A stretch of 63,432 bases of DNA from Dehalococcoidia bacterium (lineage in GTDB: Bacteria > Chloroflexota > Dehalococcoidia > GIF9 > AB-539-J10), in the NCBI GenBank assembly GCA_030615625.1, contig JAUWYX010000009.1, forward strand, positions 1 to 63,432. The letters are read 5' to 3'. The position numbers and the translations under genes were made by a program. The notes under the pieces were generated by a model. It did not search any database. It was not told the origin of the DNA and was given only the letters and a program-made list of their open reading frames with translations. Below, in pieces: positions 1 to 63,432 of this stretch (positions are counted from its first letter, which is position 1; the number at the start of each line of letters is the position of its first letter).

Positions 1-192
1 CCGCGCAAATATAGTGGTCAAATCAGACTCAGAATTTCGCCTTCGCTTCATAAACTACTTACATATAGAGCTGAAACGGAAGGAATGAGCCTAAATCAAT
101 ATATGGCTACGGCACTGGCAACGTCAGTTGGTATAACCAAAGAGCCCACTCACTTGAGAGAGGCGAGAAAAAACACTCTGACAAAGGTGTAA
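1..192 (+). CDS. HicB-family antitoxin, C-terminal part (5' end outside window)
   Basis: The reading frame is open from base 1 to a TAA at 190-192 and encodes 63 residues. They match the C-terminal DNA-binding part of HicB-type antitoxins: a Ser-Gly-Gln-Ile-Arg-Leu-Arg strand, a 'Leu-His-Lys-Leu-Leu' helix and the 'Gly-Met-Ser-Leu-Asn-Gln-Tyr' ribbon-helix-helix signature. HicB normally neutralises the HicA mRNA interferase. The N-terminal half and any hicA partner lie left of the window. A REP-like repeat starts 2 bp after the stop. Family is fairly sure; pairing with a toxin cannot be checked here. Confidence 0.75.
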   Translation, partial: PRKYSGQIRLRISPSLHKLLTYRAETEGMSLNQYMATALATSVGITKEPTHLREARKNTLTKV

Positions 193-194
193 GA

Positions 195-256
195 ATTCCA
201 GGGACACCATATCAATCAGGCCTACCACAAATCAGGTATTATTTCCCCAGAATACC
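195..256. repeat. REP-like palindromic repeat, copy 1
   Basis: 62-bp element. The left arm is close to ATTCCAGGGACACCATACC and the right arm close to GGTATTATGTCCCCAGAAT, which are imperfect inverted repeats (about 15 of 19 positions pair). They flank a core containing AGGCCT and a repeated AATCAGG. It begins 2 bp after the HicB-like stop codon. Confidence 0.9.
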
Positions 257-286
257 GATCACTGACGATGCACACGGGGGTTTGGC

Positions 287-1144
287 TCAACGTCTTCGCC
301 TCCGTCTGAGCAACGACGTACACCACAATAAACCAATTACGATGAAAAAAAGATACGGTCGGTAGGTGAATCCCTCGCCGATTCCGGTGACCGCTATCGC
401 CGGGGCGGGGGGTGGTCTTAATGGAGCTACTGCTTCGGCAGGTATTTCGTAAGCAGGTATCTCGGCAGAAATTTCGTAGGCGGCCACTTCGGTACCGAGA
501 TGCTGCTCAGGCACCCAACCCAGCGGGTTGTTTCTGCCAGTAGCCTCTGCCCAGACCCATCCTGGCTCACCTTCCAGCTCAAAGAAAGCCGTTGCCTTGT
601 TATATTCAGGTAGATAAACCAATACCGAAGTGTGCCCTGAGACAAGCACTATGGCTGAGCGAAATCCAGCAGCTCTATACATAACCGCCAATAACACCGC
701 CATATCTTCACAGTCACCCTCCCCAATTCCATCCTCCACAATAGTCATCGCCAGTTCGTCGGCATTCTGGGCAAACTCTTCACTTCCAGTTTGCTGCTCT
801 ACATCAGGGGTATATTCCACCCTATCACGAACAAAATGAAATACCGCCTCTGCCCTCCGTAGTGGGTCTGGATATTCATTGGCAATCTGCTCACCCAGGC
901 TATAGGCTACGTTAGCCTGTTCCCCCAGGCTTTGGAAGGCTATAACCGGACGAAACCCTGTGTCAGTTATTTGATAAAAGCCATCTTCACCAAAGGCCGT
1001 GGTTCTACATATCTCCCAGTCGTCAAAGATATTGCTGCCTATCTCGTAGAAACCTTCAGACGGAAATGCCGAGGCATAACCAGCAGTCGCCACCGCAGCT
1101 AATAAGACAACTATTAAACCTAGTAAAACCCAGGCTCTCTTCAT
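287..1144 (-). CDS. Secreted, membrane-anchored transglutaminase-like protein
   Basis: 285 residues. An N-terminal hydrophobic signal or anchor (residues 5-26) is followed by a transglutaminase-like cysteine-protease fold: 'Gly-Asp-Cys-Glu-Asp-Met-Ala' carries the likely catalytic Cys, 'Gly-His-Thr-Ser-Val-Leu-Val' the His and 'Trp-Val-Trp-Ala-Glu-Ala-Thr' the acidic region. A Pro/Ala-rich linker leads to a C-terminal membrane helix and a run of arginines, so the domain probably sits outside the cell, tethered at its C-terminus. Its ATG overlaps the stop of the upstream DUF350 gene by 4 bp (ATGA), implying translational coupling. Substrate unknown. Confidence 0.75.
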   Translation of the reverse strand: MKRAWVLLGLIVVLLAAVATAGYASAFPSEGFYEIGSNIFDDWEICRTTAFGEDGFYQITDTGFRPVIAFQSLGEQANVAYSLGEQIANEYPDPLRRAEAVFHFVRDRVEYTPDVEQQTGSEEFAQNADELAMTIVEDGIGEGDCEDMAVLLAVMYRAAGFRSAIVLVSGHTSVLVYLPEYNKATAFFELEGEPGWVWAEATGRNNPLGWVPEQHLGTEVAAYEISAEIPAYEIPAEAVAPLRPPPAPAIAVTGIGEGFTYRPYLFFIVIGLLWCTSLLRRRRRR

Positions 1145-1626
1145 AACGGTCCGGTCAGTGACGCATGGAGTATTAAGCCAAAGAAGACGAGATAGCCAAA
1201 GATATGTAGCCCTGCAGCCACCGGGCTTTCGTTAATACGGCCAAACGGCATTTTAGGCGTTAGCTTGTCCACGATATAGAATAGGGCCACTCCAAGAAGT
1301 AAGCTTATCGCAAAGCTCATAGCTAGTAACCCCCACGTCCTGAAGTCGAAGATGTACCACACTATTGGAGCTGTGACCGCAGTCAGTGCGGTAATAGCGC
1401 CGTGGATAACAAGACCAATCAAGATGAAGAAGCCGGCCATGAACAACCCGATAGCCACCGGGCTCTCGCCTATCCGCTCGCGATAAAGGACATGAGGGAT
1501 AAGAGCATCTAGTGCTCTGACTCCAAGCCACGCCAGAAGAGCAGAGACGAAAACCAGCAACACAACCTTAGCTAACCATATCAAAACAATTACCCAGAAA
1601 GGGACGCCTAAACCTAACTCTGGCAT
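1141..1626 (-). CDS. DUF350-like integral membrane protein
   Basis: 161 residues with four or five hydrophobic helices and two similar halves, each containing an 'Glu-Ser-Pro-Val-Ala' plus 'Gly-Leu' helix start (around residues 54-75 and 132-155). This arrangement is typical of the DUF350 (UPF0719) family, whose function is not established. A strong GGAGG ribosome-binding site lies just upstream of the ATG. It is the first gene of a two-gene unit with the transglutaminase-like protein, so the two may work together at the membrane. Confidence 0.65.
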   Translation of the reverse strand: MPELGLGVPFWVIVLIWLAKVVLLVFVSALLAWLGVRALDALIPHVLYRERIGESPVAIGLFMAGFFILIGLVIHGAITALTAVTAPIVWYIFDFRTWGLLAMSFAISLLLGVALFYIVDKLTPKMPFGRINESPVAAGLHIFGYLVFFGLILHASLTGPL

Positions 1627-1947
1627 ATTAGTGCCTCCTTATTGTTCATATTCGATTAATGGTAATGGCGTAACATGGGTTTCAACAACGGCCAATGGTT
1701 ATGTATAGTCTACAAAAACAGTGCATTTTTTCGCAGAATTATGGGACATTTCATAGTTCCGAGTACCACCCGCTTACAGCGCTATTCTATTATAGTATAG
1801 CATTTCCTGCGAATGCCAGGGACACCATACCAATTAGGCCTAATGTACCCAGAATACCCGGCTCATTCGGAGTATAATAGGTTGAAAAACCAAAGCACAG
1901 GTATATATAATTTTCACAGCATAATAATCAAACAGAGGTATATAAGC
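1627..1947. other. Intergenic region with truncated repeat
   Basis: This 321-bp spacer lies between the divergent DUF350 and haloalkane dehalogenase genes. It holds the internally deleted REP-like copy at 1813-1858 and AT-rich stretches (around 1790-1800 and 1873-1880) that could contain promoters, but no convincing -35/-10 pair was found. No gene is seen. Confidence 0.6.
1813..1858. repeat. REP-like palindromic repeat, copy 2 (internally deleted)
   Basis: Same left arm as the other copies and the terminal CCCAGAATACC, but about 16 bp are missing between the AGGCCTA core and the right arm. This copy can no longer form the full hairpin. Confidence 0.8.
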
Positions 1948-2844
1948 ATGCCAGTTATCCGTACGCCAGATGAACGTTTTTCCAAATTGCCTGATTTCCC
2001 TTTTGCCCCACACTATATTGAAGTTAACGGATTGCGCATACATTATGTGGATGAAGGCAAAGGAGAGACCATACTCTGTTTGCATGGCGAGCCCTCATGG
2101 TCATTTCTATACCGTAAAATGATTGCCTCTATGTCAAAGCAGCACCGTGTTATAGCTATGGACTTTATCGGCTTTGGCCGGTCTGATAAGTTCACCGAGC
2201 GGGAGGCGTATACCTTTAAGATGCATCTGGACACGCTGATGGGCTTTATAAAGGCGATGAACCTTGAGCAGATAACTGTTGTGGTGCAGGATTGGGGTGG
2301 GTTGATTGGTCTGGCTGCGGTCGCTCATATGTCGGAACGTTTTGCCAGGCTGGTTATCATGAACACCGGCCTGCCCACAGGTAAGGGAAAGCCCAGCGAA
2401 GCTTTTCTGGCATGGCGTAATTATGCTGAGAGTCATCCTGATTTACAGGTCGGGCAATCGATGCTTGGCGGCGTTGCTCACCCCGAGAGGCTTACAAAGG
2501 AAATCATCGCCGCTTATGAAGCGCCGTTTCCGGACGTTACATATAAGGCTGGGGCTGCCGTATGGCCACTACTCGTCCCCATTAGCCCTGAAGGCCCTGC
2601 TTCTGCTGAAATGCGGCATGCTCGCGAGGTTCTGTCAGGATGGGACAAGCCGGCCCTGGTCATGTTTTCAGATAAAGACCCTATTACAGGTGGCGGTGAC
2701 AAATTCTTTCGCTCTCTTATACCTACAGCCAAAGACCAGCCGGAGATTATAATCAAGGACACCGGTCACTTTCTTCAGGAAGAGAAAGGCGAGGAAATAT
2801 CTCAGCATATACTGGATTTCATAAGCAGAACGCCTGTTGCCTAG
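1948..2844 (+). CDS. Haloalkane dehalogenase (alpha/beta hydrolase)
   Basis: 298 residues from the ATG at 1948, chosen because AGAGGT lies 9 nt upstream and the family begins near here; the frame stays open upstream into the repeat. Family hallmarks are the oxyanion motif 'His-Gly-Glu-Pro-Ser-Trp' (46-51), nucleophile Asp115 followed by halide-binding Trp116 in 'Gln-Asp-Trp-Gly-Gly', second halide Trp156, catalytic acid Asp242 and His274 in 'Gly-His-Phe'. The arrangement follows the DhlA-type subfamily (acid after strand 7). Such enzymes hydrolyse carbon-halogen bonds to an alcohol plus halide in the cytoplasm. It is a single gene between two REP-like elements; its real substrate is unknown. 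Confidence 0.88.
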   Translation: MPVIRTPDERFSKLPDFPFAPHYIEVNGLRIHYVDEGKGETILCLHGEPSWSFLYRKMIASMSKQHRVIAMDFIGFGRSDKFTEREAYTFKMHLDTLMGFIKAMNLEQITVVVQDWGGLIGLAAVAHMSERFARLVIMNTGLPTGKGKPSEAFLAWRNYAESHPDLQVGQSMLGGVAHPERLTKEIIAAYEAPFPDVTYKAGAAVWPLLVPISPEGPASAEMRHAREVLSGWDKPALVMFSDKDPITGGGDKFFRSLIPTAKDQPEIIIKDTGHFLQEEKGEEISQHILDFISRTPVA

Positions 2845-2873
2845 TATTTCGGCAGGTCTTATAGACTAGGTCA

Positions 2874-2935
2874 ATTCCAGGAACACCATACCGATCAGGC
2901 CTACTACAAATCAGGTATTATGTCCCCGGAATTCC
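2874..2935. repeat. REP-like palindromic repeat, copy 3
   Basis: Full-length copy with small changes (GGAACACC in the left arm, GGAATTCC at the right end). It lies between the convergent haloalkane dehalogenase and AMP-ligase genes. Confidence 0.9.
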
Positions 2936-2982
2936 GTACTGGACAGCACAAAACATCTCGGTCGGCCGTCTCAGTCTCCCTT

Positions 2983-4476
2983 TCAGCTTTCCTTTATGCC
3001 GCTGAGTAGTCTCCGGTCTATCTGGCCCGACCCGGTTCTAGGCAGGCCGTCAACAAACTTGATTTGTTTGGGCACTTTATAATCGGATAAGTTCTGGCGG
3101 CAAAAATCGCGTATTTCGTCCGCCGTAGCGATTTGTCCTTCCTTAAGCACTATGAAAGCTGTGGGTATTTGCCCTTTGTAATCATCAAGGACACCGACAC
3201 AGGCTGTTTCGGCTACCGCGGGATGCCTCAGGAGAACTTCTTCAACTGTCGCGGGGAGAATTTTGACTCCCCCCGAGGGCACTATAATAGATGATGTCTT
3301 TTCTATATACTCTAGATAGCCGTCCTCATCCAGCCTGACCAGATCGCCGGTATGAAACCAACCATCTTTGATAACTTGGGATGTGAGTCCAGGCGACTTG
3401 TAGTATTCTTTCATCATCCAGGGGGCTCTGGCAACGGCCTCCCCTACGCTGCCCCGGGTTACTTCCTTGCCGTTGTTATCCAGCACCCTAAGCTCAGACA
3501 AAGGCCTTCCTGCGGTGCCCAATTTGCGGTCATGGATAGCACCCAGAGTGACGATTATTAACTCCGTGAGTCCATATATTTCGCACGCAGTTAAGCCGAA
3601 CTTATTCTCAAGCATCTCCATAAAATGAGCTGAGGATTTTGCCCCGGAAGAAAGCGCCACCCTTAATGAACTAAGGTCATAGCTCTTAATCGTGTCTTCG
3701 TCTATCCTGGCTAAGGCATTAAAGCTAGCCGGGACGCCTACAAACATGGTTACTTTTTCCCGCTCTACAGTCTCCAGGACATTCTTTAGACTGAAATGAG
3801 GGAGGATTACCATAGTGGCTCCCTTCATAATGGGCGTGAGAACAATCATCCCAAATCCCAGAAGGTAGTTAAAAGGAATCAATCCTAAAACAACATCGTC
3901 TCTCTCCAGTTCCAGTCTTGGCACCATTTCGAGTAGGACTGACATGAACGATGCGTGGGTATGCACTATGCCTTTTTGCTTCCCCAGCACACCCAGGGTG
4001 TGAAAAACGATAGCTTCATCCTCGTCCTCTATATCAACAGAGGGTGATACAGGGGAACTACTACCCACCATCCCATTGTAAGGGTCTGTACCGATTTCAA
4101 GGACCTGTTTCAGCAGGGGGATATTGGGTAAAACTGAAGACAGCAAGGGGGAGAATCTTTCTTCGGTAATTAAGATTTTGGAGTCAGAGTCACGGAGTAG
4201 AGGCTCAAGTTCGGGCGCCTTAGCTCTGGTATCGAGGAGCACAGCCACAGCTCCAGCTTTAAGCACTCCAAAACAATTGATGACCCACTCAGGGGTACGA
4301 GACATCAGAATGGCTACATGGTCGCCCTTCTTTATTCCTAGACTTATAAGAGCGTTGGCTACCCTGTTAGAAGTCTCATCCAGTTCCCGATAGCTAACTC
4401 TTCGAGAGCCAAGGGCGATAGCCGTTTGATGTGGCATCTCGCTGGCAATTCTTTCTAGCATTTGTTTGAGATTCAT
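2983..4476 (-). CDS. AMP-dependent acyl-CoA synthetase-like protein, catalytic motifs altered
   Basis: 497 residues of the ANL adenylating superfamily. Recognisable are 'Tyr-Gly-Leu-Thr-Glu' (A5), 'Gly-Trp-Phe-His-Thr-Gly-Asp' (A7) and the C-terminal lid. The Ser/Thr/Gly-rich phosphate-binding loop is degenerate (residues about 159-169, reading Leu-Gly-Val-Leu-Gly-Lys-Gln-Lys-Gly), and the usual catalytic Lys of the 'Thr-Gly-Lys' A10 motif is Gln485. It is therefore either a weak or specialised adenylase or a non-catalytic acyl-binding relative. The GGAGGAGA ribosome-binding site supports the ATG start. It stands alone, divergent from the methyltransferase and flanked by repeats. Confidence 0.8.
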   Translation of the reverse strand: MNLKQMLERIASEMPHQTAIALGSRRVSYRELDETSNRVANALISLGIKKGDHVAILMSRTPEWVINCFGVLKAGAVAVLLDTRAKAPELEPLLRDSDSKILITEERFSPLLSSVLPNIPLLKQVLEIGTDPYNGMVGSSSPVSPSVDIEDEDEAIVFHTLGVLGKQKGIVHTHASFMSVLLEMVPRLELERDDVVLGLIPFNYLLGFGMIVLTPIMKGATMVILPHFSLKNVLETVEREKVTMFVGVPASFNALARIDEDTIKSYDLSSLRVALSSGAKSSAHFMEMLENKFGLTACEIYGLTELIIVTLGAIHDRKLGTAGRPLSELRVLDNNGKEVTRGSVGEAVARAPWMMKEYYKSPGLTSQVIKDGWFHTGDLVRLDEDGYLEYIEKTSSIIVPSGGVKILPATVEEVLLRHPAVAETACVGVLDDYKGQIPTAFIVLKEGQIATADEIRDFCRQNLSDYKVPKQIKFVDGLPRTGSGQIDRRLLSGIKES

Positions 4477-4544
4477 TGTCTCCTCCAGGACTTGACCAGT
4501 TTGAAGTAAGATTATGAGCTAATTTGTTGTTTCCTGTCAATGGA

Positions 4545-4606
4545 ATCCCAGGGACATCATACCAATCAGGCCTACTGCAAATCAGGTATTATGTCCCCAG
4601 AATACC
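4545..4606. repeat. REP-like palindromic repeat, copy 4 (overlaps a coding 5' end)
   Basis: Full-length copy. It is open in the frame of the downstream methyltransferase gene, and both in-frame ATG codons upstream of the conserved domain (4540 and 4591) lie at or in it. Confidence 0.9.
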
Positions 4607-5346
4607 TTCGGGGATATGATAAACTTGGGTCAGAAGACGTGAATAGAGAAAATGAGTCAAGGGCACCCGGCATACTTCCGGTCCCCCGAACTAAAGAGGA
4701 AGCTAAGCAAGTCTATGACAGGCTCAGCAAGTTTTATGACTACACACTGGGGCTGTTGGGGCGAAAGTATTCGGAAATGGCGTTGGAGCGCATATCAGTT
4801 GTAGAAGGGGAGACGGTACTGGAAATTGGTTTTGGCACCGGGCATTGCCTGAAGTGGATAGCAAAACTCGTTGGCCCGGCGGGAAAAGTTTATGGCATTG
4901 ATATTTCCCCGGAAATGATAGAAAAAACGAAGAAAAGGCTGGAGAAGGAGGGAGTGGCAAATAGAGCGGAGCTATGCTGCGGGGATGCAACGTGTCTGCC
5001 TTTTAATGAGAGCGCCTTCGATGCGGTTTTCATGAGCTTTACCCTTGAGGTTTTTGACACGCCTGAGATTCCCAGGGTGCTTGCCCGGATAAAGAAGGTG
5101 CTAAAGCCGGGCGGAAGGCTGGGGATTGTTGACATGTCAAAAGAGAACGGGAAGTCCGTATTTCTGAAGGTGTATGAGTGGATACACAACAAATGTCCCA
5201 AATACATTGGCTCCAGACCAATCTATGCTGAGCAATGCCTGATTGACGCAGGATATCAGATAAAAAGCAAAGAAAAAATTAAAATATTCCGATTACCCGC
5301 CGAGATTATCGTCGCCATCAAGGCAATGCCCGGCAATGCCGTTTAG
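4591..5346 (+). CDS. Class I SAM-dependent methyltransferase (UbiE-like)
   Basis: Rossmann-fold methyltransferase. Motif I is 'Val-Leu-Glu-Ile-Gly-Phe-Gly-Thr-Gly', followed by 'Tyr-Gly-Ile-Asp-Ile-Ser' (motif II), 'Gly-Asp-Ala-Thr-Cys-Leu-Pro-Phe' and 'Leu-Lys-Pro-Gly-Gly-Arg'. The pattern resembles UbiE/MenG-type small-molecule methyltransferases, but the substrate is unknown. The start is uncertain: an ATG at 4540 (268 residues) and one at 4591 (251 residues, weak AGGT upstream) both fall in a REP-like repeat, and a GTG at 4639 lies just after it. The repeat may have replaced or extended the original 5' end. Confidence 0.75.
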   Translation: MSPEYLRGYDKLGSEDVNRENESRAPGILPVPRTKEEAKQVYDRLSKFYDYTLGLLGRKYSEMALERISVVEGETVLEIGFGTGHCLKWIAKLVGPAGKVYGIDISPEMIEKTKKRLEKEGVANRAELCCGDATCLPFNESAFDAVFMSFTLEVFDTPEIPRVLARIKKVLKPGGRLGIVDMSKENGKSVFLKVYEWIHNKCPKYIGSRPIYAEQCLIDAGYQIKSKEKIKIFRLPAEIIVAIKAMPGNAV

Positions 5347-5552
5347 TGCTGCGGATTGCCCGCCGGGATTTAACTTCATCGGGCAACTAACAGAGACCGG
5401 TCGCCTTTAAGAAGACCAGCGCTCCGCGACACCAAAACTGGGATAACCAGTTCCGGGTCATCGGTGAGCGGAAAGTTGACAGCACCAAGTCAGCCGTCTA
5501 AAGTGTAAGTCAGTGAGTTGTGCCACGTTCACTCACGGTGCTCTTAGCGTCT

Positions 5553-6575
5553 ATGGAACCAGGATATGTTACGCTATACCACTCTGGCGAATTGGAGCGT
5601 CGTGCGCAAGCACTTGAGGCTCGATTAGCCTCCTGCGATATCTGCCCCAGGGAGTGTCGGGTCAATAGATTACAGAACGAACCGGGCTATTGCCATTCAG
5701 GTCGTCTGCCCATAGTCTCGGCGGTCTGCGCTCATCGAGGTGAGGAGCCAGCTATTTCAGGAACCAGAGGGTCAGGGACGGTCTTCTTGGGCAATTGTAA
5801 TATGCGATGCGTTTATTGTCAGAACTACCAGATAAGTCAGAACTGGGAAAAGCAAAAATCAAAGGAAATGGACTGCCACACCCTGGCTGAAAGGATGCTC
5901 TACCTTCAGGATGAACTGGGCTGCCACAATATCAATTTCGTTTCGCCATCCCATTTTGTTCCCCACTTCTTCCGGGCAGTTGTGGAAGCGGTGCCCATGG
6001 GGCTTCGAGTGCCGCTGGTTTACAACAGTAGTGGCTATGATTCTATCGCTTCTCTGAAAGAGCTTGACGGTGTAATAAGTATCTACTTGCCTGATTTGAG
6101 ATATGCCTCTGACAAGTGGGCTAAGAAGTTCTCGCATGCCCCAGATTATGTAGCATGGGCTCGTCAGGCTATTAAAGAGATGTATCGACAGGTTGGAGAC
6201 CTGGTGGTAGATGAATCTGGCTTGGCACAAAAAGGATTGATAGTGCGTCATCTTATTCTGCCCAACGGTCTGGCAAGCAGTGAGGAATCGCTAACCTGGC
6301 TTGTTCGTGAGCTTTCTCCCACGGTGACGGTTAGCATAATGTCTCAATACATGCCGATGCACCGGGCGTCGCGAATACCACTGCTTTCTCGGAAGATCAC
6401 GGTTGATGAGCATGAAACGGTCCTCCAGCTACTAACTGACCTGGGAATAGAAAACGGCTGGGTGCAGGAAATGAGGGCAGCAGAAGAGTATCTCCCTGAT
6501 TTTGAACGAGAAGGTCACCCTTTCTCCCCGGCGAATTTCCGGGACGCCACGCCAATCAGGCCTACTACAAATTAG
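5553..6575 (+). CDS. Radical SAM protein, PflA/PflX-like
   Basis: 340 residues from ATG 5553. The frame also opens at a GTG at 5520, but family members begin near the ATG with 'Tyr-x-Ser-Gly-Glu-Leu-Glu-Arg-Arg'. A Cys pair ('Cys-Asp-Ile-Cys-Pro-Arg-Glu-Cys') precedes the radical-SAM cluster motif Cys-Asn-Met-Arg-Cys-Val-Tyr-Cys (CxxxCxxC), which binds [4Fe-4S] and SAM. Such pyruvate-formate-lyase-activase-like proteins act as glycyl-radical activases or AMMECR-associated proteins; no partner is nearby. The last dozen codons and the TAG stop come from REP-like copy 5, so the original C-terminus may be replaced. Confidence 0.8.
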   Translation: MEPGYVTLYHSGELERRAQALEARLASCDICPRECRVNRLQNEPGYCHSGRLPIVSAVCAHRGEEPAISGTRGSGTVFLGNCNMRCVYCQNYQISQNWEKQKSKEMDCHTLAERMLYLQDELGCHNINFVSPSHFVPHFFRAVVEAVPMGLRVPLVYNSSGYDSIASLKELDGVISIYLPDLRYASDKWAKKFSHAPDYVAWARQAIKEMYRQVGDLVVDESGLAQKGLIVRHLILPNGLASSEESLTWLVRELSPTVTVSIMSQYMPMHRASRIPLLSRKITVDEHETVLQLLTDLGIENGWVQEMRAAEEYLPDFEREGHPFSPANFRDATPIRPTTN

Positions 6576-6596
6576 GTATTATGTCCCCAGAATACC
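6535..6596. repeat. REP-like palindromic repeat, copy 5 (supplies a stop codon)
   Basis: Full-length copy beginning inside the radical-SAM reading frame. It contributes the terminal residues Phe-Arg-Asp-Ala-Thr-Pro-Ile-Arg-Pro-Thr-Thr-Asn and the stop at 6573-6575. Confidence 0.9.
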
Positions 6597-6668
6597 CCTT
6601 GCACCAAATTATAAGGCATGCTTAAATTGGAAAGGTAAAACAAAACATAAAAGGAGGTATTAATAACA

Positions 6669-7313
6669 ATGACAGCAAAAGCGTCGCCGACCCCGCCCGC
6701 GTATCCCGTTACTTTGATAATCGATTACCCGGACAGACCTCTTAATCGGTTAACCACGTTCTTCAGGATCTTCACATTAATTCCAATCGCTATTATTCTG
6801 GTTTTGGTAAGTGGTGGGAACTCTGATTGGAGTACAACGAATAGTTGGACCTGGCAATATGCTGCGGGAGGTATCTTGTTTCTGCCAATCTTACTCATGA
6901 TTCTTTTCCGGCAAAAGTATCCCAAGTGGTGGTTTGATTGGAATGTGGCATTGACTAAGTTCGGCACACGTGTTGCCACTTATGTTGGTCTCCTTACAGA
7001 TGTATACCCATCAACTGACGAAGAGCAGGCGGTTCACATTGAGATCCCATATCCAGACGTCCCGAAAGACCTTAACCGTTGGTTGCCACTAGTGAAGTGG
7101 TTTCTAGCTATCCCACATTACATCATCCTGGCCTGCCTGGTGATTGCAGCCTTCGTTTGCGTGGTGATAGCCTGGTTTGCCATCTTATTTACTACTCGCT
7201 ATCCTAGAGGTTTATTTGACTTCGTAGTTGGTGTATACCGATGGTCGCTGAGAGTAGCTGCATACGCTTTTTTGTTGACAACGGATCGGTATCCTCTCTT
7301 CAGTCTGACCTAG
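6669..7313 (+). CDS. DUF4389 membrane protein
   Basis: 214 residues. Two homologous halves each start with a 'Tyr-Pro' strand and an 'Asn-Arg' before a transmembrane helix ('Leu-Asn-Arg-Leu-Thr-Thr-Phe-Phe-Arg' and 'Leu-Asn-Arg-Trp-Leu-Pro-Leu'). The second ends with the DUF4389 signature 'Phe-Thr-Thr-Arg-Tyr-Pro-Arg-Gly-Leu-Phe-Asp-Phe' and 'Asp-Arg-Tyr-Pro-Leu-Phe'. About four membrane helices. Family function is unknown. A good AAAGGAGG ribosome-binding site precedes the ATG. It is a single gene bracketed by REP-like copies 5 and 6. Confidence 0.8.
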   Translation: MTAKASPTPPAYPVTLIIDYPDRPLNRLTTFFRIFTLIPIAIILVLVSGGNSDWSTTNSWTWQYAAGGILFLPILLMILFRQKYPKWWFDWNVALTKFGTRVATYVGLLTDVYPSTDEEQAVHIEIPYPDVPKDLNRWLPLVKWFLAIPHYIILACLVIAAFVCVVIAWFAILFTTRYPRGLFDFVVGVYRWSLRVAAYAFLLTTDRYPLFSLT

Positions 7314-7357
7314 ATTTACCTGGCCATATTAGGGAACACGTACCTTGGGTGAATGTG

Positions 7358-7418
7358 AATCCAGGGACACCATACCAATTAGGCCTACTACAAATTAGGT
7401 ATTATGTCCCCATAATAT
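7358..7418. repeat. REP-like palindromic repeat, copy 6
   Basis: Nearly full-length copy; the right end is altered (CCCCATAATAT). It lies between the DUF4389 and NAD(P)-binding genes, about 30 bp before the latter's start. Confidence 0.88.
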
Positions 7419-7449
7419 AACTTTGAAAGCATAAAGGGAGGTTACATTT

Positions 7450-8091
7450 ATGAGAGTAGCAATCATCGGAGCAAGCGGACAGATTGGAGCATTCATTCGC
7501 GATGAAGCACTGGCGCGGGGTCATCAGGTAACTGCGATTGTGCGCCACCCTGAGAAGATAACCGTGCGGAACCCGAGTCTTACCATCGTGAAAGCGGACG
7601 TTCTTAAAGATAAGGTCGACGAACTGGTGAAAGGTCATGATGCGGTCATAAGTGCCTACAATCCCGGCTGGAGCAATCCAGATATCTACAATGAGCAAAT
7701 CAAGGGTTATAAGGCGATTATCAGCGGGGTCAAGAAGTCGGGAATCAAAAGATTGCTGGTTGTCGGTGGGGCTGGAACTCTTGAAGTCGCCCCTGGTGTG
7801 CAGCTTATTGATACGGTGACTTTCCCGAAGCTGGTGAAAGACGGAGTGCTGGCAACCAGGGAAACACTTTACATGCTAAAAAAAGAAAAGGAACTTGAGT
7901 GGACATTCTTGAGTCCGCCATCCTCGATCGCCCCCGGAGAGCGGACGGGGCATTACCGAGTTGGGAAAGACCAGCTTCTTAAGAACGAAGAAGGCGAAAG
8001 CAAAATCTCCACGCAGGACTACGCCGTTGCCATGCTCGATGAACTTGAGCATCCGCAACACATTCGCGAACGATTCACTGTCGCTTACTGA
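7450..8091 (+). CDS. NAD(P)-binding oxidoreductase, NmrA/atypical SDR type
   Basis: 213 residues. An N-terminal Rossmann motif 'Ile-Gly-Ala-Ser-Gly-Gln-Ile-Gly' is followed by 'Val-Arg-His-Pro-Glu-Lys' after strand 2 (NADP phosphate contact) and 'Val-Val-Gly-Gly-Ala-Gly' mid-protein. It matches the NAD(P)H-binding COG2910-like group, whose physiological substrates are mostly unknown. GGGAGG lies 9 nt upstream of the ATG. A REP-like copy begins 6 bp after the stop. No functional link to neighbours is visible. Confidence 0.8.
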   Translation: MRVAIIGASGQIGAFIRDEALARGHQVTAIVRHPEKITVRNPSLTIVKADVLKDKVDELVKGHDAVISAYNPGWSNPDIYNEQIKGYKAIISGVKKSGIKRLLVVGGAGTLEVAPGVQLIDTVTFPKLVKDGVLATRETLYMLKKEKELEWTFLSPPSSIAPGERTGHYRVGKDQLLKNEEGESKISTQDYAVAMLDELEHPQHIRERFTVAY

Positions 8092-8097
8092 GGAGGA

Positions 8098-8161
8098 ATT
8101 CCAGGGACACCATACCAATTAGGTCTACTACAAATTAGGTATCATGTCCCCAGAATATACC
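8098..8161. repeat. REP-like palindromic repeat, copy 7
   Basis: Full-length copy (AGGTCT core variant) starting 6 bp after the NAD(P)-binding gene stop, between that gene and the convergent radical-SAM gene. Confidence 0.9.
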
Positions 8162-8178
8162 GTAAAATACTTTGTCTG

Positions 8179-9279
8179 TCACCTAAATCGTTCTATCATG
8201 TATCGAATTGGCCATGTTAAGGTACGGCCTAATTTATATGATTTTGAATTCAATATGTCGTTTATTGTATTGTCTCTATTTTGCAACTCCAGGTCTCTAT
8301 TTTGAGACATCTGTTTTACTCTCGTGACATATTTAAAATCATCTATATATTTTGGTATTAATGGATTATGCGTCCAGTATGTGACTCCGGATTTAGTGCA
8401 ATCTACACAAACTTTCCGGGATAGTTTCATATCGTGTATCTCGCTGCGGGATAATTCAAAAAGACTGCCTAAAGAATATTCAGGATGGTCTTTGGAAAGA
8501 ATGCAGCACGTTAAGGCATTGCAATATTCATCAATGGTAAGTATATTGAATTGCGGGCACTCGTAGTTTTGTGGCATCGTTGCTATTAATTCGTCAATAT
8601 AGTGTAAGAACAGGTCTTTAGACATCTTTTCAAGTAGTTCTCTACTAATTGATCCGTCAAGATATGATTTTTTAAAATTATAATCAGCTAACCGGGCGCA
8701 ATATGGTTCAAAATTGATACTATTTTCATTACAGAATTCTGCTGCTAACCTCATTTCATCAACATTGAACTGATATATATGATAAGCCATCGTAAATTGG
8801 CTGGGGGACCCTTCTTTTATTATATTCTTAACTAACATCTCAATATTATTCAGTATTGTTTCAAAATGAAATCCGTGTATCCTGTCATATGACGATTGAC
8901 TGAAACCTGACATTGAAAATTTTAACTCACGTAGATTGGTTAAAACATCTCTATCTAAATGAACAACTTTTGACGCATTAGTGCTAATTCCGAAATCGAT
9001 ATTATTTCTACTAAGTATTCTCAAGATATCATTTAATTTTGGATGCAGCATGGGCTCACCCCAGCTATACAAGTCAATCCGGCATTTCCCTGGGCAGATA
9101 AAACCATTATCTAATAAGTAGTTAATGGCATTTTCGAAATGATCTACTTTAATGAACGTTGATGGAAAAGCAGTCTCATCTATTCGTTTACTACCTGTCA
9201 TACACCACGGGCATCTGGCATTGCAATACCCCACAATTTCAAAGTAAACTAAATCGTATTGATTCTTTTTATCTAACAT
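8179..9279 (-). CDS. Radical SAM/SPASM-type protein, AT-rich
   Basis: 366 residues. The N-terminal cluster motif Cys-Asn-Ala-Arg-Cys-Pro-Trp-Cys (CxxxCxxC) is near residues 18-25, followed by 'Ser-Trp-Gly-Glu-Pro-Met-Leu-His'. A C-terminal Cys group ('Cys-Asn-Ala-Leu-Thr-Cys-Cys' and 'Cys-Val-Asp-Cys') fits a SPASM-like auxiliary iron-sulfur site. The tail 'Ser-Lys-Ser-Tyr-Lys-Leu-Gly-Arg-Thr-Leu-Thr-Trp-Pro' resembles tails on glycosyltransferases and methyltransferases of surface-polysaccharide loci. The gene is clearly more AT-rich than its neighbours and sits between repeats, which suggests transfer. Substrate unknown. Confidence 0.8.
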   Translation of the reverse strand: MLDKKNQYDLVYFEIVGYCNARCPWCMTGSKRIDETAFPSTFIKVDHFENAINYLLDNGFICPGKCRIDLYSWGEPMLHPKLNDILRILSRNNIDFGISTNASKVVHLDRDVLTNLRELKFSMSGFSQSSYDRIHGFHFETILNNIEMLVKNIIKEGSPSQFTMAYHIYQFNVDEMRLAAEFCNENSINFEPYCARLADYNFKKSYLDGSISRELLEKMSKDLFLHYIDELIATMPQNYECPQFNILTIDEYCNALTCCILSKDHPEYSLGSLFELSRSEIHDMKLSRKVCVDCTKSGVTYWTHNPLIPKYIDDFKYVTRVKQMSQNRDLELQNRDNTINDILNSKSYKLGRTLTWPIRYMIERFR

Positions 9280-9318
9280 GTACTTTACCCTCCATAATCA
9301 ATACTGGACTTGGCGGGA

Positions 9319-9380
9319 ATTCCAGGGACACCATACCAATCAGGCCTACTACAAATTGGGTATTATGTCCCCAGAATACC
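9319..9380. repeat. REP-like palindromic repeat, copy 8
   Basis: Full-length copy ending 1 bp beyond the argG stop (argG runs on the minus strand). It is the last copy seen; none was found from here to the right end. Confidence 0.9.
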
Positions 9381-9381
9381 G

Positions 9382-10587
9382 TCATTCAGGTGGTTCTGGT
9401 GGCTGCACCTTGGCCTGGGTTCTCGCCGGTAAGCCCCAGATGTGGATGAAGCCGGGGGAGGCACTCTGGTCAAAGGCATCGCCCTTGTCGTAAGTAGCCA
9501 GGCTGTAGTCATAAAGGGAGTAGGGCGATTTTCTACCCACTATCTGGCAGTTACCTTTGAAGAGCTTTACCCTTACGGTGCCGGTGACGTATCTTTGTGT
9601 GCTTTCCACATAGGCGGCTAAGTCCCGGCGCATGCCTGTAAACCATAGCCCATTATAGATGAGGTCGGCATACTCAGCGGCGACCCTGGCCTTGAAGCGG
9701 AGCTGTTCCTTCGCCAGCACCAGGTCTTCCAAGGCCTGGTGAGCTTTCAGCAGGACCATAGCAGCCGGCGCCTCATAAACCTCCCTCGATTTTATGCCCA
9801 CCAGTCTATTTTCAACATGGTCAATCCGGCCTATGCCATGCCGGCCAGCCAGGTCATGAACCTTTTGGACAAGGGCAACAGGCTCTAACTCTTCGCCATC
9901 AAGACTTATCGGTATCCCGTGGTCAAAGCCAATCTCCAGATAAGCAGGCCGGGCCGGTGTTTTTTCAGGCGACTTTGTCCACAGGAAGACATCCTCGGGT
10001 GGTTCGTTCCAGGTGTGTTCCAGCACGCCACATTCAATGCTCCTTCCCCACAGGTTGGCATCAATGGAATATGGGCTAGCTCTGGTGATAGGGACAGGAA
10101 TATTGTGAGCCCGGGCATATTCAATTGTTTGCTCCCGGGTCATATTCCACGCCCGAGCTGGGGCTATTACCTTTAGTTCGGGGGCTAGAGCGGCTACGCT
10201 TACATCAATCCTCACCTGGTCATTGCCCTTGCCGGTGCAGCCGTGAGCTACCACTGTCGCCCCTTCCTTCTTAGCTGCTTCCACCAGGAGTCGGGCGATG
10301 AGAGGACGCCCCAGAGCTGTGGCTAAGGGATACTGCCCCTCATAAACGGCATCGGCTTGGAGGGCGGGAAAAACAAACGACTTGATAAAGGTTTCTTTGG
10401 CATCGACTACAAGCGCTTTTATGGCTCCGACTTTGAGCGCTTTTTGTCTAATAGCCTCAAGGTCGGGCACATTGCCTATATCCACGGTGAAGGTGATGAC
10501 CTTCAAGTTATATCTTTCCTCAAGCCATTTTATCGCCACGGATGTATCCAGACCGCCGCTGTAGGCCAATACTACCTTATCTGACAT
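9382..10587 (-). CDS. argG: Argininosuccinate synthase
   Basis: 401 residues, normal family length. It joins citrulline and aspartate with ATP to form argininosuccinate in arginine synthesis (cytoplasm). Visible motifs are the ATP pyrophosphatase loop 'Ala-Tyr-Ser-Gly-Gly-Leu-Asp-Thr-Ser' at residues 8-16, 'His-Gly-Cys-Thr-Gly-Lys-Gly-Asn-Asp-Gln' and 'Ser-Pro-Tyr-Ser-Ile-Asp'. The C-terminal end is Pro-rich and runs to the edge of a REP-like repeat. It is the last gene of the minus-strand argJ-argB-argD-argG order; a GGAGG precedes the start. Confidence 0.97.
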   Translation of the reverse strand: MSDKVVLAYSGGLDTSVAIKWLEERYNLKVITFTVDIGNVPDLEAIRQKALKVGAIKALVVDAKETFIKSFVFPALQADAVYEGQYPLATALGRPLIARLLVEAAKKEGATVVAHGCTGKGNDQVRIDVSVAALAPELKVIAPARAWNMTREQTIEYARAHNIPVPITRASPYSIDANLWGRSIECGVLEHTWNEPPEDVFLWTKSPEKTPARPAYLEIGFDHGIPISLDGEELEPVALVQKVHDLAGRHGIGRIDHVENRLVGIKSREVYEAPAAMVLLKAHQALEDLVLAKEQLRFKARVAAEYADLIYNGLWFTGMRRDLAAYVESTQRYVTGTVRVKLFKGNCQIVGRKSPYSLYDYSLATYDKGDAFDQSASPGFIHIWGLPARTQAKVQPPEPPE

Positions 10588-10634
10588 TTCATAACCTCCT
10601 CCGGAGAAGTCCTAATATCTAAACTCCAAATTGT

Positions 10635-11831
10635 TTAGCATTTCGCATTTTTCCCTAACACATCCCCTAAAATGCCTATCGCCTTGTCCACCTCCTTTTC
10701 GGTGATGATAAGGGGAGGCATAAAGCGCAGGGCATTTGGCTTCACTGCGTTAACCAATAAGCCTCTATCAAGGCAAGCCAGTACCAACTTCCCAGCGATT
10801 TCCTGGTTAAATTCTAAAGCTATGAGGAGTCCCCGACCTCTCAGCTCAGTGATAAAATCAAACTGCCGCTTCAGGCTTTCCAGCCTGGTCATGAAATAAT
10901 TCCCTACTCGTTTAACCTTTCCCGGTATGTCGTTATCAATGATGTATTTCAGGGCGGCATAAGCGGCGGCACAGACCAGCGGGTTGCCACCAAAGGTCGA
11001 GCCGTGCTCGCCTGGGGAAAAAAGGGAGACATTTTCTCTGGCTAAGATAGCGCCAATGGGCACACCACTGCCCAGTCCCTTGGCTAAAGTCATTATGTCT
11101 GGCTCGACTTTATACTGCTCATAGGCGAAGAGGGTTCCGGTACGACCGATGCCCGTCTGGATTTCATCCAGAATAAAAAGGATTCCCTTTTCCCGACACC
11201 AGCTTTGTACTTTTTTAAGATAGTCATCGTCAGGTATGTTCACCCCGCCTTCCCCCTGGACTGGCTCCAGTATTACAGCACAGGTTTGCTTACTGGTTGC
11301 CCGCTTGACCGCCTCGACATTGTTATATTCAACGTTGACAAAGCCCTCAGGCAGAGGAATGTAAGGTTCCTGAAACTTACTTTGCCCCGTGGCTGCGGTC
11401 ATAGCCAGAGTCCGCCCATGAAAAGAACTGTAGGTAGTAATAACCTCGTAGGCACCGTTGAGTCGAAGCTTTCCATACCGGCGAGCCAATTTTATTGCCC
11501 CTTCATTAGCTTCAGCGCCGCTGTTGCAAAAGAAAACTCTGTCAAGACAGCTATGCCCGATTAAAAGCTGTGCCAGCTCTATCTGCGGGATGGTATAAAA
11601 CTGGTTCGAAGCCTGGATCAGGGTTTTAGCTTGCTTTTCCAGGGCCTCGACTACCACCGGAGGGCAATGCCCCAGGCTGTTTACCGCCCAGCCGCCGACA
11701 AAGTCGAGATATTCTTTGCCCTGGTCATCCCAGGCCAAAGCTCCTTTACCGCGAACCAAGGTTACGGGAACTCTATTTCCCGTTCTCAGAAATAGCTTCT
11801 GCTCCAACTCTTGCCAGTTATTCCGGGACAA
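10635..11831 (-). CDS. argD: Acetylornithine aminotransferase (class III, PLP)
   Basis: Converts N-acetylglutamate semialdehyde plus glutamate to N-acetylornithine. Motifs: 'Asn-Ser-Gly-Ala-Glu-Ala-Asn' , 'Ser-Phe-His-Gly-Arg-Thr', 'Leu-Asp-Glu-Ile-Gln-Thr-Gly-Ile-Gly-Arg-Thr-Gly' and 'Leu-Ala-Lys-Gly-Leu-Gly' with the PLP lysine. I prefer a TTG start at 11831 (398 residues, usual length). AGAGGT lies 7 nt upstream, and homologues begin near 'Trp-Gln-Glu-Leu-Glu-Gln'. An in-frame ATG at 11906 (423 residues) has no ribosome-binding site and would overlap argB by 89 bp. With the TTG the overlap is 14 bp. Confidence 0.94.
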   Translation of the reverse strand: MSRNNWQELEQKLFLRTGNRVPVTLVRGKGALAWDDQGKEYLDFVGGWAVNSLGHCPPVVVEALEKQAKTLIQASNQFYTIPQIELAQLLIGHSCLDRVFFCNSGAEANEGAIKLARRYGKLRLNGAYEVITTYSSFHGRTLAMTAATGQSKFQEPYIPLPEGFVNVEYNNVEAVKRATSKQTCAVILEPVQGEGGVNIPDDDYLKKVQSWCREKGILFILDEIQTGIGRTGTLFAYEQYKVEPDIMTLAKGLGSGVPIGAILARENVSLFSPGEHGSTFGGNPLVCAAAYAALKYIIDNDIPGKVKRVGNYFMTRLESLKRQFDFITELRGRGLLIALEFNQEIAGKLVLACLDRGLLVNAVKPNALRFMPPLIITEKEVDKAIGILGDVLGKNAKC

Positions 11832-12612
11832 TTGTTGTACCTCTTGATTTAGTTTGCCGAGCCTGTCCGGTAATGTCATCACGTAAGGCGTGGGAGGTTT
11901 TGCCATCTATGATGCGCACGACCTGCGTGGTAGTCAGGGCTCTAAGGCTGGCTTCTATTTTAGGGACCATGCCCCCTGAAGCTGCTCCGGAGGTGAGCAT
12001 ATTCCTGGCCTCAGCTAGGTTGAGCGTGGGGATCGCCTTCCCCGAGTCATCGTGAATACCATCGACATCGGTCAGGAATATAAGTTTCTCTGCGGCTAAT
12101 GCCGCGGCAATTTCCCCGGCCGCAGTATCCCCGTTAACATTGAGCAGCATCGTCTGACCTTCAACCGAGCCGTAACTTACGGGCGCGACCACTGGCATAT
12201 AGCCGGCATCCAGCAATAGCTTCAACGGAGTGGGGTCAACGGCGGCAATTTCGCCAACATAGCCCAGCTCGGGGCTCTTGATGCTTGCCCGGAGCAGGTT
12301 GCCGTCGCAGCCACTTAGGCTTACCGCCCTTCCCCCCAGGGCCTGGATGGCAACTACCAGTTCCTTATTGACCAGCCCACCCAATGCCGCAGCCACCACC
12401 TTCAGGGTCTCGGCATCGGTGACCCTCAACCCGTTTACAAAGCTGGTGGGAATGCCCAGCCGCGCCAGCCACTCGGAAGTCACCCTGGCGCCGCCATGAA
12501 CCACAACCAGGGACTTACCCTGTTTCTGAAGCTCCACCAGGTCTTCTAAGGTAGTATCATGGTTGCCCAGGGTGCTGCCGCCAATCTTGACTACGATGAT
12601 TCCCTTTTGCAT
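11818..12612 (-). CDS. argB: Acetylglutamate kinase
   Basis: 264 residues of the amino-acid kinase fold. It phosphorylates N-acetylglutamate, the second step of arginine synthesis. Motifs: 'Val-Val-Lys-Ile-Gly-Gly-Ser' (residues 7-13) for ATP, 'Val-Val-His-Gly-Gly-Ala' for the acetylglutamate site, 'Asn-Val-Asn-Gly-Asp' and 'Ser-Gly-Gly-Met-Val-Pro-Lys'. There is no extended N-terminal helix of the kind that marks the hexameric, arginine-inhibited type, though feedback control cannot be judged from this alone. Its start abuts the argJ stop and its end overlaps argD, consistent with one transcript. Confidence 0.95.
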   Translation of the reverse strand: MQKGIIVVKIGGSTLGNHDTTLEDLVELQKQGKSLVVVHGGARVTSEWLARLGIPTSFVNGLRVTDAETLKVVAAALGGLVNKELVVAIQALGGRAVSLSGCDGNLLRASIKSPELGYVGEIAAVDPTPLKLLLDAGYMPVVAPVSYGSVEGQTMLLNVNGDTAAGEIAAALAAEKLIFLTDVDGIHDDSGKAIPTLNLAEARNMLTSGAASGGMVPKIEASLRALTTTQVVRIIDGKTSHALRDDITGQARQTKSRGTTIVPE

Positions 12613-13829
12613 TATGTGGTATACCTGCTATTTATCCTAACATATTCCTCAGAGAGGTCGCAGCCCCAGGCGGTGGCCTGGCCGTCTCCTAAATGCAGGC
12701 ATAGCCTTATGAGCACATTATCGCTGTTGCTCAAAGCCGATTTCATTTCCTCTTTGTTGAAGGGGGTGGGGCAGCCCTGCTTCATGACACAAACGTCGTT
12801 CAAATAGACATCCAATCTGTCTTCTCTCACCCTTGCCCCGCTTCGCCCCAGGGCAGCAACGATACGCCCCCAGTTGGGGTCGCTGCCATGGATGGCTGCT
12901 TTCACCAGCGGTGAACCAGCGATAGTTCGAGCCGCCTGGCGAGCCCCAGCTCGGTCTTCCGCCCCTTCTACTATGACTTCAATAAGTTTTGTGGCTCCCT
13001 CTCCATCCCGAGCCATGGACTTAGCCAGATGAGTGCAAACCGCATTTAAAGCTTCTTGAAAGGCGCCGCCATTATCGAAGTCAACAGGTTCGTTACCAGC
13101 TAAGCCGTTGGCCAATAAGAATGCACAATCGTTGGGGCTGGTATCGCCATCAATACTTACCATGTTGAAAGAGCAATCCACCGCCTTTTGTAATGCTGCT
13201 TGCAGGAAATCAGCACTCACCACAGCATCGGTGGCGATAAAACAAAGCACGGTAGCTAGGTTGGGATGAATCATACCTATCCCTTTAGACACTCCACCAA
13301 TGGTGAACTTAGTTCCTTTTGAATCTACCTGGACGGCCATTTCTTTGGGTCTGGTATCCGTGGTCATTATTGCCCGGCAAAAATTGTGACCTCCTCCTCT
13401 GGTTGGCTTTATCTTAGTAATTCCGGTCCTGATTTTATCCATAGGCAAGGGCACGCCAATGATCCCTGTGCTGGCGACAAGGACTTCCTTAGGAGATATG
13501 CCTAGCTTGGCTGCTGCCAGATTTGCCATTTCCAGGGCATCTGCCAGTCCTTGCCCACCCGTGCAAGCATTGGCACAGCCGGAATTTACCACTATGGCCT
13601 GCGCCCGCCCTTTTGCTATATGCTTCTGTGACAGAATAACCGGTGCTGATTTAATTTGGGTGGTAGTAAAAACACCGGCAGCCTTGCAGGGCACTTCGGA
13701 GCAAAGAATGGCTAAATCAAGATCATCTTCGCTTTTTATTCCAGCATGCACCGCCCCAGCCAGGAATCCCGAAGCTGAGCTAAGACTGCCCGAAGGGATT
13801 AAGGCGAACATAAAATTCAAATATAGCAA
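12612..13829 (-). CDS. argJ: Bifunctional ornithine acetyltransferase / N-acetylglutamate synthase
   Basis: 405 residues from TTG 13829, or 399 from an ATG at 13811; neither has a clear ribosome-binding site. ArgJ recycles the acetyl group from N-acetylornithine to glutamate. The autoprocessing site is seen as 'His-Pro-Asn-Leu-Ala-Thr-Val-Leu', whose Thr becomes the N-terminal nucleophile of the beta chain; 'Gly-Ser-Asp-Pro-Asn-Trp-Gly-Arg' is also diagnostic. Presence of ArgJ implies the cyclic arginine route. It is the first arg gene, 228 bp downstream of dnaE; that gap holds a repeat pair. Confidence 0.95.
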   Translation of the reverse strand: MLYLNFMFALIPSGSLSSASGFLAGAVHAGIKSEDDLDLAILCSEVPCKAAGVFTTTQIKSAPVILSQKHIAKGRAQAIVVNSGCANACTGGQGLADALEMANLAAAKLGISPKEVLVASTGIIGVPLPMDKIRTGITKIKPTRGGGHNFCRAIMTTDTRPKEMAVQVDSKGTKFTIGGVSKGIGMIHPNLATVLCFIATDAVVSADFLQAALQKAVDCSFNMVSIDGDTSPNDCAFLLANGLAGNEPVDFDNGGAFQEALNAVCTHLAKSMARDGEGATKLIEVIVEGAEDRAGARQAARTIAGSPLVKAAIHGSDPNWGRIVAALGRSGARVREDRLDVYLNDVCVMKQGCPTPFNKEEMKSALSNSDNVLIRLCLHLGDGQATAWGCDLSEEYVRINSRYTT

Positions 13830-13885
13830 GAAATAGGGGCAGCGTCCATTCCCGGCGACCTCACAGCCCGGGCAATTCCTTTTCT

Positions 13886-14015
13886 AGATTGCTTCGTCCT
13901 GCCACTCTTCGCTCGCAGCTTCGGCATCGCTCCTCGCAATGACACAAAGAAGTGAGGTGCTCACAGTGATACTCCGCCTGTCGTTGTGAGGCTGACGAAG
14001 TCAGCCGAAGCAACC
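13886..14015. repeat. Pair of inverted 'GCGAGGAGCGA...GAAGCAAT' dispersed repeats
   Basis: Two copies of a dispersed palindromic repeat in opposite orientation. The left one reads on the minus strand as GTCATTGCGAGGAGCGAT...GAAGCAATCT; the right one on the plus strand as TGTCGTTGTGAGGCTGACGA...CGAAGCAACC. Related units occur at 48888, 51484 and 58720. They fill most of the dnaE-argJ gap (13830-14057) and could fold into a large stem or act as a terminator. The short open frame over this area is a by-product. Confidence 0.7.
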
Positions 14016-14057
14016 CTGGGGAGGGGCACGTGGAGAAAAATAGAGGTGACCCCATTT

Positions 14058-17000
14058 TCACGCAAGCCTGAAATTGCTTTCGCCTACTATCTCGCTCAAT
14101 TCTCCAGCTAATTCGGGGCAGTAATTGACTGTTGTCTCCGGTATCTCCAGGTTAGTCACTTCATCCTCGCTGACAACAGCCAGAGAAACTCTATCTTGAC
14201 CGGGATAACTCTTGAGGATATCCATAATTTTATGGAGGCGGTCGATGTCTTCGTCGGCGTTGTCCGATTGGTTGATATCTATCATGACATGGCGACGCTG
14301 GGGTTCTTTTAGCACTTCCTGCCTCACAGGGAGGAGCATCGCCTCTTGACAGTTTAATTGCACTTCTCCATCCCTGACCTTCACTAGCCCCTTGATGGTG
14401 AGAATGTTACCCTCCTGCCATAGCCCCTGGGTGCTCTCGTAGAGCCTGGGCCAGGCGATGACCTCGATACTGGCATCCAGGTCTTCGATTGAAGCGACAA
14501 TAAAGGGGCGGTTATCCCTGGTGTGGGCCTGGCGTAACGAGACCACCATTCCCGTAACGGTCACCGTTTCATCAACCATGTCCATATTGATTTCGCCGCA
14601 GGAAACAGTACCTGGTGAGGATGGTTCCCTGGCGAGGAAGTCAAGGGGTTGGGAGAAATAAACCCCTAACAGCTCTCTTTCCCAGATAAGCTTTTGCTTG
14701 GCGGATACCTCTTCCTCTGCTTGCTCGTAACCAACACGGGGGGTGGGGGAGCTTTGACCCCATAAATCAAACATACTAACTTGTCCCGATTCCTTTGCTC
14801 TTTGTTTCGCTTGGGCCAGGGAGATAATTTTATTCAGGGACTCGAGTAGCGTCTTACGGCTGCCCAGGGAGTCAAAGGCACCAACTTTAATCAAGCTTTC
14901 TAATACTTTCTTATTGATGTTACGAAGGTCGGTTCGATAGCAGAAGTCTTCTATGGACTTAAAATCGCCCTCTGAGTCCCGGCCAGACAAGATATGCTCA
15001 ATTGGGGAAAAGCCGACATTTTTAATAGAAGCCAGTCCAAAGCGAATGGCGGGATTATTTTCATCATCCTTCTCAATGGCGAAGCTAGCATGGCTCTTAC
15101 TAATGTCCGGCGGGAGCACTTTGATGCCCAGCCTCCGGCATTCAGCAATCGCCGAACGGACCTTCTCCATATTATCCGAATAAGTGTCGAGCAAGGCAAC
15201 CATGTACTCAATGGGGTAGTTTGCCTTAAGATAGGCAGTGCAGTAGGCAATGAGGGCATAGCTAACGCTGTGGGCTTTGTTGAACGCGTAACCGGCAAAA
15301 GGCTTGATTAAGGAAAATACCTCCTGAGCTAATTCCGGTGATATGCCGTTTTTTTTAGCTCCGCCGATGAAATTGCGCTCCTCTTTCTTCATCACCGCAG
15401 GTATCTTTTTACCCATAGCTTTACGAAAAATATCAGCCTGACCCAGGCTATAGCCGGCTAGAGCCTGGGCGATAAATATTACCTGCTCCTGATAAACGAT
15501 AACTCCGTAGGTTTCTTCGAGAATCTCTTTTAGAATGGGATGGGGATAATGAATAGGGGCAACACCCTGCTTGGCCCTGATAAAAGTGGGAAGCTGTTCC
15601 ATGGGGCCAGGGCGATAGAGTGCCACCATAGCCGCGATATCGCTAAAGTGAGTGGGCTTGAGTTCCCTGATATAGCGACGCATCCCGGCGCTTTCCAGTT
15701 GGAAGATGCCTTTGGTTTCCCCCGAGGCAAGCAACTCAAAGGTCCTGGCATCGTCGAGAGGAATATGCTGCAAATCCAGGGAGATTCCACGATTTTGGGC
15801 AATAATTTCTTTAACTTTAGACAGAATGGTCAAATTGGATAATCCCAGGAAATCCATTTTTAACAGTCCCAGGCGGGCGATGTTCCACATGTGGAACTGA
15901 GTCATGACAGTGCGCTGCTCACCCTTTCCCAGCAATTGTAGTGGTACATATTCGATTAAAGGCTCATGAGAGATAACCACGCCGGCGGCATGGGTGCTGA
16001 AGTGCCTGACCATTCCTTCCAATTTCCTAGCCGAGTCAATCAGGTTACGTATTGCTGCATCCTGGTGATAAATGTCATAAAGCTCCCGGCTCTGTTCCAG
16101 AGCTCTATCCAGGGTTATGGTCAGCTCCAGAGGAATGAGTCGAGCTACCCGGTCAACCTGAGCATAAGGCATGCTTAAAGCCCGCCCCGTGTCTCTTATC
16201 GCTGCTCTGGCTCCCATGGTGCCAAAGGTAATAATTTGAGCTACGTGGTCGGAGCCATATTTCTGGTTGACGTAGGCCAGAACTTCATCGCGGCGGTCGT
16301 CCTGAAAATCAAGGTCAATATCAGGGAGCTCGCGGCGTTCGACATTAAGGAATCGTTCGAAAACAAGTCCATATGCTAGCGGGTCTACATCAGTGACGCC
16401 CAGACAGTAAAGAGCCAGGCTGGCAGCAGCGCTTCCCCGAACGCCGAAATAGATGCCCCGTTCTCTGGCAAAGGAGATTATATCCCAAACAACGAGGAAG
16501 TAATGGGCAAACTTTGTCTTCTGGATGACATCAAGCTCGTGGCTAAGCCGTTCCTTGACCTCTGGGCTGGGCTCTGGGTAACGTTTTCCCAGGCCCTGCC
16601 AGCAGAGCTCAGCCAGGAAATCATCAGCTTTCCTGCCCTGAGATAATTCCACCTGCGGCAGATGCAGCTTGGTGAAATCCAGCTCCAGCTGACACATATC
16701 AGCAATGGCCTGAGTATTCTCCACGGCCTGAGGTAAGTCAGCAAACAGTTGTTCCACCTCTTCAGGGCTTTTCAGGTAGAAGAAGTCGCCAGCCATCTTC
16801 AGCCTTTTTTCATCATAGACAGAGGTATTGGTCTGTATACACAGAAGAAGTTCATGGGCTAAGGCATCTTTTTTATCAACGTAATGCACATCAAAGGTGG
16901 CTACCGGGGGTATATTGAGTTTAGTGGATAGCGAAATAAGCTCCTGGTTGATTTGCTCCAGTTCAGGGATAGGATGCCTTTGAATCTCCAGATAGTAATC

Positions 17001-17501
17001 GCCGAAGACTTCCTTGTACCACGAAGCTGCCCTGGCAAGCTCGTCGTTTCGTCCTTCGAGGATAAGTCGAGCCAGTTCCCCGTGAGCACACCCGGAAAGG
17101 GCAATAAGCCCGTCATGATGAAGCTTGAGAAGCTCCTTATCTACCCTGGGCTTATAGTAAAATCCCTCGAGGTTGCTTTTGGTAACCAGTTGGAGCAAAT
17201 TGCGGTAGCCCTTTTCATTCTTGACCAGTAAAGTAAGATGATAGGGGTTTTTGTGAGCTGGCTCTCGGCTATGGCAATCGGTCTCGGCGACATAGACTTC
17301 GCAGCCAATGATTGGTTTTATACCTGCTTCCCTGGCCGCCACATAAAAATCGATGACGCCATACATGGCGCCGTGGTCAGTGACAGCAAGGCTGTCCATG
17401 CCCAGCTCTTTGGTCCGGGCAATAAGCTGGGGAATGAGGCACATGCCATCGAGCAAGCTATATTCAGTGTGGACGTGAAGGTGGGCAAACTTCTGTGGCA
17501 T
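14058..17501 (-). CDS. dnaE: DNA polymerase III alpha subunit
   Basis: 1147 residues, the replicative polymerase. Domains: N-terminal PHP ('His-Leu-His-Val-His-Thr-Glu-Tyr-Ser' near residue 7), the polymerase palm with 'Pro-Asp-Ile-Asp-Leu-Asp-Phe' (two catalytic Asp) and 'Leu-Lys-Met-Asp-Phe-Leu-Gly-Leu' (third Asp), fingers with 'Tyr-Arg-Pro-Gly-Pro-Met' and 'Tyr-Gly-Val-Ile-Val-Tyr-Gln-Glu-Gln', then helix-hairpin-helix and an OB fold near residues 970-1060. No exonuclease insertion is present, so it is DnaE rather than PolC. It lies upstream of argJ on the same strand. Confidence 0.97.
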   Translation of the reverse strand: MPQKFAHLHVHTEYSLLDGMCLIPQLIARTKELGMDSLAVTDHGAMYGVIDFYVAAREAGIKPIIGCEVYVAETDCHSREPAHKNPYHLTLLVKNEKGYRNLLQLVTKSNLEGFYYKPRVDKELLKLHHDGLIALSGCAHGELARLILEGRNDELARAASWYKEVFGDYYLEIQRHPIPELEQINQELISLSTKLNIPPVATFDVHYVDKKDALAHELLLCIQTNTSVYDEKRLKMAGDFFYLKSPEEVEQLFADLPQAVENTQAIADMCQLELDFTKLHLPQVELSQGRKADDFLAELCWQGLGKRYPEPSPEVKERLSHELDVIQKTKFAHYFLVVWDIISFARERGIYFGVRGSAAASLALYCLGVTDVDPLAYGLVFERFLNVERRELPDIDLDFQDDRRDEVLAYVNQKYGSDHVAQIITFGTMGARAAIRDTGRALSMPYAQVDRVARLIPLELTITLDRALEQSRELYDIYHQDAAIRNLIDSARKLEGMVRHFSTHAAGVVISHEPLIEYVPLQLLGKGEQRTVMTQFHMWNIARLGLLKMDFLGLSNLTILSKVKEIIAQNRGISLDLQHIPLDDARTFELLASGETKGIFQLESAGMRRYIRELKPTHFSDIAAMVALYRPGPMEQLPTFIRAKQGVAPIHYPHPILKEILEETYGVIVYQEQVIFIAQALAGYSLGQADIFRKAMGKKIPAVMKKEERNFIGGAKKNGISPELAQEVFSLIKPFAGYAFNKAHSVSYALIAYCTAYLKANYPIEYMVALLDTYSDNMEKVRSAIAECRRLGIKVLPPDISKSHASFAIEKDDENNPAIRFGLASIKNVGFSPIEHILSGRDSEGDFKSIEDFCYRTDLRNINKKVLESLIKVGAFDSLGSRKTLLESLNKIISLAQAKQRAKESGQVSMFDLWGQSSPTPRVGYEQAEEEVSAKQKLIWERELLGVYFSQPLDFLAREPSSPGTVSCGEINMDMVDETVTVTGMVVSLRQAHTRDNRPFIVASIEDLDASIEVIAWPRLYESTQGLWQEGNILTIKGLVKVRDGEVQLNCQEAMLLPVRQEVLKEPQRRHVMIDINQSDNADEDIDRLHKIMDILKSYPGQDRVSLAVVSEDEVTNLEIPETTVNYCPELAGELSEIVGESNFRLA

Positions 17502-17631
17502 TAGCTAGATTATAACATTTGCGCCGAGAGCCCCAAACGAGGAATTTCTAACTATTAAAAATTTCTTTACCATCACAAGGAGCATCGCTATCTACCTGCG
17601 CTTTTACTTAAATTCTCCCGGGCTTTGAAGC

Positions 17632-17640
17632 TGGTATAAT
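17632..17640 (+). promoter_or_regulatory. Possible extended -10 promoter for the enoate-reductase-type gene
   Basis: TGGTATAAT forms an extended -10 (TGnTATAAT) about 110 nt before the plus-strand oxidoreductase gene. No good -35 is visible. The rest of the dnaE/oxidoreductase gap (17502-17750) shows nothing else. Confidence 0.35.
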
Positions 17641-17750
17641 ATTGTGCGAAATCAAGTTGAGACCAAAGGTGTGGGTGGCGGATTCTGGTTTTGTGGTACA
17701 CTTGGCAAGCAAAAATGGAATATGGTTTTTAAATAAAGGAGGAACCAGAG

Positions 17751-19694
17751 ATGATTGCAGCTCGATTCAAGAAAGTTTTTGAACCAACGAGCATAGGCCA
17801 GATGCAACTGAAGAATCGCATAGTCATGCCCCCGACGGGAACCAATTATGCCGAAGAAGGCGGCGCTATTGGTCAGCGGACGCTTGATTACTATGAGGCG
17901 AGGGCTAGAGGTGGGGTAGGATTGATTATTGTCGAAGGAAGCGCACCCAACCCGCAACGCACCATATCTTACCAGGCATCTCTGGGAGACGATAAGTTGA
18001 TTCCCAGATGGCAAAAGCTGACAGATGCCGCTCACAAATACAATGCCAGAATAGCTATCCAGATAATGCATTCCACCATGGAGAACTGGGATGGAAAGGC
18101 GGTGCAGGTGGGTCCGTCCCCGTTAATAGTGCCCGCCAGAGTTATGGGTATCTCGGGAAAACCCCCTCATGAACTGACTGAGGAGGAAATTGCTGAGAGA
18201 ATAGGATGGTTTGCTTCGGCTGCCAGACGTGCCAAGGAGGCTGGCTTTGATGGGGTAGAGATTCATGGTGCTCACCAGTACCTTGTCGCCGCCTTTCTCT
18301 CCTCGGCTACCAACCAGCGCAAAGATAAATACGGTGGCTCGGTTGAGAATAAGGCAAGATTTTTGATAGAGATAATTCAGGCTATCAGAGAAGAGGTAGG
18401 CCCAGATTTTCCTGTTTGGGTCAGGATCAATGCCCAGGAATGGGGAGTGGAGGACGGGATTACCATCGAGGAGACCAAACAGGTGGTACCGCTGGTGGTG
18501 GCGGCAGGTGCTCAAGCGATTCACGTATCGGGTTATGGCGTGGGGTCTTATATAACCACCGCTCCAATTCCAGATACGCAGGGCTTTCTGGTACCTCTGG
18601 CTGAAGAGGTCAAAAAGCTGACCAACGTGCCGGTGATTGCAGTGGGCAGACTGGACCTTGAGCTTGGAGAGAGGATTCTCGAAGAGGGCAAAGCTGACCT
18701 TATAGCCATGGCCAGGCGTCTTATGGCAGACCCGGACCTGCCCAACAAGGCGGCCGAAGGAAGGCTCGATGAAGTTATCCCGTGCATAGGCTGTATGGAG
18801 TGTATTGAACGGCTCGCCTTCGATGAACGCGGCGAGGGCGTAATCTGCGTCGTCAATCCCACGTTGGGCAGGGAGAGGGAATACCAAATTAAGCCCGTGA
18901 GAAAGGCCAAGAATGTGGTTGTAGTTGGTGGTGGTCCGGCCGGTCTGCAGGCTGCCATTGTGGCAGCACGGAGAGGTCATGAGGTTACCTTGCTTGAAAA
19001 AGATGAGAAGCTGGGTGGACAACTGAATATAGCCGCCCTACCTCCATTTAAGGGCGATATCTCCCCCTGGATAAACTATCTGGTCAGTCAAGTTGAGAAA
19101 GCTGGAGTGGCAGTTAAGCTTAATACAGATGCCACTGCTGAAATCGTTATTGAAGGGAATCCAGATGCCGTTGTGATAGCCACAGGAGGCACTCCAGCCA
19201 TGCCTGACACACCTGGCATTGATAAACCAAATGTGGTTACTGCTCAGGATGTACTCTCGGGCAAAGCCGGGGCCGGGCAGAATGTGGTCATCATTGGTGG
19301 GGGGATGATTGGCTGTGAGACGGGGCACTATCTGGCGGAACAGGGAAAGACGGTGACCATCATAGAAATATTGAAACGGATGGCTAGCGACATGTTATTC
19401 ATGACAAGACGTCGGCTCATGGATGGGCTGAGGAGCAAAAAGGTGACCCTGCTGACCAGCGCGACCTGTGAAGAGATAAAGGAAGACAGTGTTCGAGTAA
19501 CTACTGCTGAGGGTAAGAAGGAAACCATTCCAGCCGACACAGTCATTATAGCAGTCGACTACAAGGCGAATGATCGCCTATACAAAGCCCTGGAAGGTAA
19601 AGTCCCTGAAATATACTGCATAGGTGATTCTTCCCAACCACGGAGAATACTGGAAGCTACCAGTGAAGGATACCGGACCGGGCTGGCTTTATAA
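17751..19694 (+). CDS. NADH:flavin oxidoreductase / 2,4-dienoyl-CoA (2-enoate) reductase family
   Basis: 647 residues. Residues 1-330 form an Old-Yellow-Enzyme FMN barrel. Then come iron-sulfur cysteines at about 345, 348, 351 and 366, and a C-terminal FAD/NAD(P) module ('Val-Val-Gly-Gly-Gly-Pro-Ala-Gly' near 385 and 'Ile-Ile-Gly-Gly-Gly-Met-Ile-Gly' near 505). The layout matches FadH/BaiCD-type enzymes that reduce C=C bonds of enoates. Cys spacing (x2, x2, x14) differs from the usual FadH x2, x3, x11. A GGAGGAA site precedes the ATG. It leads a run with FAH- and MBL-type hydrolases, suggesting ring or enoate degradation. Confidence 0.87.
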   Translation: MIAARFKKVFEPTSIGQMQLKNRIVMPPTGTNYAEEGGAIGQRTLDYYEARARGGVGLIIVEGSAPNPQRTISYQASLGDDKLIPRWQKLTDAAHKYNARIAIQIMHSTMENWDGKAVQVGPSPLIVPARVMGISGKPPHELTEEEIAERIGWFASAARRAKEAGFDGVEIHGAHQYLVAAFLSSATNQRKDKYGGSVENKARFLIEIIQAIREEVGPDFPVWVRINAQEWGVEDGITIEETKQVVPLVVAAGAQAIHVSGYGVGSYITTAPIPDTQGFLVPLAEEVKKLTNVPVIAVGRLDLELGERILEEGKADLIAMARRLMADPDLPNKAAEGRLDEVIPCIGCMECIERLAFDERGEGVICVVNPTLGREREYQIKPVRKAKNVVVVGGGPAGLQAAIVAARRGHEVTLLEKDEKLGGQLNIAALPPFKGDISPWINYLVSQVEKAGVAVKLNTDATAEIVIEGNPDAVVIATGGTPAMPDTPGIDKPNVVTAQDVLSGKAGAGQNVVIIGGGMIGCETGHYLAEQGKTVTIIEILKRMASDMLFMTRRRLMDGLRSKKVTLLTSATCEEIKEDSVRVTTAEGKKETIPADTVIIAVDYKANDRLYKALEGKVPEIYCIGDSSQPRRILEATSEGYRTGLAL

Positions 19695-19708
19695 AGGTTT
19701 CAGGCACA

Positions 19709-19736
19709 CTGGCTGCCTGGGCGACTAGGCAGCCAG
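19709..19736. terminator. Perfect 10-bp hairpin after the oxidoreductase gene
   Basis: CTGGCTGCCT and AGGCAGCCAG pair perfectly around an 8-nt loop, 15 bp after the stop. No T-run follows, so it may be a Rho-assisted terminator or mRNA-stabilising hairpin rather than a full intrinsic terminator. Confidence 0.45.
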
Positions 19737-19863
19737 GCAGAGGTCCAGAGTATACCTGAGGGTGAGATTGCACATTTGCCTGGATTGTACAAGATGGTAA
19801 TCTCTTGACATACCATACGAGAAGCCGATAGTATGCAGGGGCTACAGGAGGAAGGAGGAGGGA

Positions 19864-20868
19864 ATGAAGCTAGTGACTTTCGGGGTTCCCAAACTAGGTG
19901 GCCAGATACAGCGCATCGGAGCCATACACCAGAATAAAGTTATCGATCTCAATATAGGCTATACCCGCTATCTCACTGATAAGTATAGCAATACTCAGGC
20001 CTACGAACTAGCGGCAGCAATGCTTCCACCTGACATGATTGCCTTCTTCCGGAGAGGAAATGAAGGAAAAGCCGAGGCCGAGATGACCATCGACTATGTG
20101 GCGAAATACCAAGTCAAAGGCAGCTTGTTTGGTCCCCGGGGTGAAAAGATAGTCTACGAAATGAATGAGATCAAGCTGAAGGCGCCAGTGCCGCGGCCGA
20201 ATTCCTTGCGGGATTATCTCGCCTTCGAGGGCCACGCCAGCTTTTCTGGGAAGAGGCAACTTGACAAAGGCTGGTATGAGATACCGGTATGCTATAAGGG
20301 TAATCCTGACACTGTCATTGGCCCCGACGAAATCATTCTCTGGCCTGCCTTCACCGATTTGCTGGACTATGAGTTGGAATACGGCATCTATATTGGCAAA
20401 GAAGGCAAAAACATCTCAAGGGAACGAGCAGAGGAGTACATTGCTGGCTATACTATCTTCAACGACATCAGTGCCCGCGATATCCAGTTGCAGGAGATGC
20501 TGGCAGGTGGCCTCGGTCCGGCTAAGGGCAAGGACACCTGTAGTGTCATGGGGCCTTGCCTGGTGACCCCTGAGGAGGTGAACCCTAAGAACCTGCGGAT
20601 GATAGCCCGTGTCAACGGTGAGTTATGGTCGGATAATAACAGCGGCACGGCTTACTGGACCTGGCCTCAGATTGTTGAGTTTGCTTCCATGGAGGAGACG
20701 CTATATCCCGGTGATTTCTTGGGCTCGGGGACGGTGGAGGGTGGTTGTGGTATGGAACTAAACCGTTGGATTCAGCCAGGCGATGTCATCGAGCTGGAGA
20801 TGGAAGGTATCGGCATCCTCAGGAACCGCGTTGGAGAGAAGCCGCCGAAGCGTATGTTCACCCGGTGA
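19864..20868 (+). CDS. Fumarylacetoacetate hydrolase (FAH) family protein
   Basis: 334 residues. The metal-binding core of the FAH/hydratase fold is visible: 'Asp-Tyr-Glu-Leu-Glu-Tyr-Gly' (the two Glu ligands), 'Asn-Asp-Ile-Ser-Ala-Arg-Asp' and 'Gly-Ser-Gly-Thr-Val-Glu-Gly-Gly'. Relatives hydrolyse acylpyruvates or hydrate/decarboxylate ring-cleavage products using Mg2+ or Mn2+. An AGGAGGAAGGAGG stretch is an unusually long ribosome-binding region just before the ATG. Its neighbours (enoate-reductase type, MBL hydrolase) fit a catabolic set; the exact substrate is unknown. Confidence 0.85.
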   Translation: MKLVTFGVPKLGGQIQRIGAIHQNKVIDLNIGYTRYLTDKYSNTQAYELAAAMLPPDMIAFFRRGNEGKAEAEMTIDYVAKYQVKGSLFGPRGEKIVYEMNEIKLKAPVPRPNSLRDYLAFEGHASFSGKRQLDKGWYEIPVCYKGNPDTVIGPDEIILWPAFTDLLDYELEYGIYIGKEGKNISRERAEEYIAGYTIFNDISARDIQLQEMLAGGLGPAKGKDTCSVMGPCLVTPEEVNPKNLRMIARVNGELWSDNNSGTAYWTWPQIVEFASMEETLYPGDFLGSGTVEGGCGMELNRWIQPGDVIELEMEGIGILRNRVGEKPPKRMFTR

Positions 20869-20954
20869 TATTTCTGTCTGCAAGGTGTTTTGCACGCCGC
20901 CAAGCATCTGAGACGAGCGGAGGTAAGCAGGGTTAAAAAGGAAGGGACACTACT

Positions 20955-21884
20955 ATGAACAAAGAATACACAATTCCGACCTGGGAACCGGGGGTCAAGC
21001 AGTTGGCTCCCAATATCTATGCCTATATCCAGGCAAAGGCTACCTGGTATTGGAGCAATGCCGGATTCATTGTAGGCAACGATTATGTGGTGGTCGTGGA
21101 TTCACTGTCTACGGTTGGCCTGACTCAGAGATTCAAGGGCGAGATTAGGAAGATCACCGATAAGCCAATTCGCTATTTAATCAACACCCATCACCATGGA
21201 GACCATATCTGGGGGAACCATGTGTTTGCGGGGGCTATCATAATCTCGCATGACTACTGCCGCCATGAGGCAATAGAGACAGGTGTAAGAGACCCTAGTC
21301 TGCTGAATACCATCTTCCCTGAATTCGATTTCCGGGGAATCACGGTCACGCCAGCTGATATCACCTTTGACAAGCAGCTTACACTGCATATGGATGGGCG
21401 GGAAGTCCGGCTACTACACTTTGGGCCTGGCCATACTGCTGGCGACATAATCGTGCATTTACCCGGGGAGGGTGTTATCTTTGCCGGCGACTTCATTTTT
21501 TTGTATTCCACCCCGCTGGGCATGGAAGGGTCCTTTGCTGGCTGGCTCAGGAACCTGGATGCCATGGTGAATCTGGGTGCCCGAGTCTATGTCCCCGGCC
21601 ATGGGCCGGTGTGCGGAGTGGAAGGGTTGAATCTGTGTCGCGATTATCTTGTCTTTGTCCGACGCGAAGCCAGGAAACGGTTCGACAAGGGCATGACTGT
21701 TGATGAAGCTGCCAAAGACATCGCCTTGGGGCAATTTAAGCAATGGCCCAACCACGAGCGCATTCTGGCCAACGTAGAACGCCTATGGCGCGAGTTCCGC
21801 GGCGAAGACCCTACCACCTCTAAACTGAATGTTGCCGAAGTCTTCTTACGGATGGACACCATGGCAAAGGCAGGAGAGCTGTAG
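20955..21884 (+). CDS. MBL-fold metallo-hydrolase
   Basis: 309 residues. The zinc-binding motif 'Thr-His-His-His-Gly-Asp-His' is near residues 76-82, with further ligands 'Gly-Pro-Gly-His-Thr-Ala-Gly-Asp', 'Phe-Ala-Gly-Asp-Phe' and 'Val-Pro-Gly-His-Gly-Pro'. It resembles the glyoxalase-II/SoxH-like MBL group that hydrolyses thioesters or lactones. A C-terminal helical region ('Thr-Val-Asp-Glu-Ala-Ala') is common in this group. It lies 86 bp after the FAH gene and probably shares its transcript. Confidence 0.87.
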   Translation: MNKEYTIPTWEPGVKQLAPNIYAYIQAKATWYWSNAGFIVGNDYVVVVDSLSTVGLTQRFKGEIRKITDKPIRYLINTHHHGDHIWGNHVFAGAIIISHDYCRHEAIETGVRDPSLLNTIFPEFDFRGITVTPADITFDKQLTLHMDGREVRLLHFGPGHTAGDIIVHLPGEGVIFAGDFIFLYSTPLGMEGSFAGWLRNLDAMVNLGARVYVPGHGPVCGVEGLNLCRDYLVFVRREARKRFDKGMTVDEAAKDIALGQFKQWPNHERILANVERLWREFRGEDPTTSKLNVAEVFLRMDTMAKAGEL

Positions 21885-21936
21885 TACGGAACTAGGACTG
21901 GTTCAGGATGAGAAATAGTCCAACCTGTTCGACATC

Positions 21937-21959
21937 CAACAAAAGCTTGTGTTGTTACC
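21937..21959. repeat. Short palindromic motif shared with 24161-24183
   Basis: CAACAAAAGCTTG followed by TGTTGTTACC. It resembles GTAACAAAAGCTTG...TGTTAC at 24161-24183, and the two bracket the msrB-msrA-nitroreductase block. Possibly decayed insertion-sequence ends. Confidence 0.35.
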
Positions 21960-21982
21960 CAACATTTCTGACTTTCGTTCAA

Positions 21983-22000
21983 CTTGTGCTTCCGCACAAG
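21983..22000. other. Small perfect hairpin
   Basis: CTTGTGC-TTCC-GCACAAG, a 7-bp stem with a 4-nt loop in the gap before msrB. No T-run. Role unclear. Confidence 0.4.
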
Positions 22001-22088
22001 TGCCAATTGATTCGTTAAAGTCTTTGCAATTCCTTAACTAACACACACGATGATATGATATGGTTAGGGAATCAGGAGAGTCGGAGGC

Positions 22089-22538
22089 ATGACCATGATT
22101 CAGATATATGATACCAAGCAGAACAAAGTCCTCAATGTAGCAAGAATTGAGAAATCGGATGCGGAGTGGGAAAAGCTGTTGACTCAGAAGCAGTATGAAA
22201 TCACCACCAAGAAGGGAACGGAAGCTCCGGGTACCTGCACATTTGATCAGATCCATGAACTGGGTATCTTCAGGTGCGTGCGTTGTGACACTGACCTTTT
22301 TCTCAGCGCTACCAAGTTCGAATCGGGAACAGGCTGGCCCAGCTTCTATGAACCGGTCTCACCACTGAATGTAGTTGAGCAGCCTGACCGCAGTCTCGGG
22401 AGGGTGCGGACGGAAGTGCTTTGCGCTAGGTGTGGCTCTCACCTTGGCCATGTTTTTGACGATGGTCCGCCACCGACCGGGAAACGCTATTGCATGAATG
22501 GCTTTGCTCTGAGATTCATGCCCGAGGACAAAGGATGA
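22089..22538 (+). CDS. msrB: Peptide-methionine (R)-S-oxide reductase
   Basis: 149 residues. It reduces the R form of methionine sulfoxide. The zinc site is seen as 'Cys-Val-Arg-Cys' and 'Cys-Ala-Arg-Cys', and the catalytic Cys lies in 'Arg-Tyr-Cys-Met-Asn-Gly' (usually Arg-Tyr-Cys-x-Asn-Ser). Substrate-shaping 'Gly-Thr-Gly-Trp-Pro-Ser-Phe' is intact. Its TGA overlaps the msrA ATG, so the two halves of Met-oxide repair are translationally coupled. The presence of this pair implies exposure to oxidants despite the otherwise anaerobic gene set. Confidence 0.96.
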   Translation: MTMIQIYDTKQNKVLNVARIEKSDAEWEKLLTQKQYEITTKKGTEAPGTCTFDQIHELGIFRCVRCDTDLFLSATKFESGTGWPSFYEPVSPLNVVEQPDRSLGRVRTEVLCARCGSHLGHVFDDGPPPTGKRYCMNGFALRFMPEDKG

Positions 22539-23095
22539 ACCAGGAAAACTCGCAGGAAACTGTTACCCTCGCCGGCGGTTGTTTCTGGTGCATTGAGGCA
22601 GTGTTCCAAGAAATTAATGGAGTGGAGAGTGTGGTTTCCGGCTACACAGGCGGCACAACGGTCAATCCAGCCTACCAGCAGGTCTGCAGTGATGAGACTG
22701 GCCATGCTGAGGCGATCCAGGTAAGGTTTGATCCTTCTAAGATCTCGTATCGGGAAATTCTGGAGATCTTCTTTTCTGTCCATGACCCAACAACACTGAA
22801 CCGTCAGGGTGCCGATGTTGGCACCCAGTACCGTTCAGCTATTTTCTACCAAAGCGAAGAGCAAAAAGCCGTTGCCGAGCAGCTCATCGGAGAATTTGAT
22901 AAAGCTCATTTGTGGAAGAAGCCGATTGTTACCCAGATTCTTCCGCTGGACAAGTTCTATCCTGCAGAAGACTACCACCGGGATTACTTTGCACGACATC
23001 CAGAACAAGCATACTGCCGTATGGTGATTTCCCCCAAGGCCAACAAGTTCCGCAAGCAGTGGGCAAAACGGCTTAAGCGATGGTCAATGAAGTAG
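22535..23095 (+). CDS. msrA: Peptide-methionine (S)-S-oxide reductase
   Basis: 186 residues from the ATG at 22535, chosen because it overlaps the msrB stop (ATGA) and matches family length; the frame is also open upstream. The active-site signature 'Gly-Gly-Cys-Phe-Trp-Cys' is at residues 14-19, with 'Gly-Tyr-Thr-Gly-Gly' and 'Tyr-His-Arg-Asp-Tyr' downstream. The second Cys of the motif may serve as a recycling residue in some MsrA; another is near the C-terminus ('Ala-Tyr-Cys-Arg'). It pairs with msrB. Confidence 0.96.
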   Translation: MNQENSQETVTLAGGCFWCIEAVFQEINGVESVVSGYTGGTTVNPAYQQVCSDETGHAEAIQVRFDPSKISYREILEIFFSVHDPTTLNRQGADVGTQYRSAIFYQSEEQKAVAEQLIGEFDKAHLWKKPIVTQILPLDKFYPAEDYHRDYFARHPEQAYCRMVISPKANKFRKQWAKRLKRWSMK

Positions 23096-23330
23096 CATGC
23101 TGTTAAGCCGACACTTATTGTACTTTCTAGCGTCTTGTTACCTAACTGAACAATAGTCCAAATTGTTGCCCAACGAACGAAACAATGTCAACAGTACTTG
23201 GTGTAGGACCTCTTAGGCCAGCAAATGGTTACTAAGCTATCCATTCATCCTCTCAGATGAGACTTTGTGTAACACTTTGTCCATTTGAAATTTGCATGCC
23301 GATGGGTTAACCTACAACTATTAGAAATAT

Positions 23331-24128
23331 ATGGACATCCCTTTCTCAAGATGGCACCTGGCAATTGAAAAGCGAAGGTCACGCAGACATTTCGATCCAA
23401 ATCTACCCATAGCACCAGAGGCCCTGGCAGCTCTGGACAAGGTCTGTAACCAGTTCGCCCCATTTCCCCATGCTCGGTCACGTCTTGTAACTGAATCGGC
23501 AAAGAGCGTTTTCAAAGGCATTATTGGGAGCTACGGTAAGATCAAAGACGCCCCGGCGTTCATTGCTTTTATTGGAAACATGGATGATCCATTTATCCAA
23601 GAAGAGGTCGGCTACACAGGTGAGGGAATCATCTTAGAGGCGACAGCTTTGGGGTTAAATACGTGTTGGGTTGCCGGCTTTTTCAGACCGGAGATCGTGG
23701 CCTCTCTTATAGAAGTGAGCAACAAAGAACGGGTACTGGCCGTAACTCCAGTGGGCTATGCGCGGGAATTCGAGTCATGGGAGGAGAAGTTGATGACCGG
23801 CTTTGGTCGCCACCATAATCGTCTGGCACTTTCTAAGCTGGTTAGAGGCTTGCCAAGGGAGAAGTGGCCCGACTGGGTAAACATATGTCTTGAAGCTGCC
23901 AGGCTCGCTCCTTCTGCTGCGAATCGTCAACCATGGAGTTTTGATGTACAAGATGATAGTATCACAGTCTTCGTAAGGACTAGCGGGCCAGGGTTCAATG
24001 TCTCTAAACGTTTGGATTGCGGTATTGCGATGCTGCATCTGGAAGTAGCTGCTGTCGACTCTGGTTGTAAGGGGGAATGGGAATTCTTACCATCTCCACA
24101 GGTAGCCAAATTCAAGATTCGTTCCTAA
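23331..24128 (+). CDS. Nitroreductase-family protein (TM1586-like)
   Basis: 265 residues. The N-terminal 'Glu-Lys-Arg-Arg-Ser-Arg-Arg-His-Phe' is the FMN-phosphate-binding start of nitroreductases. 'Gly-Glu-Gly-Ile-Ile-Leu-Glu-Ala-Thr-Ala-Leu-Gly-Leu-Asn-Thr-Cys-Trp' and a second half with 'Ala-Ala-Arg-Leu-Ala-Pro-Ser-Ala-Ala-Asn-Arg-Gln-Pro-Trp' show two nitroreductase-like repeats in one chain, as in the putative TM-nitroreductase family. Flavin-dependent reduction is expected; the substrate is unknown. It follows the msr pair after a 235-bp gap with no visible gene. Confidence 0.8.
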   Translation: MDIPFSRWHLAIEKRRSRRHFDPNLPIAPEALAALDKVCNQFAPFPHARSRLVTESAKSVFKGIIGSYGKIKDAPAFIAFIGNMDDPFIQEEVGYTGEGIILEATALGLNTCWVAGFFRPEIVASLIEVSNKERVLAVTPVGYAREFESWEEKLMTGFGRHHNRLALSKLVRGLPREKWPDWVNICLEAARLAPSAANRQPWSFDVQDDSITVFVRTSGPGFNVSKRLDCGIAMLHLEVAAVDSGCKGEWEFLPSPQVAKFKIRS

Positions 24129-24217
24129 GGTGTTCTTCTGGAGTTGACGCTGGGTGGTAAGTAACAAAAGCTTGAAATGTTACTTGGATGCACACTAAGA
24201 TGAAATGCGTAAGCTGA

Positions 24218-24358
24218 ACTTTTTGGTCTATTGATTATGATTTCAACCGTCCACACCAATCCCTTGGCTATCTTGCCCCCAGAGAGTATATCGAGAGGGA
24301 ACTTGCTAAAATATGCTGCCCAGTGTTGCCCATGTGGTCAGCCAGGACACGTTGTTGA
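24218..24358 (+). pseudogene. Transposase (integrase-core, IS3/IS481-like) C-terminal remnant
   Basis: This short frame ends at TGA 24356-24358. It encodes a stretch with 'Asp-Phe-Asn-Arg-Pro-His-Gln-Ser-Leu-Gly-Tyr-Leu-Ala-Pro', the usual end of an rve-type transposase catalytic core. A stop lies immediately upstream and no start or DDE residues remain. It is the trace of an old insertion beside the tetR-type gene. Confidence 0.75.
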
Positions 24359-24383
24359 CAAAAGGTCTACCTGATGATATAGT
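24355..24383 (+). promoter_or_regulatory. Sigma-70-type promoter for the tetR-type operon
   Basis: TTGACA (24355-24360), a 17-bp spacer and TATAGT (24378-24383): a near-consensus housekeeping promoter 49 bp before the TTG start. Its -35 overlaps the stop of the transposase remnant. Confidence 0.65.
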
Positions 24384-24401
24384 TGAGCAACAGTTGTAGA
24401 C

Positions 24402-24415
24402 TGAATGTTCGTTCA
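24402..24415. promoter_or_regulatory. TetR-type operator-like palindrome
   Basis: TGAATG-TT-CGTTCA is an inverted repeat just downstream of the -10, where a bound repressor would block the start region. Palindromes of the TGAATG...CATTCA kind are typical for TetR-family regulators of acyl-CoA metabolism, which suits the downstream genes. Confidence 0.5.
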
Positions 24416-24431
24416 ATTACCCGGGTGAAAA

Positions 24432-25103
24432 TTGTCTGAAGAGTTCACAATACGCACTTTTAGCAGTGACGAGGCTTTAGTCAAAGAGCGCAGAAATCAT
24501 ATAGTTCGATATTCTACAAAGGTGTTCACTAAGAAAGGGTATGACCGAACCAATATGCGTGAGTTGGCTAAAGCCTGCGAGATGAGTGCCGGTACGCTGT
24601 ATCACTATTTTGGTTCGAAAGAAGAGATCCTCTATTCGATTATCAACAGTGCTACGTCACAACAGGCGGGTTCTATGGAAGATTGGGCCAATGAGTTGGC
24701 AACGGTGAGCCCGACGATAGCTCTTGTAGAGATTATGAGAAAGTTTTATGAATGGCATGACGACAATCAGGATATTACTCTATTTGCATATCAGGAAACG
24801 AAGAACCTGCCAGGCAATGCCCGGCAAAGCATCTTTGACTCCGAAGCGCGTATATTGGCTGTATTTGAGAAGTTGCTGACAAGAGGAATTGAAGAGGGTG
24901 AATTTAATATTGATAATCCCAAGCTGATTGCCCATGACATAGTCGTTCTTGGGCATGCCTGGGCCCTCAGGCGTTGGTATTTGAGAAAACACTGGACGTT
25001 CAAAACATATGTAAAAGAACAGGCCGATGCTATTTTGAGGGCGATTACGGTAGATAATAACACTGGTGTTGCTATCAAACAGAGAAAGGAGTCATCCAAG
25101 TGA
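24432..25103 (+). CDS. TetR-family transcriptional regulator
   Basis: 223 residues from TTG 24432. N-terminal TetR helix-turn-helix: 'Ala-Lys-Ala-Cys-Glu-Met-Ser-Ala-Gly-Thr-Leu-Tyr-His-Tyr-Phe' near residues 48-62. The C-terminal half is an all-helical ligand domain similar to acyl-CoA-sensing regulators. It is first in the operon, its stop overlaps the thiolase-like GTG start, and a promoter plus palindrome lie upstream. Autoregulation and release by an acyl-CoA are likely but inferred. Confidence 0.9.
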   Translation: MSEEFTIRTFSSDEALVKERRNHIVRYSTKVFTKKGYDRTNMRELAKACEMSAGTLYHYFGSKEEILYSIINSATSQQAGSMEDWANELATVSPTIALVEIMRKFYEWHDDNQDITLFAYQETKNLPGNARQSIFDSEARILAVFEKLLTRGIEEGEFNIDNPKLIAHDIVVLGHAWALRRWYLRKHWTFKTYVKEQADAILRAITVDNNTGVAIKQRKESSK

Positions 25104-26470
25104 TTACTTTGAAGGAAGGTAATTTGCGCATTCCCAGATGGAACAGAAAGGTATTTGCCGTTGCTGGGGGTCTAACAAATTATAAGAAGTTCTGCCCGGA
25201 AATGAAGCTCGAAGAGCAGGTGATGGTTGCATTCCGGCAGATGTTGGAGAATAATGATTTAAAGCTCTCTCCGGTAGAAATCAAAGGATTAGTCAACTTT
25301 CTTGCCTGTGGTGAATTTGCCGACCACTTTCAAGACCAGCTCTTGTGCGAAGCTAAGGTCACTGACTACCTCGGTCTTGACCCCATATATGATATAGGTA
25401 TCAAGACTGGCGGGGCTACCGGTGGCTCCACAGTGCTGACAGCTGCTATGGCGGTAGCCAGTGGATATGCTGATGTGGCATTAGCCGTGGGCTGGGAGCG
25501 CATGTCTGAAGTGGATACGCGAACAGGCAATTACTACATTGCTAACGCAGCCTGTAAAGACTTTGAGACCAGGCTTTCCCGCATCTATGCTGCCTACTAT
25601 GCTCCTATGGCCGTCCGCTTCGCCTGGGCTTACAATCTCTCCGAGGAGACTAGAGCCAAGGTGGCAGTCAAGAATCACCTCTACGCCTATTACTCGCCAT
25701 ATTCCCAGCAACCAGGCAAATACACAATTCAGGATGTCCTTAACAGCCCAATGTCAACCTACCCGTTACGTTTCTTGGAATGCTGTGCCATGACAGATGG
25801 CGCGGCCTGCATGCTACTTTGCGATGAAGAAACTGCCTACAAGTTGACAGATAAACCTTGTGAGCTTTTCATAGCCGGCGGGAGCCATACCTTGAGAGTA
25901 GCGGATCGTAGAGACATGGAGATCCCGTTGTTGCCACACGAGACCGCCGATATGTATAAGGGCCTGCGCAAAAAAGAGGGGCAACGGTGGCCGGGATTTG
26001 AAAGCTTCGCTGCGTCACGATTTGCCGCTTATTTTGCCTACCGAATGGCTGGCATCACTAACCCGCTTGAAGAGCTTGACTTGGTGGAGCTGCATGATGC
26101 ATTTACCATAAGTGACATTCAAACTTATGGAGACATCGGACTTCGTCCCTATGGACAGGAACCTGATTACATTGAATCTGGGGACGCCTATTTTGATGGT
26201 AAATGTCCATCCAATCTGTCTGGAGGGTTGATAGGTACCATGCATGCTGTAGGGGCAACTGGCATCTTTCAAGGAATCGAGTGCCTCTGGCAGATACAGG
26301 GCAAGTATGATAAGTTTCATGGCGACCCCAAAATTTGGGAGTCTTTTGGCAAGAGGAAGCCCGAAGACTGGAAGAGCCTCCAGGTACCTAATGCTAAGCA
26401 GGCACTCTGGGTATCTCATGCTGGCGTAGGATCACATGTAACAGTAGGCATTCTCAAAAAGGCTTTTTAA
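25100..26470 (+). CDS. Thiolase-superfamily protein lacking the nucleophilic Cys
   Basis: 456 residues from a GTG overlapping the tetR-type stop. It has the thiolase fold of the SCP2/archaeal type: 'Ala-Val-Gly-Trp-Glu-Arg-Met-Ser', 'Glu-Leu-His-Asp-Ala-Phe-Thr' and 'Met-His-Ala-Val-Gly-Ala-Thr-Gly' with the active His. At the position of the usual acylated Cys the sequence reads Thr-Gly-Gly105-Ala-Thr-Gly, so thiolytic cleavage by the normal mechanism is unlikely. Immediately followed by a DUF35 gene, as in thiolase-DUF35 complexes (archaeal HMG-CoA synthesis; Ltp2-ChsH2 steroid aldolase). It may be an acyl-CoA aldolase or condensing partner. Confidence 0.8.
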   Translation: MITLKEGNLRIPRWNRKVFAVAGGLTNYKKFCPEMKLEEQVMVAFRQMLENNDLKLSPVEIKGLVNFLACGEFADHFQDQLLCEAKVTDYLGLDPIYDIGIKTGGATGGSTVLTAAMAVASGYADVALAVGWERMSEVDTRTGNYYIANAACKDFETRLSRIYAAYYAPMAVRFAWAYNLSEETRAKVAVKNHLYAYYSPYSQQPGKYTIQDVLNSPMSTYPLRFLECCAMTDGAACMLLCDEETAYKLTDKPCELFIAGGSHTLRVADRRDMEIPLLPHETADMYKGLRKKEGQRWPGFESFAASRFAAYFAYRMAGITNPLEELDLVELHDAFTISDIQTYGDIGLRPYGQEPDYIESGDAYFDGKCPSNLSGGLIGTMHAVGATGIFQGIECLWQIQGKYDKFHGDPKIWESFGKRKPEDWKSLQVPNAKQALWVSHAGVGSHVTVGILKKAF

Positions 26471-26482
26471 AGGAGGAAAACT

Positions 26483-27004
26483 GTGGCATCAAAAGGCAAG
26501 ATAACCAAGTATACTGGCAAACCCGCAAAGGTGCTTCAATCCGAACCAGCCATAGTGATAGAGTGGCCGAGGAGTCTGGCCCACAGGCATACTTATGGGA
26601 AACTCTCCCCGTTCTTCAAAGGTCTGACAGAGGGTAGATTACTAGCCACCAGATGCGCCAATCCTGAATGTGGAGAGCACAGGCTGTGGCTTCCGCCGCG
26701 GGCTGACTGTCCCGACTGCAACCAGCCCATGACCTGGGAAGAACTGCCCCAGCCAGTCATTGGCACAGTGCACACCTATGCGCGTGTGGAATATGCTGGC
26801 GCTGGCATAGAGCTCACTACCCCCTATTTTCAGGTTGACGTTGAGTTGCCTGGCGTATGCACTATATTCAAGGGCTATCTGCAATACGGAACACTCGAAA
26901 TAGGCATGAAAGTGAAGGCTTGCTTCCGCACCGAAGATCCGACCAACACAATTCTTGATATATACTGGATTCCTGTAGTCAATGATGCGGATGCCCGGTT
27001 TTGA
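26483..27004 (+). CDS. DUF35 Zn-ribbon/OB-fold acyl-CoA-binding protein
   Basis: 173 residues from GTG 26483 with AAGGAGG upstream. A zinc-ribbon Cys set ('Cys-Ala-Asn-Pro-Glu-Cys' and 'Cys-Pro-Asp-Cys', residues about 58-82) precedes an OB fold ('Gly-Thr-Val-His-Thr-Tyr-Ala-Arg-Val' onward). DUF35 proteins pair with thiolase-like subunits and help hold the CoA substrate; the gene sits 12 bp after such a subunit. An extra N-terminal segment of about 40 residues precedes the ribbon. Confidence 0.88.
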   Translation: MASKGKITKYTGKPAKVLQSEPAIVIEWPRSLAHRHTYGKLSPFFKGLTEGRLLATRCANPECGEHRLWLPPRADCPDCNQPMTWEELPQPVIGTVHTYARVEYAGAGIELTTPYFQVDVELPGVCTIFKGYLQYGTLEIGMKVKACFRTEDPTNTILDIYWIPVVNDADARF

Positions 27005-27063
27005 GCAGGTAATCGGCAGCGAGCTAATTAACAGAAACTTAAGTAGAACAAGAAAAAGACGGT

Positions 27064-29025
27064 ATGGGCAAGTTACTTTGGGAGCCGACGGAAGAACGAA
27101 AGAAGAATGCGAACATAACCAGTTTTAGAGAGTTTGCTAATAAACGATATAAACAGAACTTTCATTCCTATAAGGAGCTTTATGACTGGTCCGTAGACAA
27201 AATACCGGATTTTTGGGCTTCTGTGTGGGATTTTGTTGAGGTGAAGGCTTCCAAAGGCTACGAAGTAGTGGTTGACGATGTAACTAAGATGCCCGGTGCA
27301 AAATGGTTTATTGGAGCTAGGCTAAATTTCGCCGAAAATCTATTGAGATACAGAGATAAGAATACAGCCTTCATATTCAAAGGAGAAACTCAAAAGTCAG
27401 CGAAGATGAGTTACGCTGAACTGTATAACTCTGTAGGACGCCTGGCAGAATCTCTTCGAGGAATAGGACTCAAGCCCGGAGACCGGGTAGCTGCCTACAT
27501 GCCTAATATGATAGAGACAGCTGTGGCGATGCTTGCCAGCACGAGTATTGGTGCTGTCTGGGCTTCGTGTGCCACGGACATCGGTTCTGGAGCAGCCATT
27601 GATCGCTTTGGTCAAATCGAACCAAAACTTTTGTTTACCGCTGATGGCTATTTCTATAAAGGGAAGGCTTTTGATTCCCTTTCCAGCGCTGCTGAAATTG
27701 TAAAGGGGATACCCTGTATTGAGAAAGTGGTAGTGACCCGCTACAGGGAAGAAAAACCCGATATCAGCCATATTCCTAACTCTGTATATTATGACGATTT
27801 CCTATCAGGAGGGACGCCTGAAATTCAATTTGAACAGTTGCCCGCAGACCATCCCGTGTTTATCATGTTTTCGTCAGGGACGACTGGCAAGCCGAAGTGC
27901 ATCGTTCAAGGAGCAGCCGGAATTCTGGTTAATCAACTGAAGGAGTTAATAATCCACACCGATTTAAAGCGAGATGATGTTCACTTCTTTATCACGACTT
28001 GTAGCTGGATGATGTGGAACTGGATGCTGACTTCTTTGGCCACAGGTAATACCATTATTTTGTATGATGGTAATCCTACCTACCCTGGGCCGAGGGCTAT
28101 GTGGAAACTGATTCAGGATGAAAAAGTCACTATGTTTGGCTGCAGCGCCAGTTATATTAACTACCTCAGGAACGAACACATTAAGCCGGCTAATGATTAC
28201 GATTTGTCATCATTAAAAGAGATATGGCAAACTGGTTCCGTTCTCTCGGCGGAAGGGTTTGAGTACGTGTACCAGGAAATCAAGAGGGACCTGCATTTTA
28301 ATTCCAGTTCAGGTGGTACAGACATCAATGGCTGCTTTTTCACTGGAAGTCCGATTCAACCTGTATACGCTGGTGAATTGCAGGGACCGGGTTTGGGGAT
28401 GAAGGTAAAAGCGTATGATGAAAAAGGTCGTCCGGTATTTGACAAACAGGGCGAACTCGTCTGTGAAGCGGCTGCCCCACCTATGCCGCTTCATTTTTGG
28501 AATGATCCGGCTGGTAACAAATACAGGGAGGCTTATTTTGGTGTTTACCCTAGTGTGTGGCGTCATGGGGACTACATCGTATTTCATAGTGATACTGGGG
28601 GAGCTACTTTTTATGGTCGCTCTGATTCAGTACTGAAACCATCCGGGGTTCGCATAGGTACAGCCGAAATATATAACGTAATGGAAGGGCTGCCGGAGAT
28701 TGCTGATAGCTTAGCAATAGGGCAGAGATGGGAAGGAGACCAGCGTGTCCTCCTCTTTGTCAAATTGGCTGAGGGATATCATCTGACGGAAGATCTGGAA
28801 ACTAAAATCAAGAGAAGTCTCCGTGAGAAAGCTTCCCCAAGACACGTCCCAGCGAGAATCATTGCGGTACCGGATATTCCTTACACCACGAACATGAAGA
28901 AGGTCGAAAGCGCTGTCACGAACATAATCCATGGCAGACCTGTCCTGAACAGGGATGCCCTGTGCAATCCCCAATGCCTTGATTGCTATGAGAAGCTTAT
29001 TAGAGAAGGGGTACTCAGATCTTAA
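27064..29025 (+). CDS. Acetoacetyl-CoA synthetase (acetoacetate-CoA ligase)
   Basis: 653 residues, the length and N-terminal extension of the acetoacetate-CoA ligase group ('Ala-Arg-Leu-Asn-Phe-Ala-Glu-Asn-Leu-Leu'). The adenylation motif 'Ser-Ser-Gly-Thr-Thr-Gly-Lys-Pro-Lys' and the C-terminal catalytic Lys region 'Thr-Asn-Met-Lys-Lys-Val-Glu' are intact, unlike the ligase at 2983. It activates acetoacetate (or a related oxo-acid) with ATP and CoA. In this operon it would feed or drain a 3-oxoacyl-CoA pool next to the thiolase-like/DUF35 pair. Confidence 0.9.
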   Translation: MGKLLWEPTEERKKNANITSFREFANKRYKQNFHSYKELYDWSVDKIPDFWASVWDFVEVKASKGYEVVVDDVTKMPGAKWFIGARLNFAENLLRYRDKNTAFIFKGETQKSAKMSYAELYNSVGRLAESLRGIGLKPGDRVAAYMPNMIETAVAMLASTSIGAVWASCATDIGSGAAIDRFGQIEPKLLFTADGYFYKGKAFDSLSSAAEIVKGIPCIEKVVVTRYREEKPDISHIPNSVYYDDFLSGGTPEIQFEQLPADHPVFIMFSSGTTGKPKCIVQGAAGILVNQLKELIIHTDLKRDDVHFFITTCSWMMWNWMLTSLATGNTIILYDGNPTYPGPRAMWKLIQDEKVTMFGCSASYINYLRNEHIKPANDYDLSSLKEIWQTGSVLSAEGFEYVYQEIKRDLHFNSSSGGTDINGCFFTGSPIQPVYAGELQGPGLGMKVKAYDEKGRPVFDKQGELVCEAAAPPMPLHFWNDPAGNKYREAYFGVYPSVWRHGDYIVFHSDTGGATFYGRSDSVLKPSGVRIGTAEIYNVMEGLPEIADSLAIGQRWEGDQRVLLFVKLAEGYHLTEDLETKIKRSLREKASPRHVPARIIAVPDIPYTTNMKKVESAVTNIIHGRPVLNRDALCNPQCLDCYEKLIREGVLRS

Positions 29026-29178
29026 TCTACCGTTATACGAGGCTGGAAGGACCGAAGAATCGGGAGCAACGGGACTCAGTAGCGACATTGCTCAGACACA
29101 CTTCAAGAAAGTGGTTGAGTCCTTAGGTAGCGCTTCTTGTGTGTACTGCGCAGAGAGTACCATTGGGTGAGATGAACC

Positions 29179-30342
29179 ATGGATTTTGATTTGAGCGAGG
29201 AGCAGAATCTAACGCGCCAGGCGATTCGGGCTTTCGCTGAAAAGCAGATTGCCCCCATTGCCCGAGAGCTAGACGAAAGGGAAGAGTTTTCTGCCGAGTT
29301 AACGCGCAAAATGGCGGACTTAGGGCTGCTGGGTTGCTTTGTTCCAGAGAAATATGGCGGATCAAATATGGGCTACATCTCGTATGCAATCGCGGTTGAA
29401 GAGCTGGCGAGGGTGGATGCTTCCCAGGCCGCTACTATTGCTGCCGGAAACTCTCTAGGAATCGGTCCTATCTATTATTTCGGTGATGAGAAGCAAAAGC
29501 AAGAATGGCTTCCCAGGCTCTGTTCGGGAGAGTGTCTAGCTGCGTTTGGTCTGACGGAGCCTGATGCTGGCTCCGACGCTGGAAGCTCTCGAACCACCGC
29601 AACACTTGAAGGGGACTACTGGACTATCAATGGACATAAGATTTTTATCACAAACTCGGCTTGCCCATTAACCGGTGTTATTATTGTCCAGGCTGTCACT
29701 GGTAAGCATGAGGATGGCAAACCAGAGATTAGTTGCCTTATCGTTCCGAGCGACACACCTGGGTTGACAGCTAAGGAAATGAAAGACAAGATGATGTGGC
29801 GAGCATCCGACACGGGTGAACTTTTTTTCGATGATTGTATTGTGCCTGAAGCAAACCTTCTGGGAAAAAGGGGGGACGGCTTCCAGCAAATGCTTGCGAC
29901 ATTGGACGGCGGACGTCTAAGCATCGCCGCCATGGGATTAGGTGGGTCTCAGGCGGCTTTCGAGCTGGCCTTACAATACGCCAATTCACGCATCCAATTT
30001 GGACGGCCCATCGGTTCCTTTCAGGTCAACGCTTTCAAACTAGCCGACATGGCGTTAGAGATTGAACTGGCCAGGAATCTACTCTACAAGGTCTGCTGGC
30101 TACGAGAAAACGAACATCCCATTACTAAAGAGGCGGCCATGGCAAAATTGTTCTGTTCCGAGGTTATGGGCCGCTGTGTCCATCACGCAGTGCAACTTCA
30201 CGGAGGGTACGGGCTGATGAAGGATTATGAAGTCGAGAGATTATATCGGGACCAGAGGATTCTTGAGATCGGCGAGGGAACATCAGAAATACTACGCATC
30301 GTGATTGCTCGTAACATTGGCGTGTCGGGAAGGGCAATCTAG
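29179..30342 (+). CDS. Acyl-CoA dehydrogenase
   Basis: 387 residues of the short/branched-chain acyl-CoA dehydrogenase type. Motifs: 'Ala-Phe-Gly-Leu-Thr-Glu-Pro-Asp-Ala-Gly-Ser-Asp' (substrate/FAD loop), 'Ala-Met-Gly-Leu-Gly', 'Gln-Leu-His-Gly-Gly-Tyr-Gly' and 'Glu-Gly-Thr-Ser-Glu-Ile' with the probable catalytic Glu region. It oxidises an acyl-CoA to the enoyl-CoA, passing electrons to ETF, which is not encoded in the window. It is preceded by a 153-bp gap after the ligase without a recognised feature. Confidence 0.93.
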   Translation: MDFDLSEEQNLTRQAIRAFAEKQIAPIARELDEREEFSAELTRKMADLGLLGCFVPEKYGGSNMGYISYAIAVEELARVDASQAATIAAGNSLGIGPIYYFGDEKQKQEWLPRLCSGECLAAFGLTEPDAGSDAGSSRTTATLEGDYWTINGHKIFITNSACPLTGVIIVQAVTGKHEDGKPEISCLIVPSDTPGLTAKEMKDKMMWRASDTGELFFDDCIVPEANLLGKRGDGFQQMLATLDGGRLSIAAMGLGGSQAAFELALQYANSRIQFGRPIGSFQVNAFKLADMALEIELARNLLYKVCWLRENEHPITKEAAMAKLFCSEVMGRCVHHAVQLHGGYGLMKDYEVERLYRDQRILEIGEGTSEILRIVIARNIGVSGRAI

Positions 30343-30355
30343 AAAGAAGGGCACC

Positions 30356-31045
30356 ATGAAAAAGGAAAAGGCAAAACGCAAGACTTCTGCCAGATTGAGT
30401 CCGGCTAAGGGTAAGGCAGCGAGGCATGATGATTTCCTCACCGACCTGGCTAGCCTCGCTCGTATGGAAGAAGTGGATAGGGGAAAAGAATCTCTGGGCG
30501 ATCGGATTCGAAGGGTTCGAGAAATGCGGGAGCTTACCATTAGGGACCTCAGTAGTCGAACAGGGATTGATATAGCTACCCTGGAACGCATAGAATCAAG
30601 CGAAACGATTCCTGCATTAGGTCAGTTGGTTAGGCTAGGCAGAGCACTCGATATGAAGATGGGCTACTTTATATCTCCAGGAATTGACAAGCTCATGACT
30701 GTGGTGCGCAAGAATGAACGGCGGCCAATATCTCGCTATGGAGAGATGAAGAGTATGGAGTACGGCTACTTTTACGAGTCCTTAGCCCCGGAAAAGGCTG
30801 ACCGATTGATGGAGCCTTTTATTGTGACACTGGTGCCAACAGACAAGGAAGAGTTCTCCACCCACGCCGGACAGGAGTTTCTTTATGTCCTGGAGGGTGA
30901 AATGAAAGTACAAGTTGGAGATCGCGTCGAATTTCTCAAGGCTGGAGATGCCGTCTATTACGATTCTAGTCAACCTCACCTCGTTAGATGTGTCGGCACC
31001 ACTGTAACGAAGGTATTGGCTGTTCTCTATACGGGATCGAAATAG
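30356..31045 (+). CDS. XRE-cupin transcriptional regulator
   Basis: 229 residues from ATG 30356 (AGAAAGAAGGG upstream; an earlier frame opening would overlap the dehydrogenase). A Lys-rich N-terminus is followed by an XRE helix-turn-helix ('Thr-Ile-Arg-Asp-Leu-Ser-Ser-Arg-Thr-Gly-Ile', residues about 58-110) and a C-terminal cupin barrel ('His-Ala-Gly-Gln-Glu-Phe-Leu-Tyr-Val-Leu-Glu-Gly'). Such two-domain regulators bind a small ligand in the cupin and control the nearby operon. It lies 13 bp after the acyl-CoA dehydrogenase gene. Confidence 0.88.
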   Translation: MKKEKAKRKTSARLSPAKGKAARHDDFLTDLASLARMEEVDRGKESLGDRIRRVREMRELTIRDLSSRTGIDIATLERIESSETIPALGQLVRLGRALDMKMGYFISPGIDKLMTVVRKNERRPISRYGEMKSMEYGYFYESLAPEKADRLMEPFIVTLVPTDKEEFSTHAGQEFLYVLEGEMKVQVGDRVEFLKAGDAVYYDSSQPHLVRCVGTTVTKVLAVLYTGSK

Positions 31046-31138
31046 ACTACAAGACGAGCGAGTCCTGCCCCCGGGCTCAGCCCCTATCACTCAATTTACC
31101 GGCTTTTTGCCAATCCGACGGAAATCTTGAAAGAACGA

Positions 31139-31183
31139 TTGACAGTGTGTGAGGGGGTGATACACTAAGATTTTGGTGAAACT
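31139..31183 (+). promoter_or_regulatory. Promoter-like element A upstream of the ECF sigma gene
   Basis: TTGACA (31139-31144), a 16-bp spacer starting GTGTG, and TACACT (31161-31166), followed by ACTAAGATTTTGGTGAAACT (31164-31183). A closely related arrangement lies upstream of the RCC1-like gene at 42594-42666, so this is probably a shared control sequence rather than chance. Confidence 0.55.
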
Positions 31184-31243
31184 AAATTATCACTAGTGCA
31201 TTGTATTAATGAAGTATGCTTAATTTTTCCCATTGGCTAATAC

Positions 31244-31807
31244 ATGGATTTAAGCGAAGAAAAGGAACTCGTCAGACAAGCACAAAAGGCCCCCGATGCT
31301 TTTGCTAAGCTTTACGACCAGTATTATCCTAAAATCTTTGGCTATGTACTGAGGCGGACTGCCAATCTTGAAGCTGCCCAGGATATTACTTCAGAGACAT
31401 TTTTAAAGGCATTGAGGAAGCTCTGGCAATTTCGCTGGCGCAATATCTCTTTTTCCTCGTGGCTATATAAAATCGCCTCCAACGAGATTAACCAGTACTT
31501 CAGAAAAGCCGAATACAAAAAATCCGTATCACTGGAGGAATTACAGGAGCAGGGTTTTGAACCCATATCATCCCATAACCCCGAAAACGAACTAATAGAA
31601 GCGCAGGAAAAATTAAGACAACATCAGGATTTTCTGGAAATTCAGGGAAAAATCGTTCGGCTCCTTGCTAAATACCAGGAGGTAATTGCTCTCAGATTTT
31701 TTGAGCAAAAACAGATTAAAGAAATCGCTGAAATCCTGGGGAAAAAAGAGGGGACGATAAAGTCCCTGCTCCACCGGGCAGTGGAGAAATTAAGAGAAGC
31801 AGAATAA
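31244..31807 (+). CDS. ECF-type sigma-70 family RNA polymerase sigma factor
   Basis: 187 residues with only sigma regions 2 and 4. Region 2 holds 'Phe-Ala-Lys-Leu-Tyr-Asp-Gln-Tyr-Tyr' and 'Asp-Ile-Thr-Ser-Glu-Thr-Phe', region 4 'Tyr-Gln-Glu-Val-Ile-Ala-Leu-Arg-Phe-Phe' and the helix-turn-helix 'Gly-Thr-Ile-Lys-Ser-Leu-Leu-His-Arg-Ala'. It is followed by a protein with a cytoplasmic N-terminus, one membrane helix and an outer beta-propeller, the expected layout of an anti-sigma/sensor. Probably controls itself and a set of exported proteins. Confidence 0.93.
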   Translation: MDLSEEKELVRQAQKAPDAFAKLYDQYYPKIFGYVLRRTANLEAAQDITSETFLKALRKLWQFRWRNISFSSWLYKIASNEINQYFRKAEYKKSVSLEELQEQGFEPISSHNPENELIEAQEKLRQHQDFLEIQGKIVRLLAKYQEVIALRFFEQKQIKEIAEILGKKEGTIKSLLHRAVEKLREAE

Positions 31808-31811
31808 ACCA

Positions 31812-31902
31812 CCCCACGAAAATCTTGCGATTTTCCCGGGGATCCCATCAAATTAGAGTCAAATTTACTCAGGGGCCCCAAAAAGTCGCAAGACTTTTTG
31901 GG
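31812..31902. terminator. Two consecutive hairpins between the sigma and propeller genes
   Basis: Hairpin 1 (31812-31841): GAAAATC/GATTTTC with an outer CCCC/GGGG. Hairpin 2 (31877-31902): a perfect 11-bp stem, CCCAAAAAGTC and GACTTTTTGGG, with a GCAA loop. Placed 5-95 bp after the sigma stop, they could terminate or attenuate transcription into the propeller gene. Confidence 0.5.
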
Positions 31903-31962
31903 TTAAATAATGCAACCTTTTTCGGCCTCCTGCATTTACAGTAATAGAAGGAGGCAAAGTTT

Positions 31963-33918
31963 ATGAAACACGAGGACTTAATTGAGAAACTAGAAAACCT
32001 TGAAACTCCGGAAATTGAACTTCAAGGCCATAAACAAGCATTAAAAATGGCTTTACTCAGCTCCGGGCGCTTTAAGGAGAGGACTATTAGGGATTGGACA
32101 AAAATATTAGCCCCCGTCGCTACTGCCATGCTTTTAATAGCGGTCATGGGACTTTTTGCGGTGTATAGGCCCGAGCCTCTACCTCTGGGAGGGAATCAAA
32201 TCAGCAGGTTCGCTTCTTATGAGGAATTGCAACATTTCATAAAGGCGAACACACAAGATAAAGCATTCCTTAGGATGGAAGGCGTCATTGCGCCAGCAAG
32301 TGGAGAAGGCGACACCTTTGCCCCCTCTGCCCAAGATTACTCTGCCACCAATATTCAGGTTGCCGGGGTGGATGAGGCAGATATCGTCAAGACCGACGGA
32401 GAGTATATCTACCTCGTTTCTGGGCAGAAGGTTATCATCGTGAAGGCGTATCCCCCTGAACAAGCTCAAGTCCTATCCGAAATCGAGCTAGAGGGAACAG
32501 TCGTAGGAATATTCGTCAACGGAGATAGGCTGGTCGTGTTTGAGGGTGGAATGCCTTATTATGATATGCCCGTTGTAAGGGAATATGACATCATGCCTTA
32601 CATATCACCCAAGACATTCATCAAAGTATATGATATCTCAGATAGGGAAAACCCCCGGTTGCAGAGGGAGCTTTCTGCCGATGGTCAATACGTCAGTTCA
32701 CGGATGATAGGCGATTATGCTTATGTGGTGATAAACGAGCCTGTGTATGAACAAGACGATGAACTGAACCTTCCAAGAATTTATTCTGGCGGCAACGAGA
32801 CGGAAATACCTGCCACAGATATCTACTATTGCGATGTCTACGACTATTATTATATGTACACGACTATTATAGCCATAAACACGCAGAACGATGACCAGGA
32901 GCCCACATATGAAACAATCCTGCTGGGAGCCAGCAGCAACCTCTATGTCTCTATGGATAACATTTACCTGACGTTCCCAATATGGGGAGGGTATGTGGGC
33001 GACTCCGAAAGAACCGCTATCCACCGCATCCACATACAGGGTAGCGTAATGAATTATACCGCCAGTGGCGAGGTCCCTGGCATGGTGCTGAACCAGTTCT
33101 CCATGGATGAGTATGATGACCACTTTAGGGTGGCAACCACAACATACGGTCAAACAACCGAGAATAACGTATACATTTTGAATATGTCCCTCAACATTAC
33201 CGGCTCACTAGAGGACCTCGCTCCCGGGGAGACGATCTATTCGGCCAGATTCATGGGTGAAAGAGGCTATCTGGTAACCTTTAAGCAGGTTGACCCACTA
33301 TTCGTGATAGATTTAAGTGATCCCCAGAACCCTGAAGTTCTCGGTTATCTGAAAGTAACTGGATACTCAGACTACCTCCATCCTTACGACGAAAACCATA
33401 TTATAGGGATAGGTAAGGAGACAACGGACGCGGGGGAATTTGCCTGGTATCAAGGAGTCAAGATATCGCTCTTCGATGTCACCGATGTCAGCAACCCGCG
33501 GGAGATATCAAAGCTGGAAATAGGTCACAGGGGCACCGATTCGCCGGTTTTGCGGGACCACAAAGCATTTCTATTTGATAAGTCCAGGAACCTGCTGGTG
33601 ATACCTGTTTTGGTCGCGGAAATAGATGAGTCGGAGTATCCTTATGGAGTTCCCTCCAACGCTTACGGCGAGCCTGTCTGGCAGGGCGCCTACATATTCC
33701 ATATATCCCCGGATGTAGGTCTCAACCTAACAGGTAGAATCACCCATATTGAGAATCCCGCTGAACTGGAACAAGATTATTACTACTTTTACTCTTCCTT
33801 TTCGGTGGAGAGGTCCCTCTACATAGGCGATGTTCTCTACACTATCTCGGACGCCAAGATAAAGATGAACAGCCTGGAAAATCTGGATTACATCAATGAA
33901 GTGCAGCTTCCATCCTAA
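31963..33918 (+). CDS. Membrane-anchored beta-propeller protein, probable anti-sigma/sensor
   Basis: 651 residues. Residues 1-45 are charged and likely cytoplasmic, residues about 46-67 form a membrane helix, and the rest is an outside domain matching the beta-propeller family PF09826 ('Asn-Ile-Gln-Val-Ala-Gly-Val-Asp-Glu-Ala-Asp-Ile-Val-Lys-Thr-Asp-Gly'). It is rich in Tyr and Asp with many acidic loops that could bind Ca2+. The position next to an ECF sigma gene and the topology suggest the short N-terminus holds the sigma factor, but no classic zinc anti-sigma motif is visible. GGAGG precedes the ATG. Confidence 0.8.
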   Translation: MKHEDLIEKLENLETPEIELQGHKQALKMALLSSGRFKERTIRDWTKILAPVATAMLLIAVMGLFAVYRPEPLPLGGNQISRFASYEELQHFIKANTQDKAFLRMEGVIAPASGEGDTFAPSAQDYSATNIQVAGVDEADIVKTDGEYIYLVSGQKVIIVKAYPPEQAQVLSEIELEGTVVGIFVNGDRLVVFEGGMPYYDMPVVREYDIMPYISPKTFIKVYDISDRENPRLQRELSADGQYVSSRMIGDYAYVVINEPVYEQDDELNLPRIYSGGNETEIPATDIYYCDVYDYYYMYTTIIAINTQNDDQEPTYETILLGASSNLYVSMDNIYLTFPIWGGYVGDSERTAIHRIHIQGSVMNYTASGEVPGMVLNQFSMDEYDDHFRVATTTYGQTTENNVYILNMSLNITGSLEDLAPGETIYSARFMGERGYLVTFKQVDPLFVIDLSDPQNPEVLGYLKVTGYSDYLHPYDENHIIGIGKETTDAGEFAWYQGVKISLFDVTDVSNPREISKLEIGHRGTDSPVLRDHKAFLFDKSRNLLVIPVLVAEIDESEYPYGVPSNAYGEPVWQGAYIFHISPDVGLNLTGRITHIENPAELEQDYYYFYSSFSVERSLYIGDVLYTISDAKIKMNSLENLDYINEVQLPS

Positions 33919-33926
33919 ACCTCGAC

Positions 33927-33973
33927 ACCGTTCGACTGTCGCCCCAGGCTACCCGGGGCGACAGTCGAACGGT
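33927..33973. terminator. Perfect 19-bp hairpin between propeller and serpin genes
   Basis: ACCGTTCGACTGTCGCCCC and its exact reverse complement flank a 9-nt loop. No T-run follows, so it is not a standard intrinsic terminator. It may limit read-through, protect the upstream mRNA, or be a palindromic binding site upstream of the serpin gene. Confidence 0.65.
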
Positions 33974-33999
33974 CTAAATACTTATCGGAGGTAAAAGAA

Positions 34000-35295
34000 A
34001 TGAAGAAGATAGTGATAATCGTATTAGCTTTAGTGTTGCTGTTGCCGGTGATAGCCTCTATTCAGATGGCTCAGCCGGCAGCAGGCGAGGTGCTCAAATC
34101 AGATAAAGAGCGAATAACTTCACCGGATGTCAGTCCGAGTGGGCAGGCATTGCTGGTTGAAGGAAACAGCGTCTTCGCCTTTGAGCTTTATCAGGCGCTT
34201 AGAGAGAAAGAGGGTAATAAAGAGGATAATCTCTTCTACTCTCCCTATAGCATCTCACTGGCGCTGGCGATGACATACGCCGGAGCATGTAACGAAACTG
34301 CTCAGCAGATGGCCGATACCCTTCAATTCATTCTTGAACAGGAGAGGCTGCACCCGGCATTTAACTGGCTTGATGCAGAACTTGCCACAAGGGGTGAAGG
34401 TGCTCAAGGCAAAGATGGGGAAGGATTCAGGCTGAACATTGTTAACGCCATCTGGGGGCAAAAAGACTGCACCTTCCTTTCCGACTTCCTCGATGTCCTG
34501 GCCGAGAACTACGGTGCCGGGCTGAGAATACTGGATTTCATAACAGAGGCGGAAAAGTCCCGCCTCACCATCAATGATTGGGTCAGTGACCAGACGGAAG
34601 GTCGCATTGAAGACCTTATCCCGCAAGGCGCGATTGATGCACTGACCCGCCTTGTGCTAACCAATGCTATCTACTTCAATGCTGCCTGGGAGCACCCTTT
34701 CGATAAGGACATGACAGCAGACGGCCCGTTCTACCTGCTTGACGGCGGGCAGGTCAGCGTGCCGATGATGAAGCAGACGGAGTCATTCGGTTACACCGAG
34801 GGGGAAGGATACCAGGCGGTTGAGCTGCTCTATGATGGCTGTGAACTCTCCATGGTTATCCTCCTGCCTGAAGCTGGCAACTTCGAGGCTTTTGAAGAAG
34901 GACTTCAGGCTCAGCAGGTCAGTGACATCATAAGCGGTCTGCAACCTACTGAGGTCGCCCTGACGATGCCCAGGTTTGAATTTGACTCAGACTTCAGCCT
35001 GAAGGATACCCTCGCCGACATGGGCATGCCGATTGCCTTTTCTGGTGGTGCGGATTTCTCCGGAATGACTGGTAATCGTGAGCTGTTCATATCAGACGTT
35101 GTGCACAAGGCATTCGTTGCCGTGGATGAAGCTGGCACCGAGGCTGCTGCTGCCACCGCAGTGATTATGCCAACGTCAGCGGCACCTGAACCTGCGGTGG
35201 AAGTCACCATAGACCGCCCCTTCGTCTTCCTGATTCGCGACATTGAGACGGGTGCCATTCTCTTTGTCGGGCGCGTCCTGAATCCCGGTGCGTAA
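34000..35295 (+). CDS. Secreted serpin (serine/cysteine protease inhibitor)
   Basis: 431 residues. A Sec signal peptide (residues 1-30) is followed by a complete serpin fold: 'Asn-Leu-Phe-Tyr-Ser-Pro-Tyr-Ser-Ile', 'Thr-Asn-Ala-Ile-Tyr-Phe-Asn-Ala-Ala-Trp' and 'Val-His-Lys-Ala-Phe-Val-Ala-Val-Asp-Glu-Ala-Gly-Thr-Glu-Ala-Ala-Ala-Ala-Thr'. The small-residue hinge is that of inhibitory serpins. Counting from the hinge puts the scissile bond near 'Pro-Thr-Ser-Ala', giving Thr/Ser at P1. Likely protects the cell surface from external proteases. GGAGG precedes the ATG; same strand as the sigma and propeller genes. Confidence 0.93.
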   Translation: MKKIVIIVLALVLLLPVIASIQMAQPAAGEVLKSDKERITSPDVSPSGQALLVEGNSVFAFELYQALREKEGNKEDNLFYSPYSISLALAMTYAGACNETAQQMADTLQFILEQERLHPAFNWLDAELATRGEGAQGKDGEGFRLNIVNAIWGQKDCTFLSDFLDVLAENYGAGLRILDFITEAEKSRLTINDWVSDQTEGRIEDLIPQGAIDALTRLVLTNAIYFNAAWEHPFDKDMTADGPFYLLDGGQVSVPMMKQTESFGYTEGEGYQAVELLYDGCELSMVILLPEAGNFEAFEEGLQAQQVSDIISGLQPTEVALTMPRFEFDSDFSLKDTLADMGMPIAFSGGADFSGMTGNRELFISDVVHKAFVAVDEAGTEAAAATAVIMPTSAAPEPAVEVTIDRPFVFLIRDIETGAILFVGRVLNPGA

Positions 35296-35342
35296 GTAAA
35301 CGCCGCCTGTATTGCAAGCTTGTTAGGTGTGATTTGTAAAAT

Positions 35343-35385
35343 AGAAGGGCTGGATATCCCGACACCGGAAAAATCCAGCCCTTCT
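35343..35385. terminator. Hairpin after the serpin gene
   Basis: AGAAGGGCTGGAT and ATCCAGCCCTTCT form a perfect 13-bp stem around a 17-nt loop, 47 bp after the serpin stop. It lies between the convergent serpin and DUF5679 genes. Only a weak T-rich tail follows. Confidence 0.55.
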
Positions 35386-35414
35386 GAGTTCTGTTAAGCT
35401 GTGCAGGGGCAGGC

Positions 35415-35555
35415 CTAACTCTTGCCGGTTCTGAATACTTTTGTGCCACAGGTTGGGCAGGGGCCTTGAGTTGACGACCTACCATTCTTCATGGTGATGC
35501 TTTTGGCGTTTTTTATTTCCTTCTTGGCACAGCACTTCATACAGTATGCTTGCAT
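35415..35555 (-). CDS. DUF5679 small zinc-ribbon protein
   Basis: 46 residues, missed by length-limited gene finding. The sequence begins Met-Gln-Ala-Tyr-Cys-Met-Lys-Cys and contains 'Gly-Pro-Cys-Pro-Thr-Cys-Gly-Thr-Lys-Val', giving two CxxC pairs (Cys5/8 and Cys33/36) for one zinc. 'Lys-Lys-Glu-Ile-Lys-Asn' and 'Met-Lys-Asn-Gly-Arg' match the DUF5679 pattern. Function is unknown for the family; a nucleic-acid-binding or chromatin role is speculation. No strong ribosome-binding site. Convergent with the serpin gene. Confidence 0.75.
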   Translation of the reverse strand: MQAYCMKCCAKKEIKNAKSITMKNGRSSTQGPCPTCGTKVFRTGKS

Positions 35556-35751
35556 TTGACTCTCATCTTTCGGAGATAACCTGAATTCACCACCTGAGCT
35601 TCGTCGCTTGCTTCATCAGTCGCCTCTACGAAAGCTAGTAGGGCGTAAGACAATCTTAATACCTTTACGAAAGTAGGGTTACTAATGGGTGATTGACGGG
35701 TAAGCGAACGAGTTTTAGACTATATTCAGTTAGTTTTAGGGGGTGTTGCAT

Positions 35752-35973
35752 ATGCCTGTAAAAATAAATGGACGAATTTATTATAGAACTGCTGAAGTTT
35801 GCCAGATAGTTGGCATAGGTAAGAGCACTCTGTTCCGCTGGATCAGGCAAAACATCGTGAAGGATGCCGAATGTAGAGACAGGAAAGGGTGGAGGCTGTT
35901 CGCGGAGGATGAACTACTCAGTCTTAAGTCGGAGACTAACAAAATTCAGAAGAACCGTGTGGCCAAAATATGA
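35752..35973 (+). CDS. Small MerR-like helix-turn-helix protein
   Basis: 73 residues from ATG 35752, chosen for the AGGGGGTG site upstream; a TTG lies 9 bp earlier. 'Tyr-Tyr-Arg-Thr-Ala-Glu-Val-Cys-Gln-Ile-Val-Gly-Ile-Gly-Lys-Ser-Thr-Leu-Phe-Arg' is a MerR/excisionase-type winged helix. 'Arg-Asp-Arg-Lys-Gly-Trp-Arg-Leu-Phe' is its wing. There is no effector or dimerisation domain, so it is a stand-alone DNA-binding protein, probably regulating the two coiled-coil genes that follow. Confidence 0.75.
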   Translation: MPVKINGRIYYRTAEVCQIVGIGKSTLFRWIRQNIVKDAECRDRKGWRLFAEDELLSLKSETNKIQKNRVAKI

Positions 35974-36016
35974 GAAATATCATCGATTTTAAGGAACAAA
36001 TTTAAGGAGGTATATC

Positions 36017-36487
36017 ATGGTGACTACAATGAGTAAGAGTCAAAAATCCAGAAAGGTGGTAAGCGAAGACGTGAAACAAATGGTCGAGCTTCCCTCCGAG
36101 ATCCCCGAGGAGGTCAGGGATCCTCTTGCTGAGTTAATGGGCCAGGCCCAGTCCGCCTACACGTCCTATCTGCAAGCTCAGAGAAAGGTAGCGGAGGCAT
36201 ATCAGGAACGCCAACGCCAGGGGGAGACTTCCTATAAAGAAATTGAAGAGCACGCCGCTAAAATTTGTACAGAAGCCCTCGAAAAAGCCGAGCGCGCCCT
36301 GGAAAAGGTTGAACAGGAAGCCGAGGAAGCGTATACGAAAGCGAAAATAGGAGCTAAGCAGGTTTACCAGGACAGTGTGAATGAAGCATTGAGAGTAAGC
36401 GGGGAGACCATCGAGCAAGCCTGGGAAGAAACCAAAAGAAATTCAGAGAGAATCTGGAAGGTCTTTCAGGGTAAAATAGAGAAATAG
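36017..36487 (+). CDS. Coiled-coil protein of unknown function
   Basis: 156 residues, not recognised. Residues about 35-150 are a near-continuous charged helix rich in Ala, Glu, Lys and Gln with heptad spacing. There is no signal peptide, membrane helix or cysteine cluster. AAGGAGG precedes the ATG; a second ATG at 36029 is possible. It lies 43 bp after the MerR-like gene and 89 bp before another Ala/Glu-rich protein, suggesting a small structural or granule/septum-associated module. Function cannot be stated. Confidence 0.6.
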   Translation: MVTTMSKSQKSRKVVSEDVKQMVELPSEIPEEVRDPLAELMGQAQSAYTSYLQAQRKVAEAYQERQRQGETSYKEIEEHAAKICTEALEKAERALEKVEQEAEEAYTKAKIGAKQVYQDSVNEALRVSGETIEQAWEETKRNSERIWKVFQGKIEK

Positions 36488-36576
36488 AAATATGACGGAA
36501 TACCATAAAATGGGACTGACGTGTCACATTGGTACTCTCGCCGTTATTGAGTCCTGTGAGAAAGGTGGATGATATT

Positions 36577-37680
36577 ATGAGTAATAACGCTAAAAAAGAT
36601 GGTGTCATTGTGCTGGGCGGGCGTGAGTTCAATCGAGTAAAAAACGGGCTAGATGAGGCACAGGTAGCGTCTTTCATTGACGAGCTTACCAAGGAGCGGG
36701 ATAAACTGGCCCAGTCCCAGGACCATATCGCGTCTCTTAACAGACTTGCAGAGATGACCGTTGTCGAAGCCGACAGGCTGGCCACGCAGGTCAAGACAGA
36801 AGCCGCAGAACAAGCTAAAGCTGAGAGTACTGCCATTATAGATAAAGCCAAGGAGCAGGCTCGACAGATGGCGGAACAGAAAATAGCTGAAGCTGTGGAG
36901 ATTGCTAATGAAAAGGCTAACGCAATCAAGGTCAAAGCCGAAGAGGAAGCAGCACTGCTGCTAGAGAACGAGAAAATTAAAATCCGGAGTGAACTACACA
37001 ACCTTGTAAATCAACAATTCGGCTATATGCTGGAAGAACTGGAAAGCCTTAAGAAGCAGGCAGCAGCGGTACAGGCAGATTTTGACAATAAGTTGTCTGA
37101 ACCCGGGGAGGAGCACAGCGCCGCAGCCGCGAAAATCGCAGAAGAGAGAGACGCCGCAGCCGCGAAAATCGCAGAGGAGAGAGACGCCGCAGCTGCGGAA
37201 ATCACAGAAGAAAGCGACGCCATAGTCGCGGAAGAGAGAGACACCGTAGTCGCGGAAGAGAGCAAGGCACTTGACAAACACCCGGAGCCAAGCCGGGCTA
37301 CGGACCACAATGAAAAGAGCCTCGACCTCTCGAAACTACTTGAGATTGAAGACCAGGCAGACTTGGGCAAACCGCAATGGGAAGTGGAAATCTTACCTCC
37401 GTTTGATATAGCCAAAATCATGGAAGTCGTGTCCTTTCTTGACCAATTACCCGAAGTTGCAAATACCGAAATGATTGTACCTCAGATTGATATGCCTTCA
37501 ATTCTGGTCTTCCTGCGTGAGCCCATGAACTTTGTTGATGTGCTGCAAACAATCCCAGCAGTGGCTCATGTTGAAGAAGTCACAACTGACAAAGCTGCTA
37601 CCAACGGCGAACCGGGGAAAGGACCAAGGAAAGTTCGCATAGGCTTCTCGGGGAGCACAACGGCGCAAGAAAAGAAATAA
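36577..37680 (+). CDS. DivIVA-like coiled-coil protein with internal tandem repeats
   Basis: 367 residues from ATG 36577 (AAGGTGG 8 nt upstream; the frame extends 48 bp further but lacks a site). The N-terminus ('Gly-Arg-Glu-Phe-Asn-Arg-Val-Lys-Asn-Gly-Leu-Asp-Glu-Ala-Gln-Val-Ala-Ser-Phe') resembles DivIVA-type polar/septal proteins and leads into a long coiled coil. Then come three 11-residue repeats 'Ala-Ala-Ala-Lys-Ile-Ala-Glu-Glu-Arg-Asp-Ala' plus decayed units. The C-terminal 100 residues form a compact domain ('Glu-Val-Glu-Ile-Leu-Pro-Pro-Phe-Asp') I cannot assign. Confidence 0.65.
   Translation: MSNNAKKDGVIVLGGREFNRVKNGLDEAQVASFIDELTKERDKLAQSQDHIASLNRLAEMTVVEADRLATQVKTEAAEQAKAESTAIIDKAKEQARQMAEQKIAEAVEIANEKANAIKVKAEEEAALLLENEKIKIRSELHNLVNQQFGYMLEELESLKKQAAAVQADFDNKLSEPGEEHSAAAAKIAEERDAAAAKIAEERDAAAAEITEESDAIVAEERDTVVAEESKALDKHPEPSRATDHNEKSLDLSKLLEIEDQADLGKPQWEVEILPPFDIAKIMEVVSFLDQLPEVANTEMIVPQIDMPSILVFLREPMNFVDVLQTIPAVAHVEEVTTDKAATNGEPGKGPRKVRIGFSGSTTAQEKK
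37120..37254. repeat. 33-bp tandem repeats inside the DivIVA-like gene
   Basis: Three 33-bp units at 37120-37152, 37153-37185 and 37186-37218, the first two almost identical, followed by shortened diverged units to about 37254. All keep the frame, so copy number could change without breaking the protein. Confidence 0.85.
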
Positions 37681-38014
37681 AGAACACGCATGTCTTTTGC
37701 TAAAGGTAGCAAACCAATCAGATCGAAGAAGACCTAATCCTCGAAAGGGAATTGAAACCAACCCTCATCGGTATCAGGAAATTCCTTAACTAGTTCTCCC
37801 TGAAAAGCTCGAAGCTAGCCGTGTATGAGTGAAACTGGTAAAACAGGAAACCAGGGTACTGAGATATGGGTTGGACAGGGCATATTGGCCCATAATCTGT
37901 GGCAGGTGGTGAGCATAATATAAAAAGCAAATGAAACGATAAAGGACATCCAAAAAATTTTCTGCCTCCGTGCTATGATTTAGGGCGATTTGTAGGAAGA
38001 GAGACCAGAAATTC
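37681..38014. other. Intergenic region with transposase remnant
   Basis: This 334-bp gap between the DivIVA-like and UROD/MetE-like genes is mostly the decayed transposase described at 37710-37923. AT-rich sequence follows to the next start. No intact gene is seen. Confidence 0.6.
37710..37923 (+). pseudogene. Probable transposase C-terminal remnant with frameshift
   Basis: One frame (from about 37710) gives 'Glu-Arg-Glu-Leu-Lys-Pro-Thr-Leu-Ile-Gly-Ile-Arg-Lys' then stops. A shifted frame (37825-37923) gives 'Thr-Gly-Asn-Gln-Gly-Thr-Glu-Ile-Trp-Val-Gly-Gln-Gly-Ile-Leu-Ala-His-Asn-Leu-Trp', which resembles the end of DDE transposases of the IS4/ISNCY kind. No catalytic core remains. The match is by motif memory only. 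Confidence 0.5.
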
Positions 38015-39094
38015 ATGGTAGCATTTGAGGCGCGATGCAGCACCACCGCTATGGGAATAATGCCTCACAGGGATGTTGAGCAGGCGCTGGAGCTTGCCTT
38101 GAGTCTGGATATCCCATTCTGGCCTCAGCTTCCCAAAGTGAGCTTGTATGAAGATATGTATGTTCAAACATCGCAGAATTTCCCTGGTATAGCTATTGAC
38201 TTTGACAAAGAAAGGCTCGTCTTTAACACTGCACGATTTGAACAAGAACTCGACGAGTATTTCGTGAAAATGGATGACCTGGAGGCTTTTGCCCTCACCG
38301 CCGAGTATTCCGCAGTATTCCGCAAGTTTCTCTCCAAGGAGCTTCAAAGTTATAAAGCTGTCAGGGGACAGGTCATCGGTCCCGTGAGCTTTGGCTTTAA
38401 GGTGCTTGATGAGAACCTCAAGCCAGTCATTTATAACGATGAGGCAAGAACTATCTTGTTTGATTTTATTCAGAAGAAAGCTAACATTCAGTATCGAGAG
38501 CTTAAGGAAAGGAATCCCAATGCCTTTGTCTGGCTAGATGAGCCAGGGCTGGGTTATGTGTTTAGTGGTCTTTCGGGATATAATGAGCAACTGGCTAAAG
38601 AGGACTACCATAATTTTGTTGAAGGCCTGGAAGGGCCCAAAGGACTGCATCTCTGTGCCGAGGTGAATTTACCCTATCTGTTAGAGTTGGGGGTGGAAAT
38701 TCTGTCCTTCGACGCCTATCAAATTGGGTTTATGCCCAGGGAATATGCTGGTAGCGTAGCTGAATTTATCAAGAATGGCGGGGTTATCTCGTGGGGCATT
38801 ATCCCCACTGAATCCACGGTTCTGGCGACGCAGACACCAGAAACACTGGCTGCGATCCTCTCAGATTACTGGGAGATAATCTCGGAAAGTACAGGTTTGT
38901 CCTTGAACCAAATTGCCAGGCAGGCATTGGTGGCACCAGCCCGATGTTGCCTTAGCGACATAGGGCAGGTTAGTACAGGTGGTAAGATGGCGGGCGAATG
39001 CCAGGTCTCCAGTACTGAGGAGGGGCTTGTTGAGAAAGCATTTACCTTCTTGCCTGAGCTCTCGCAGATACTGAGAGATAAGTATGGCGTATAA
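38015..39094 (+). CDS. UROD/MetE-like barrel protein
   Basis: 359 residues of the uroporphyrinogen-decarboxylase/cobalamin-independent methionine-synthase superfamily. 'Ile-Pro-Phe-Trp-Pro-Gln-Leu-Pro' near the start, 'His-Leu-Cys-Ala-Glu-Val-Asn' and a C-terminal 'Ala-Arg-Cys-Cys-Leu' give a His-Cys...Cys set that could bind zinc and activate a thiol, as in methyltransferases of this group. The homocysteine and folate domains of full MetE are absent. Probably a corrinoid- or thiol-methyl-transfer protein; substrate unknown. A flavoprotein gene follows. Confidence 0.72.
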   Translation: MVAFEARCSTTAMGIMPHRDVEQALELALSLDIPFWPQLPKVSLYEDMYVQTSQNFPGIAIDFDKERLVFNTARFEQELDEYFVKMDDLEAFALTAEYSAVFRKFLSKELQSYKAVRGQVIGPVSFGFKVLDENLKPVIYNDEARTILFDFIQKKANIQYRELKERNPNAFVWLDEPGLGYVFSGLSGYNEQLAKEDYHNFVEGLEGPKGLHLCAEVNLPYLLELGVEILSFDAYQIGFMPREYAGSVAEFIKNGGVISWGIIPTESTVLATQTPETLAAILSDYWEIISESTGLSLNQIARQALVAPARCCLSDIGQVSTGGKMAGECQVSSTEEGLVEKAFTFLPELSQILRDKYGV

Positions 39095-39194
39095 AGAATG
39101 GAATTCAATTTCTATTCAGGGCTTCGTCTTGGTCTCAGCCCGAAGAGTTTATGCCCGATTCTTTAGGGCGCTATAATCTATAATTAAGAACAAT

Positions 39195-39767
39195 ATGAAA
39201 GTATTAGGCATTATGGGCAGCCCGAGAAGGCAAAGCAATACCGAAATCCTTCTTGATAAGGCGCTGGAAGGTGCCAGGGAAGCAGGAGCCGAGGTCGAAA
39301 AGGTGCTGGTCTCGAAACTCAAAATCTCACCATGCCTGGAAATATATGCCTGTCTCAAGGATGGTAACTGTGCCATTAAGGATGATATGCAATTGCTCTA
39401 TAAAAAGCTTCTGGAAGCGGACCATATCATTTTTGCTTCACCGATATTCTTCTATGGTATTACCAGCCAGGTGAAGGCAGTAATAGACAGATGCCAAGCG
39501 CTTTGGGTAAGAAGACATGTGCTGGGCATGGGCAAGGAGGACAATCGGGTGCGCAGAGGGGTGTTCATTTCAGTTGGTGCCACTCAGGGCAAAAAGCTCT
39601 TTGATGGCGCAGTGCTCACGGTGAAGTATTTCTTTGATGCTATAGGCGTGGAATATTCTGGTGATTTATTAGTCAGGGGAATTGATAAAAAAGGCCAGAT
39701 TGAGGAGCATCCTACGGCTCTCGAGGATGCATTTCGCCTTGGCCAAGAGCTTGTCCTTGGGAAATAG
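39195..39767 (+). CDS. NADPH-dependent FMN reductase / iron-sulfur flavoprotein-like
   Basis: 190 residues of the flavodoxin-like fold. 'Gly-Ser-Pro-Arg-Arg-Gln-Ser-Asn-Thr' at residues 8-16 binds the FMN phosphate; 'Ala-Ser-Pro-Ile-Phe-Phe-Tyr-Gly-Ile-Thr-Ser-Gln' is the isoalloxazine loop. Cys residues at 47, 53 and 59 (spacing x5, x5) sit where iron-sulfur flavoproteins have their cluster motif, but one usual Cys is replaced, so cluster binding is doubtful. Likely an electron carrier or quinone/FMN reductase. Confidence 0.8.
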   Translation: MKVLGIMGSPRRQSNTEILLDKALEGAREAGAEVEKVLVSKLKISPCLEIYACLKDGNCAIKDDMQLLYKKLLEADHIIFASPIFFYGITSQVKAVIDRCQALWVRRHVLGMGKEDNRVRRGVFISVGATQGKKLFDGAVLTVKYFFDAIGVEYSGDLLVRGIDKKGQIEEHPTALEDAFRLGQELVLGK

Positions 39768-39776
39768 AGACGGAGA

Positions 39777-40730
39777 ATGAAGGCAATAAGAACTGACAAT
39801 CTAACCAAGATGTTCGGCCATCTTGTTGCGGTGGACCATATTTCGTTTGAAGTCGAAGAGGGGGAGATTTTTGGTTTTCTTGGCGCTAACGGAGCCGGCA
39901 AGACCAGCACCATCATGATGCTGGCTACGGCGCTAAATCCCAGCTCTGGGACGGCCACTGTATGCGGGTATGATATCATCAGAGAGCGGGACAAAGTCAG
40001 AGAATCAATAGGCATAGTCTTTGAAACGCTGAGCTTGGATATCAATCTAACGGCGAGAGAAAATCTGGACTTCCATGCCATATTGTATCACCTTCCCAAG
40101 AAAGTGAAGGATGAGCGGATATCTCAAGCCCTGGACTTGGTAGGGTTAAAAGATAGACAAAATATATTGGTAAAATACTACTCCGGCGGCATGCAGCGCA
40201 GACTGGAGATAGCCAGGGGAATGCTAAATTCTCCCAAAGTTCTATTCTTAGATGAGCCAACGTTAGGTTTGGACGTACAAACGAGAAGGCTATTGTGGGA
40301 TTATGCTAAGAGGTTGAACAAAGAATCAGGGACCACTATATTGCTAAACACTCATTATGTTGAGGAAGCGGACTACCTCTGCAATAGAGTAGCTATCTTA
40401 GAGTATGGGAAGATTGCGGTGGTGGATACCCCTAAAGCATTAAAAGATTCGTTGGGCAGCAGCGTGCTTTCTATCAGGTTTCCCCAAGGGGCCCTGGCCA
40501 ATGAGTTTGCAGGTTTGCTAAACGGAATGAGCTGGGTCAAAAAGATTCATCAGCATGATGCTCAACTGGAGTTAACCGTAGGAAACAAAGGGATGAAGAT
40601 ACCCGAGGTAGTGAGATTGGCACGGAAGCACGGATTCGTTATTTCCTCGATCGGCGAACACAAGCTAAGCCTGGAGGATGTTTTCCTACACTATGTTGGG
40701 AAAAAGTTGCAAGACGACGAGCATGAATAG
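39777..40730 (+). CDS. ABC transporter ATP-binding protein (DrrA/CcmA type), first copy
   Basis: 317 residues. Walker A is 'Gly-Ala-Asn-Gly-Ala-Gly-Lys-Thr-Ser', the signature loop 'Tyr-Ser-Gly-Gly-Met-Gln-Arg-Arg' and Walker B 'Val-Leu-Phe-Leu-Asp-Glu-Pro-Thr-Leu-Gly-Leu-Asp-Val'. The C-terminal extra domain is typical of drug/polysaccharide-export ATPases. It overlaps the second ATPase gene by 8 bp. The two ATPases are similar along their length and probably form a heterodimer on the permease encoded next. Confidence 0.92.
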   Translation: MKAIRTDNLTKMFGHLVAVDHISFEVEEGEIFGFLGANGAGKTSTIMMLATALNPSSGTATVCGYDIIRERDKVRESIGIVFETLSLDINLTARENLDFHAILYHLPKKVKDERISQALDLVGLKDRQNILVKYYSGGMQRRLEIARGMLNSPKVLFLDEPTLGLDVQTRRLLWDYAKRLNKESGTTILLNTHYVEEADYLCNRVAILEYGKIAVVDTPKALKDSLGSSVLSIRFPQGALANEFAGLLNGMSWVKKIHQHDAQLELTVGNKGMKIPEVVRLARKHGFVISSIGEHKLSLEDVFLHYVGKKLQDDEHE

Positions 40731-41721
40731 CGTAATAGAAATTGAAAACCTGACCAAAGAATTCGATGGCCTGGTAGCCATAAATCATATTACCTTGAAC
40801 GTTGGGGAGGGGGAGATATTTGGCTTCCTTGGCCCTAATGGAGCCGGGAAGACAACAGCCGTAAAGATGCTCTGCACCATACTGAACCCCACTTCAGGCT
40901 CGGCTAAGGTTTGCGGATATGATATTGTGCGGCAAAGAGATAAGGTCAGAGAGTGCATAGGAATTGTGTTTCAAGATCGAGCCATTGATACATTCTTAAC
41001 CGGTAAGGAGAACCTGGATTTTCATGCCCGAATGTATCATTTGGATAGGAAAACCAGGCAGAAAAGGGTTGCGGAGGTGCTAGACCTGATGGATTTGAAG
41101 GGGAAGGAGAACATGAGGATTAGTGATTGCTCCGGCGGCACCCAGCGCAGGTTTGAGGTTGCCCGAGGATTTCTGAACCATCCCAAAGTCTTGTTTTTGG
41201 ACGAGCCGACTTTGGGCCTTGATGTCCAAGCAAGAAGGAATCTCTGGGATTACATCAAGCTGCTAAATGAGAAAGAGGGTATAACCATAATCCTGACTAC
41301 TCACTATATGGAAGAGGCGGATTATCTCTGTCATCGAGTGGCCATTATAGACCAGGGCCGCATAATAGCCATCGATAGCCCTGAAAAACTCAAGCAAGCA
41401 GTGGGTTTAAATTTGATTTCACTGCAAGTAGCTCAGGATAGCAGTGGCAGCTTGGTTGATTCACTAAAGCAGCTTAGCTGGATAAAGAAGATTGAAGCAC
41501 GTGATGGCTCACTGGAGCTAAGTATCGATGGCGGCGAAGAAAGAATACCTGAGCTTATTGATTTTGCCGATAATCGTGGGCTTGTTATATCATCCATCAA
41601 GTTGTATAAGCCAAGTTTGGAGGATACCTTTTTACATTTTACTGGGAAGACTATAAGGGAGGTAGAAGGAAGTCTGAAGGAAGTATGGAAAGCATGGATG
41701 AGGAGTAGAGGTAAGAGATAG
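40723..41721 (+). CDS. ABC transporter ATP-binding protein, second copy
   Basis: 332 residues from ATG 40723, which overlaps the previous stop by 8 bp; an earlier frame opening was rejected. Walker A 'Gly-Pro-Asn-Gly-Ala-Gly-Lys-Thr-Thr', signature loop 'Cys-Ser-Gly-Gly-Thr-Gln-Arg-Arg' and Walker B 'Leu-Phe-Leu-Asp-Glu-Pro' are intact. Cys replaces the usual Tyr/Leu before Ser-Gly-Gly. It arose by duplication with the neighbour (same order of motifs and linking sequence) and is 1 bp from the permease gene. Confidence 0.92.
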   Translation: MNSVIEIENLTKEFDGLVAINHITLNVGEGEIFGFLGPNGAGKTTAVKMLCTILNPTSGSAKVCGYDIVRQRDKVRECIGIVFQDRAIDTFLTGKENLDFHARMYHLDRKTRQKRVAEVLDLMDLKGKENMRISDCSGGTQRRFEVARGFLNHPKVLFLDEPTLGLDVQARRNLWDYIKLLNEKEGITIILTTHYMEEADYLCHRVAIIDQGRIIAIDSPEKLKQAVGLNLISLQVAQDSSGSLVDSLKQLSWIKKIEARDGSLELSIDGGEERIPELIDFADNRGLVISSIKLYKPSLEDTFLHFTGKTIREVEGSLKEVWKAWMRSRGKR

Positions 41722-41722
41722 C

Positions 41723-42517
41723 ATGCGAGCAATTGGGGCCCGGCGAATCATAGACCCGCTACCGATTTATACCATGTGGTTGCGGGAGATGAAAAGATTT
41801 TTGAGAGTAAAGGCCAGGGTAGTTGGTTCACTATTGATGCCTCTCTTTTTTCTGGCTTTTCTGGGATTGCCCATGAGCTTCATGCCTGCCCGCCAAATAC
41901 CGGGACTGGAAGGTATAGGTTACCTTGACTTTCTCGCTCCTGGGATAGTGGGCATGACCCTATTATTTGCTGGTACCATGTCCGGGGCATCGGTTATCTG
42001 GGACAAAGAATTTGGCTTTCTAAAAGAGGTCTTAGTGGCTCCGGTTAATCGTTTTTCCGTCATATTGGGCAGAAGCCTCGGCGGCATGACCACAGCCATA
42101 ATTCAAGCCCTCGTTATAGTGGGAATAGCCGTAGCCATGGGAGTCACATTATCCAGTGTAGCAGGCTTCTTTCTAGCCCTAGTAATTATGATTCTTACCT
42201 GCGCCACATTCACGGGATTTGGCTTGATTATTGCCACCAAGTTAGGCAATCTGGAAGGCTTCATGGCTATAATGAACTTAATAGTATTTCCCATATTTTT
42301 CCTCTCGGGTGCCTTGTTCCCTATACAGTCTATGCCGTCCTGGCTGAGATATATAATGTACATTGACCCTTTGACCTATGGCGTTGATGGGTTGAGGGGC
42401 ACTCTTATTGGTGTTTCTGCCTTTCCACTCTGGCTCGATTTCACAGTTCTTCTTATATTGTGTTTAGCTTTAGCAACATTAGGCTCTTACTTCTTCTCAA
42501 AGATGGAAGCTGATTGA
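41723..42517 (+). CDS. ABC-2 type transporter permease
   Basis: 264 residues with six hydrophobic helices. The ABC-2 signature is seen as 'Lys-Glu-Phe-Gly-Phe-Leu-Lys-Glu-Val-Leu-Val-Ala-Pro-Val', and 'Phe-Phe-Leu-Ser-Gly-Ala-Leu-Phe-Pro' plus 'Asp-Pro-Leu-Thr-Tyr-Gly-Val-Asp' near the end are typical of DrrB/NodJ-like exporters of drugs, lipids or polysaccharides. Directly downstream of two ATPases in one operon. Cargo unknown. Confidence 0.92.
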   Translation: MRAIGARRIIDPLPIYTMWLREMKRFLRVKARVVGSLLMPLFFLAFLGLPMSFMPARQIPGLEGIGYLDFLAPGIVGMTLLFAGTMSGASVIWDKEFGFLKEVLVAPVNRFSVILGRSLGGMTTAIIQALVIVGIAVAMGVTLSSVAGFFLALVIMILTCATFTGFGLIIATKLGNLEGFMAIMNLIVFPIFFLSGALFPIQSMPSWLRYIMYIDPLTYGVDGLRGTLIGVSAFPLWLDFTVLLILCLALATLGSYFFSKMEAD

Positions 42518-42593
42518 GGAACGGGAAAGCCGATAGGACTAATGCTGATTATATCGTTATAATCCTCCCTCCCTGCATACACACCCAAAACGC

Positions 42594-42666
42594 TTGATAG
42601 TGTGGGCAGTGTGATATAATAATCTGTGACATAATAATACCATAAACTAAGGATTTTGGGGAAACT
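42594..42666 (+). promoter_or_regulatory. Promoter-like element B upstream of the RCC1-like gene
   Basis: TTGATA (42594-42599), a 15-bp spacer starting GTGTG, and TATAAT (42615-42620). Further down is AACTAAGGATTTTGGGGAAACT (given here as 42645-42666), nearly the same as the motif after element A at 31164-31183. Other parts of the 42518-42744 gap show nothing recognisable. Confidence 0.5.
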
Positions 42667-42744
42667 GGACTCTTACAAAAGGTGAGACTTTCATACGCAC
42701 GAAAGGTGTTTCAGTTTTCGGATGAAGGGTAATCGGAGGTGGCA

Positions 42745-44907
42745 ATGAAAAATAGTAAAATGCTCCTATCAGCTTTATTCTCTATCGCTCTGGTTTTCAG
42801 CCTGATGCTTCCTGCTTGGGCAGTGGGAGCTTCAGCAGCCGTGCCTCTGCCAGATGACCATTCTATTAATCATCTGACGATAGATGGCTCGAGCCTTGCT
42901 TCGGCAATGGCTCTGAATATGCCTCAAGGAAACGTAACGCCCATGGTCGCCGCAGGCGGCGCTCACATAGTGGGGCTTAGGTCCGACGGCACTGTGGTCG
43001 CCATGGGAGATAACAACGATGGGCGGTGCAACATCGGCAACTGGACGGATATCACCCAGGTCGCCGCAGGCTGCTTGCACACGGTGGGGCTTAAGTCAAA
43101 TGGCACCGTGGTTGCTGCGGGAGACAACCATTACGAGCAATGCAATATCGGCAACTGGACGGACATTATCCAGGTCGCCGCAGGCTATTATGACACGGTT
43201 GGGCTCAAGTCCGACGGAACCGTGGTCGCCGTTGGAGCCAACTACGACGGGCAGTGCAATGTTGGGGGTTGGAAAGACATCGTGCAGGTCACCGCAGGCT
43301 ATGACTACACGGTGGGGCTCAGGTCTGACGGCAGAGTAATCGCGGTGGGAGGTAACGAATACGGGCAGCGTAATGTTGGTGACTGGAGAGACATCATCCA
43401 GGTTGCCGCAAGTTACCAACACACGGTGGGGCTTAAGTCCGATGGCACCGTGGTTGCTGTGGGAGACAATTACCACGGGGAGTGCGATGTGGATAGCTGG
43501 ACAGATATAGTCCGGGTTGCTGCAGGCAACAGTCACACAGTGGGGGTTAAGTCCGACGGCACAGTGGTCGCTGTGGGAGACAACCACACCGGACAGTGCA
43601 ATGTCCAGGGTTGGACGGATGTTGTCCAGGTCGCCGCCGGCGGGGTGCACACAGTGGGGCTCAAGTCCGACGGCACCGTGGTTGTCGTGGGAGCCAGCTA
43701 TGATGAGCGGTTCAGTATCGGGAGTTGGGCGCGTATCATCGGTGTAGCCACAGGTGCCGGTCACACGGTGGGGCTTAAATCCGACGGCACTGTGGTCGCT
43801 GCGGGGGACAATCACTATAGACAGTGCGATGTCAGCGGCTGGACAGATATCGTCCAGGTCGGTGCGAGTGATGTTCACACGGTGGGGCTCAGGAACGACG
43901 GCACTGTGATTGCAGTAGGAGCTAACGACTATGGGCAGTGCAATGTTGGCGGCTGGACGGATATCGTCCAGGTCGCTGCAGGCGGCTGGCACACAGTTGG
44001 CGTTAAGTCCAGTGGTACGGTTGTCGCTGTGGGTGATAACAGTAATGGGCGGTGCGATGTCAGCAACTGGACGGGTATCACCGAAGTCTCCGCAGGCAAC
44101 GTTCACACGGTGGGGCTTAAGTCCGATGGCACCGTGGTCGCCGCAGGTGGCTCCGTGAAGGTGGGACCTGAAGATGATGACACCGCCATCATCGTGTACG
44201 AAGGGCAGTGTGACGTCGGCGACTGGACAGACATCGTCCAGGTCGCCGCTGGTAACTGGCATACGGTGGGAGTTAAGTCCAATGGAACCGTGGTCGCCGT
44301 TGGAGCCAATTACAGCAGGCAGTGCGATGTCAGCGGCTGGAAGGACGTCGTTCAGGTTGCCGGGGGCTGGGATCATACGGTAGGGCTTAGGTCCGATGGC
44401 ACCGTGGTCGCGGTGGGAGATAACGGCTTCGGGCAATGCGATGTCGGAGACTGGACAGGCATCGTCAAAGTCGCCGCAAGTTTGCGGTACACGGTGGCCC
44501 TTAAGAGCGACGGTACCGTGGTCGCTGCAGGGTGGGAACCTGAGCTTGCCAAATGGAACCTGGGAGTTACTACCAAGTATGTCCTTACCATATCCAGCAT
44601 CACCGGCGGTTCGGTGACCACTCCTGGCGAAGGGGTATTCGTTTATAATGCTGGAGTGCTGGTCCTCGTGGTTGCCAAGGCCGAGAGGGGCTACCGCTTT
44701 GTCAACTGGACTGGTGATGTGGGTGGCATCTTCAATGTGAATGCCACCATGACCATCGTAAGCATGCGCGGCGACTATTTCATAACGGCCAATTTTGCAC
44801 CAATCAATTGGGCTCTCATTGGCGGGATTATAGCGGCGGTGGTAATAGTAGGACTGGTGATTTTCTTCGTTCGTAGAAAGAGAGCTGCCCAGACCAAAGG
44901 GGGCTGA
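42745..44907 (+). CDS. Exported, membrane-anchored RCC1-like double beta-propeller protein
   Basis: 720 residues from ATG 42745 (GGAGG 5 nt upstream; an in-frame GTG at 42739 overlaps that site). Signal peptide, then 14 RCC1-like repeats of 38 residues (about residues 68-608) of the form 'Ala-Ala-Gly-x-x-His-Thr-Val-Gly-Leu-Lys-Ser-Asp-Gly-Thr-Val-Val-Ala'. An InlB B-repeat-like beta domain ('Ile-Thr-Gly-Gly-Ser-Val' to 'Phe-Val-Asn-Trp-Thr-Gly') follows, then a C-terminal membrane helix and Arg/Lys-rich tail. Fourteen units would make two seven-bladed propellers; unit 11 carries a 14-residue insert. Surface binding role inferred. Confidence 0.85.
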   Translation: MKNSKMLLSALFSIALVFSLMLPAWAVGASAAVPLPDDHSINHLTIDGSSLASAMALNMPQGNVTPMVAAGGAHIVGLRSDGTVVAMGDNNDGRCNIGNWTDITQVAAGCLHTVGLKSNGTVVAAGDNHYEQCNIGNWTDIIQVAAGYYDTVGLKSDGTVVAVGANYDGQCNVGGWKDIVQVTAGYDYTVGLRSDGRVIAVGGNEYGQRNVGDWRDIIQVAASYQHTVGLKSDGTVVAVGDNYHGECDVDSWTDIVRVAAGNSHTVGVKSDGTVVAVGDNHTGQCNVQGWTDVVQVAAGGVHTVGLKSDGTVVVVGASYDERFSIGSWARIIGVATGAGHTVGLKSDGTVVAAGDNHYRQCDVSGWTDIVQVGASDVHTVGLRNDGTVIAVGANDYGQCNVGGWTDIVQVAAGGWHTVGVKSSGTVVAVGDNSNGRCDVSNWTGITEVSAGNVHTVGLKSDGTVVAAGGSVKVGPEDDDTAIIVYEGQCDVGDWTDIVQVAAGNWHTVGVKSNGTVVAVGANYSRQCDVSGWKDVVQVAGGWDHTVGLRSDGTVVAVGDNGFGQCDVGDWTGIVKVAASLRYTVALKSDGTVVAAGWEPELAKWNLGVTTKYVLTISSITGGSVTTPGEGVFVYNAGVLVLVVAKAERGYRFVNWTGDVGGIFNVNATMTIVSMRGDYFITANFAPINWALIGGIIAAVVIVGLVIFFVRRKRAAQTKGG
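42946..44560. repeat. Array of fourteen ~114-bp tandem repeats (RCC1-like units)
   Basis: DNA-level tandem array encoding the 38-residue units. High conservation at the DNA level (for example GTGGGGCTTAAGTCCGA recurring) shows recent expansion or gene conversion. One unit (near 44150-44210) is about 42 bp longer. Confidence 0.85.
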
Positions 44908-44965
44908 ACTGAACTTTCCCCCGTACCTCCACCCTTAAGAGCGAAGCGAATTTTTCGTGGGGTAA

Positions 44966-46327
44966 TTAGTAGCGTTTAGCTTGCCGTGTAGACTTTACAT
45001 TGCCCCGGTAATCGGGAGCGGTGATGTTGAATACCAGGCTTATCATTGGGTCCACCATTCGTGAACTGATTCGTGTTTCAATCTCGTCTAAAGAGAGACA
45101 TGTAGTGACCACCATTGGCAACCGGGCATTATAACGGTAGTTTATCAATTGATATAGCTTCTCCTGAGCCCAGGGCGTGGCCGATTGTTCCCCGAAGTCA
45201 TCGAGTATCAGCAGTGGAACTTCTTTGATCCTCTCAGAAAACTCGTCATAGGATATTTTGCTATCTGGACTGAATGTAGAACGTAAATGGTCAAGAAGGT
45301 CGGGAACAACCACAAAGAAGACTGGTTTTCCTTGTGCCAGCCGATAATTAGCGATAGCTGCTGCCAGATGAGTCTTACCGCAGCCATTAATGCCTTGAAA
45401 TATTAGCCAACCCTCTGGTGAGCGAGCGAATTCTACTGCTAAGTTGAAAGCCTGGCGTAGGTTTTGCCGCTGTTCCAGGGGAAGTTCCAGTCTCTTGTGG
45501 TCAAAATTATCAAAGGTCATATTCCGTAATAGCTCTAACTCTAAGCCACCCTGGGATTCCAATGGCGGTGCTGGTTCAATCGCCCATACCTGGCAGAATT
45601 CATTATCGGCAAGATGGCCGCGTAAGCGTTCATCCATTCTTTCTAGCGGTATATCGGTGATGATTACCGTGGCCAGCCTGGTATTGAAGCGATGCTGAAG
45701 GAGTTGCTCTAGCTTCTCTTTAGCCCAAGTAGTAGCGCTTCCCAGAGTAAGGTCATCAAGCACTAATAGAGGCACATTCTTTACTCGCTCAAACAGCTCG
45801 TCATAAGTGGTGTCGCTTGTGGGGCTGAAGGCGGAGCGGAGGTGGTCAAGGAGGTCGGCAGCACCGATGTAAAATACAGGCTCCCCTAAGCTGAGACGGT
45901 GATTGGCAATAGCACAAGCCAGGTGTGTTTTACCAGAGCCGCTAGGACCTAAAAATACCAGCCAACCCTCGGGATTATCAGCAAAGGCTTTGGCAGCCTG
46001 GTAAACCTGAGCAAAGTGCTCTTGGGAAATGGCACTCGCCACCTTTCCTTCAGGAGATAAATTGTCAAAGGTAAGCTGCGACAGGGAACCCAAATTGCTG
46101 TATTTCTCAAGATATTCTGTTTTTTTCTTTCTCAGTTCTCCTTTACTGCATTGGCAGGGTACCACCCGGCTGAAATCAACTTGCCCTGAATCTAGAGCAG
46201 GATGAACGAAGCCAGCCCCTTTGCAAACAGGGCAGATTTCACCTGCGCCTTCTTCTATCGAGGGAAAGGGAACGTTATCTTTTGACGAGGTGTCCATATC
46301 GGCCCTTGATATATTTGTCTGGGCCAT
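44966..46327 (-). CDS. DnaC/IstB-like helicase loader with two tandem AAA+ domains
   Basis: 453 residues from ATG 46327. A TTG at 46387 would overlap the DnaD-like gene by 113 bp, and an ATG at 46297 with AGGG upstream is also possible. The N-terminal part has zinc-ribbon cysteines ('Cys-Pro-Val-Cys' and 'Cys-Gln-Cys'). Two full P-loop domains follow: Walker A 'Gly-Pro-Ser-Gly-Ser-Gly-Lys-Thr-His' and 'Gly-Ile-Asn-Gly-Cys-Gly-Lys-Thr-His', each with its own 'Leu-Leu-Val/Ile-Leu-Asp-Asp' Walker B. The halves are clearly duplicated. It is downstream of dnaB and dnaD, so probably loads the DnaB helicase. Confidence 0.85.
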   Translation of the reverse strand: MAQTNISRADMDTSSKDNVPFPSIEEGAGEICPVCKGAGFVHPALDSGQVDFSRVVPCQCSKGELRKKKTEYLEKYSNLGSLSQLTFDNLSPEGKVASAISQEHFAQVYQAAKAFADNPEGWLVFLGPSGSGKTHLACAIANHRLSLGEPVFYIGAADLLDHLRSAFSPTSDTTYDELFERVKNVPLLVLDDLTLGSATTWAKEKLEQLLQHRFNTRLATVIITDIPLERMDERLRGHLADNEFCQVWAIEPAPPLESQGGLELELLRNMTFDNFDHKRLELPLEQRQNLRQAFNLAVEFARSPEGWLIFQGINGCGKTHLAAAIANYRLAQGKPVFFVVVPDLLDHLRSTFSPDSKISYDEFSERIKEVPLLILDDFGEQSATPWAQEKLYQLINYRYNARLPMVVTTCLSLDEIETRISSRMVDPMISLVFNITAPDYRGNVKSTRQAKRY

Positions 46328-46901
46328 CCTTTTTAATGTCTCTCCTATGCTCTCCACTGTCCTTACCTTCACTAGCCCATCTTTCAAGGATGCGAGCGAT
46401 ATATTTCCAACTGCGTTTATTCAGCGTAACTGCTTCCTTGAAGGCTTCTTCAATCCACTGGAGTGGATAAAGCTTCTCAGCTTCCTTAAGTTCTTCAGCA
46501 ATCATTGGCGTTATCATGCCGATATTTTGCTCGTAGAGAGCAAAGATGTTGACAGCCGGCGGCTGATGGCTATCGGCGGTCAGAGAGTAAACATCCTCGA
46601 GCACTCCATTTATATTTAAGGTCGAGTGTAATAGAGTACCGTGCTCTACAGCCGAGTTCAAAGCCTGGCGAAGTGTCTCCTCATCTAACTCGGCTGACAG
46701 CCGACAGCTTTCAGTTTTCAGTTCTTTGTAAGTAACAAGGTGAGGATGGGCTTGCTTCCGCAGGATAAGATAAGAGACATACAACACTATCTTAAGTTCA
46801 GCCAGGTCTTGAATTTTAGGTATCGCCTGGGTAAAGAAAGAGTCAGGCAAGGAGATAAAATCTGTTTTCCTTTGAGAGCTTGATAATTGCCGGTTAGGCA
46901 T
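46275..46901 (-). CDS. DnaD-domain replication protein
   Basis: 208 residues. The N-terminal half is a winged-helix-like region; the C-terminal half has the DnaD/DnaB-II domain 'Ile-Phe-Ala-Leu-Tyr-Glu-Gln-Asn-Ile-Gly-Met-Ile-Thr-Pro' and 'Trp-Lys-Tyr-Ile-Ala-Arg-Ile-Leu-Glu-Arg-Trp'. DnaD proteins act in primosome assembly with the helicase loader. It lies 10 bp after dnaB and overlaps the loader gene, so all three are likely one transcript. Confidence 0.87.
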   Translation of the reverse strand: MPNRQLSSSQRKTDFISLPDSFFTQAIPKIQDLAELKIVLYVSYLILRKQAHPHLVTYKELKTESCRLSAELDEETLRQALNSAVEHGTLLHSTLNINGVLEDVYSLTADSHQPPAVNIFALYEQNIGMITPMIAEELKEAEKLYPLQWIEEAFKEAVTLNKRSWKYIARILERWASEGKDSGEHRRDIKKDGPDKYIKGRYGHLVKR

Positions 46902-46911
46902 CTTTTCACCC

Positions 46912-48288
46912 TTAAGAGGCAGAAATCAGCTCAGCCTCTAAATTATCAAATTTGACAACCCTGTTCAGGAAGCGCAGCTTGATTTGTCCTAAAGGACCAT
47001 TGCGGTGTTTGGCTATGATAATATCGGCGATGCCGCGGGGATAAGGTTCCCTTTCAATATCATGCACCTTGCTCCACTCTTCGGGAGAATAATTCATATC
47101 TTCTCGGTGAATGAAAATAACCACGTCAGCATCCTGCTCAATGCTTCCGGATTCGCGTAGGTCAGAAAGCTGAGGTATATGGGAGGGACGCGCTTCTACA
47201 GCCCGGCTGAGTTGCGATAGGGCTAAGATAGGCACATTCAGTTCCCGGGCTAAAGTTTTTAAGGCACGAGTTATGTTACTGATCTCTTGGACTCGAGTCT
47301 CATTCCTACCGTCGCCTTGTATCAGTTGCAGATAATCCGCGATGATCAGGTCGATGCCGCGTTCGAAGTGAAGTCGCCGTGCCTTGCTCCTTATATCTAC
47401 CACCCGAAGCATAGGAGAATCATCAATATAGATGGGTGCCTCGGATAAGACGCCGCTGGCTTCCATGATTTTTATCTCATCCTGCTCACTAAATCGTCCC
47501 AACCTTATACGCTTAGAATCCACCCCTGATTCACTACCGAGAAACCTCTGGATCACTGCCTCTCGAGACATCTCCAAACTGAATAGCGCAATACAAGCCT
47601 TTTGGTTAATAGCGGCATTCCTGGCAACATTTAGAGCTAAACTAGTCTTACCCAGGCTAGTCTTGGCGGCTAAAACGATTAAGTCAGTCCTATGCAACCC
47701 CCCTAAGGAATCGTCCAAGGCGGCAAAGCCGGTTAGAATATGAGGTACTTCCCCTTCCCTAAGCGTAGTAGGCTGCCCAGCTTCCTCAAAATATTGACCT
47801 AGGACCTCACGAATCGGAACAAGGCCTCGAAGACCCTGCCTGGCTCGCACTTTAAACAGGATATCTTCAGCGTCATTGAGGCTAGCCTCAACATCTGGGC
47901 TGGCTTCGTAGCCAAGGGCCTCGATTTGCCCAGCAGCGGCGATCAGCCGCCGCATTACCGCTGTATTGGATACTATTTGAGCATAATATTCAACATGGAG
48001 GGATGTAGGGACATTACTTATTAAATGGCTTAAGAAAGCGGCACCACCAATTTGCTCCAGCTTGTCCTGACGCATTAGCTCATGAGCCACTGTAATCTGG
48101 TTTATAGCTTCGTTGCGTTGATAAAGAGAGAGACAAGCTTGGTAGATCACCCGATTTGTTTCTGAAAAAAAATCCTCGGCCTTGAGGGAAACGGCAACTT
48201 TCAATATGGCCTCAGGGTCAATAAGCAGAGACCCAATTACTGCCTCCTCAGCTTCAATATCGTGGGGTGGTAATTTTTCCTCTGCCAT
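46912..48288 (-). CDS. dnaB: Replicative DNA helicase
   Basis: 458 residues, full length, no intein. N-terminal helical domain ('Pro-Pro-His-Asp-Ile-Glu-Ala-Glu-Glu-Ala-Val-Ile-Gly') and RecA-like motor with Walker A 'Ala-Lys-Thr-Ser-Leu-Gly-Lys-Thr' (usual form Gly-Arg-Pro-Ser-Met-Gly-Lys-Thr), 'Asp-Tyr-Leu-Gln-Leu-Ile' and 'Leu-Arg-Glu-Ser-Gly-Ser-Ile-Glu-Gln-Asp-Ala-Asp'. It unwinds the fork 5' to 3'. Only 2 bp separate it from rplI, a common rplI-dnaB pairing. Confidence 0.97.
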   Translation of the reverse strand: MAEEKLPPHDIEAEEAVIGSLLIDPEAILKVAVSLKAEDFFSETNRVIYQACLSLYQRNEAINQITVAHELMRQDKLEQIGGAAFLSHLISNVPTSLHVEYYAQIVSNTAVMRRLIAAAGQIEALGYEASPDVEASLNDAEDILFKVRARQGLRGLVPIREVLGQYFEEAGQPTTLREGEVPHILTGFAALDDSLGGLHRTDLIVLAAKTSLGKTSLALNVARNAAINQKACIALFSLEMSREAVIQRFLGSESGVDSKRIRLGRFSEQDEIKIMEASGVLSEAPIYIDDSPMLRVVDIRSKARRLHFERGIDLIIADYLQLIQGDGRNETRVQEISNITRALKTLARELNVPILALSQLSRAVEARPSHIPQLSDLRESGSIEQDADVVIFIHREDMNYSPEEWSKVHDIEREPYPRGIADIIIAKHRNGPLGQIKLRFLNRVVKFDNLEAELISAS

Positions 48289-48290
48289 GC

Positions 48291-48881
48291 CTAATCTTTC
48301 TCTTTCCTTTTCTCTTTATCGTTCTCGTTCTTCTTCTTTGCCTTTTTCTCTGCTTTTTTCTCTGTCTCTGTCCCTTTCTTCTCCTCTTTCTTTTTCTCCA
48401 CCTTTTTCTCTGTCTCTTGCTCTTTCCCTTTCTCCTCCTCCTCCTTGATAACCACCGTAATTTGTGGATTAAGGTCGCTGGCTAACTTAACGGCTACTTC
48501 ATAGCTGCCTGTTTTGCGTAAAGATTTCTCTATGTCTATCTTCTTTTTATCAATAACAGAACCTACAGCCCGACTTAATTCTTCAGCTATATCGGCAGCA
48601 GTAATAGAGCCAAATAAGCGTTCTCCGGCACCTATGCGAGCTTTAAGGCGAATCTCCATTCCCTCAATTTGCTGAGCCAGTTCAACTAGTTTATCATGGT
48701 CAATAATTTCTTCCCTTCGTTCCCTCTGTAGCCCGGACTCCGTTTGCTTAATGACCATGGGGGTGGCTACCAAAGCTAGACCCCGTGGCAAAAGGAAATT
48801 CCTGGCGTAGCCTCTGCTCACTTCCTTTATCTCTCCAGCCTTTCCCTTTCCAGGGAGGTCTTCTAGTAAAACAACCTTCAT
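48291..48881 (-). CDS. rplI: 50S ribosomal protein L9 with charged C-terminal extension
   Basis: 196 residues against about 150 in most bacteria. Residues 1-148 are a normal L9 ('Met-Lys-Val-Val-Leu-Leu-Glu-Asp', 'Gly-Tyr-Ala-Arg-Asn-Phe-Leu-Leu-Pro'). Residues about 149-196 are a Lys/Glu run with no hydrophobic residues, encoded by low-complexity CTT/TCT-rich sequence. The tail is probably disordered; it may bind rRNA or be a slippage-generated extension. Followed directly by dnaB. Confidence 0.95.
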
Positions 48882-48887
48882 AAAATT

Positions 48888-48913
48888 CCTCGCTTCGCTC
48901 AGAATGACAAAAA
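48888..48913. repeat. Dispersed 'GCGAAGCGAGG' repeat unit
   Basis: Short unit (minus strand GTCATTCTGAGCGAAGCGAGG) between trxB and rplI, reaching into the last codons of trxB. Same family as the units at 13886, 51484 and 58720. Confidence 0.6.
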
Positions 48914-49816
48914 TCTCTCTGCCGACATAGCAGCAGTAGCGCCATCCCCAGCAGCAGTTATCGCCTGCTTGGCTGAATTATGGCGGACATCTCCAGCAGC
49001 AAATATTCCTGGAATCCTCGTTTCCATGAGTTCATTGGTGATTATGTAGCCTGCTTCGTCTAAAGGCAACAATCCCCGCCACTGAGCACTATTGGGCTCT
49101 GAGCCGATAGCCACAAAAACACCGGCTAGCTCTAATATTGATATTTTAGCATTTTTGGTGCTTTTTAGCATGAGTTGCTTAACTACCCCATCACCTTCAA
49201 TTTGGGTTACTACAGTATCCCAAATAAACTCTATCTTTGGTTCGGCCATAGCTCTTTCCTGAAATATCTTGCTGGCTCGAAGCTGGCTGCGACGGTGAAT
49301 GACCTTAACCGAGGAAGCAAACTTGCTCAAGTAGAGAGCCTCAGTGATGGCAGCATCGCCGCCACCTATTACAGACACTGTTTTACCTTTAAATAAAGGG
49401 CCGTCACAGGTAGCACAATAGGAAACTCCCTTGCCCACAAATTTATCTTCCCCAGGCACGCCTAGTTTGCGAAATTGCGAGCCAGAGGCAATGATTATCG
49501 ACTCAGCTGCAAAATCGCCTTCGCTGGTGCTGACCAGATTATGCCTCTGGCTGGGCACTGCTTTGGTAACCTCGGCAAGCAAGGTTTCCAATCCATAGCC
49601 AGTGGCTTGCTCATGGATAAGTTGTCCTAACTCAATACCTGAGATACCCTTGGGAAAGCCAGGATAATTCTCCACTTGCTCAGCGTTGGTTATTTGCCCG
49701 CCAATTACTCCCTTTTCGATAAGCAAAGTATTAAACCTTGAGCGGGCACAATATAGCCCGGCGGTGAGTCCCGCCGGTCCACCACCAATGATGACTACTT
49801 GGTAAGTTTTGCCCAT
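48899..49816 (-). CDS. trxB: Thioredoxin reductase
   Basis: 305 residues from ATG 49816, chosen because the longer frame start (49852) lies in the activase pseudogene. FAD motif 'Ile-Gly-Gly-Gly-Pro-Ala-Gly-Leu' at residues 9-16, redox centre 'Cys-Ala-Thr-Cys-Asp' near residue 134, NAD(P) motif 'Val-Ile-Gly-Gly-Gly-Asp-Ala-Ala' and 'Phe-Ala-Ala-Gly-Asp-Val-Arg'. The NADP-specific 'His-Arg-Arg' after the second fold is present. Last codons touch a dispersed repeat. Confidence 0.95.
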
Positions 49817-49827
49817 GGCTTGAAATT

Positions 49828-50274
49828 TTAACCTGTAGCTGCTCCCTCCCACAAATCACAGCGTCCCCCCCACCTAGCCAGAGCCTTGCCCTCCACAGAG
49901 ATTTGAGCAATCTCGCATAAGTTGGGACAAGCTTTACATTAATTATACCATCGACTTTTGCCTCTAGATAGTGTTCACCGGCACCAATTATAGCGGCTTC
50001 AAAAGACCAGTGCGGGGCGCCCCCCAACTTTGTCATAGCGATATCGAGTGCTTCCTGCTCTGCCATCTCCGGAGTAAATACTCTAACTCCCATCGCCTGC
50101 AGTCGAGAAATGAGTCAACTCTCAGTAACCGCCCGTGAATTTCCTGCGGTAAAGATAGCTTTGTTAGTTGGCGCTGATACCACCGGTTCTGCACCCAAGG
50201 CTTCAAAAAAGTTTTTCCACCCAGGGTAATATTGATAATAAAATAAGGCTCTGGGAATGCCTACTCTAACCACG
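49828..50274 (-). pseudogene. Decayed DUF2229-type (2-hydroxyacyl-CoA dehydratase activase-related) gene
   Basis: The N-terminal part from GTG 50274 reads 'Val-Gly-Ile-Pro-Arg-Ala-Leu-Phe-Tyr-Tyr-Gln-Tyr-Tyr-Pro', typical of DUF2229. After about 45 codons a TGA appears. The same frame then continues as the family's C-terminal region ('Met-Gly-Val-Arg-Val-Phe-Thr-Pro-Glu-Met' and 'Val-Asp-Gly-Ile-Ile-Asn-Val'). A frameshift near 49945 moves to a frame with 'Cys-Pro-Asn-Leu-Cys-Glu-Ile' and 'Gly-Gly-Arg-Cys', ending at TAA 49828. A large internal deletion, a stop and a frameshift show it is dead. Confidence 0.7.
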
Positions 50275-51432
50275 ATAGAATTCCTGCTTAATCTTATCAA
50301 GCATTCCTGGCTGGAAAATATCAGCTACAGTCATAGCCATTGCCTTGGCTGCATCCATTAAGCCTTTGTGTCCTGCTTCAGAGGCGGCTGCGGAGGCAAA
50401 CTCCTGTGTATGTATGAACACCTCAGGCGAAGCTATGGCTATCGTAGGATGTATGCTTGGTACCACCTGACTGACGTTTCCCATATCTGTACTGCCAAAG
50501 CCAAAACGAGGATCGAAGGCTTCTACTTGTCGCCCCAGCGATTCCAGATTTTGGCTAAATAGCTGAGCTAGAGTTGCATTGTTTTTCATAGGAGCATAAG
50601 TCCTGTCTCTCCAGCTATATTCTAATCTTGCCCCGCTAGCTACAGATGCTCCTATGAAACAGTTTAAAACCCTTTCCTTCAACTCATCAAGGTACTGATT
50701 ATCTAGAGCACGTATCAAAAGCACAGCAGCACTATGAGCAGGCACTATGTTAGGTGCTTCACCTCCGTCAGTGATTATGCCATGGATGCGTGCCTCCCCC
50801 CTTATGTGTTGACGCAATGAATTTATAGAAGTGAAAGCTAATATCATAGCTTCAAGGGCATTTATACCCATGTGGGGTTGGGCAGCGGCGTGAGCCGGCC
50901 GGCCAAAAAATTCCACTTCCAGGGAGCTACAGGCAAGCGTCTGTATGGCTACCATGTTTAGGATATTGGGATGCACCATCATAGCCACGTCTATTTCTTT
51001 AAAGGCTCCTGCTTTCACCATGTCTATCTTGCCACCGAAGACTTCCTCTCCAGGAGTGCCCAGAACCACAACGCTGCCTCCTGACTGGGCAATGATAGCC
51101 TTACTAGCCACAGCAGCCCCAAGTGCTGAAGTAGCTATTATATTATGTCCACAGCCATGTCCTATTTTGGGTAAAGCATCATATTCAGCAAGCAAGGCAA
51201 TTCTCGGGCTCCCTTGGCCATATGTCGCTCGAAAGGCTGTAGCCAAGCCAGCAATGCCTTGTTCTACATGAAATCCACTGTCTTCAAGATAGCTAGTAAG
51301 CCAAGCCGACGCCTTTTCCTCCTCGAAGCCCAACTCAGGGTTATCATGGATATTCAGGCTCAATTGGATAAGCTGCTGCCTTTGTAATTCGACGCTATCC
51401 TTTATCTTTAGCTTCAGGTTTTCTATCTCCAA
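50266..51432 (-). CDS. M20-family amidohydrolase (AbgB-like)
   Basis: 388 residues. M20 peptidase fold: 'His-Asp-Asn-Pro-Glu-Leu-Gly-Phe-Glu-Glu', metal ligands in 'Gly-His-Gly-Cys-Gly-His-Asn', catalytic/ligand Glu pair in 'Gly-Thr-Pro-Gly-Glu-Glu', and 'Gly-Arg-Pro-Ala-His-Ala-Ala' in the lid domain. It resembles p-aminobenzoyl-glutamate hydrolase subunit B and related amidohydrolases that release amino acids from N-acyl conjugates. Its stop overlaps the start of the activase pseudogene. Confidence 0.9.
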   Translation of the reverse strand: MEIENLKLKIKDSVELQRQQLIQLSLNIHDNPELGFEEEKASAWLTSYLEDSGFHVEQGIAGLATAFRATYGQGSPRIALLAEYDALPKIGHGCGHNIIATSALGAAVASKAIIAQSGGSVVVLGTPGEEVFGGKIDMVKAGAFKEIDVAMMVHPNILNMVAIQTLACSSLEVEFFGRPAHAAAQPHMGINALEAMILAFTSINSLRQHIRGEARIHGIITDGGEAPNIVPAHSAAVLLIRALDNQYLDELKERVLNCFIGASVASGARLEYSWRDRTYAPMKNNATLAQLFSQNLESLGRQVEAFDPRFGFGSTDMGNVSQVVPSIHPTIAIASPEVFIHTQEFASAAASEAGHKGLMDAAKAMAMTVADIFQPGMLDKIKQEFYRG

Positions 51433-51483
51433 GGTTGTTTAGCACTCCCTTCTCTCATTCTGACCATTAACCCTTCGCCTCTT

Positions 51484-51528
51484 GTCATTCTGAGCGAAGC
51501 AAAGAATCTAATTCCGCTCAGGGTGACA
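51484..51528. repeat. Dispersed palindromic repeat ('TGTCATTCTGAGCGAAG')
   Basis: Imperfect inverted repeat: TGTCATTCTGAGCG at one end, CGCTCAGGGTGACA at the other, enclosing AAGAATCT. It lies in the 186-bp gap between the divergent M20 gene and the DUF177 gene; nothing else is recognised there. Confidence 0.7.
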
Positions 51529-51618
51529 AAATGATCGTTTTCTATTTTCAATACTTGAACCTCTTATGATATAGTTTATTATACTTTGTGCTTTATCTAA
51601 ATTTCTAGGCTATGACAG

Positions 51619-52074
51619 ATGGAAAGAGAACCTCTGAGGGCGTTGATAAATGTAGCTCAGTTGCTGAAAGAGCCTGTTGGCTCTAGCCAAAGCCATGATA
51701 TCAGTGGGATGATTGATGAAGAAGTTGAAGGTTTTGTTGAAGGAAAGGCAAAGGTGATTCATATCAGTCAGAGAGTTTTAGTTCAGTGTAAATTAAGTGC
51801 TGAGGTAAAACTCATATGTAGCCGCTGCCTTGATACATTCTTATTCCCTATAAGTTTCACTGCTGAAGAAGAGTTTCTTCCGATACCTGATGTGTCTGAT
51901 GATTTAGCACTCTCTTCGCCGGAACAATCGAAAGACTTCACTATTGATAATAAAAATATACTTGACCTGAGCGAGTTAATACGGCAATATACTTTGCTAA
52001 ATTTGCCCATGAAACCCCTATGTCGCCCTGACTGCCCAGGAATGAAGGAGGCGAATTCACATGGCACTACCTAA
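51619..52074 (+). CDS. DUF177 (YceD-like) protein
   Basis: 151 residues. The DUF177 pattern is seen as 'Val-Lys-Leu-Ile-Cys-Ser-Arg-Cys-Leu' (CxxC) near residue 68 and a C-terminal 'Leu-Pro-Met-Lys-Pro-Leu-Cys-Arg-Pro-Asp-Cys-Pro-Gly'. The family is linked to 23S rRNA processing in plants and bacteria and is nearly always encoded before rpmF, as here (14-bp overlap). Confidence 0.9.
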   Translation: MEREPLRALINVAQLLKEPVGSSQSHDISGMIDEEVEGFVEGKAKVIHISQRVLVQCKLSAEVKLICSRCLDTFLFPISFTAEEEFLPIPDVSDDLALSSPEQSKDFTIDNKNILDLSELIRQYTLLNLPMKPLCRPDCPGMKEANSHGTT

Positions 52075-52249
52075 GAAAAAAACTGCTAAAGCGCGCCAGG
52101 GGAAAAGGCGCAGCCATCTTAAACTAAGTCTGCCTGCCACGGATGTGTGCCCACATTGCCACAGTCCTAAGTTATCTCACCATGTTTGCCCTAACTGTGG
52201 CTGGTACAATGATAGAGAAGCAATTGAGGTCAAGTCCGCTAAGAAATAG
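52061..52249 (+). CDS. rpmF: 50S ribosomal protein L32
   Basis: 62 residues. 'Met-Ala-Leu-Pro-Lys-Lys-Lys' start, 'Arg-Arg-Ser-His' and zinc-binding 'Cys-Pro-His-Cys' plus 'Cys-Pro-Asn-Cys-Gly-Trp-Tyr' (a C+ type L32). The ribosome-binding site GGAGG lies within the end of the DUF177 frame, so the pair is coupled. Followed after 5 bp by fabD. Confidence 0.96.
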   Translation: MALPKKKTAKARQGKRRSHLKLSLPATDVCPHCHSPKLSHHVCPNCGWYNDREAIEVKSAKK

Positions 52250-52254
52250 TTCGC

Positions 52255-53205
52255 ATGGCTGATTTACCCAAGGTAGCTTATGTTTTCCCGGGGCAGGGCT
52301 CCCAAAGCGCTGGTATGGGGTTGGACCTGTATAACAGCTATCCTTCGGCCAAGGAAGTCTTTGATGAAGCTGATGCTTCCTTAGGCTTTTCCCTCTCCCG
52401 TTTGTGCTTTGAAGGTCCAGAGGAGGAATTGACAAAGACGCACAACGTCCAGCCAGCTATATTAGTCGTCAGCATTGCCTGCCTTAAAGCGCTTGAAGAG
52501 GCAACCATAGCTAATTTTCCCTCTCCCACTTTTGTTGCTGGACATAGTTTGGGTGAATATACTGCTCTAGTTGCCGCTGGTGTGCTGGGCTTGGCTGATG
52601 CTGTTTTGCTTGTCAGGGAAAGAGGGAGATTAATGTATGAAGCTGGGCTAAAAAATCCTGGAAGCATGCTAGCTGTAATAGGGCTTGATGAAGAAACAGT
52701 TAAAGACATAAGTGTTCATAGTAGAACTGAAATTTCCAATGTAAACTGTCCTGGGCAGATTGTGATTAGTGGTGCCGCCCAAGCCCTGGCTGAAGCTAAT
52801 AAATTAGCCAAGACAAGAGGTGCTCGTGCTCTTATTCCTTTAAAGGTTAGCGGGGCTTTTCATTCTGCCTTAATGGAGCCAGTCATAGCGGAATTCAGTA
52901 AAATCGTCTCGAACGTTGGGTTTCGACCACCAATCATTCCTGTAATATCCAATGTGACCGCTCGGCCGTTAACCGACGTTGATTCGATAAAAAAAGAATT
53001 AGTGAAGCAACTTCGCAATTGCATCCAATGGCAAGGGTCGGTGGAATATATAATGCACAGTGGGGTCACCACCTTTTATGAGATAGGTCCCGGGAGAGTG
53101 CTTAGCGGTTTGATCAGGCGAATCAATTCAGAACTCCAAACTTTCAATATATCAGGAATTGAGGATATAGCGCAGCTAGCATGTACAGAGAATCCAACTA
53201 ACTAA
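52255..53205 (+). CDS. fabD: Malonyl-CoA:ACP transacylase
   Basis: 316 residues. 'Phe-Pro-Gly-Gln-Gly-Ser-Gln' near residue 11, nucleophile elbow 'Gly-His-Ser-Leu-Gly-Glu-Tyr' (Ser about 97) and 'Gly-Ala-Phe-His-Ser' with the catalytic His near 201. It loads malonyl groups onto acyl carrier protein for type II fatty-acid synthesis. It follows rpmF, a widespread order (rpmF-plsX/fab genes), and its stop overlaps nusB. Confidence 0.95.
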   Translation: MADLPKVAYVFPGQGSQSAGMGLDLYNSYPSAKEVFDEADASLGFSLSRLCFEGPEEELTKTHNVQPAILVVSIACLKALEEATIANFPSPTFVAGHSLGEYTALVAAGVLGLADAVLLVRERGRLMYEAGLKNPGSMLAVIGLDEETVKDISVHSRTEISNVNCPGQIVISGAAQALAEANKLAKTRGARALIPLKVSGAFHSALMEPVIAEFSKIVSNVGFRPPIIPVISNVTARPLTDVDSIKKELVKQLRNCIQWQGSVEYIMHSGVTTFYEIGPGRVLSGLIRRINSELQTFNISGIEDIAQLACTENPTN

Positions 53206-53621
53206 TGGCTGGCATCAGGCGACAGGCAAGAATCGCTGCTCTCCAGACACTTTATGAGCTTGATTGCACGAAGCATAAGGTGGAGGAAGCTTTAGCTCGC
53301 TTAAGAGCAGGGGAAACACTGGCTCAAGAAGCACTTATCTTCAGTGAGGAGCTTGTGAAAGGAGTGCTACAGAACAAATCTGAGCTTGATGCGCTTATTA
53401 AAAAATTTGCCCCTGCCTTTCCCCCAGAACAGATGTCTATCATCGATAGAAATATTTTGCGCCTGGCTATTTTCGAAATTTTATTTAATGATAAAACTCC
53501 GTTCAAGGTAGCTATAAATGAGGCTGTAGAGTTAGCCAAGAAATTCGGAAGCGATTCTTCCCCCCGGTTAATCAACGGAGTGTTGGGCTCAATCACAACT
53601 GAACGTGGCGTAGGACAATAA
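53205..53621 (+). CDS. nusB: Transcription antitermination factor NusB
   Basis: 138 residues, normal length. 'Arg-Arg-Gln-Ala-Arg-Ile-Ala-Ala-Leu-Gln-Thr-Leu-Tyr' at the N-terminus, 'Asp-Arg-Asn-Ile-Leu-Arg-Leu-Ala' and 'Ala-Ile-Asn-Glu-Ala-Val-Glu-Leu-Ala-Lys-Lys-Phe-Gly' are diagnostic. It acts with NusE/S10 in rRNA antitermination. Start overlaps the fabD stop by 1 bp; last gene of the unit. Confidence 0.95.
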   Translation: MAGIRRQARIAALQTLYELDCTKHKVEEALARLRAGETLAQEALIFSEELVKGVLQNKSELDALIKKFAPAFPPEQMSIIDRNILRLAIFEILFNDKTPFKVAINEAVELAKKFGSDSSPRLINGVLGSITTERGVGQ

Positions 53622-53769
53622 AGCCTCACTAAGGGACGTGAGAGCCTTGTCTTCTCTCCTGATACCATCATCTGCCCCCGAACCCAATGTAATAAAAACT
53701 CTTAGAAAATAAACCACCAACCATTTTGCCAGAAGGCTAGCACAGAAGTTTGCGTCATTTGACAGGGCT

Positions 53770-53778
53770 TGTTATACT
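53770..53778 (+). promoter_or_regulatory. Extended -10 promoter upstream of the Hdr locus
   Basis: TGTTATACT (TGnTATAnT) lies about 105 bp before the first Hdr-type gene and upstream of a terminator-like hairpin. No good -35 at standard spacing was seen. Confidence 0.4.
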
Positions 53779-53810
53779 TTCCCGCCGTGCTTCAATTTAT
53801 GTTACGGAAG

Positions 53811-53854
53811 AAAAGGGTGGGTACAATTCTTTTGTGAGAGCCACCCCTTTTTTT
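53811..53854 (+). terminator. Terminator-like hairpin in the leader of the Hdr locus
   Basis: AAAAGGGTGG pairs with CCACCC(C)TTTT with one bulged C, around a 20-nt loop that itself holds ACAA/TTGT. It ends in a run of seven T. Lying between a putative promoter and the first Hdr gene it may be an attenuator; otherwise it ends the nusB unit. Confidence 0.5.
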
Positions 53855-53882
53855 AGCAAATCTTTGAAAAGTCGAGGTTGAA

Positions 53883-55031
53883 ATGGAAGTGCTAAGTCCT
53901 TACAAAGAAGCTACAGATGTAATACTCGAGGCCGGTGGTGAACCTCTCAAATTGTGTTACCAATGTGGTCTTTGCACCGGTATCTGTCCCTGGAATTTGG
54001 TCCGAAGTTTTCTTGTTCGCCGCATCATGCACGAAGCTCAGCTTGGGGCAATCGATTTTGGCGGCGAGGATGTCTGGACTTGCGTCACTTGTCGAGCTTG
54101 TGTTCAACGCTGTCCCCGAGGTGTCGAGATAATAAATGTCATGAGGGCTATGCGCCGAGCTGTAGCTAGCCTGGGTATCGGCGTTGTCCCTGATGCCCTG
54201 AGAATTTCAGCTAAGAACATTGCTGGCGTAGGTAATCCGCTTGGTGAGGAAGCCGAAAAGCGAAATGACTGGGCTAAAGATCTCAAGGTGAAAAATTTTG
54301 CTTCGGGCACCGAAATACTTTATTTCCCTTGCTGTGTTCCCTCCTATGACCCTGATGTAAAAACAGTAGCTCGATCTACTGCCACAATCTTCAATAAGCT
54401 TAAGATTGATTATGGCCTTATAGGCACCGAGGCAAAATGCTGTGGCGAGGCAATTAGAAAGGCCGGGTATGAAGATACGTTTCAAAGTCTGGCCCAAAAC
54501 AATATTAATCTCTTTACCAGTAATGGTGTCAAAACCGTGGTAGTTTCTTCACCGCACTGCTACCACACTTTCAAAAATGAGTATCCCGAGCTTGGAGGCA
54601 AATTTGAAGTAATTCATATCACCCAATACCTGGCTTCACTTATCGAGCAGGGGAAATTGAAGCTCTCCAAAGAGATAAACAAGAAGGTAATCTATTCCGA
54701 CCCTTGTTATTTGGGGAGACACAATGATGTCTACGATGAGCCAAGGGAGATTCTGCAAAGCATTCCTGGCCTGGAGTTAATAGAATTCCCTGATGCTCGC
54801 GAGAATGGCCTTTGTTGTGGTGGTGGTGGCGGTAGAATCTGGATGGATACCCCAAAAGGGGAAAGGTTCTCTGATATTAGGGTGGAGCAAGCTGTTGAAA
54901 AAGGTGCCGATATAATAGCCGTAGCTTGCCCCTACTGCGTTCTCAACTACAGAGATAGTGTGCTCTCTATGGGCAAGGCAGAGACTATTCAGGTTAAAGA
55001 TATCTCCGAGCTTGTTGCCGAAGCGATATAG
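53883..55031 (+). CDS. HdrC-HdrB fusion (HdrD-like) heterodisulfide reductase subunit, copy 1
   Basis: 382 residues. The N-terminal HdrC-like part binds two [4Fe-4S] clusters ('Cys-Tyr-Gln-Cys-Gly-Leu-Cys-Thr-Gly-Ile-Cys-Pro' near residue 25 and 'Cys-Val-Thr-Cys-Arg-Ala-Cys-Val-Gln-Arg-Cys-Pro'). The C-terminal HdrB-like part has two CCG domains ('Cys-Cys-Val'...'Lys-Cys-Cys-Gly-Glu' and 'Asp-Pro-Cys-Tyr-Leu'...'Leu-Cys-Cys-Gly-Gly-Gly'), the site of disulfide or similar reduction. GAGGT precedes the ATG. First gene of the Hdr locus, 16 bp before hdrA. Confidence 0.9.
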   Translation: MEVLSPYKEATDVILEAGGEPLKLCYQCGLCTGICPWNLVRSFLVRRIMHEAQLGAIDFGGEDVWTCVTCRACVQRCPRGVEIINVMRAMRRAVASLGIGVVPDALRISAKNIAGVGNPLGEEAEKRNDWAKDLKVKNFASGTEILYFPCCVPSYDPDVKTVARSTATIFNKLKIDYGLIGTEAKCCGEAIRKAGYEDTFQSLAQNNINLFTSNGVKTVVVSSPHCYHTFKNEYPELGGKFEVIHITQYLASLIEQGKLKLSKEINKKVIYSDPCYLGRHNDVYDEPREILQSIPGLELIEFPDARENGLCCGGGGGRIWMDTPKGERFSDIRVEQAVEKGADIIAVACPYCVLNYRDSVLSMGKAETIQVKDISELVAEAI

Positions 55032-55047
55032 TAATGGAGGAGCCAAC

Positions 55048-57009
55048 ATGGAAGAAGTTAAAATTGGTATTTATGTCTGTCATTGCGGTTTGAATATCGC
55101 TGACATAGTGGATGTAGAAGAGGTAACCAAGTATGCTACAACCTTACCTGCGGTGGTAGTGTCTCGCAATTACAAATTTATGTGTTCTGACCCAGGACAA
55201 AATATGATTAAGGAAGATATTAAGGAACTTGGCCTTAATCGAGTTGTAGTTGCCTCCTGTTCCCCACTGATGCACGAGCCAACCTTCCGCCGCACTATTC
55301 AGGAGGCGGGAGTAAATCCTTACCTCTTTGAGATGGCTAATATTCGAGAACATTGTTCTTGGATTACTGAAGACCATAAAGCAGCTACTGAAAAGGCTAA
55401 AGCCTTGGTAAGCGCTGCCGTAAGGCGCGTTTATTATCACCAGCCCTTGGAGATAAAGGAGGTCCCAGTTAATCCCAATACTTTGATTATTGGTGGTGGT
55501 ATTGCTGGCATCCAGGCTGCCCTAGAAATTGCTGACTCTGAGCACAAGGTTTATCTGGTGGAGAGAGACCCTAGCATTGGCGGACATATGATTCAATTCG
55601 ATAAGACCTTCCCTACTTTAGACTGTTCTGCCTGTATTCTAACGCCCAAGATGACTTCGGTAGGTATGCATCCTTATATCGAACTAATGACTTATAGTGA
55701 GGTAGAGGAAATCTCCGGCTTTGTCGGCAGTTTCAAAGCAAGGATTCGGAAAAAGGCTCGTTATGTGGATGAAGATAAGTGCAACGGCTGTGGTGTATGT
55801 GTAACTAAATGTCCCTGGAAAGCAAATAGCGAGTTTGACTTGGGCTTAAGTGAGAGAAAAGCTATCTATACTCCATTCGCTCAGGCAGTGCCAAACATTC
55901 CGGTTATCGATACAGAACATTGTGCCTATTTCCTCAAAGAAAAATGCCGTGCCTGCGAGAAATTCTGCGAGCTAGGCGCTATTGATTTTGAGCAGGTTGA
56001 CCAGATTGTTGAGGTAGAGGTGGGCAATATCATTGTTACTACCGGTTACGATTCCTTCGACCCCACTCCTATTACTCAGTATGGTTATGGGAAGTTCGAT
56101 AATGTTTATACCGGACTTGAATTTGAGAGGATATGTAATGCTGTGGGACCTACCAGTGGCAAAATAGTTCTTAAAGATGGCTCGGAGCCCAAGAGCGTGG
56201 CTATTCTCCACTGTGTAGGTAGCCGCGATGAGAATTACCATGAATATTGCTCACGAGTGTGTTGCATGTATGCGCTCAAGTATTCCCATCTTATAAAGGA
56301 GAGAACAGATGCTGAAGTTTACCAGATGTATATAGATATGCGCTGTTTCGGCAAGGGGTATGAGGAATTCTATAAACGGCTCTCCGAAGAGGGGGTCAAC
56401 TTCATCCGAGGAAAGGTGGCTGAGGTTACTGATAGGGCAATCAATGAAGATGAGCAAGGAAAGCTCATAGTCTGTGGGGAAGACACTTTATTGTGCAAGA
56501 CTATCCGAGTCCCGGTTGACATGGTAATCTTGGCTACGGCATTGGAGCCAAGGTCAGATGCTGCCGAAGTAGCTAAGCTGCTGACTATTACTCAAAGTGC
56601 CGATGGCTTCTTCTTGGAAAGACATCCTAAACTCGACCCAGTGGCAACCATGACCGACGGTGTTTTTATCGCTGGCTGTTGCCAGGGTCCTAAAGACATA
56701 CCTGATGCCGTAGCCCAGGCGTCAGCGGCTGCTACACGGGTTTTAGCCTTGATTAGCAAGGGGAGGGTAGAGCTTGAGGCAGCTACCGCTGTTATTGACG
56801 AAGAGAAGTGCTCGGGCTGCCGGATCTGTAATCTTCTCTGCCCTTACAGTGCTATTTCTTTCATCGAGGATGAGAAGGTATCCCGAATTAACGAGGCTCT
56901 GTGTAAGGGCTGCGGCACCTGTGTCGCCGCTTGTCCTAGCGCAGCAATTACCCATAGGCAGTTCACCATGGAAGAAATTACAGCAGAAATTGAGGGGGTA
57001 TTAGTATGA
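55048..57009 (+). CDS. HdrA-like flavin/iron-sulfur subunit, copy 1 (complete)
   Basis: 653 residues from ATG 55048 with GGAGGAG upstream. N-terminal 'Val-Cys-His-Cys-Gly' domain, FAD motif 'Ile-Gly-Gly-Gly-Ile-Ala-Gly-Ile-Gln-Ala', cluster Cys in 'Cys-Ser-Ala-Cys-Ile-Leu-Thr-Pro-Lys-Met', inserted ferredoxin ('Cys-Asn-Gly-Cys-Gly-Val-Cys', 'Cys-Arg-Ala-Cys-Glu-Lys-Phe-Cys') and a C-terminal two-cluster ferredoxin. This is the full HdrA layout known to carry electron-bifurcating FAD. It overlaps the MvhD gene by 4 bp. Confidence 0.93.
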   Translation: MEEVKIGIYVCHCGLNIADIVDVEEVTKYATTLPAVVVSRNYKFMCSDPGQNMIKEDIKELGLNRVVVASCSPLMHEPTFRRTIQEAGVNPYLFEMANIREHCSWITEDHKAATEKAKALVSAAVRRVYYHQPLEIKEVPVNPNTLIIGGGIAGIQAALEIADSEHKVYLVERDPSIGGHMIQFDKTFPTLDCSACILTPKMTSVGMHPYIELMTYSEVEEISGFVGSFKARIRKKARYVDEDKCNGCGVCVTKCPWKANSEFDLGLSERKAIYTPFAQAVPNIPVIDTEHCAYFLKEKCRACEKFCELGAIDFEQVDQIVEVEVGNIIVTTGYDSFDPTPITQYGYGKFDNVYTGLEFERICNAVGPTSGKIVLKDGSEPKSVAILHCVGSRDENYHEYCSRVCCMYALKYSHLIKERTDAEVYQMYIDMRCFGKGYEEFYKRLSEEGVNFIRGKVAEVTDRAINEDEQGKLIVCGEDTLLCKTIRVPVDMVILATALEPRSDAAEVAKLLTITQSADGFFLERHPKLDPVATMTDGVFIAGCCQGPKDIPDAVAQASAAATRVLALISKGRVELEAATAVIDEEKCSGCRICNLLCPYSAISFIEDEKVSRINEALCKGCGTCVAACPSAAITHRQFTMEEITAEIEGVLV

Positions 57010-57431
57010 GTTTCGAACCTAAAATTGTTGGCTTTCTTTGCAATTGGTGTTCTTACCGGGGTGCTGACCTGGCGGGCACAGCTAGGATGAAATGCGCTCC
57101 CAATGTCCGAATTATCAGGGTAATGTGCAGTGGTCGGGTAGAGCCAGCCTTTATTGTCAAAGCCTTTCAACTAGGGGCCGACGGTGTTTTGGTCTTAGGC
57201 TGCCATCCCGGTGATTGTCACTACGCAGAGGGGAATTATAAGACAATACGCCGTATGTCATTGTTGCAGAAGATGCTACCTCAGCTAGGAATCGAAACTG
57301 ATCGTGTTCGCCTCGATTGGGTTTCGGCTTCCGAAGGCGACCGTTTCGTCTCAATAGTAGATGATATGACGGAAAAAGTTAGAGCCTTAGGTCCTTTTAC
57401 GAAAAACTCTGACGAGGAGAAACATGGTTAA
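57006..57431 (+). CDS. MvhD-like (hydrogenase/Hdr delta) iron-sulfur subunit
   Basis: 141 residues. 'Gly-Phe-Leu-Cys-Asn-Trp-Cys-Ser-Tyr-Arg-Gly-Ala-Asp', 'Met-Cys-Ser-Gly-Arg-Val' and 'Gly-Cys-His-Pro-Gly-Asp-Cys-His-Tyr' supply the [2Fe-2S]-type cluster of MvhD. In Hdr complexes MvhD passes electrons between an electron-input module (hydrogenase, formate or other dehydrogenase) and HdrA. No hydrogenase subunit is encoded in the window, so its partner is open. Start overlaps hdrA by ATGA. Confidence 0.92.
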   Translation: MSFEPKIVGFLCNWCSYRGADLAGTARMKCAPNVRIIRVMCSGRVEPAFIVKAFQLGADGVLVLGCHPGDCHYAEGNYKTIRRMSLLQKMLPQLGIETDRVRLDWVSASEGDRFVSIVDDMTEKVRALGPFTKNSDEEKHG

Positions 57432-57970
57432 ACTTGGAGTAGCTCTCTGCTGAGTGGCTGGTTGTGGTGGAAAAAGCCAGAGTTATCGCTATTGACACCA
57501 ACGAATTCCAGAGTCTTTGTGACGAAAATACAGCTATGTGTTACAGGGTGGTGCAGAATGCTAATCGAGCTGTGACCCCAGGTTGAGATTTGCTAAAGCT
57601 CGGGAAATTGACTGTAATCGCTGAGGACACGCTTCTGGGCGGGATAGCCCGAGTTCCCGTACATATGGTAATTTTGTGCCCGGTTTTGAAACCTCGCTCT
57701 GATGCTGAGGATTTTGCCAAGCTATTCACCAGTGACCGCCGAGCGGATTGCTTCGTTATGGAAAGGCATGTAAAACTTGACACAGTAGCTACAGCCACAG
57801 AAGGAACGTTCATCGCTGGTTGTTTCGAATGTACCGGGGACATTCCTGAAACTGTAGCTCAGGCTTCTGCCGCCGCTAAGGCGCCAATATTTGCTGAATT
57901 AATCGAGGAAATGGTCAAACAGCTTAAGCAATTAGGTCCTTCGCCTCTCCAAGAAGGGGTCAAGGTATGA
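57424..57970 (+). pseudogene. Collapsed HdrA-MvhD pseudogene
   Basis: The region between mvhD and the next HdrB gene. The frame from about 57590 to 57970 matches the C-terminal part of HdrA copy 1 ('Glu-Asp-Thr-Leu-Leu', 'Arg-Val-Pro-Val-His-Met-Val-Ile-Leu', 'Pro-Arg-Ser-Asp-Ala-Glu', 'Phe-Ile-Ala-Gly-Cys'). It then jumps to a tail like the MvhD C-terminus ('Glu-Met-Val-Lys-Gln-Leu-Lys-Gln-Leu-Gly-Pro'). The stretch 57424-57589 starts with ATG but is full of stops. It looks like a second hdrA-mvhD pair fused by deletion. It lacks the ferredoxin cysteines and start. Confidence 0.7.
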
Positions 57971-59130
57971 ATCTCGAAGATATTATCAAGGAAACAAAGA
58001 CCTACTACTGTCTGGAATGTGGCAAGTGCACAAGCCTTTGCCCAGTTTCAAGGTATAATTCCAATTTTTCGCCAAGATTTATGCTGGAAAGAGCCTTGAT
58101 GGGCTTTGGAGATGAATTAATTCACGACCGAGAGCTATTCTCCTGTCTTGCCTGCTACGCTTGCTCGAATCTTTGTCCCTCAGACGTTGATTATCCTGTG
58201 TTTACGCAAAAGGTGAGGAATCTAGCTTCTGGCGAGGGCGAGCATGGTGATTGTGCTCACTCAGGGATCCTTTTTTCTTTAATGAGACTCATGTCTCGCT
58301 CTGATATCAGGCAAAAACGGCTGGACTGGCTTGATGGCTGCCATACCTCAGAGAAGAGTGAGGTATTGTATTTTGCGGGCTGCGCTCCTTATTTCGAGCC
58401 AGTTTTTGAGGACATTGAGGTCAGCCCGGTGAATATTGCCAGAAATAGTATCAAAGTACTTAATGCTTTAGGGATAGAGCCTATGGTGCTTCCTAATGAG
58501 AGATGTTGTGGACATGACCTCTTATGGACCGGCGATGTAGAGACATTCAAGAAGCTTGCTCAGTTCAACGCTCAGATGATAAAGGAATCGGGTGCTAAAA
58601 AGATAGTTTTTTCCTGCCCTGAGGGCTACCGGACGTTCAAGATCGATTATCCCCAGTATGTAGAGCTTGATTGTGAGCTAATGCATATCACCGAGCTTTT
58701 AGCTCAGAATCTCTCTAGTCTGTCATTTAGAGCGAAGCGAAGCAATCCCGAGGTTAAACGGGTAACTTATCATGACCCTTGTCGGCTAGGAAGGCACCTT
58801 GGGATTTATGAACCGCCGAGGGAAATAATAAGGGCTATCCCGGAAATAAAGCTAACTGAAATGGAGCATAGTGGCGATGAAAGCATATGTTGTGGCACCA
58901 GCGCCTGGACTAACTGCAGCTCTTATTCCAAGCAGATAAGAGTAGAGCGGCTACATGAAGCCAAGGCTACCGGCGCTGAGGCACTGGTTACTGCTTGCCC
59001 CAAATGCCAGATCCATTTCAAGTGCGCCATGGTGGATAAAGGTACCGAGAAATGTACTAATATAGAAATGAAAGTCATGGACATTGTAACCCTAGTAGCT
59101 GATGCTCTAGGAGACAAAAGTAGTGAATAA
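57967..59130 (+). CDS. HdrC-HdrB fusion (HdrD-like), copy 2, with a repeat-derived insert
   Basis: 387 residues. Two N-terminal [4Fe-4S] motifs ('Cys-Leu-Glu-Cys-Gly-Lys-Cys-Thr-Ser-Leu-Cys-Pro' and 'Cys-Leu-Ala-Cys-Tyr-Ala-Cys-Ser-Asn-Leu-Cys-Pro') and two C-terminal CCG-type domains ('Arg-Cys-Cys-Gly-His-Asp' and 'Ile-Cys-Cys-Gly-Thr-Ser'). The linker before 'Asp-Pro-Cys-Arg-Leu-Gly-Arg-His' contains Ser-Phe-Arg-Ala-Lys-Arg-Ser-Asn-Pro-Glu, encoded by a dispersed genomic repeat. The core Cys set is intact, so it is probably active. It overlaps the next HdrA gene by 8 bp. Confidence 0.9.
   Translation: MNLEDIIKETKTYYCLECGKCTSLCPVSRYNSNFSPRFMLERALMGFGDELIHDRELFSCLACYACSNLCPSDVDYPVFTQKVRNLASGEGEHGDCAHSGILFSLMRLMSRSDIRQKRLDWLDGCHTSEKSEVLYFAGCAPYFEPVFEDIEVSPVNIARNSIKVLNALGIEPMVLPNERCCGHDLLWTGDVETFKKLAQFNAQMIKESGAKKIVFSCPEGYRTFKIDYPQYVELDCELMHITELLAQNLSSLSFRAKRSNPEVKRVTYHDPCRLGRHLGIYEPPREIIRAIPEIKLTEMEHSGDESICCGTSAWTNCSSYSKQIRVERLHEAKATGAEALVTACPKCQIHFKCAMVDKGTEKCTNIEMKVMDIVTLVADALGDKSSE
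58720..58752. repeat. Dispersed 'AGCGAAGCGAAGCAATCC' repeat inside the HdrB gene
   Basis: CTGTCATTTAGAGCGAAG then CGAAGCAATCCCGAG: a unit of the same family as 13886, 48888 and 51484, here within a coding sequence and in frame. Confidence 0.75.
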
Positions 59131-61807
59131 TTCCGTTTTAGTTATCGGTGGAGGCATAGCCGGGATTCAGGCTTCGCTAGATCTGGCTAATATGGGCTTT
59201 AAGGTATATTTGGTGGAAAAGTCGCCCAGCATCGGGGGAAGAATGGCACAACTGGATAAGACCTTCCCCACTAATGATTGTGCCATGTGTATCCTTGCCC
59301 CCAAGATGATTGAGGCCAATTCCCACCCCAATATCGAGCTCCTGACTTATTCTGAGGTGGAAAAAGTCTCTGGAGAAGCAGGGAAGGTCAAGGTCAAGGT
59401 AAAGAAAAAGGCATCTTTTGTTGATTGGAGCAAGTGCACAGGCTGTAGTGAGTGTGCTAAGGTTTGTCCCGTCGAATTAAATAGTGAATTTGATGAGAAC
59501 TTAGGTAAGCGAAAGGCTATCTATATTCCTTTTCCCCAGGCAATTCCCAATAAATATACTATAGATAAGCGTAGTTACCCACCATGCCGGGTTGCCTGTC
59601 CCGCCGGGGTCAATGCCCAGGGCTATGTCGCCCTTATTTCCCAGGGCAAGTTCAAGGAGGCTCTAGAGGTGATCCGCAGAACCATGCCCTTTGCCGGAGT
59701 TTGTGGACGGGTATGCACCCACCCCTGTGAGCAGGACTGCGAGCGGGGGCAGTTTGACGAACCTGTTGCTATTCGGAACCTGAAGCGTTTCGTCGCCGAT
59801 TACGAGCTACGGGTGGGGAGAGAAAAGGCAGTCCCAGTCGAAAGGACAAAAGAAGGCAAGGTAGCTATTATTGGCTCAGGCCCTGCGGGGCTTGCCTGTG
59901 CCTATGATTTAATTAAGGAAGGCTATGCAGTTACTGTGTTCGAGGCTCTGCCTCAGGCAGGGGGCCTTCTAAGGTATGGCATCCCTGAATATAGATTGCC
60001 CAAGGAAATAGTGGATAACGATGTAAGCTACATACAGGAACTGGGGGTGGAGATCAAGATAAATACGCCGGTGAAAGACCTTGGCGAGATCTTCAATCAA
60101 GGATATAAAGCAATATTCTTGGGCGCTGGTTGCCAAGAAAGCATGAAACTTGATATCCCCAACGAAGAGGCTAAAGGTGTGGTCTATGCCCTTGACTTCT
60201 TGAAGCGGGCGAATTCAGGCGTAAAGATTGACCTGGGCAATCAAGTGGCGGTTATTGGTGGTGGGAGTGTGGCTATCGACTGTGCCAGGGTGGCTTTGCG
60301 CCTCGGCAGCAAAAGAGTCCATCTAGTCTGTCTCGAATCTCGGGATCTTACTTCCAAAGATAGGATGCTCGCCCAGGATTTGGAGATTAAAGAGGCTGAG
60401 GAAGAAGGATTAATTATCCATCCTTCCTTAGGTCCAAAGAGGATTCTAACCGAGAATGGGAAGGTCGCAAGCTTAGAAACTAGAGTCTGTACTTCCGTTC
60501 GTGATGAGCAAGGCAAGTTCGCTCCAAGATTTGCTGAAGGTCCAGTCACCACTATAGAAGCAGATACAATAATAGTTGCCACCGGGCAGAAACCATCGAC
60601 GGTGGTTTTCAAAGAAATAGAGAAAAGCCCAATGCAAACTATCAAGGTAGACCCCATTACACTGTATACGAACATTGATGGGGTTTTTGCCGGCGGTGAC
60701 GTGGTTTCTGGTCCGGCTGATGTCATCGCTGCCATAACTGCTGGCAAGGAGGCAGCAATTTCTATTGACCGCTACCTCAGAGGGATAAACATGAAAGAGG
60801 GAAGACCAGAAACGCTTAAAAGGGTAAAAGAGGTATCAAAGGCCGGGGTAAGACCAAAAGCAAGACACTCCATGCCGACTCTTGAACTCGGAAAACGAAA
60901 GGGGTTTGATGAAGTTGACCTTGGCTTTGACGAAAAAACAGCAGTCGAGGAGGCTCAGCGCTGTTTGAATTGCGCAGTCTGCTCTGAATGTCGGGAGTGT
61001 GAGAAGGTTTGCGAGGCTAATGCTATTGATTATGAAATGCAGGACGAATACGTCGAATTGAATGTTGGCGCGATAATCCTCGCTTCAGGACTCGGCTTAT
61101 ACGACATTTCACCGCTGACAGAATACGGCTATGGGAAAATAAAGAATGTGATTACTGCCATGGAATTTGAGAGGTTGACTGCTGCCTCCGGACCCACTAT
61201 GGGAGAACTTAAGCGTTCTTCGGATGGCAGGATACCTGAGAATATAGCTTTTATCCAATGTGTCGGCTCTCGCGATTTCAGGAATAAAATTTATTGCTCC
61301 AGTGTCTGCTGCATGCACGCCACCAAGGAGGCAATGCTGGCTTTCGAGCATCATCCAGGGACAAAATCCACCATTTTCTATATGGATATGAGAGCTGTAG
61401 GTAAAAGGTTCCAGGAATACATTGCCAGGGCTAAAAAGGAATACAATGTGACTTATATCAGGGGACGTCCTGGCAGGATTGAAGTTAACCATGAGAATGA
61501 TAACCCTATTATCTGGCATGAGGAAACCACCAGCGGAGAAATAAAGAGCTTTGAAACGGAACTGGTGGTTCTTGCCCAAGCCATGGTTCCTCAAATCACC
61601 AAAGATTTGGCGAAAATACTAGGTATAGAGTTAGACGAAGATGGCTTTGTAAAGGCTCCAGATAAATTGCTACAACCGCTGGATACTACAAGGCAGGGCA
61701 TTTTTGCCTGTGGCTATGTCCATAGTCCCCGGGATATCCCGGATTCTGTAACTCAGGCCTCAGGGGCAGCAGGCAGAGCTGCTGAAGCTATAGCAGGAGG
61801 CAAGTAA
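59123..61807 (+). CDS. HdrA split by a GltD/NfnB-like NAD(P)H oxidoreductase module
   Basis: 894 residues from GTG 59123. Residues 1-145 are the HdrA FAD domain ('Ile-Gly-Gly-Gly-Ile-Ala-Gly-Ile-Gln-Ala', 'Cys-Ala-Met-Cys-Ile-Leu-Ala-Pro-Lys-Met', 'Cys-Thr-Gly-Cys-Ser-Glu-Cys'). Residues about 150-610 are a complete glutamate-synthase small-subunit-like module: cluster cysteines from 'Cys-Arg-Val-Ala-Cys-Pro-Ala-Gly-Val-Asn', FAD 'Ile-Gly-Ser-Gly-Pro-Ala-Gly-Leu-Ala', NAD(P) 'Val-Ile-Gly-Gly-Gly-Ser-Val-Ala', 'Phe-Ala-Gly-Gly-Asp-Val'. HdrA then resumes ('Cys-Ser-Glu-Cys-Arg-Glu-Cys-Glu-Lys-Val-Cys'). The N-terminal CHCG domain and C-terminal ferredoxin are missing. Two flavins could link NAD(P)H directly to Hdr. 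Confidence 0.9.
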   Translation: MNNSVLVIGGGIAGIQASLDLANMGFKVYLVEKSPSIGGRMAQLDKTFPTNDCAMCILAPKMIEANSHPNIELLTYSEVEKVSGEAGKVKVKVKKKASFVDWSKCTGCSECAKVCPVELNSEFDENLGKRKAIYIPFPQAIPNKYTIDKRSYPPCRVACPAGVNAQGYVALISQGKFKEALEVIRRTMPFAGVCGRVCTHPCEQDCERGQFDEPVAIRNLKRFVADYELRVGREKAVPVERTKEGKVAIIGSGPAGLACAYDLIKEGYAVTVFEALPQAGGLLRYGIPEYRLPKEIVDNDVSYIQELGVEIKINTPVKDLGEIFNQGYKAIFLGAGCQESMKLDIPNEEAKGVVYALDFLKRANSGVKIDLGNQVAVIGGGSVAIDCARVALRLGSKRVHLVCLESRDLTSKDRMLAQDLEIKEAEEEGLIIHPSLGPKRILTENGKVASLETRVCTSVRDEQGKFAPRFAEGPVTTIEADTIIVATGQKPSTVVFKEIEKSPMQTIKVDPITLYTNIDGVFAGGDVVSGPADVIAAITAGKEAAISIDRYLRGINMKEGRPETLKRVKEVSKAGVRPKARHSMPTLELGKRKGFDEVDLGFDEKTAVEEAQRCLNCAVCSECRECEKVCEANAIDYEMQDEYVELNVGAIILASGLGLYDISPLTEYGYGKIKNVITAMEFERLTAASGPTMGELKRSSDGRIPENIAFIQCVGSRDFRNKIYCSSVCCMHATKEAMLAFEHHPGTKSTIFYMDMRAVGKRFQEYIARAKKEYNVTYIRGRPGRIEVNHENDNPIIWHEETTSGEIKSFETELVVLAQAMVPQITKDLAKILGIELDEDGFVKAPDKLLQPLDTTRQGIFACGYVHSPRDIPDSVTQASGAAGRAAEAIAGGK

Positions 61808-61812
61808 GGGCC

Positions 61813-63432
61813 ATGGAAGAAAAAGATCTTTCTCATCCTCGTATCGGAGTTTTTGTTTGCCATTGTGGCATAAATATCGGAGCATATGTCAAAGTTCCAG
61901 ATGTTGTTGAATATGTCAAGCAGCTACCAAACGTAGTGCATGCCGAGCGCAATTTGTTTACCTGTTCTGAGGAAGGGATTTCAGCAATTAAGAAAGGGAT
62001 AAAGGAATACAAATTAAATCGGGTCCTAGTAGCTTCCTGTACTCCTAGAACCCATGAGCCGCTCTTCCGAGCTGCTTGTGAAGAGGCGGGCTTGAACAAA
62101 TATCTTTTCGAGTTCGTTAACATAAGAGACCAATGCTCCTGGGTGCATATGCGTGAGCCTGAGAAAGCTACGGAAAAGGCTAAAGACCTGATCAGGATGG
62201 GAGTGGCCAAAGCCAGGTTGCTGGAGCCCTTGGAGGAGATTGAAATAAAGGTAACTCCTTCGGCATTGGTGATTGGTGGAGGAATTGTGGGAATGGAGGC
62301 GGCTTTAAACCTGGCCAGGCAGGGTTTTGATGTTCATTTAGTGGAGAAGGAGCCAGAACTTGGGGGGACTCTTCGCAGTATTCATAAACTTTTTCCCACG
62401 AATCAAGAAGCAATGAAGTTAATCAAACCACTTGTTGAACAGGTTAAAAACCATCCCAAGATCAAGACTTATCTCTCGTCCAAAGTAAAACAAGTAACTG
62501 GATTTATAGGTAACTTCAATGTCAATCTGGACAAGAAGGGCAAGGAGAACAAATTCAATGTGGGCACTATTATAGTAGCCATCGGGGCTGATGCGTTAAA
62601 ACCGACGGGTCAATATGGCTATGAGAAGATGACTAATGTACTTACTCAACTGGAGTTAGAGGAGCGTATGAAAAAGGGGGAACCCCTGGGTCAGAATGTT
62701 GTGATGGTCAATTGTGTGGGAGCCCGGGTTCCGGAGAGAACTTATTGTAGCAGAATCTGCTGCATGACGGCAATTAAAAATGCCTCACTTATTAAAGAAT
62801 CGAATCCAAAGGCAAAGGTTTGGATATTGCACCGAGACCTCATGACTTATGGTGTGGATTTCGAGAGCTATTATCGAAGAGCCATGGAGTTGGGGGTCAG
62901 ATTCATTAGATATAGCTTGGAAAGGCCTCCCGAAGTTATCGGAGATGGGGAGGTTGAAAGAATAAAGGTGTACCATGAACTATGGAGAAGGGAAATAGAA
63001 CTTCCCTGTGATATGCTTATTTTAACTACTCCCCTTATCCCCGCCGAGGATAACCAAAATATCTCCAAGATGCTTAAAGTCTCCTTAGATGAGTTTGGTT
63101 TCCTCCTGGAAGCACACTTAAAGCTCCGCCCTGTAGAGTTTGCCATGGATGGAATTTACATCTGTGGCTCAGCACGTTGGCCTACGGATGTAACTGAAGG
63201 AATTTCTCAAGCCTATGCTGCTGCTTCAAAAGCAGCCGGTCCCTTGAGAAGAGGCTATGTCAAAGCTGAGGCGATAAATGCATCGGTTAATGAGGATGAA
63301 TGCTCAGGCTGTGGGGTTTGCGAAGTCTTGTGTCCCTTCCAAGCTATTGAGCTTCAGCCTAGAGATGAGAAGAGGGTGTCCCATGTCAATGAAGCAGTAT
63401 GCAAGGGTTGTGGCACCTGCGGTGCTGCCTGC
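61813..63432 (+). CDS. HdrA-like subunit, copy 3 (3' end outside window)
   Basis: The frame is open from ATG 61813 to the window edge, 540 codons. N-terminal 'Val-Cys-His-Cys-Gly-Ile-Asn-Ile', FAD 'Ile-Gly-Gly-Gly-Ile-Val-Gly-Met-Glu-Ala', and a C-terminal ferredoxin starting 'Cys-Ser-Gly-Cys-Gly-Val-Cys-Glu-Val-Leu-Cys-Pro' with a second cluster cut off at the end. The segment that in other copies reads 'Cys-x-x-Cys-Ile-Leu-x-Pro-Lys-Met' is replaced by 'Asn-Gln-Glu-Ala-Met-Lys-Leu-Ile', and the internal ferredoxin is absent. It may pair with the truncated copy 2 to supply the missing parts. Confidence 0.9.
   Translation, partial: MEEKDLSHPRIGVFVCHCGINIGAYVKVPDVVEYVKQLPNVVHAERNLFTCSEEGISAIKKGIKEYKLNRVLVASCTPRTHEPLFRAACEEAGLNKYLFEFVNIRDQCSWVHMREPEKATEKAKDLIRMGVAKARLLEPLEEIEIKVTPSALVIGGGIVGMEAALNLARQGFDVHLVEKEPELGGTLRSIHKLFPTNQEAMKLIKPLVEQVKNHPKIKTYLSSKVKQVTGFIGNFNVNLDKKGKENKFNVGTIIVAIGADALKPTGQYGYEKMTNVLTQLELEERMKKGEPLGQNVVMVNCVGARVPERTYCSRICCMTAIKNASLIKESNPKAKVWILHRDLMTYGVDFESYYRRAMELGVRFIRYSLERPPEVIGDGEVERIKVYHELWRREIELPCDMLILTTPLIPAEDNQNISKMLKVSLDEFGFLLEAHLKLRPVEFAMDGIYICGSARWPTDVTEGISQAYAAASKAAGPLRRGYVKAEAINASVNEDECSGCGVCEVLCPFQAIELQPRDEKRVSHVNEAVCKGCGTCGAAC

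Follow-up and report, generated by a model that had tools for sequence, protein, structure and literature searches.

The window, i.e. the entire analysed stretch of 63,432 nucleotides from a Dehalococcoidia bacterium, contains a cluster of genes for a TetR regulator, a thiolase-like protein, a DUF35 protein, an acetoacetate-CoA ligase (AACS), an acyl-CoA dehydrogenase (ACAD) and an XRE-cupin regulator (Table 1). The DUF35 partner announced in the preliminary description is an ORF of 173 aa starting after a gap of 12 bp, and both this ORF and the thiolase-like one are preceded by AAGGAG, a Shine-Dalgarno-like motif. The AACS and ACAD neighbours named there are likewise recovered (TIGR01217, 828 bits with a cut-off of 521, and a match to NF042972); ACAD stays below the cut-off of its best model, the acryloyl-CoA reductase AcrC. 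Hydratase, carboxylase and Cys-type thiolase genes are absent from the window cluster.

Table 1. Position of genes and active-site codons in the window
Feature	Coordinates	Strand	Remarks
TetR regulator	24432..25103	+	TetR_N, TetR_C_24; 4-nt overlap with thiolase-like gene
Cys-free protein of predicted thiolase fold, 456 aa	25100..26470	+	GTG start; by sequence in sister clade of NCBIfam PRK06365
Gly105 codon, site of thiolase nucleophile Cys	25412..25414	+	aligned to Cys of 6esq
His332 of HDAF	26093..26095	+	thiolase HDCF; TcLtp2 Tyr294; CtSal Tyr302; 28/29 His, 1 Tyr
His382 of MHAVGATG	26243..26245	+	thiolase GHP His; TcLtp2 Tyr344; CtSal Gln352 (each +50 from first motif residue, counted from printed alignments and published numbers); 28/29 His, 1 Ala
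His440 of SHAG	26417..26419	+	beside usual CxG/NxG position; His in 29/29
DUF35 protein, 173 aa	26483..27004	+	GTG start; zinc ribbon and OB fold
Acetoacetate-CoA ligase (AACS)	27064..29025	+	TIGR01217 828.2 bits, cut-off 520.9
Acyl-CoA dehydrogenase (ACAD)	29179..30342	+	best model AcrC, NF042972 395 bits, cut-off 640
XRE-cupin regulator	30305..31045	+	overlaps ACAD end; HTH_3, Cupin_2

The thiolase-like protein and its DUF35 partner

The best family of the thiolase-like product in profile searches is NF004982 (PRK06365; 6.6e-161, 536 bits), the cut-off of which (695 bits) is not reached; Pfam Thiolase_N and Thiolase_C_1 are matched as well. NCBIfam labels NF004982 as "thiolase domain-containing protein" without assigned function, and no paper on the PRK06365 family was recognised in the open-licence literature. 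The clade B member L009 scores 741 bits, above the cut-off, and shares the motifs GGATGG, HDA[FY] and SHAG and the DUF35 neighbour with the window protein. The window clade differs from PRK06365 in KTGG for EGGG and MHAVG for GHPVG, and in the tree a branch with a length of 1.24 changes per column sets it apart; judged from sequence, the 456-aa protein sits in a sister clade to PRK06365. The 29 family members span at least five phyla (Chloroflexota, Thermodesulfobacteriota, Pseudomonadota, Acidobacteriota and Planctomycetota). With a dN/dS of 0.05-0.06 among close relatives (three pairs with unsaturated dS), the gene is under purifying selection. No plasmid-borne copies of it were found.

The AF2 model (pLDDT 84.5, pTM 0.90) predicts a thiolase fold. 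Its closest folds are those of the archaeal DUF35 thiolases 7yvy (Z 51.5 over 355 residues) and 6esq and of BbsAB (7pxp), the latter two likewise thiolase-DUF35 pairs. Unlike the window protein, 6esq and 7yvy retain the nucleophile Cys in alignments; BbsB keeps it as well. ST0096 of Sulfolobus tokodaii (4yzo, Z 50.0), for which we know of no function, likewise has a non-Cys residue (Ser) at this site, but HDMA, not HDA[FY]. Ltp2-ChsH2 (6ok1) and Sal-Shy (9myr), which also combine a thiolase fold lacking the nucleophile Cys (Gly in CtSal) with a DUF35 partner, follow with Z 43.9 and 42.3. The comparison with Ltp2 made earlier is not borne out in this respect: in sequence and fold, archaeal/DUF35-type thiolases resemble the protein more than Ltp2 and Sal do.

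The DUF35 protein possesses a C4 zinc ribbon, C58-x4-C63-x12-C76-x2-C79. It matches PF01796 (3.9e-05, 23.9 bits, under the gathering score of 27.1) and 6esq_E (6.2e-06). The best folds of its AF2 model (pLDDT 85.7, pTM 0.72) are the DUF35 proteins of Sal-Shy (9myr_B, Z 12.7) and Ltp2-ChsH2 (6ok1_B, Z 12.5), with which Trf (Z 12.1) is tied. A DUF35 gene lies 3' of the thiolase-like gene in all 19 related loci with sufficient downstream sequence.

Active-site residues

As first described, Gly105 occupies the nucleophile site; in the alignment with 6esq, an archaeal acetoacetyl-CoA thiolase, it pairs with the nucleophile Cys. Column 105 is Gly in 29/29 family members, so it is no sequencing error or isolated oddity. 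Nor is it an alignment slip, since an independent multiple alignment has Cys at that column in 5/5 Cys-type paralogues, of which the window's own genome contributes three; a Cys in the correct place was not found. The second catalytic Cys is also lost (thiolase HDCF, here HDAF with Ala334), and the CxG Cys is absent from the 456-aa protein, which has S439-H440-A441-G442 instead. The earlier doubt about a classical thiolase reaction is supported: with no nucleophile Cys, thiolysis is very unlikely.

An ordinary thiolase with a relocated nucleophile would agree with the thiolase fold and the retained GHP-type His, but is highly improbable, as none of the invariant columns of the 29-member alignment is Cys, the sole nearly invariant Cys (C229) falls outside all catalytic motifs, and GGATGG, HDA[FY] and SHAG are free of Cys (one member has SHAC). 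The protein may alternatively be a non-covalent acyl or Claisen transferase, moving an acyl group between a CoA ester and a small acceptor, e.g. acetoacetate; the part of Cys would then fall to a different residue or to direct attack. PhlABC and MucABC, which are acyl-transferring complexes, belong to the nearest DUF35 complexes together with the thiolases 6esq and BbsAB, and the neighbouring AACS handles acetoacetate; yet position 105 has no conserved Cys, Ser or Lys, being Gly throughout, and we consider this transferase unlikely.

The active His is kept, as had been claimed, in the form of His332 and His382; position 332 is Tyr solely in the divergent L022. The catalytic residues of TcLtp2 are numbered Tyr294/Tyr344 and those of CtSal Tyr302/Cys304 (PMC12329534). 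A check for the Ltp2 Tyr residues, proposed in the preliminary description, finds neither: His332/His382 stand against Tyr294/Tyr344 of Ltp2, and His332/Ala334 against Tyr302/Cys304 of Sal. With the classical/SCP2 thiolases (EC 2.3.1.9/16) the protein has the fold and the GHP-type His in common, and lacks both catalytic Cys. With Ltp2/Sal it shares the missing nucleophile Cys and the DUF35 partner; the Tyr base of YDxF/YDxY is replaced by His in HDAF, and His382 and Ala334 stand at the sites of the catalytic acids, Tyr344 in Ltp2 and the Cys of the YDC motif in Sal. By this signature it belongs neither to the thiolases nor to the steroid aldolases of the Ltp2/Sal type.

G105, D75, H76 and H440 are each present in 29/29 members, exceeding the mean column identity of 60%. 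This conservation, and the lack of a Cys-type thiolase in the window cluster, speak against a catalytically idle, PhlA-like scaffold or substrate-channelling subunit that would serve a genuine thiolase from another locus. PhlABC does contain inactive thiolase homologues (PMC2954200), and t1 of the exchanged cassette described below has no catalytic motifs; an idle subunit nevertheless seems quite improbable.

Gene context and exchange of the cassette

An ACAD with 64-97% identity is found downstream in 9/21 related loci, and AACS adjoins the thiolase-like gene in only 6/21. L046 possesses the order thiolase-like gene-DUF35-MaoC-ACAD, and L028 a MaoC-like ORF near the thiolase-like gene, arrangements that may be seen by analogy as the steroid-aldolase gene set in miniature. 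ACAD/hydratase company is common to Ltp2-ChsH2, Sal-Shy and the window pair; unlike in the former two, no steroid gene context was recognised here.

L026 and L097 are collinear on both sides (80% and 82% DNA identity). Between these flanks, with the same hydratase and AACS/ACAD genes, the thiolase-like and DUF35 genes are exchanged in a close relative for two Cys-free thiolase homologues and two DUF35 genes. L026 retains a C-terminal TetR remnant (residues 154-222), and this scar marks the exchange. The alternative set (PRK06065/PRK06066, t2/t1 of L097 and L098) shares about 26% identity with the window type. Its neighbours are again the AACS/ACAD genes, joined in L097 by the hydratase; t2 of L097 possesses YDPF, in keeping with the YDxF motif of Ltp2/Sal, and Gly at the nucleophile site. 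L028 has the window type alongside a t1/t2-like set, and the two therefore need not be equivalent.

Clade B genes adjoin biotin-dependent carboxylase genes, as would suit a decarboxylase of the KSQ type, which would convert a malonyl-type CoA ester to an enolate, with protonation or addition to a carbonyl as the next step. The comparison is with the KSQ domains found in polyketide synthases; the family is Cys-free and keeps two conserved His. TbSLP, a Cys-altered relative, is reported to decarboxylate malonyl-CoA weakly; CtSal, when tested, did not (PMC12329534). As the window cluster also lacks a carboxylase and the fold matches DUF35-type thiolases and aldolases, such a decarboxylase has a small probability.

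AACS exceeds its cut-off in 9/13 clade A and 2/11 clade B genomes, and also in 129/400 Chloroflexota, as well as in G256 and G393, where NF004982 is unmatched at 1e-100 or better. A dependence on AACS was rejected, because the association is loose, AACS being common elsewhere, and phylum is a confounder. A general role in leucine breakdown via methylcrotonyl-CoA carboxylase was rejected: a search with the carboxylase of clade B gave a match of at least 60% identity in only 6/26 genomes (G255, G055, G005, G018, G402 and G407), and the best match in the window's own genome (G000) is 38%, hence not close. A retro-aldol cleavage of 3-hydroxyisovaleryl-CoA to acetone, followed by acetone carboxylase and AACS, was rejected for the window's organism by the gamma marker only (1/26 genomes, absent from its own genome at the threshold used). 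VorB occurs in 16/26 genomes at 1e-60, though not in G000 or G242, and loci of Desulfarculaceae and Syntrophaceae have XRE-cupin relatives adjacent to VorB genes; this link to branched-chain 2-oxoacids is a lead only.

Proposed reaction and significance

The pair may well form a DUF35-dependent thiolase-fold C-C lyase/ligase, performing aldol chemistry without a covalent acyl-enzyme, to which we assign about an even chance. This reading is favoured by the loss of a nucleophile Cys that the paralogues possess, by Gly at the same site in the retro-aldolase Sal (PMC12329534), by the correspondence of His332/His382 to the two catalytic positions of Ltp2, by the constant DUF35 partner with its resemblance to aldolase DUF35s, by the in-place exchange with another Cys-free set containing YDPF, and by the MaoC-like genes of L046 and L028. 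Against it count the missing Ltp2/Sal Tyr, the missing hydratase of the window cluster and the coexistence of the two types in L028; both His exist in true SCP2-type thiolases and need not be new catalysts. Of the readings that remain, the retro-aldol or condensation first proposed is the best one; the swap with a YDxF-bearing t2 adds to it, though the Ltp2 Tyr is missing.

For reaction and substrate we infer the following course. A 3-hydroxyacyl-CoA, supplied by the neighbouring ACAD and, in relatives, the adjacent hydratase, would bind with the thioester placed in the oxyanion hole of the thiolase fold. His332 would remove the beta-hydroxyl proton, and cleavage between Calpha and Cbeta would yield an acyl-CoA enolate together with a ketone or an aldehyde; His382 or His440 would protonate the enolate. 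DUF35 would seal the pocket for the acyl group, as its counterparts do in Ltp2-ChsH2 and Sal-Shy. As the AACS neighbour suggests, the carbonyl product may be a beta-keto acid in free form, e.g. acetoacetate; this context is weakened by the frequency of AACS in Chloroflexota and its adjacency in only 6/21 loci.

A branched CoA ester, as first suggested, is a possible substrate. The most economical guess, a tentative one, is of the HMG-CoA type (3-methylglutaconyl-CoA to HMG-CoA, then acetoacetate and acetyl-CoA). Canonical HMG-CoA lyase is found in 2/24 genomes and CitE-type lyase homologues in 11/26, neither in G000, which counts in favour of the aldol reading and gives context for the HMG-CoA one. 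In clade B a role as HMG-CoA lyase is disfavoured, since the adjoining operons already hold a CitE-type lyase gene, and the lack of a close methylcrotonyl-CoA carboxylase and of VorB in the own genome counts against the aldol reading. Known designs are Tyr/Tyr (Ltp2) and Tyr/Cys (Sal), and we know of no proven His/His aldolase of the thiolase fold. More speculatively, the pair could represent a third design, His/His with DUF35. In anaerobes that have neither known type of HMG-CoA lyase, it would cleave an HMG-CoA-like ester and free a beta-keto acid (e.g. acetoacetate), and it would be interchangeable in place with a Cys-free PRK06065/PRK06066 complex from a different subfamily; we consider this doubtful.

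Such proteins appear in databases as "thiolase domain-containing protein" or "acetyl-CoA acetyltransferase", and a reaction that they very probably cannot perform will be assigned to them in metabolic models. The clade, conserved in at least five phyla, has an active site without catalytic Cys and with conserved His. The cassette swap offers a non-identical enzyme pair for comparison on the same substrate, and, if the family is an aldolase, the anaerobic breakdown of acyl-CoA gains a further C-C lyase.

The gene pair and its active-site residues

The two genes recognised in the preliminary description are real and lie at the positions given there. The first (Pfam Thiolase_N and Thiolase_C_1) has NF004982/PRK06365 as its best NCBIfam model (536 bits, under the 695-bit cut-off). 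Gly105 aligns to the nucleophile cysteine of archaeal acetoacetyl-CoA thiolase 6esq (phmmer) and is invariant in a 29-member alignment, together with D75, H76, Q80, Y163, Y167, N192 and H440; H332 and H382 are each present in 28 members. Five paralogues that fall outside the family, of which three are encoded in the window's own genome, all have cysteine in the Gly105 column, along with HDCF and GHP. These comparisons bear out the glycine first noted at the nucleophile position. Beyond this, HDAF shows the second catalytic cysteine of thiolases to be missing as well, and the protein has SHAG as its C-terminal motif. With both cysteines missing, the earlier view that a classical thiolase reaction is unlikely holds, and the protein is almost certainly not a thiolase. 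It is real and conserved, and under strong selection for retention, because dN/dS is 0.05-0.06 in three pairs (two further pairs are saturated at synonymous sites).

Its AlphaFold model (pLDDT 84.5, pTM 0.90) best matches Pyrococcus thiolase 7yvy (Z 51.5, 1.6 A, 355 residues), then ST0096 4yzo (50.0), 6esq (49.5) and BbsB 7pxp (47.9), and lower down SCP2 thiolase (46.5) and the steroid aldolases Ltp2 6ok1 (43.9) and Sal 9myr (42.3); remaining thiolases among the matches listed have Z <= 36.7. The DUF35 partner (pLDDT 85.7, pTM 0.72) has a C4 zinc ribbon, and its nearest folds are DUF35 parts of the two known aldolases, with Z 12.7 for Sal-Shy and 12.5 for Ltp2-ChsH2; Trf ties with these at 12.1, and 6esq follows at 11.3.

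Features located in the window and in loci (L) of relatives
Sequence	Positions	Feature
Window	25100-26470 (+)	cysteine-free thiolase-fold protein, 456 aa
Window	26483-27004 (+)	DUF35 partner, 173 aa
Window	17751-21884	genes for a BaiCD-like old yellow enzyme, an FAA hydrolase and a metallo-beta-lactamase-fold protein, upstream of the pair
L026	7676-10070	swapped region, thiolase-like gene-DUF35
L097	4357-7981	swapped region, t1-t2-DUF35-DUF35
L026	7723-8001	C-terminal TetR remnant (residues 154-222 of window-type TetR), between hydratase and thiolase-like gene
L022	647-1852	divergent member; GGATG kept, but YDSY and GAPVG (without the GHP His)
L029	1804-4467	archaeal-type HMG-CoA synthase fused to DUF35-like C-terminus (309 bits against the NF003274 cut-off of 244)
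L041 (genome G409)	8001-9372	second gene copy, split by frameshift near residue 166
L048	9626-10189	clade B DUF35, zinc-ribbon Cys lost
L049	7382-7915	clade B DUF35, zinc-ribbon Cys lost
L052	9019-9570	clade B DUF35, zinc-ribbon Cys lost
L054	5462-6004	clade B DUF35, zinc-ribbon Cys lost

Relatives and gene neighbourhood

A genome-collection scan provided 21 related loci, and 15 of 400 Chloroflexota genomes searched had a match at 1e-100 or better. In a maximum-likelihood tree of 41 proteins (unrooted, with several long branches), the window protein sits in a clade of 18 with KTGGATGG and MHAVG (support 100/100), from Chloroflexota, Thermodesulfobacteriota, Pseudomonadota, Acidobacteriota and Planctomycetota; bins from metagenomes may carry wrong labels. 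It is joined by clade B, 11 Chloroflexota proteins that carry EGGGATGG and GHPVG, and the two together make up 29 rows (99/93). L022 branches next, outside these (100/98); its neighbours, by eye, are apparent sugar/nucleoside genes and an ABC transporter, and its member perhaps performs a different reaction. Cys-type paralogues group together, as, separately, do the t1/t2 proteins, two other cysteine-free homologues.

DUF35 follows the thiolase-like gene in all 19 loci extending past it. An acetoacetate-CoA ligase adjoins the pair in six of the 21 (L023, L024, L025, L026, L029, L042), and an acyl-CoA dehydrogenase 64-97% identical to the window's lies downstream of pair or ligase in nine (L023, L025, L026, L028, L031, L032, L034, L036, L042), with less similar ones upstream in L029 and L041; neither gene is found in L027, L030, L033, L035, L038, L039 and L040. 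In L028 the place of the ligase is taken by genes for a beta-keto-acid cleavage enzyme and a CoA transferase of two subunits. The HMG-CoA synthase fusion of L029 adjoins a Cys-type thiolase and a dehydrogenase, just upstream of ligase and cysteine-free pair. The three genes upstream of the window's pair also precede it in L025 (81-84% identity) and are absent there in the other annotated related loci. A transposase-like ORF (by eye) lies downstream of the split L041 copy.

In clade B, the gene order of L046 is thiolase-like gene-DUF35-MaoC-acyl-CoA dehydrogenase, and L048 and L051-L053 are head-to-head with a carboxylase operon. Family models identify the carboxylase, MaoC and CitE-like genes of L048, the last recalling the (R)-HMG-CoA lyase with which Mycobacterium breaks down leucine (PMC6689899). 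DUF35s of the window clade keep the C4 ribbon, unlike the four clade B partners tabulated.

Exchange of cassettes between L026 and L097

The thiolase-like gene of L026, from a Dehalococcoidia bin, shares 94% identity with that of the window. On both flanks (79.8% DNA identity over 4.4 kb, 82.2% over 3.5 kb) L026 is collinear with L097 from G256, of the window's genus; between the flanks the two loci differ. L098 (G393) has the same four genes as L097, adjoining ligase and dehydrogenase. T2 passes PRK06065 (624 bits, cut-off 455), with glycine at the nucleophile position and YDPF; t1 resembles PRK06066, scoring 470 bits against a cut-off of 516, and is without the motifs. The TetR scar in L026 points to the window-type block as the incoming one, and no TetR piece was seen by eye in L097. 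N-terminal TetR remnants also occur in L025 and L043. The in-place exchange is the strongest of the indirect evidence that both cysteine-free thiolase/DUF35 sets serve the same step; against this, L028 carries both kinds. The tyrosine motif of t2 points to aldol chemistry.

Candidate reaction and pathway

According to PMC12329534, the base of TcLtp2 is Tyr294 of YDHF and its acid is Tyr344, and CtSal has catalytic Tyr302 and Cys304 of YDCY, Gln352 in place of Tyr344, and glycine at the thiolase nucleophile position. Counted from alignments and these published residue numbers, Tyr344, Gln352, the GHP histidine of SCP2 thiolase and His382 (after His332) all lie 50 positions beyond the first motif residue. 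Because they share this spacing, His332 and His382 occupy the two Ltp2 catalytic positions: the residues corresponding to the Ltp2 tyrosines, a comparison proposed earlier, can be located, but both tyrosines are replaced by histidine. By signature the protein is outside the Ltp2/Sal family, and it could work by the same route.

The gene set would act in the order acyl-CoA dehydrogenase, hydratase (a generic crotonase in L026 and L097), cysteine-free C-C enzyme and acetoacetate ligase, taking acyl-CoA via enoyl-CoA and 3-hydroxyacyl-CoA to acyl-CoA plus a beta-keto acid, which would become beta-ketoacyl-CoA. HMG-CoA would fit this pathway best, and a substrate of that type is considered rather unlikely. 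Of 24 genomes, 2 gave a match to canonical HMG-CoA lyase; CitE-type homologues turned up in 11 of 26. Neither type was found at the thresholds used in G000 (the window's own genome), G242, G082 or G408. As an upstream source of such a substrate, no close carboxylase, VorB or acetone carboxylase was found in G000. Databases already list the family, with no function given; its window member is most likely a C-C lyase related to Ltp2/Sal, with the reaction class itself evenly balanced.
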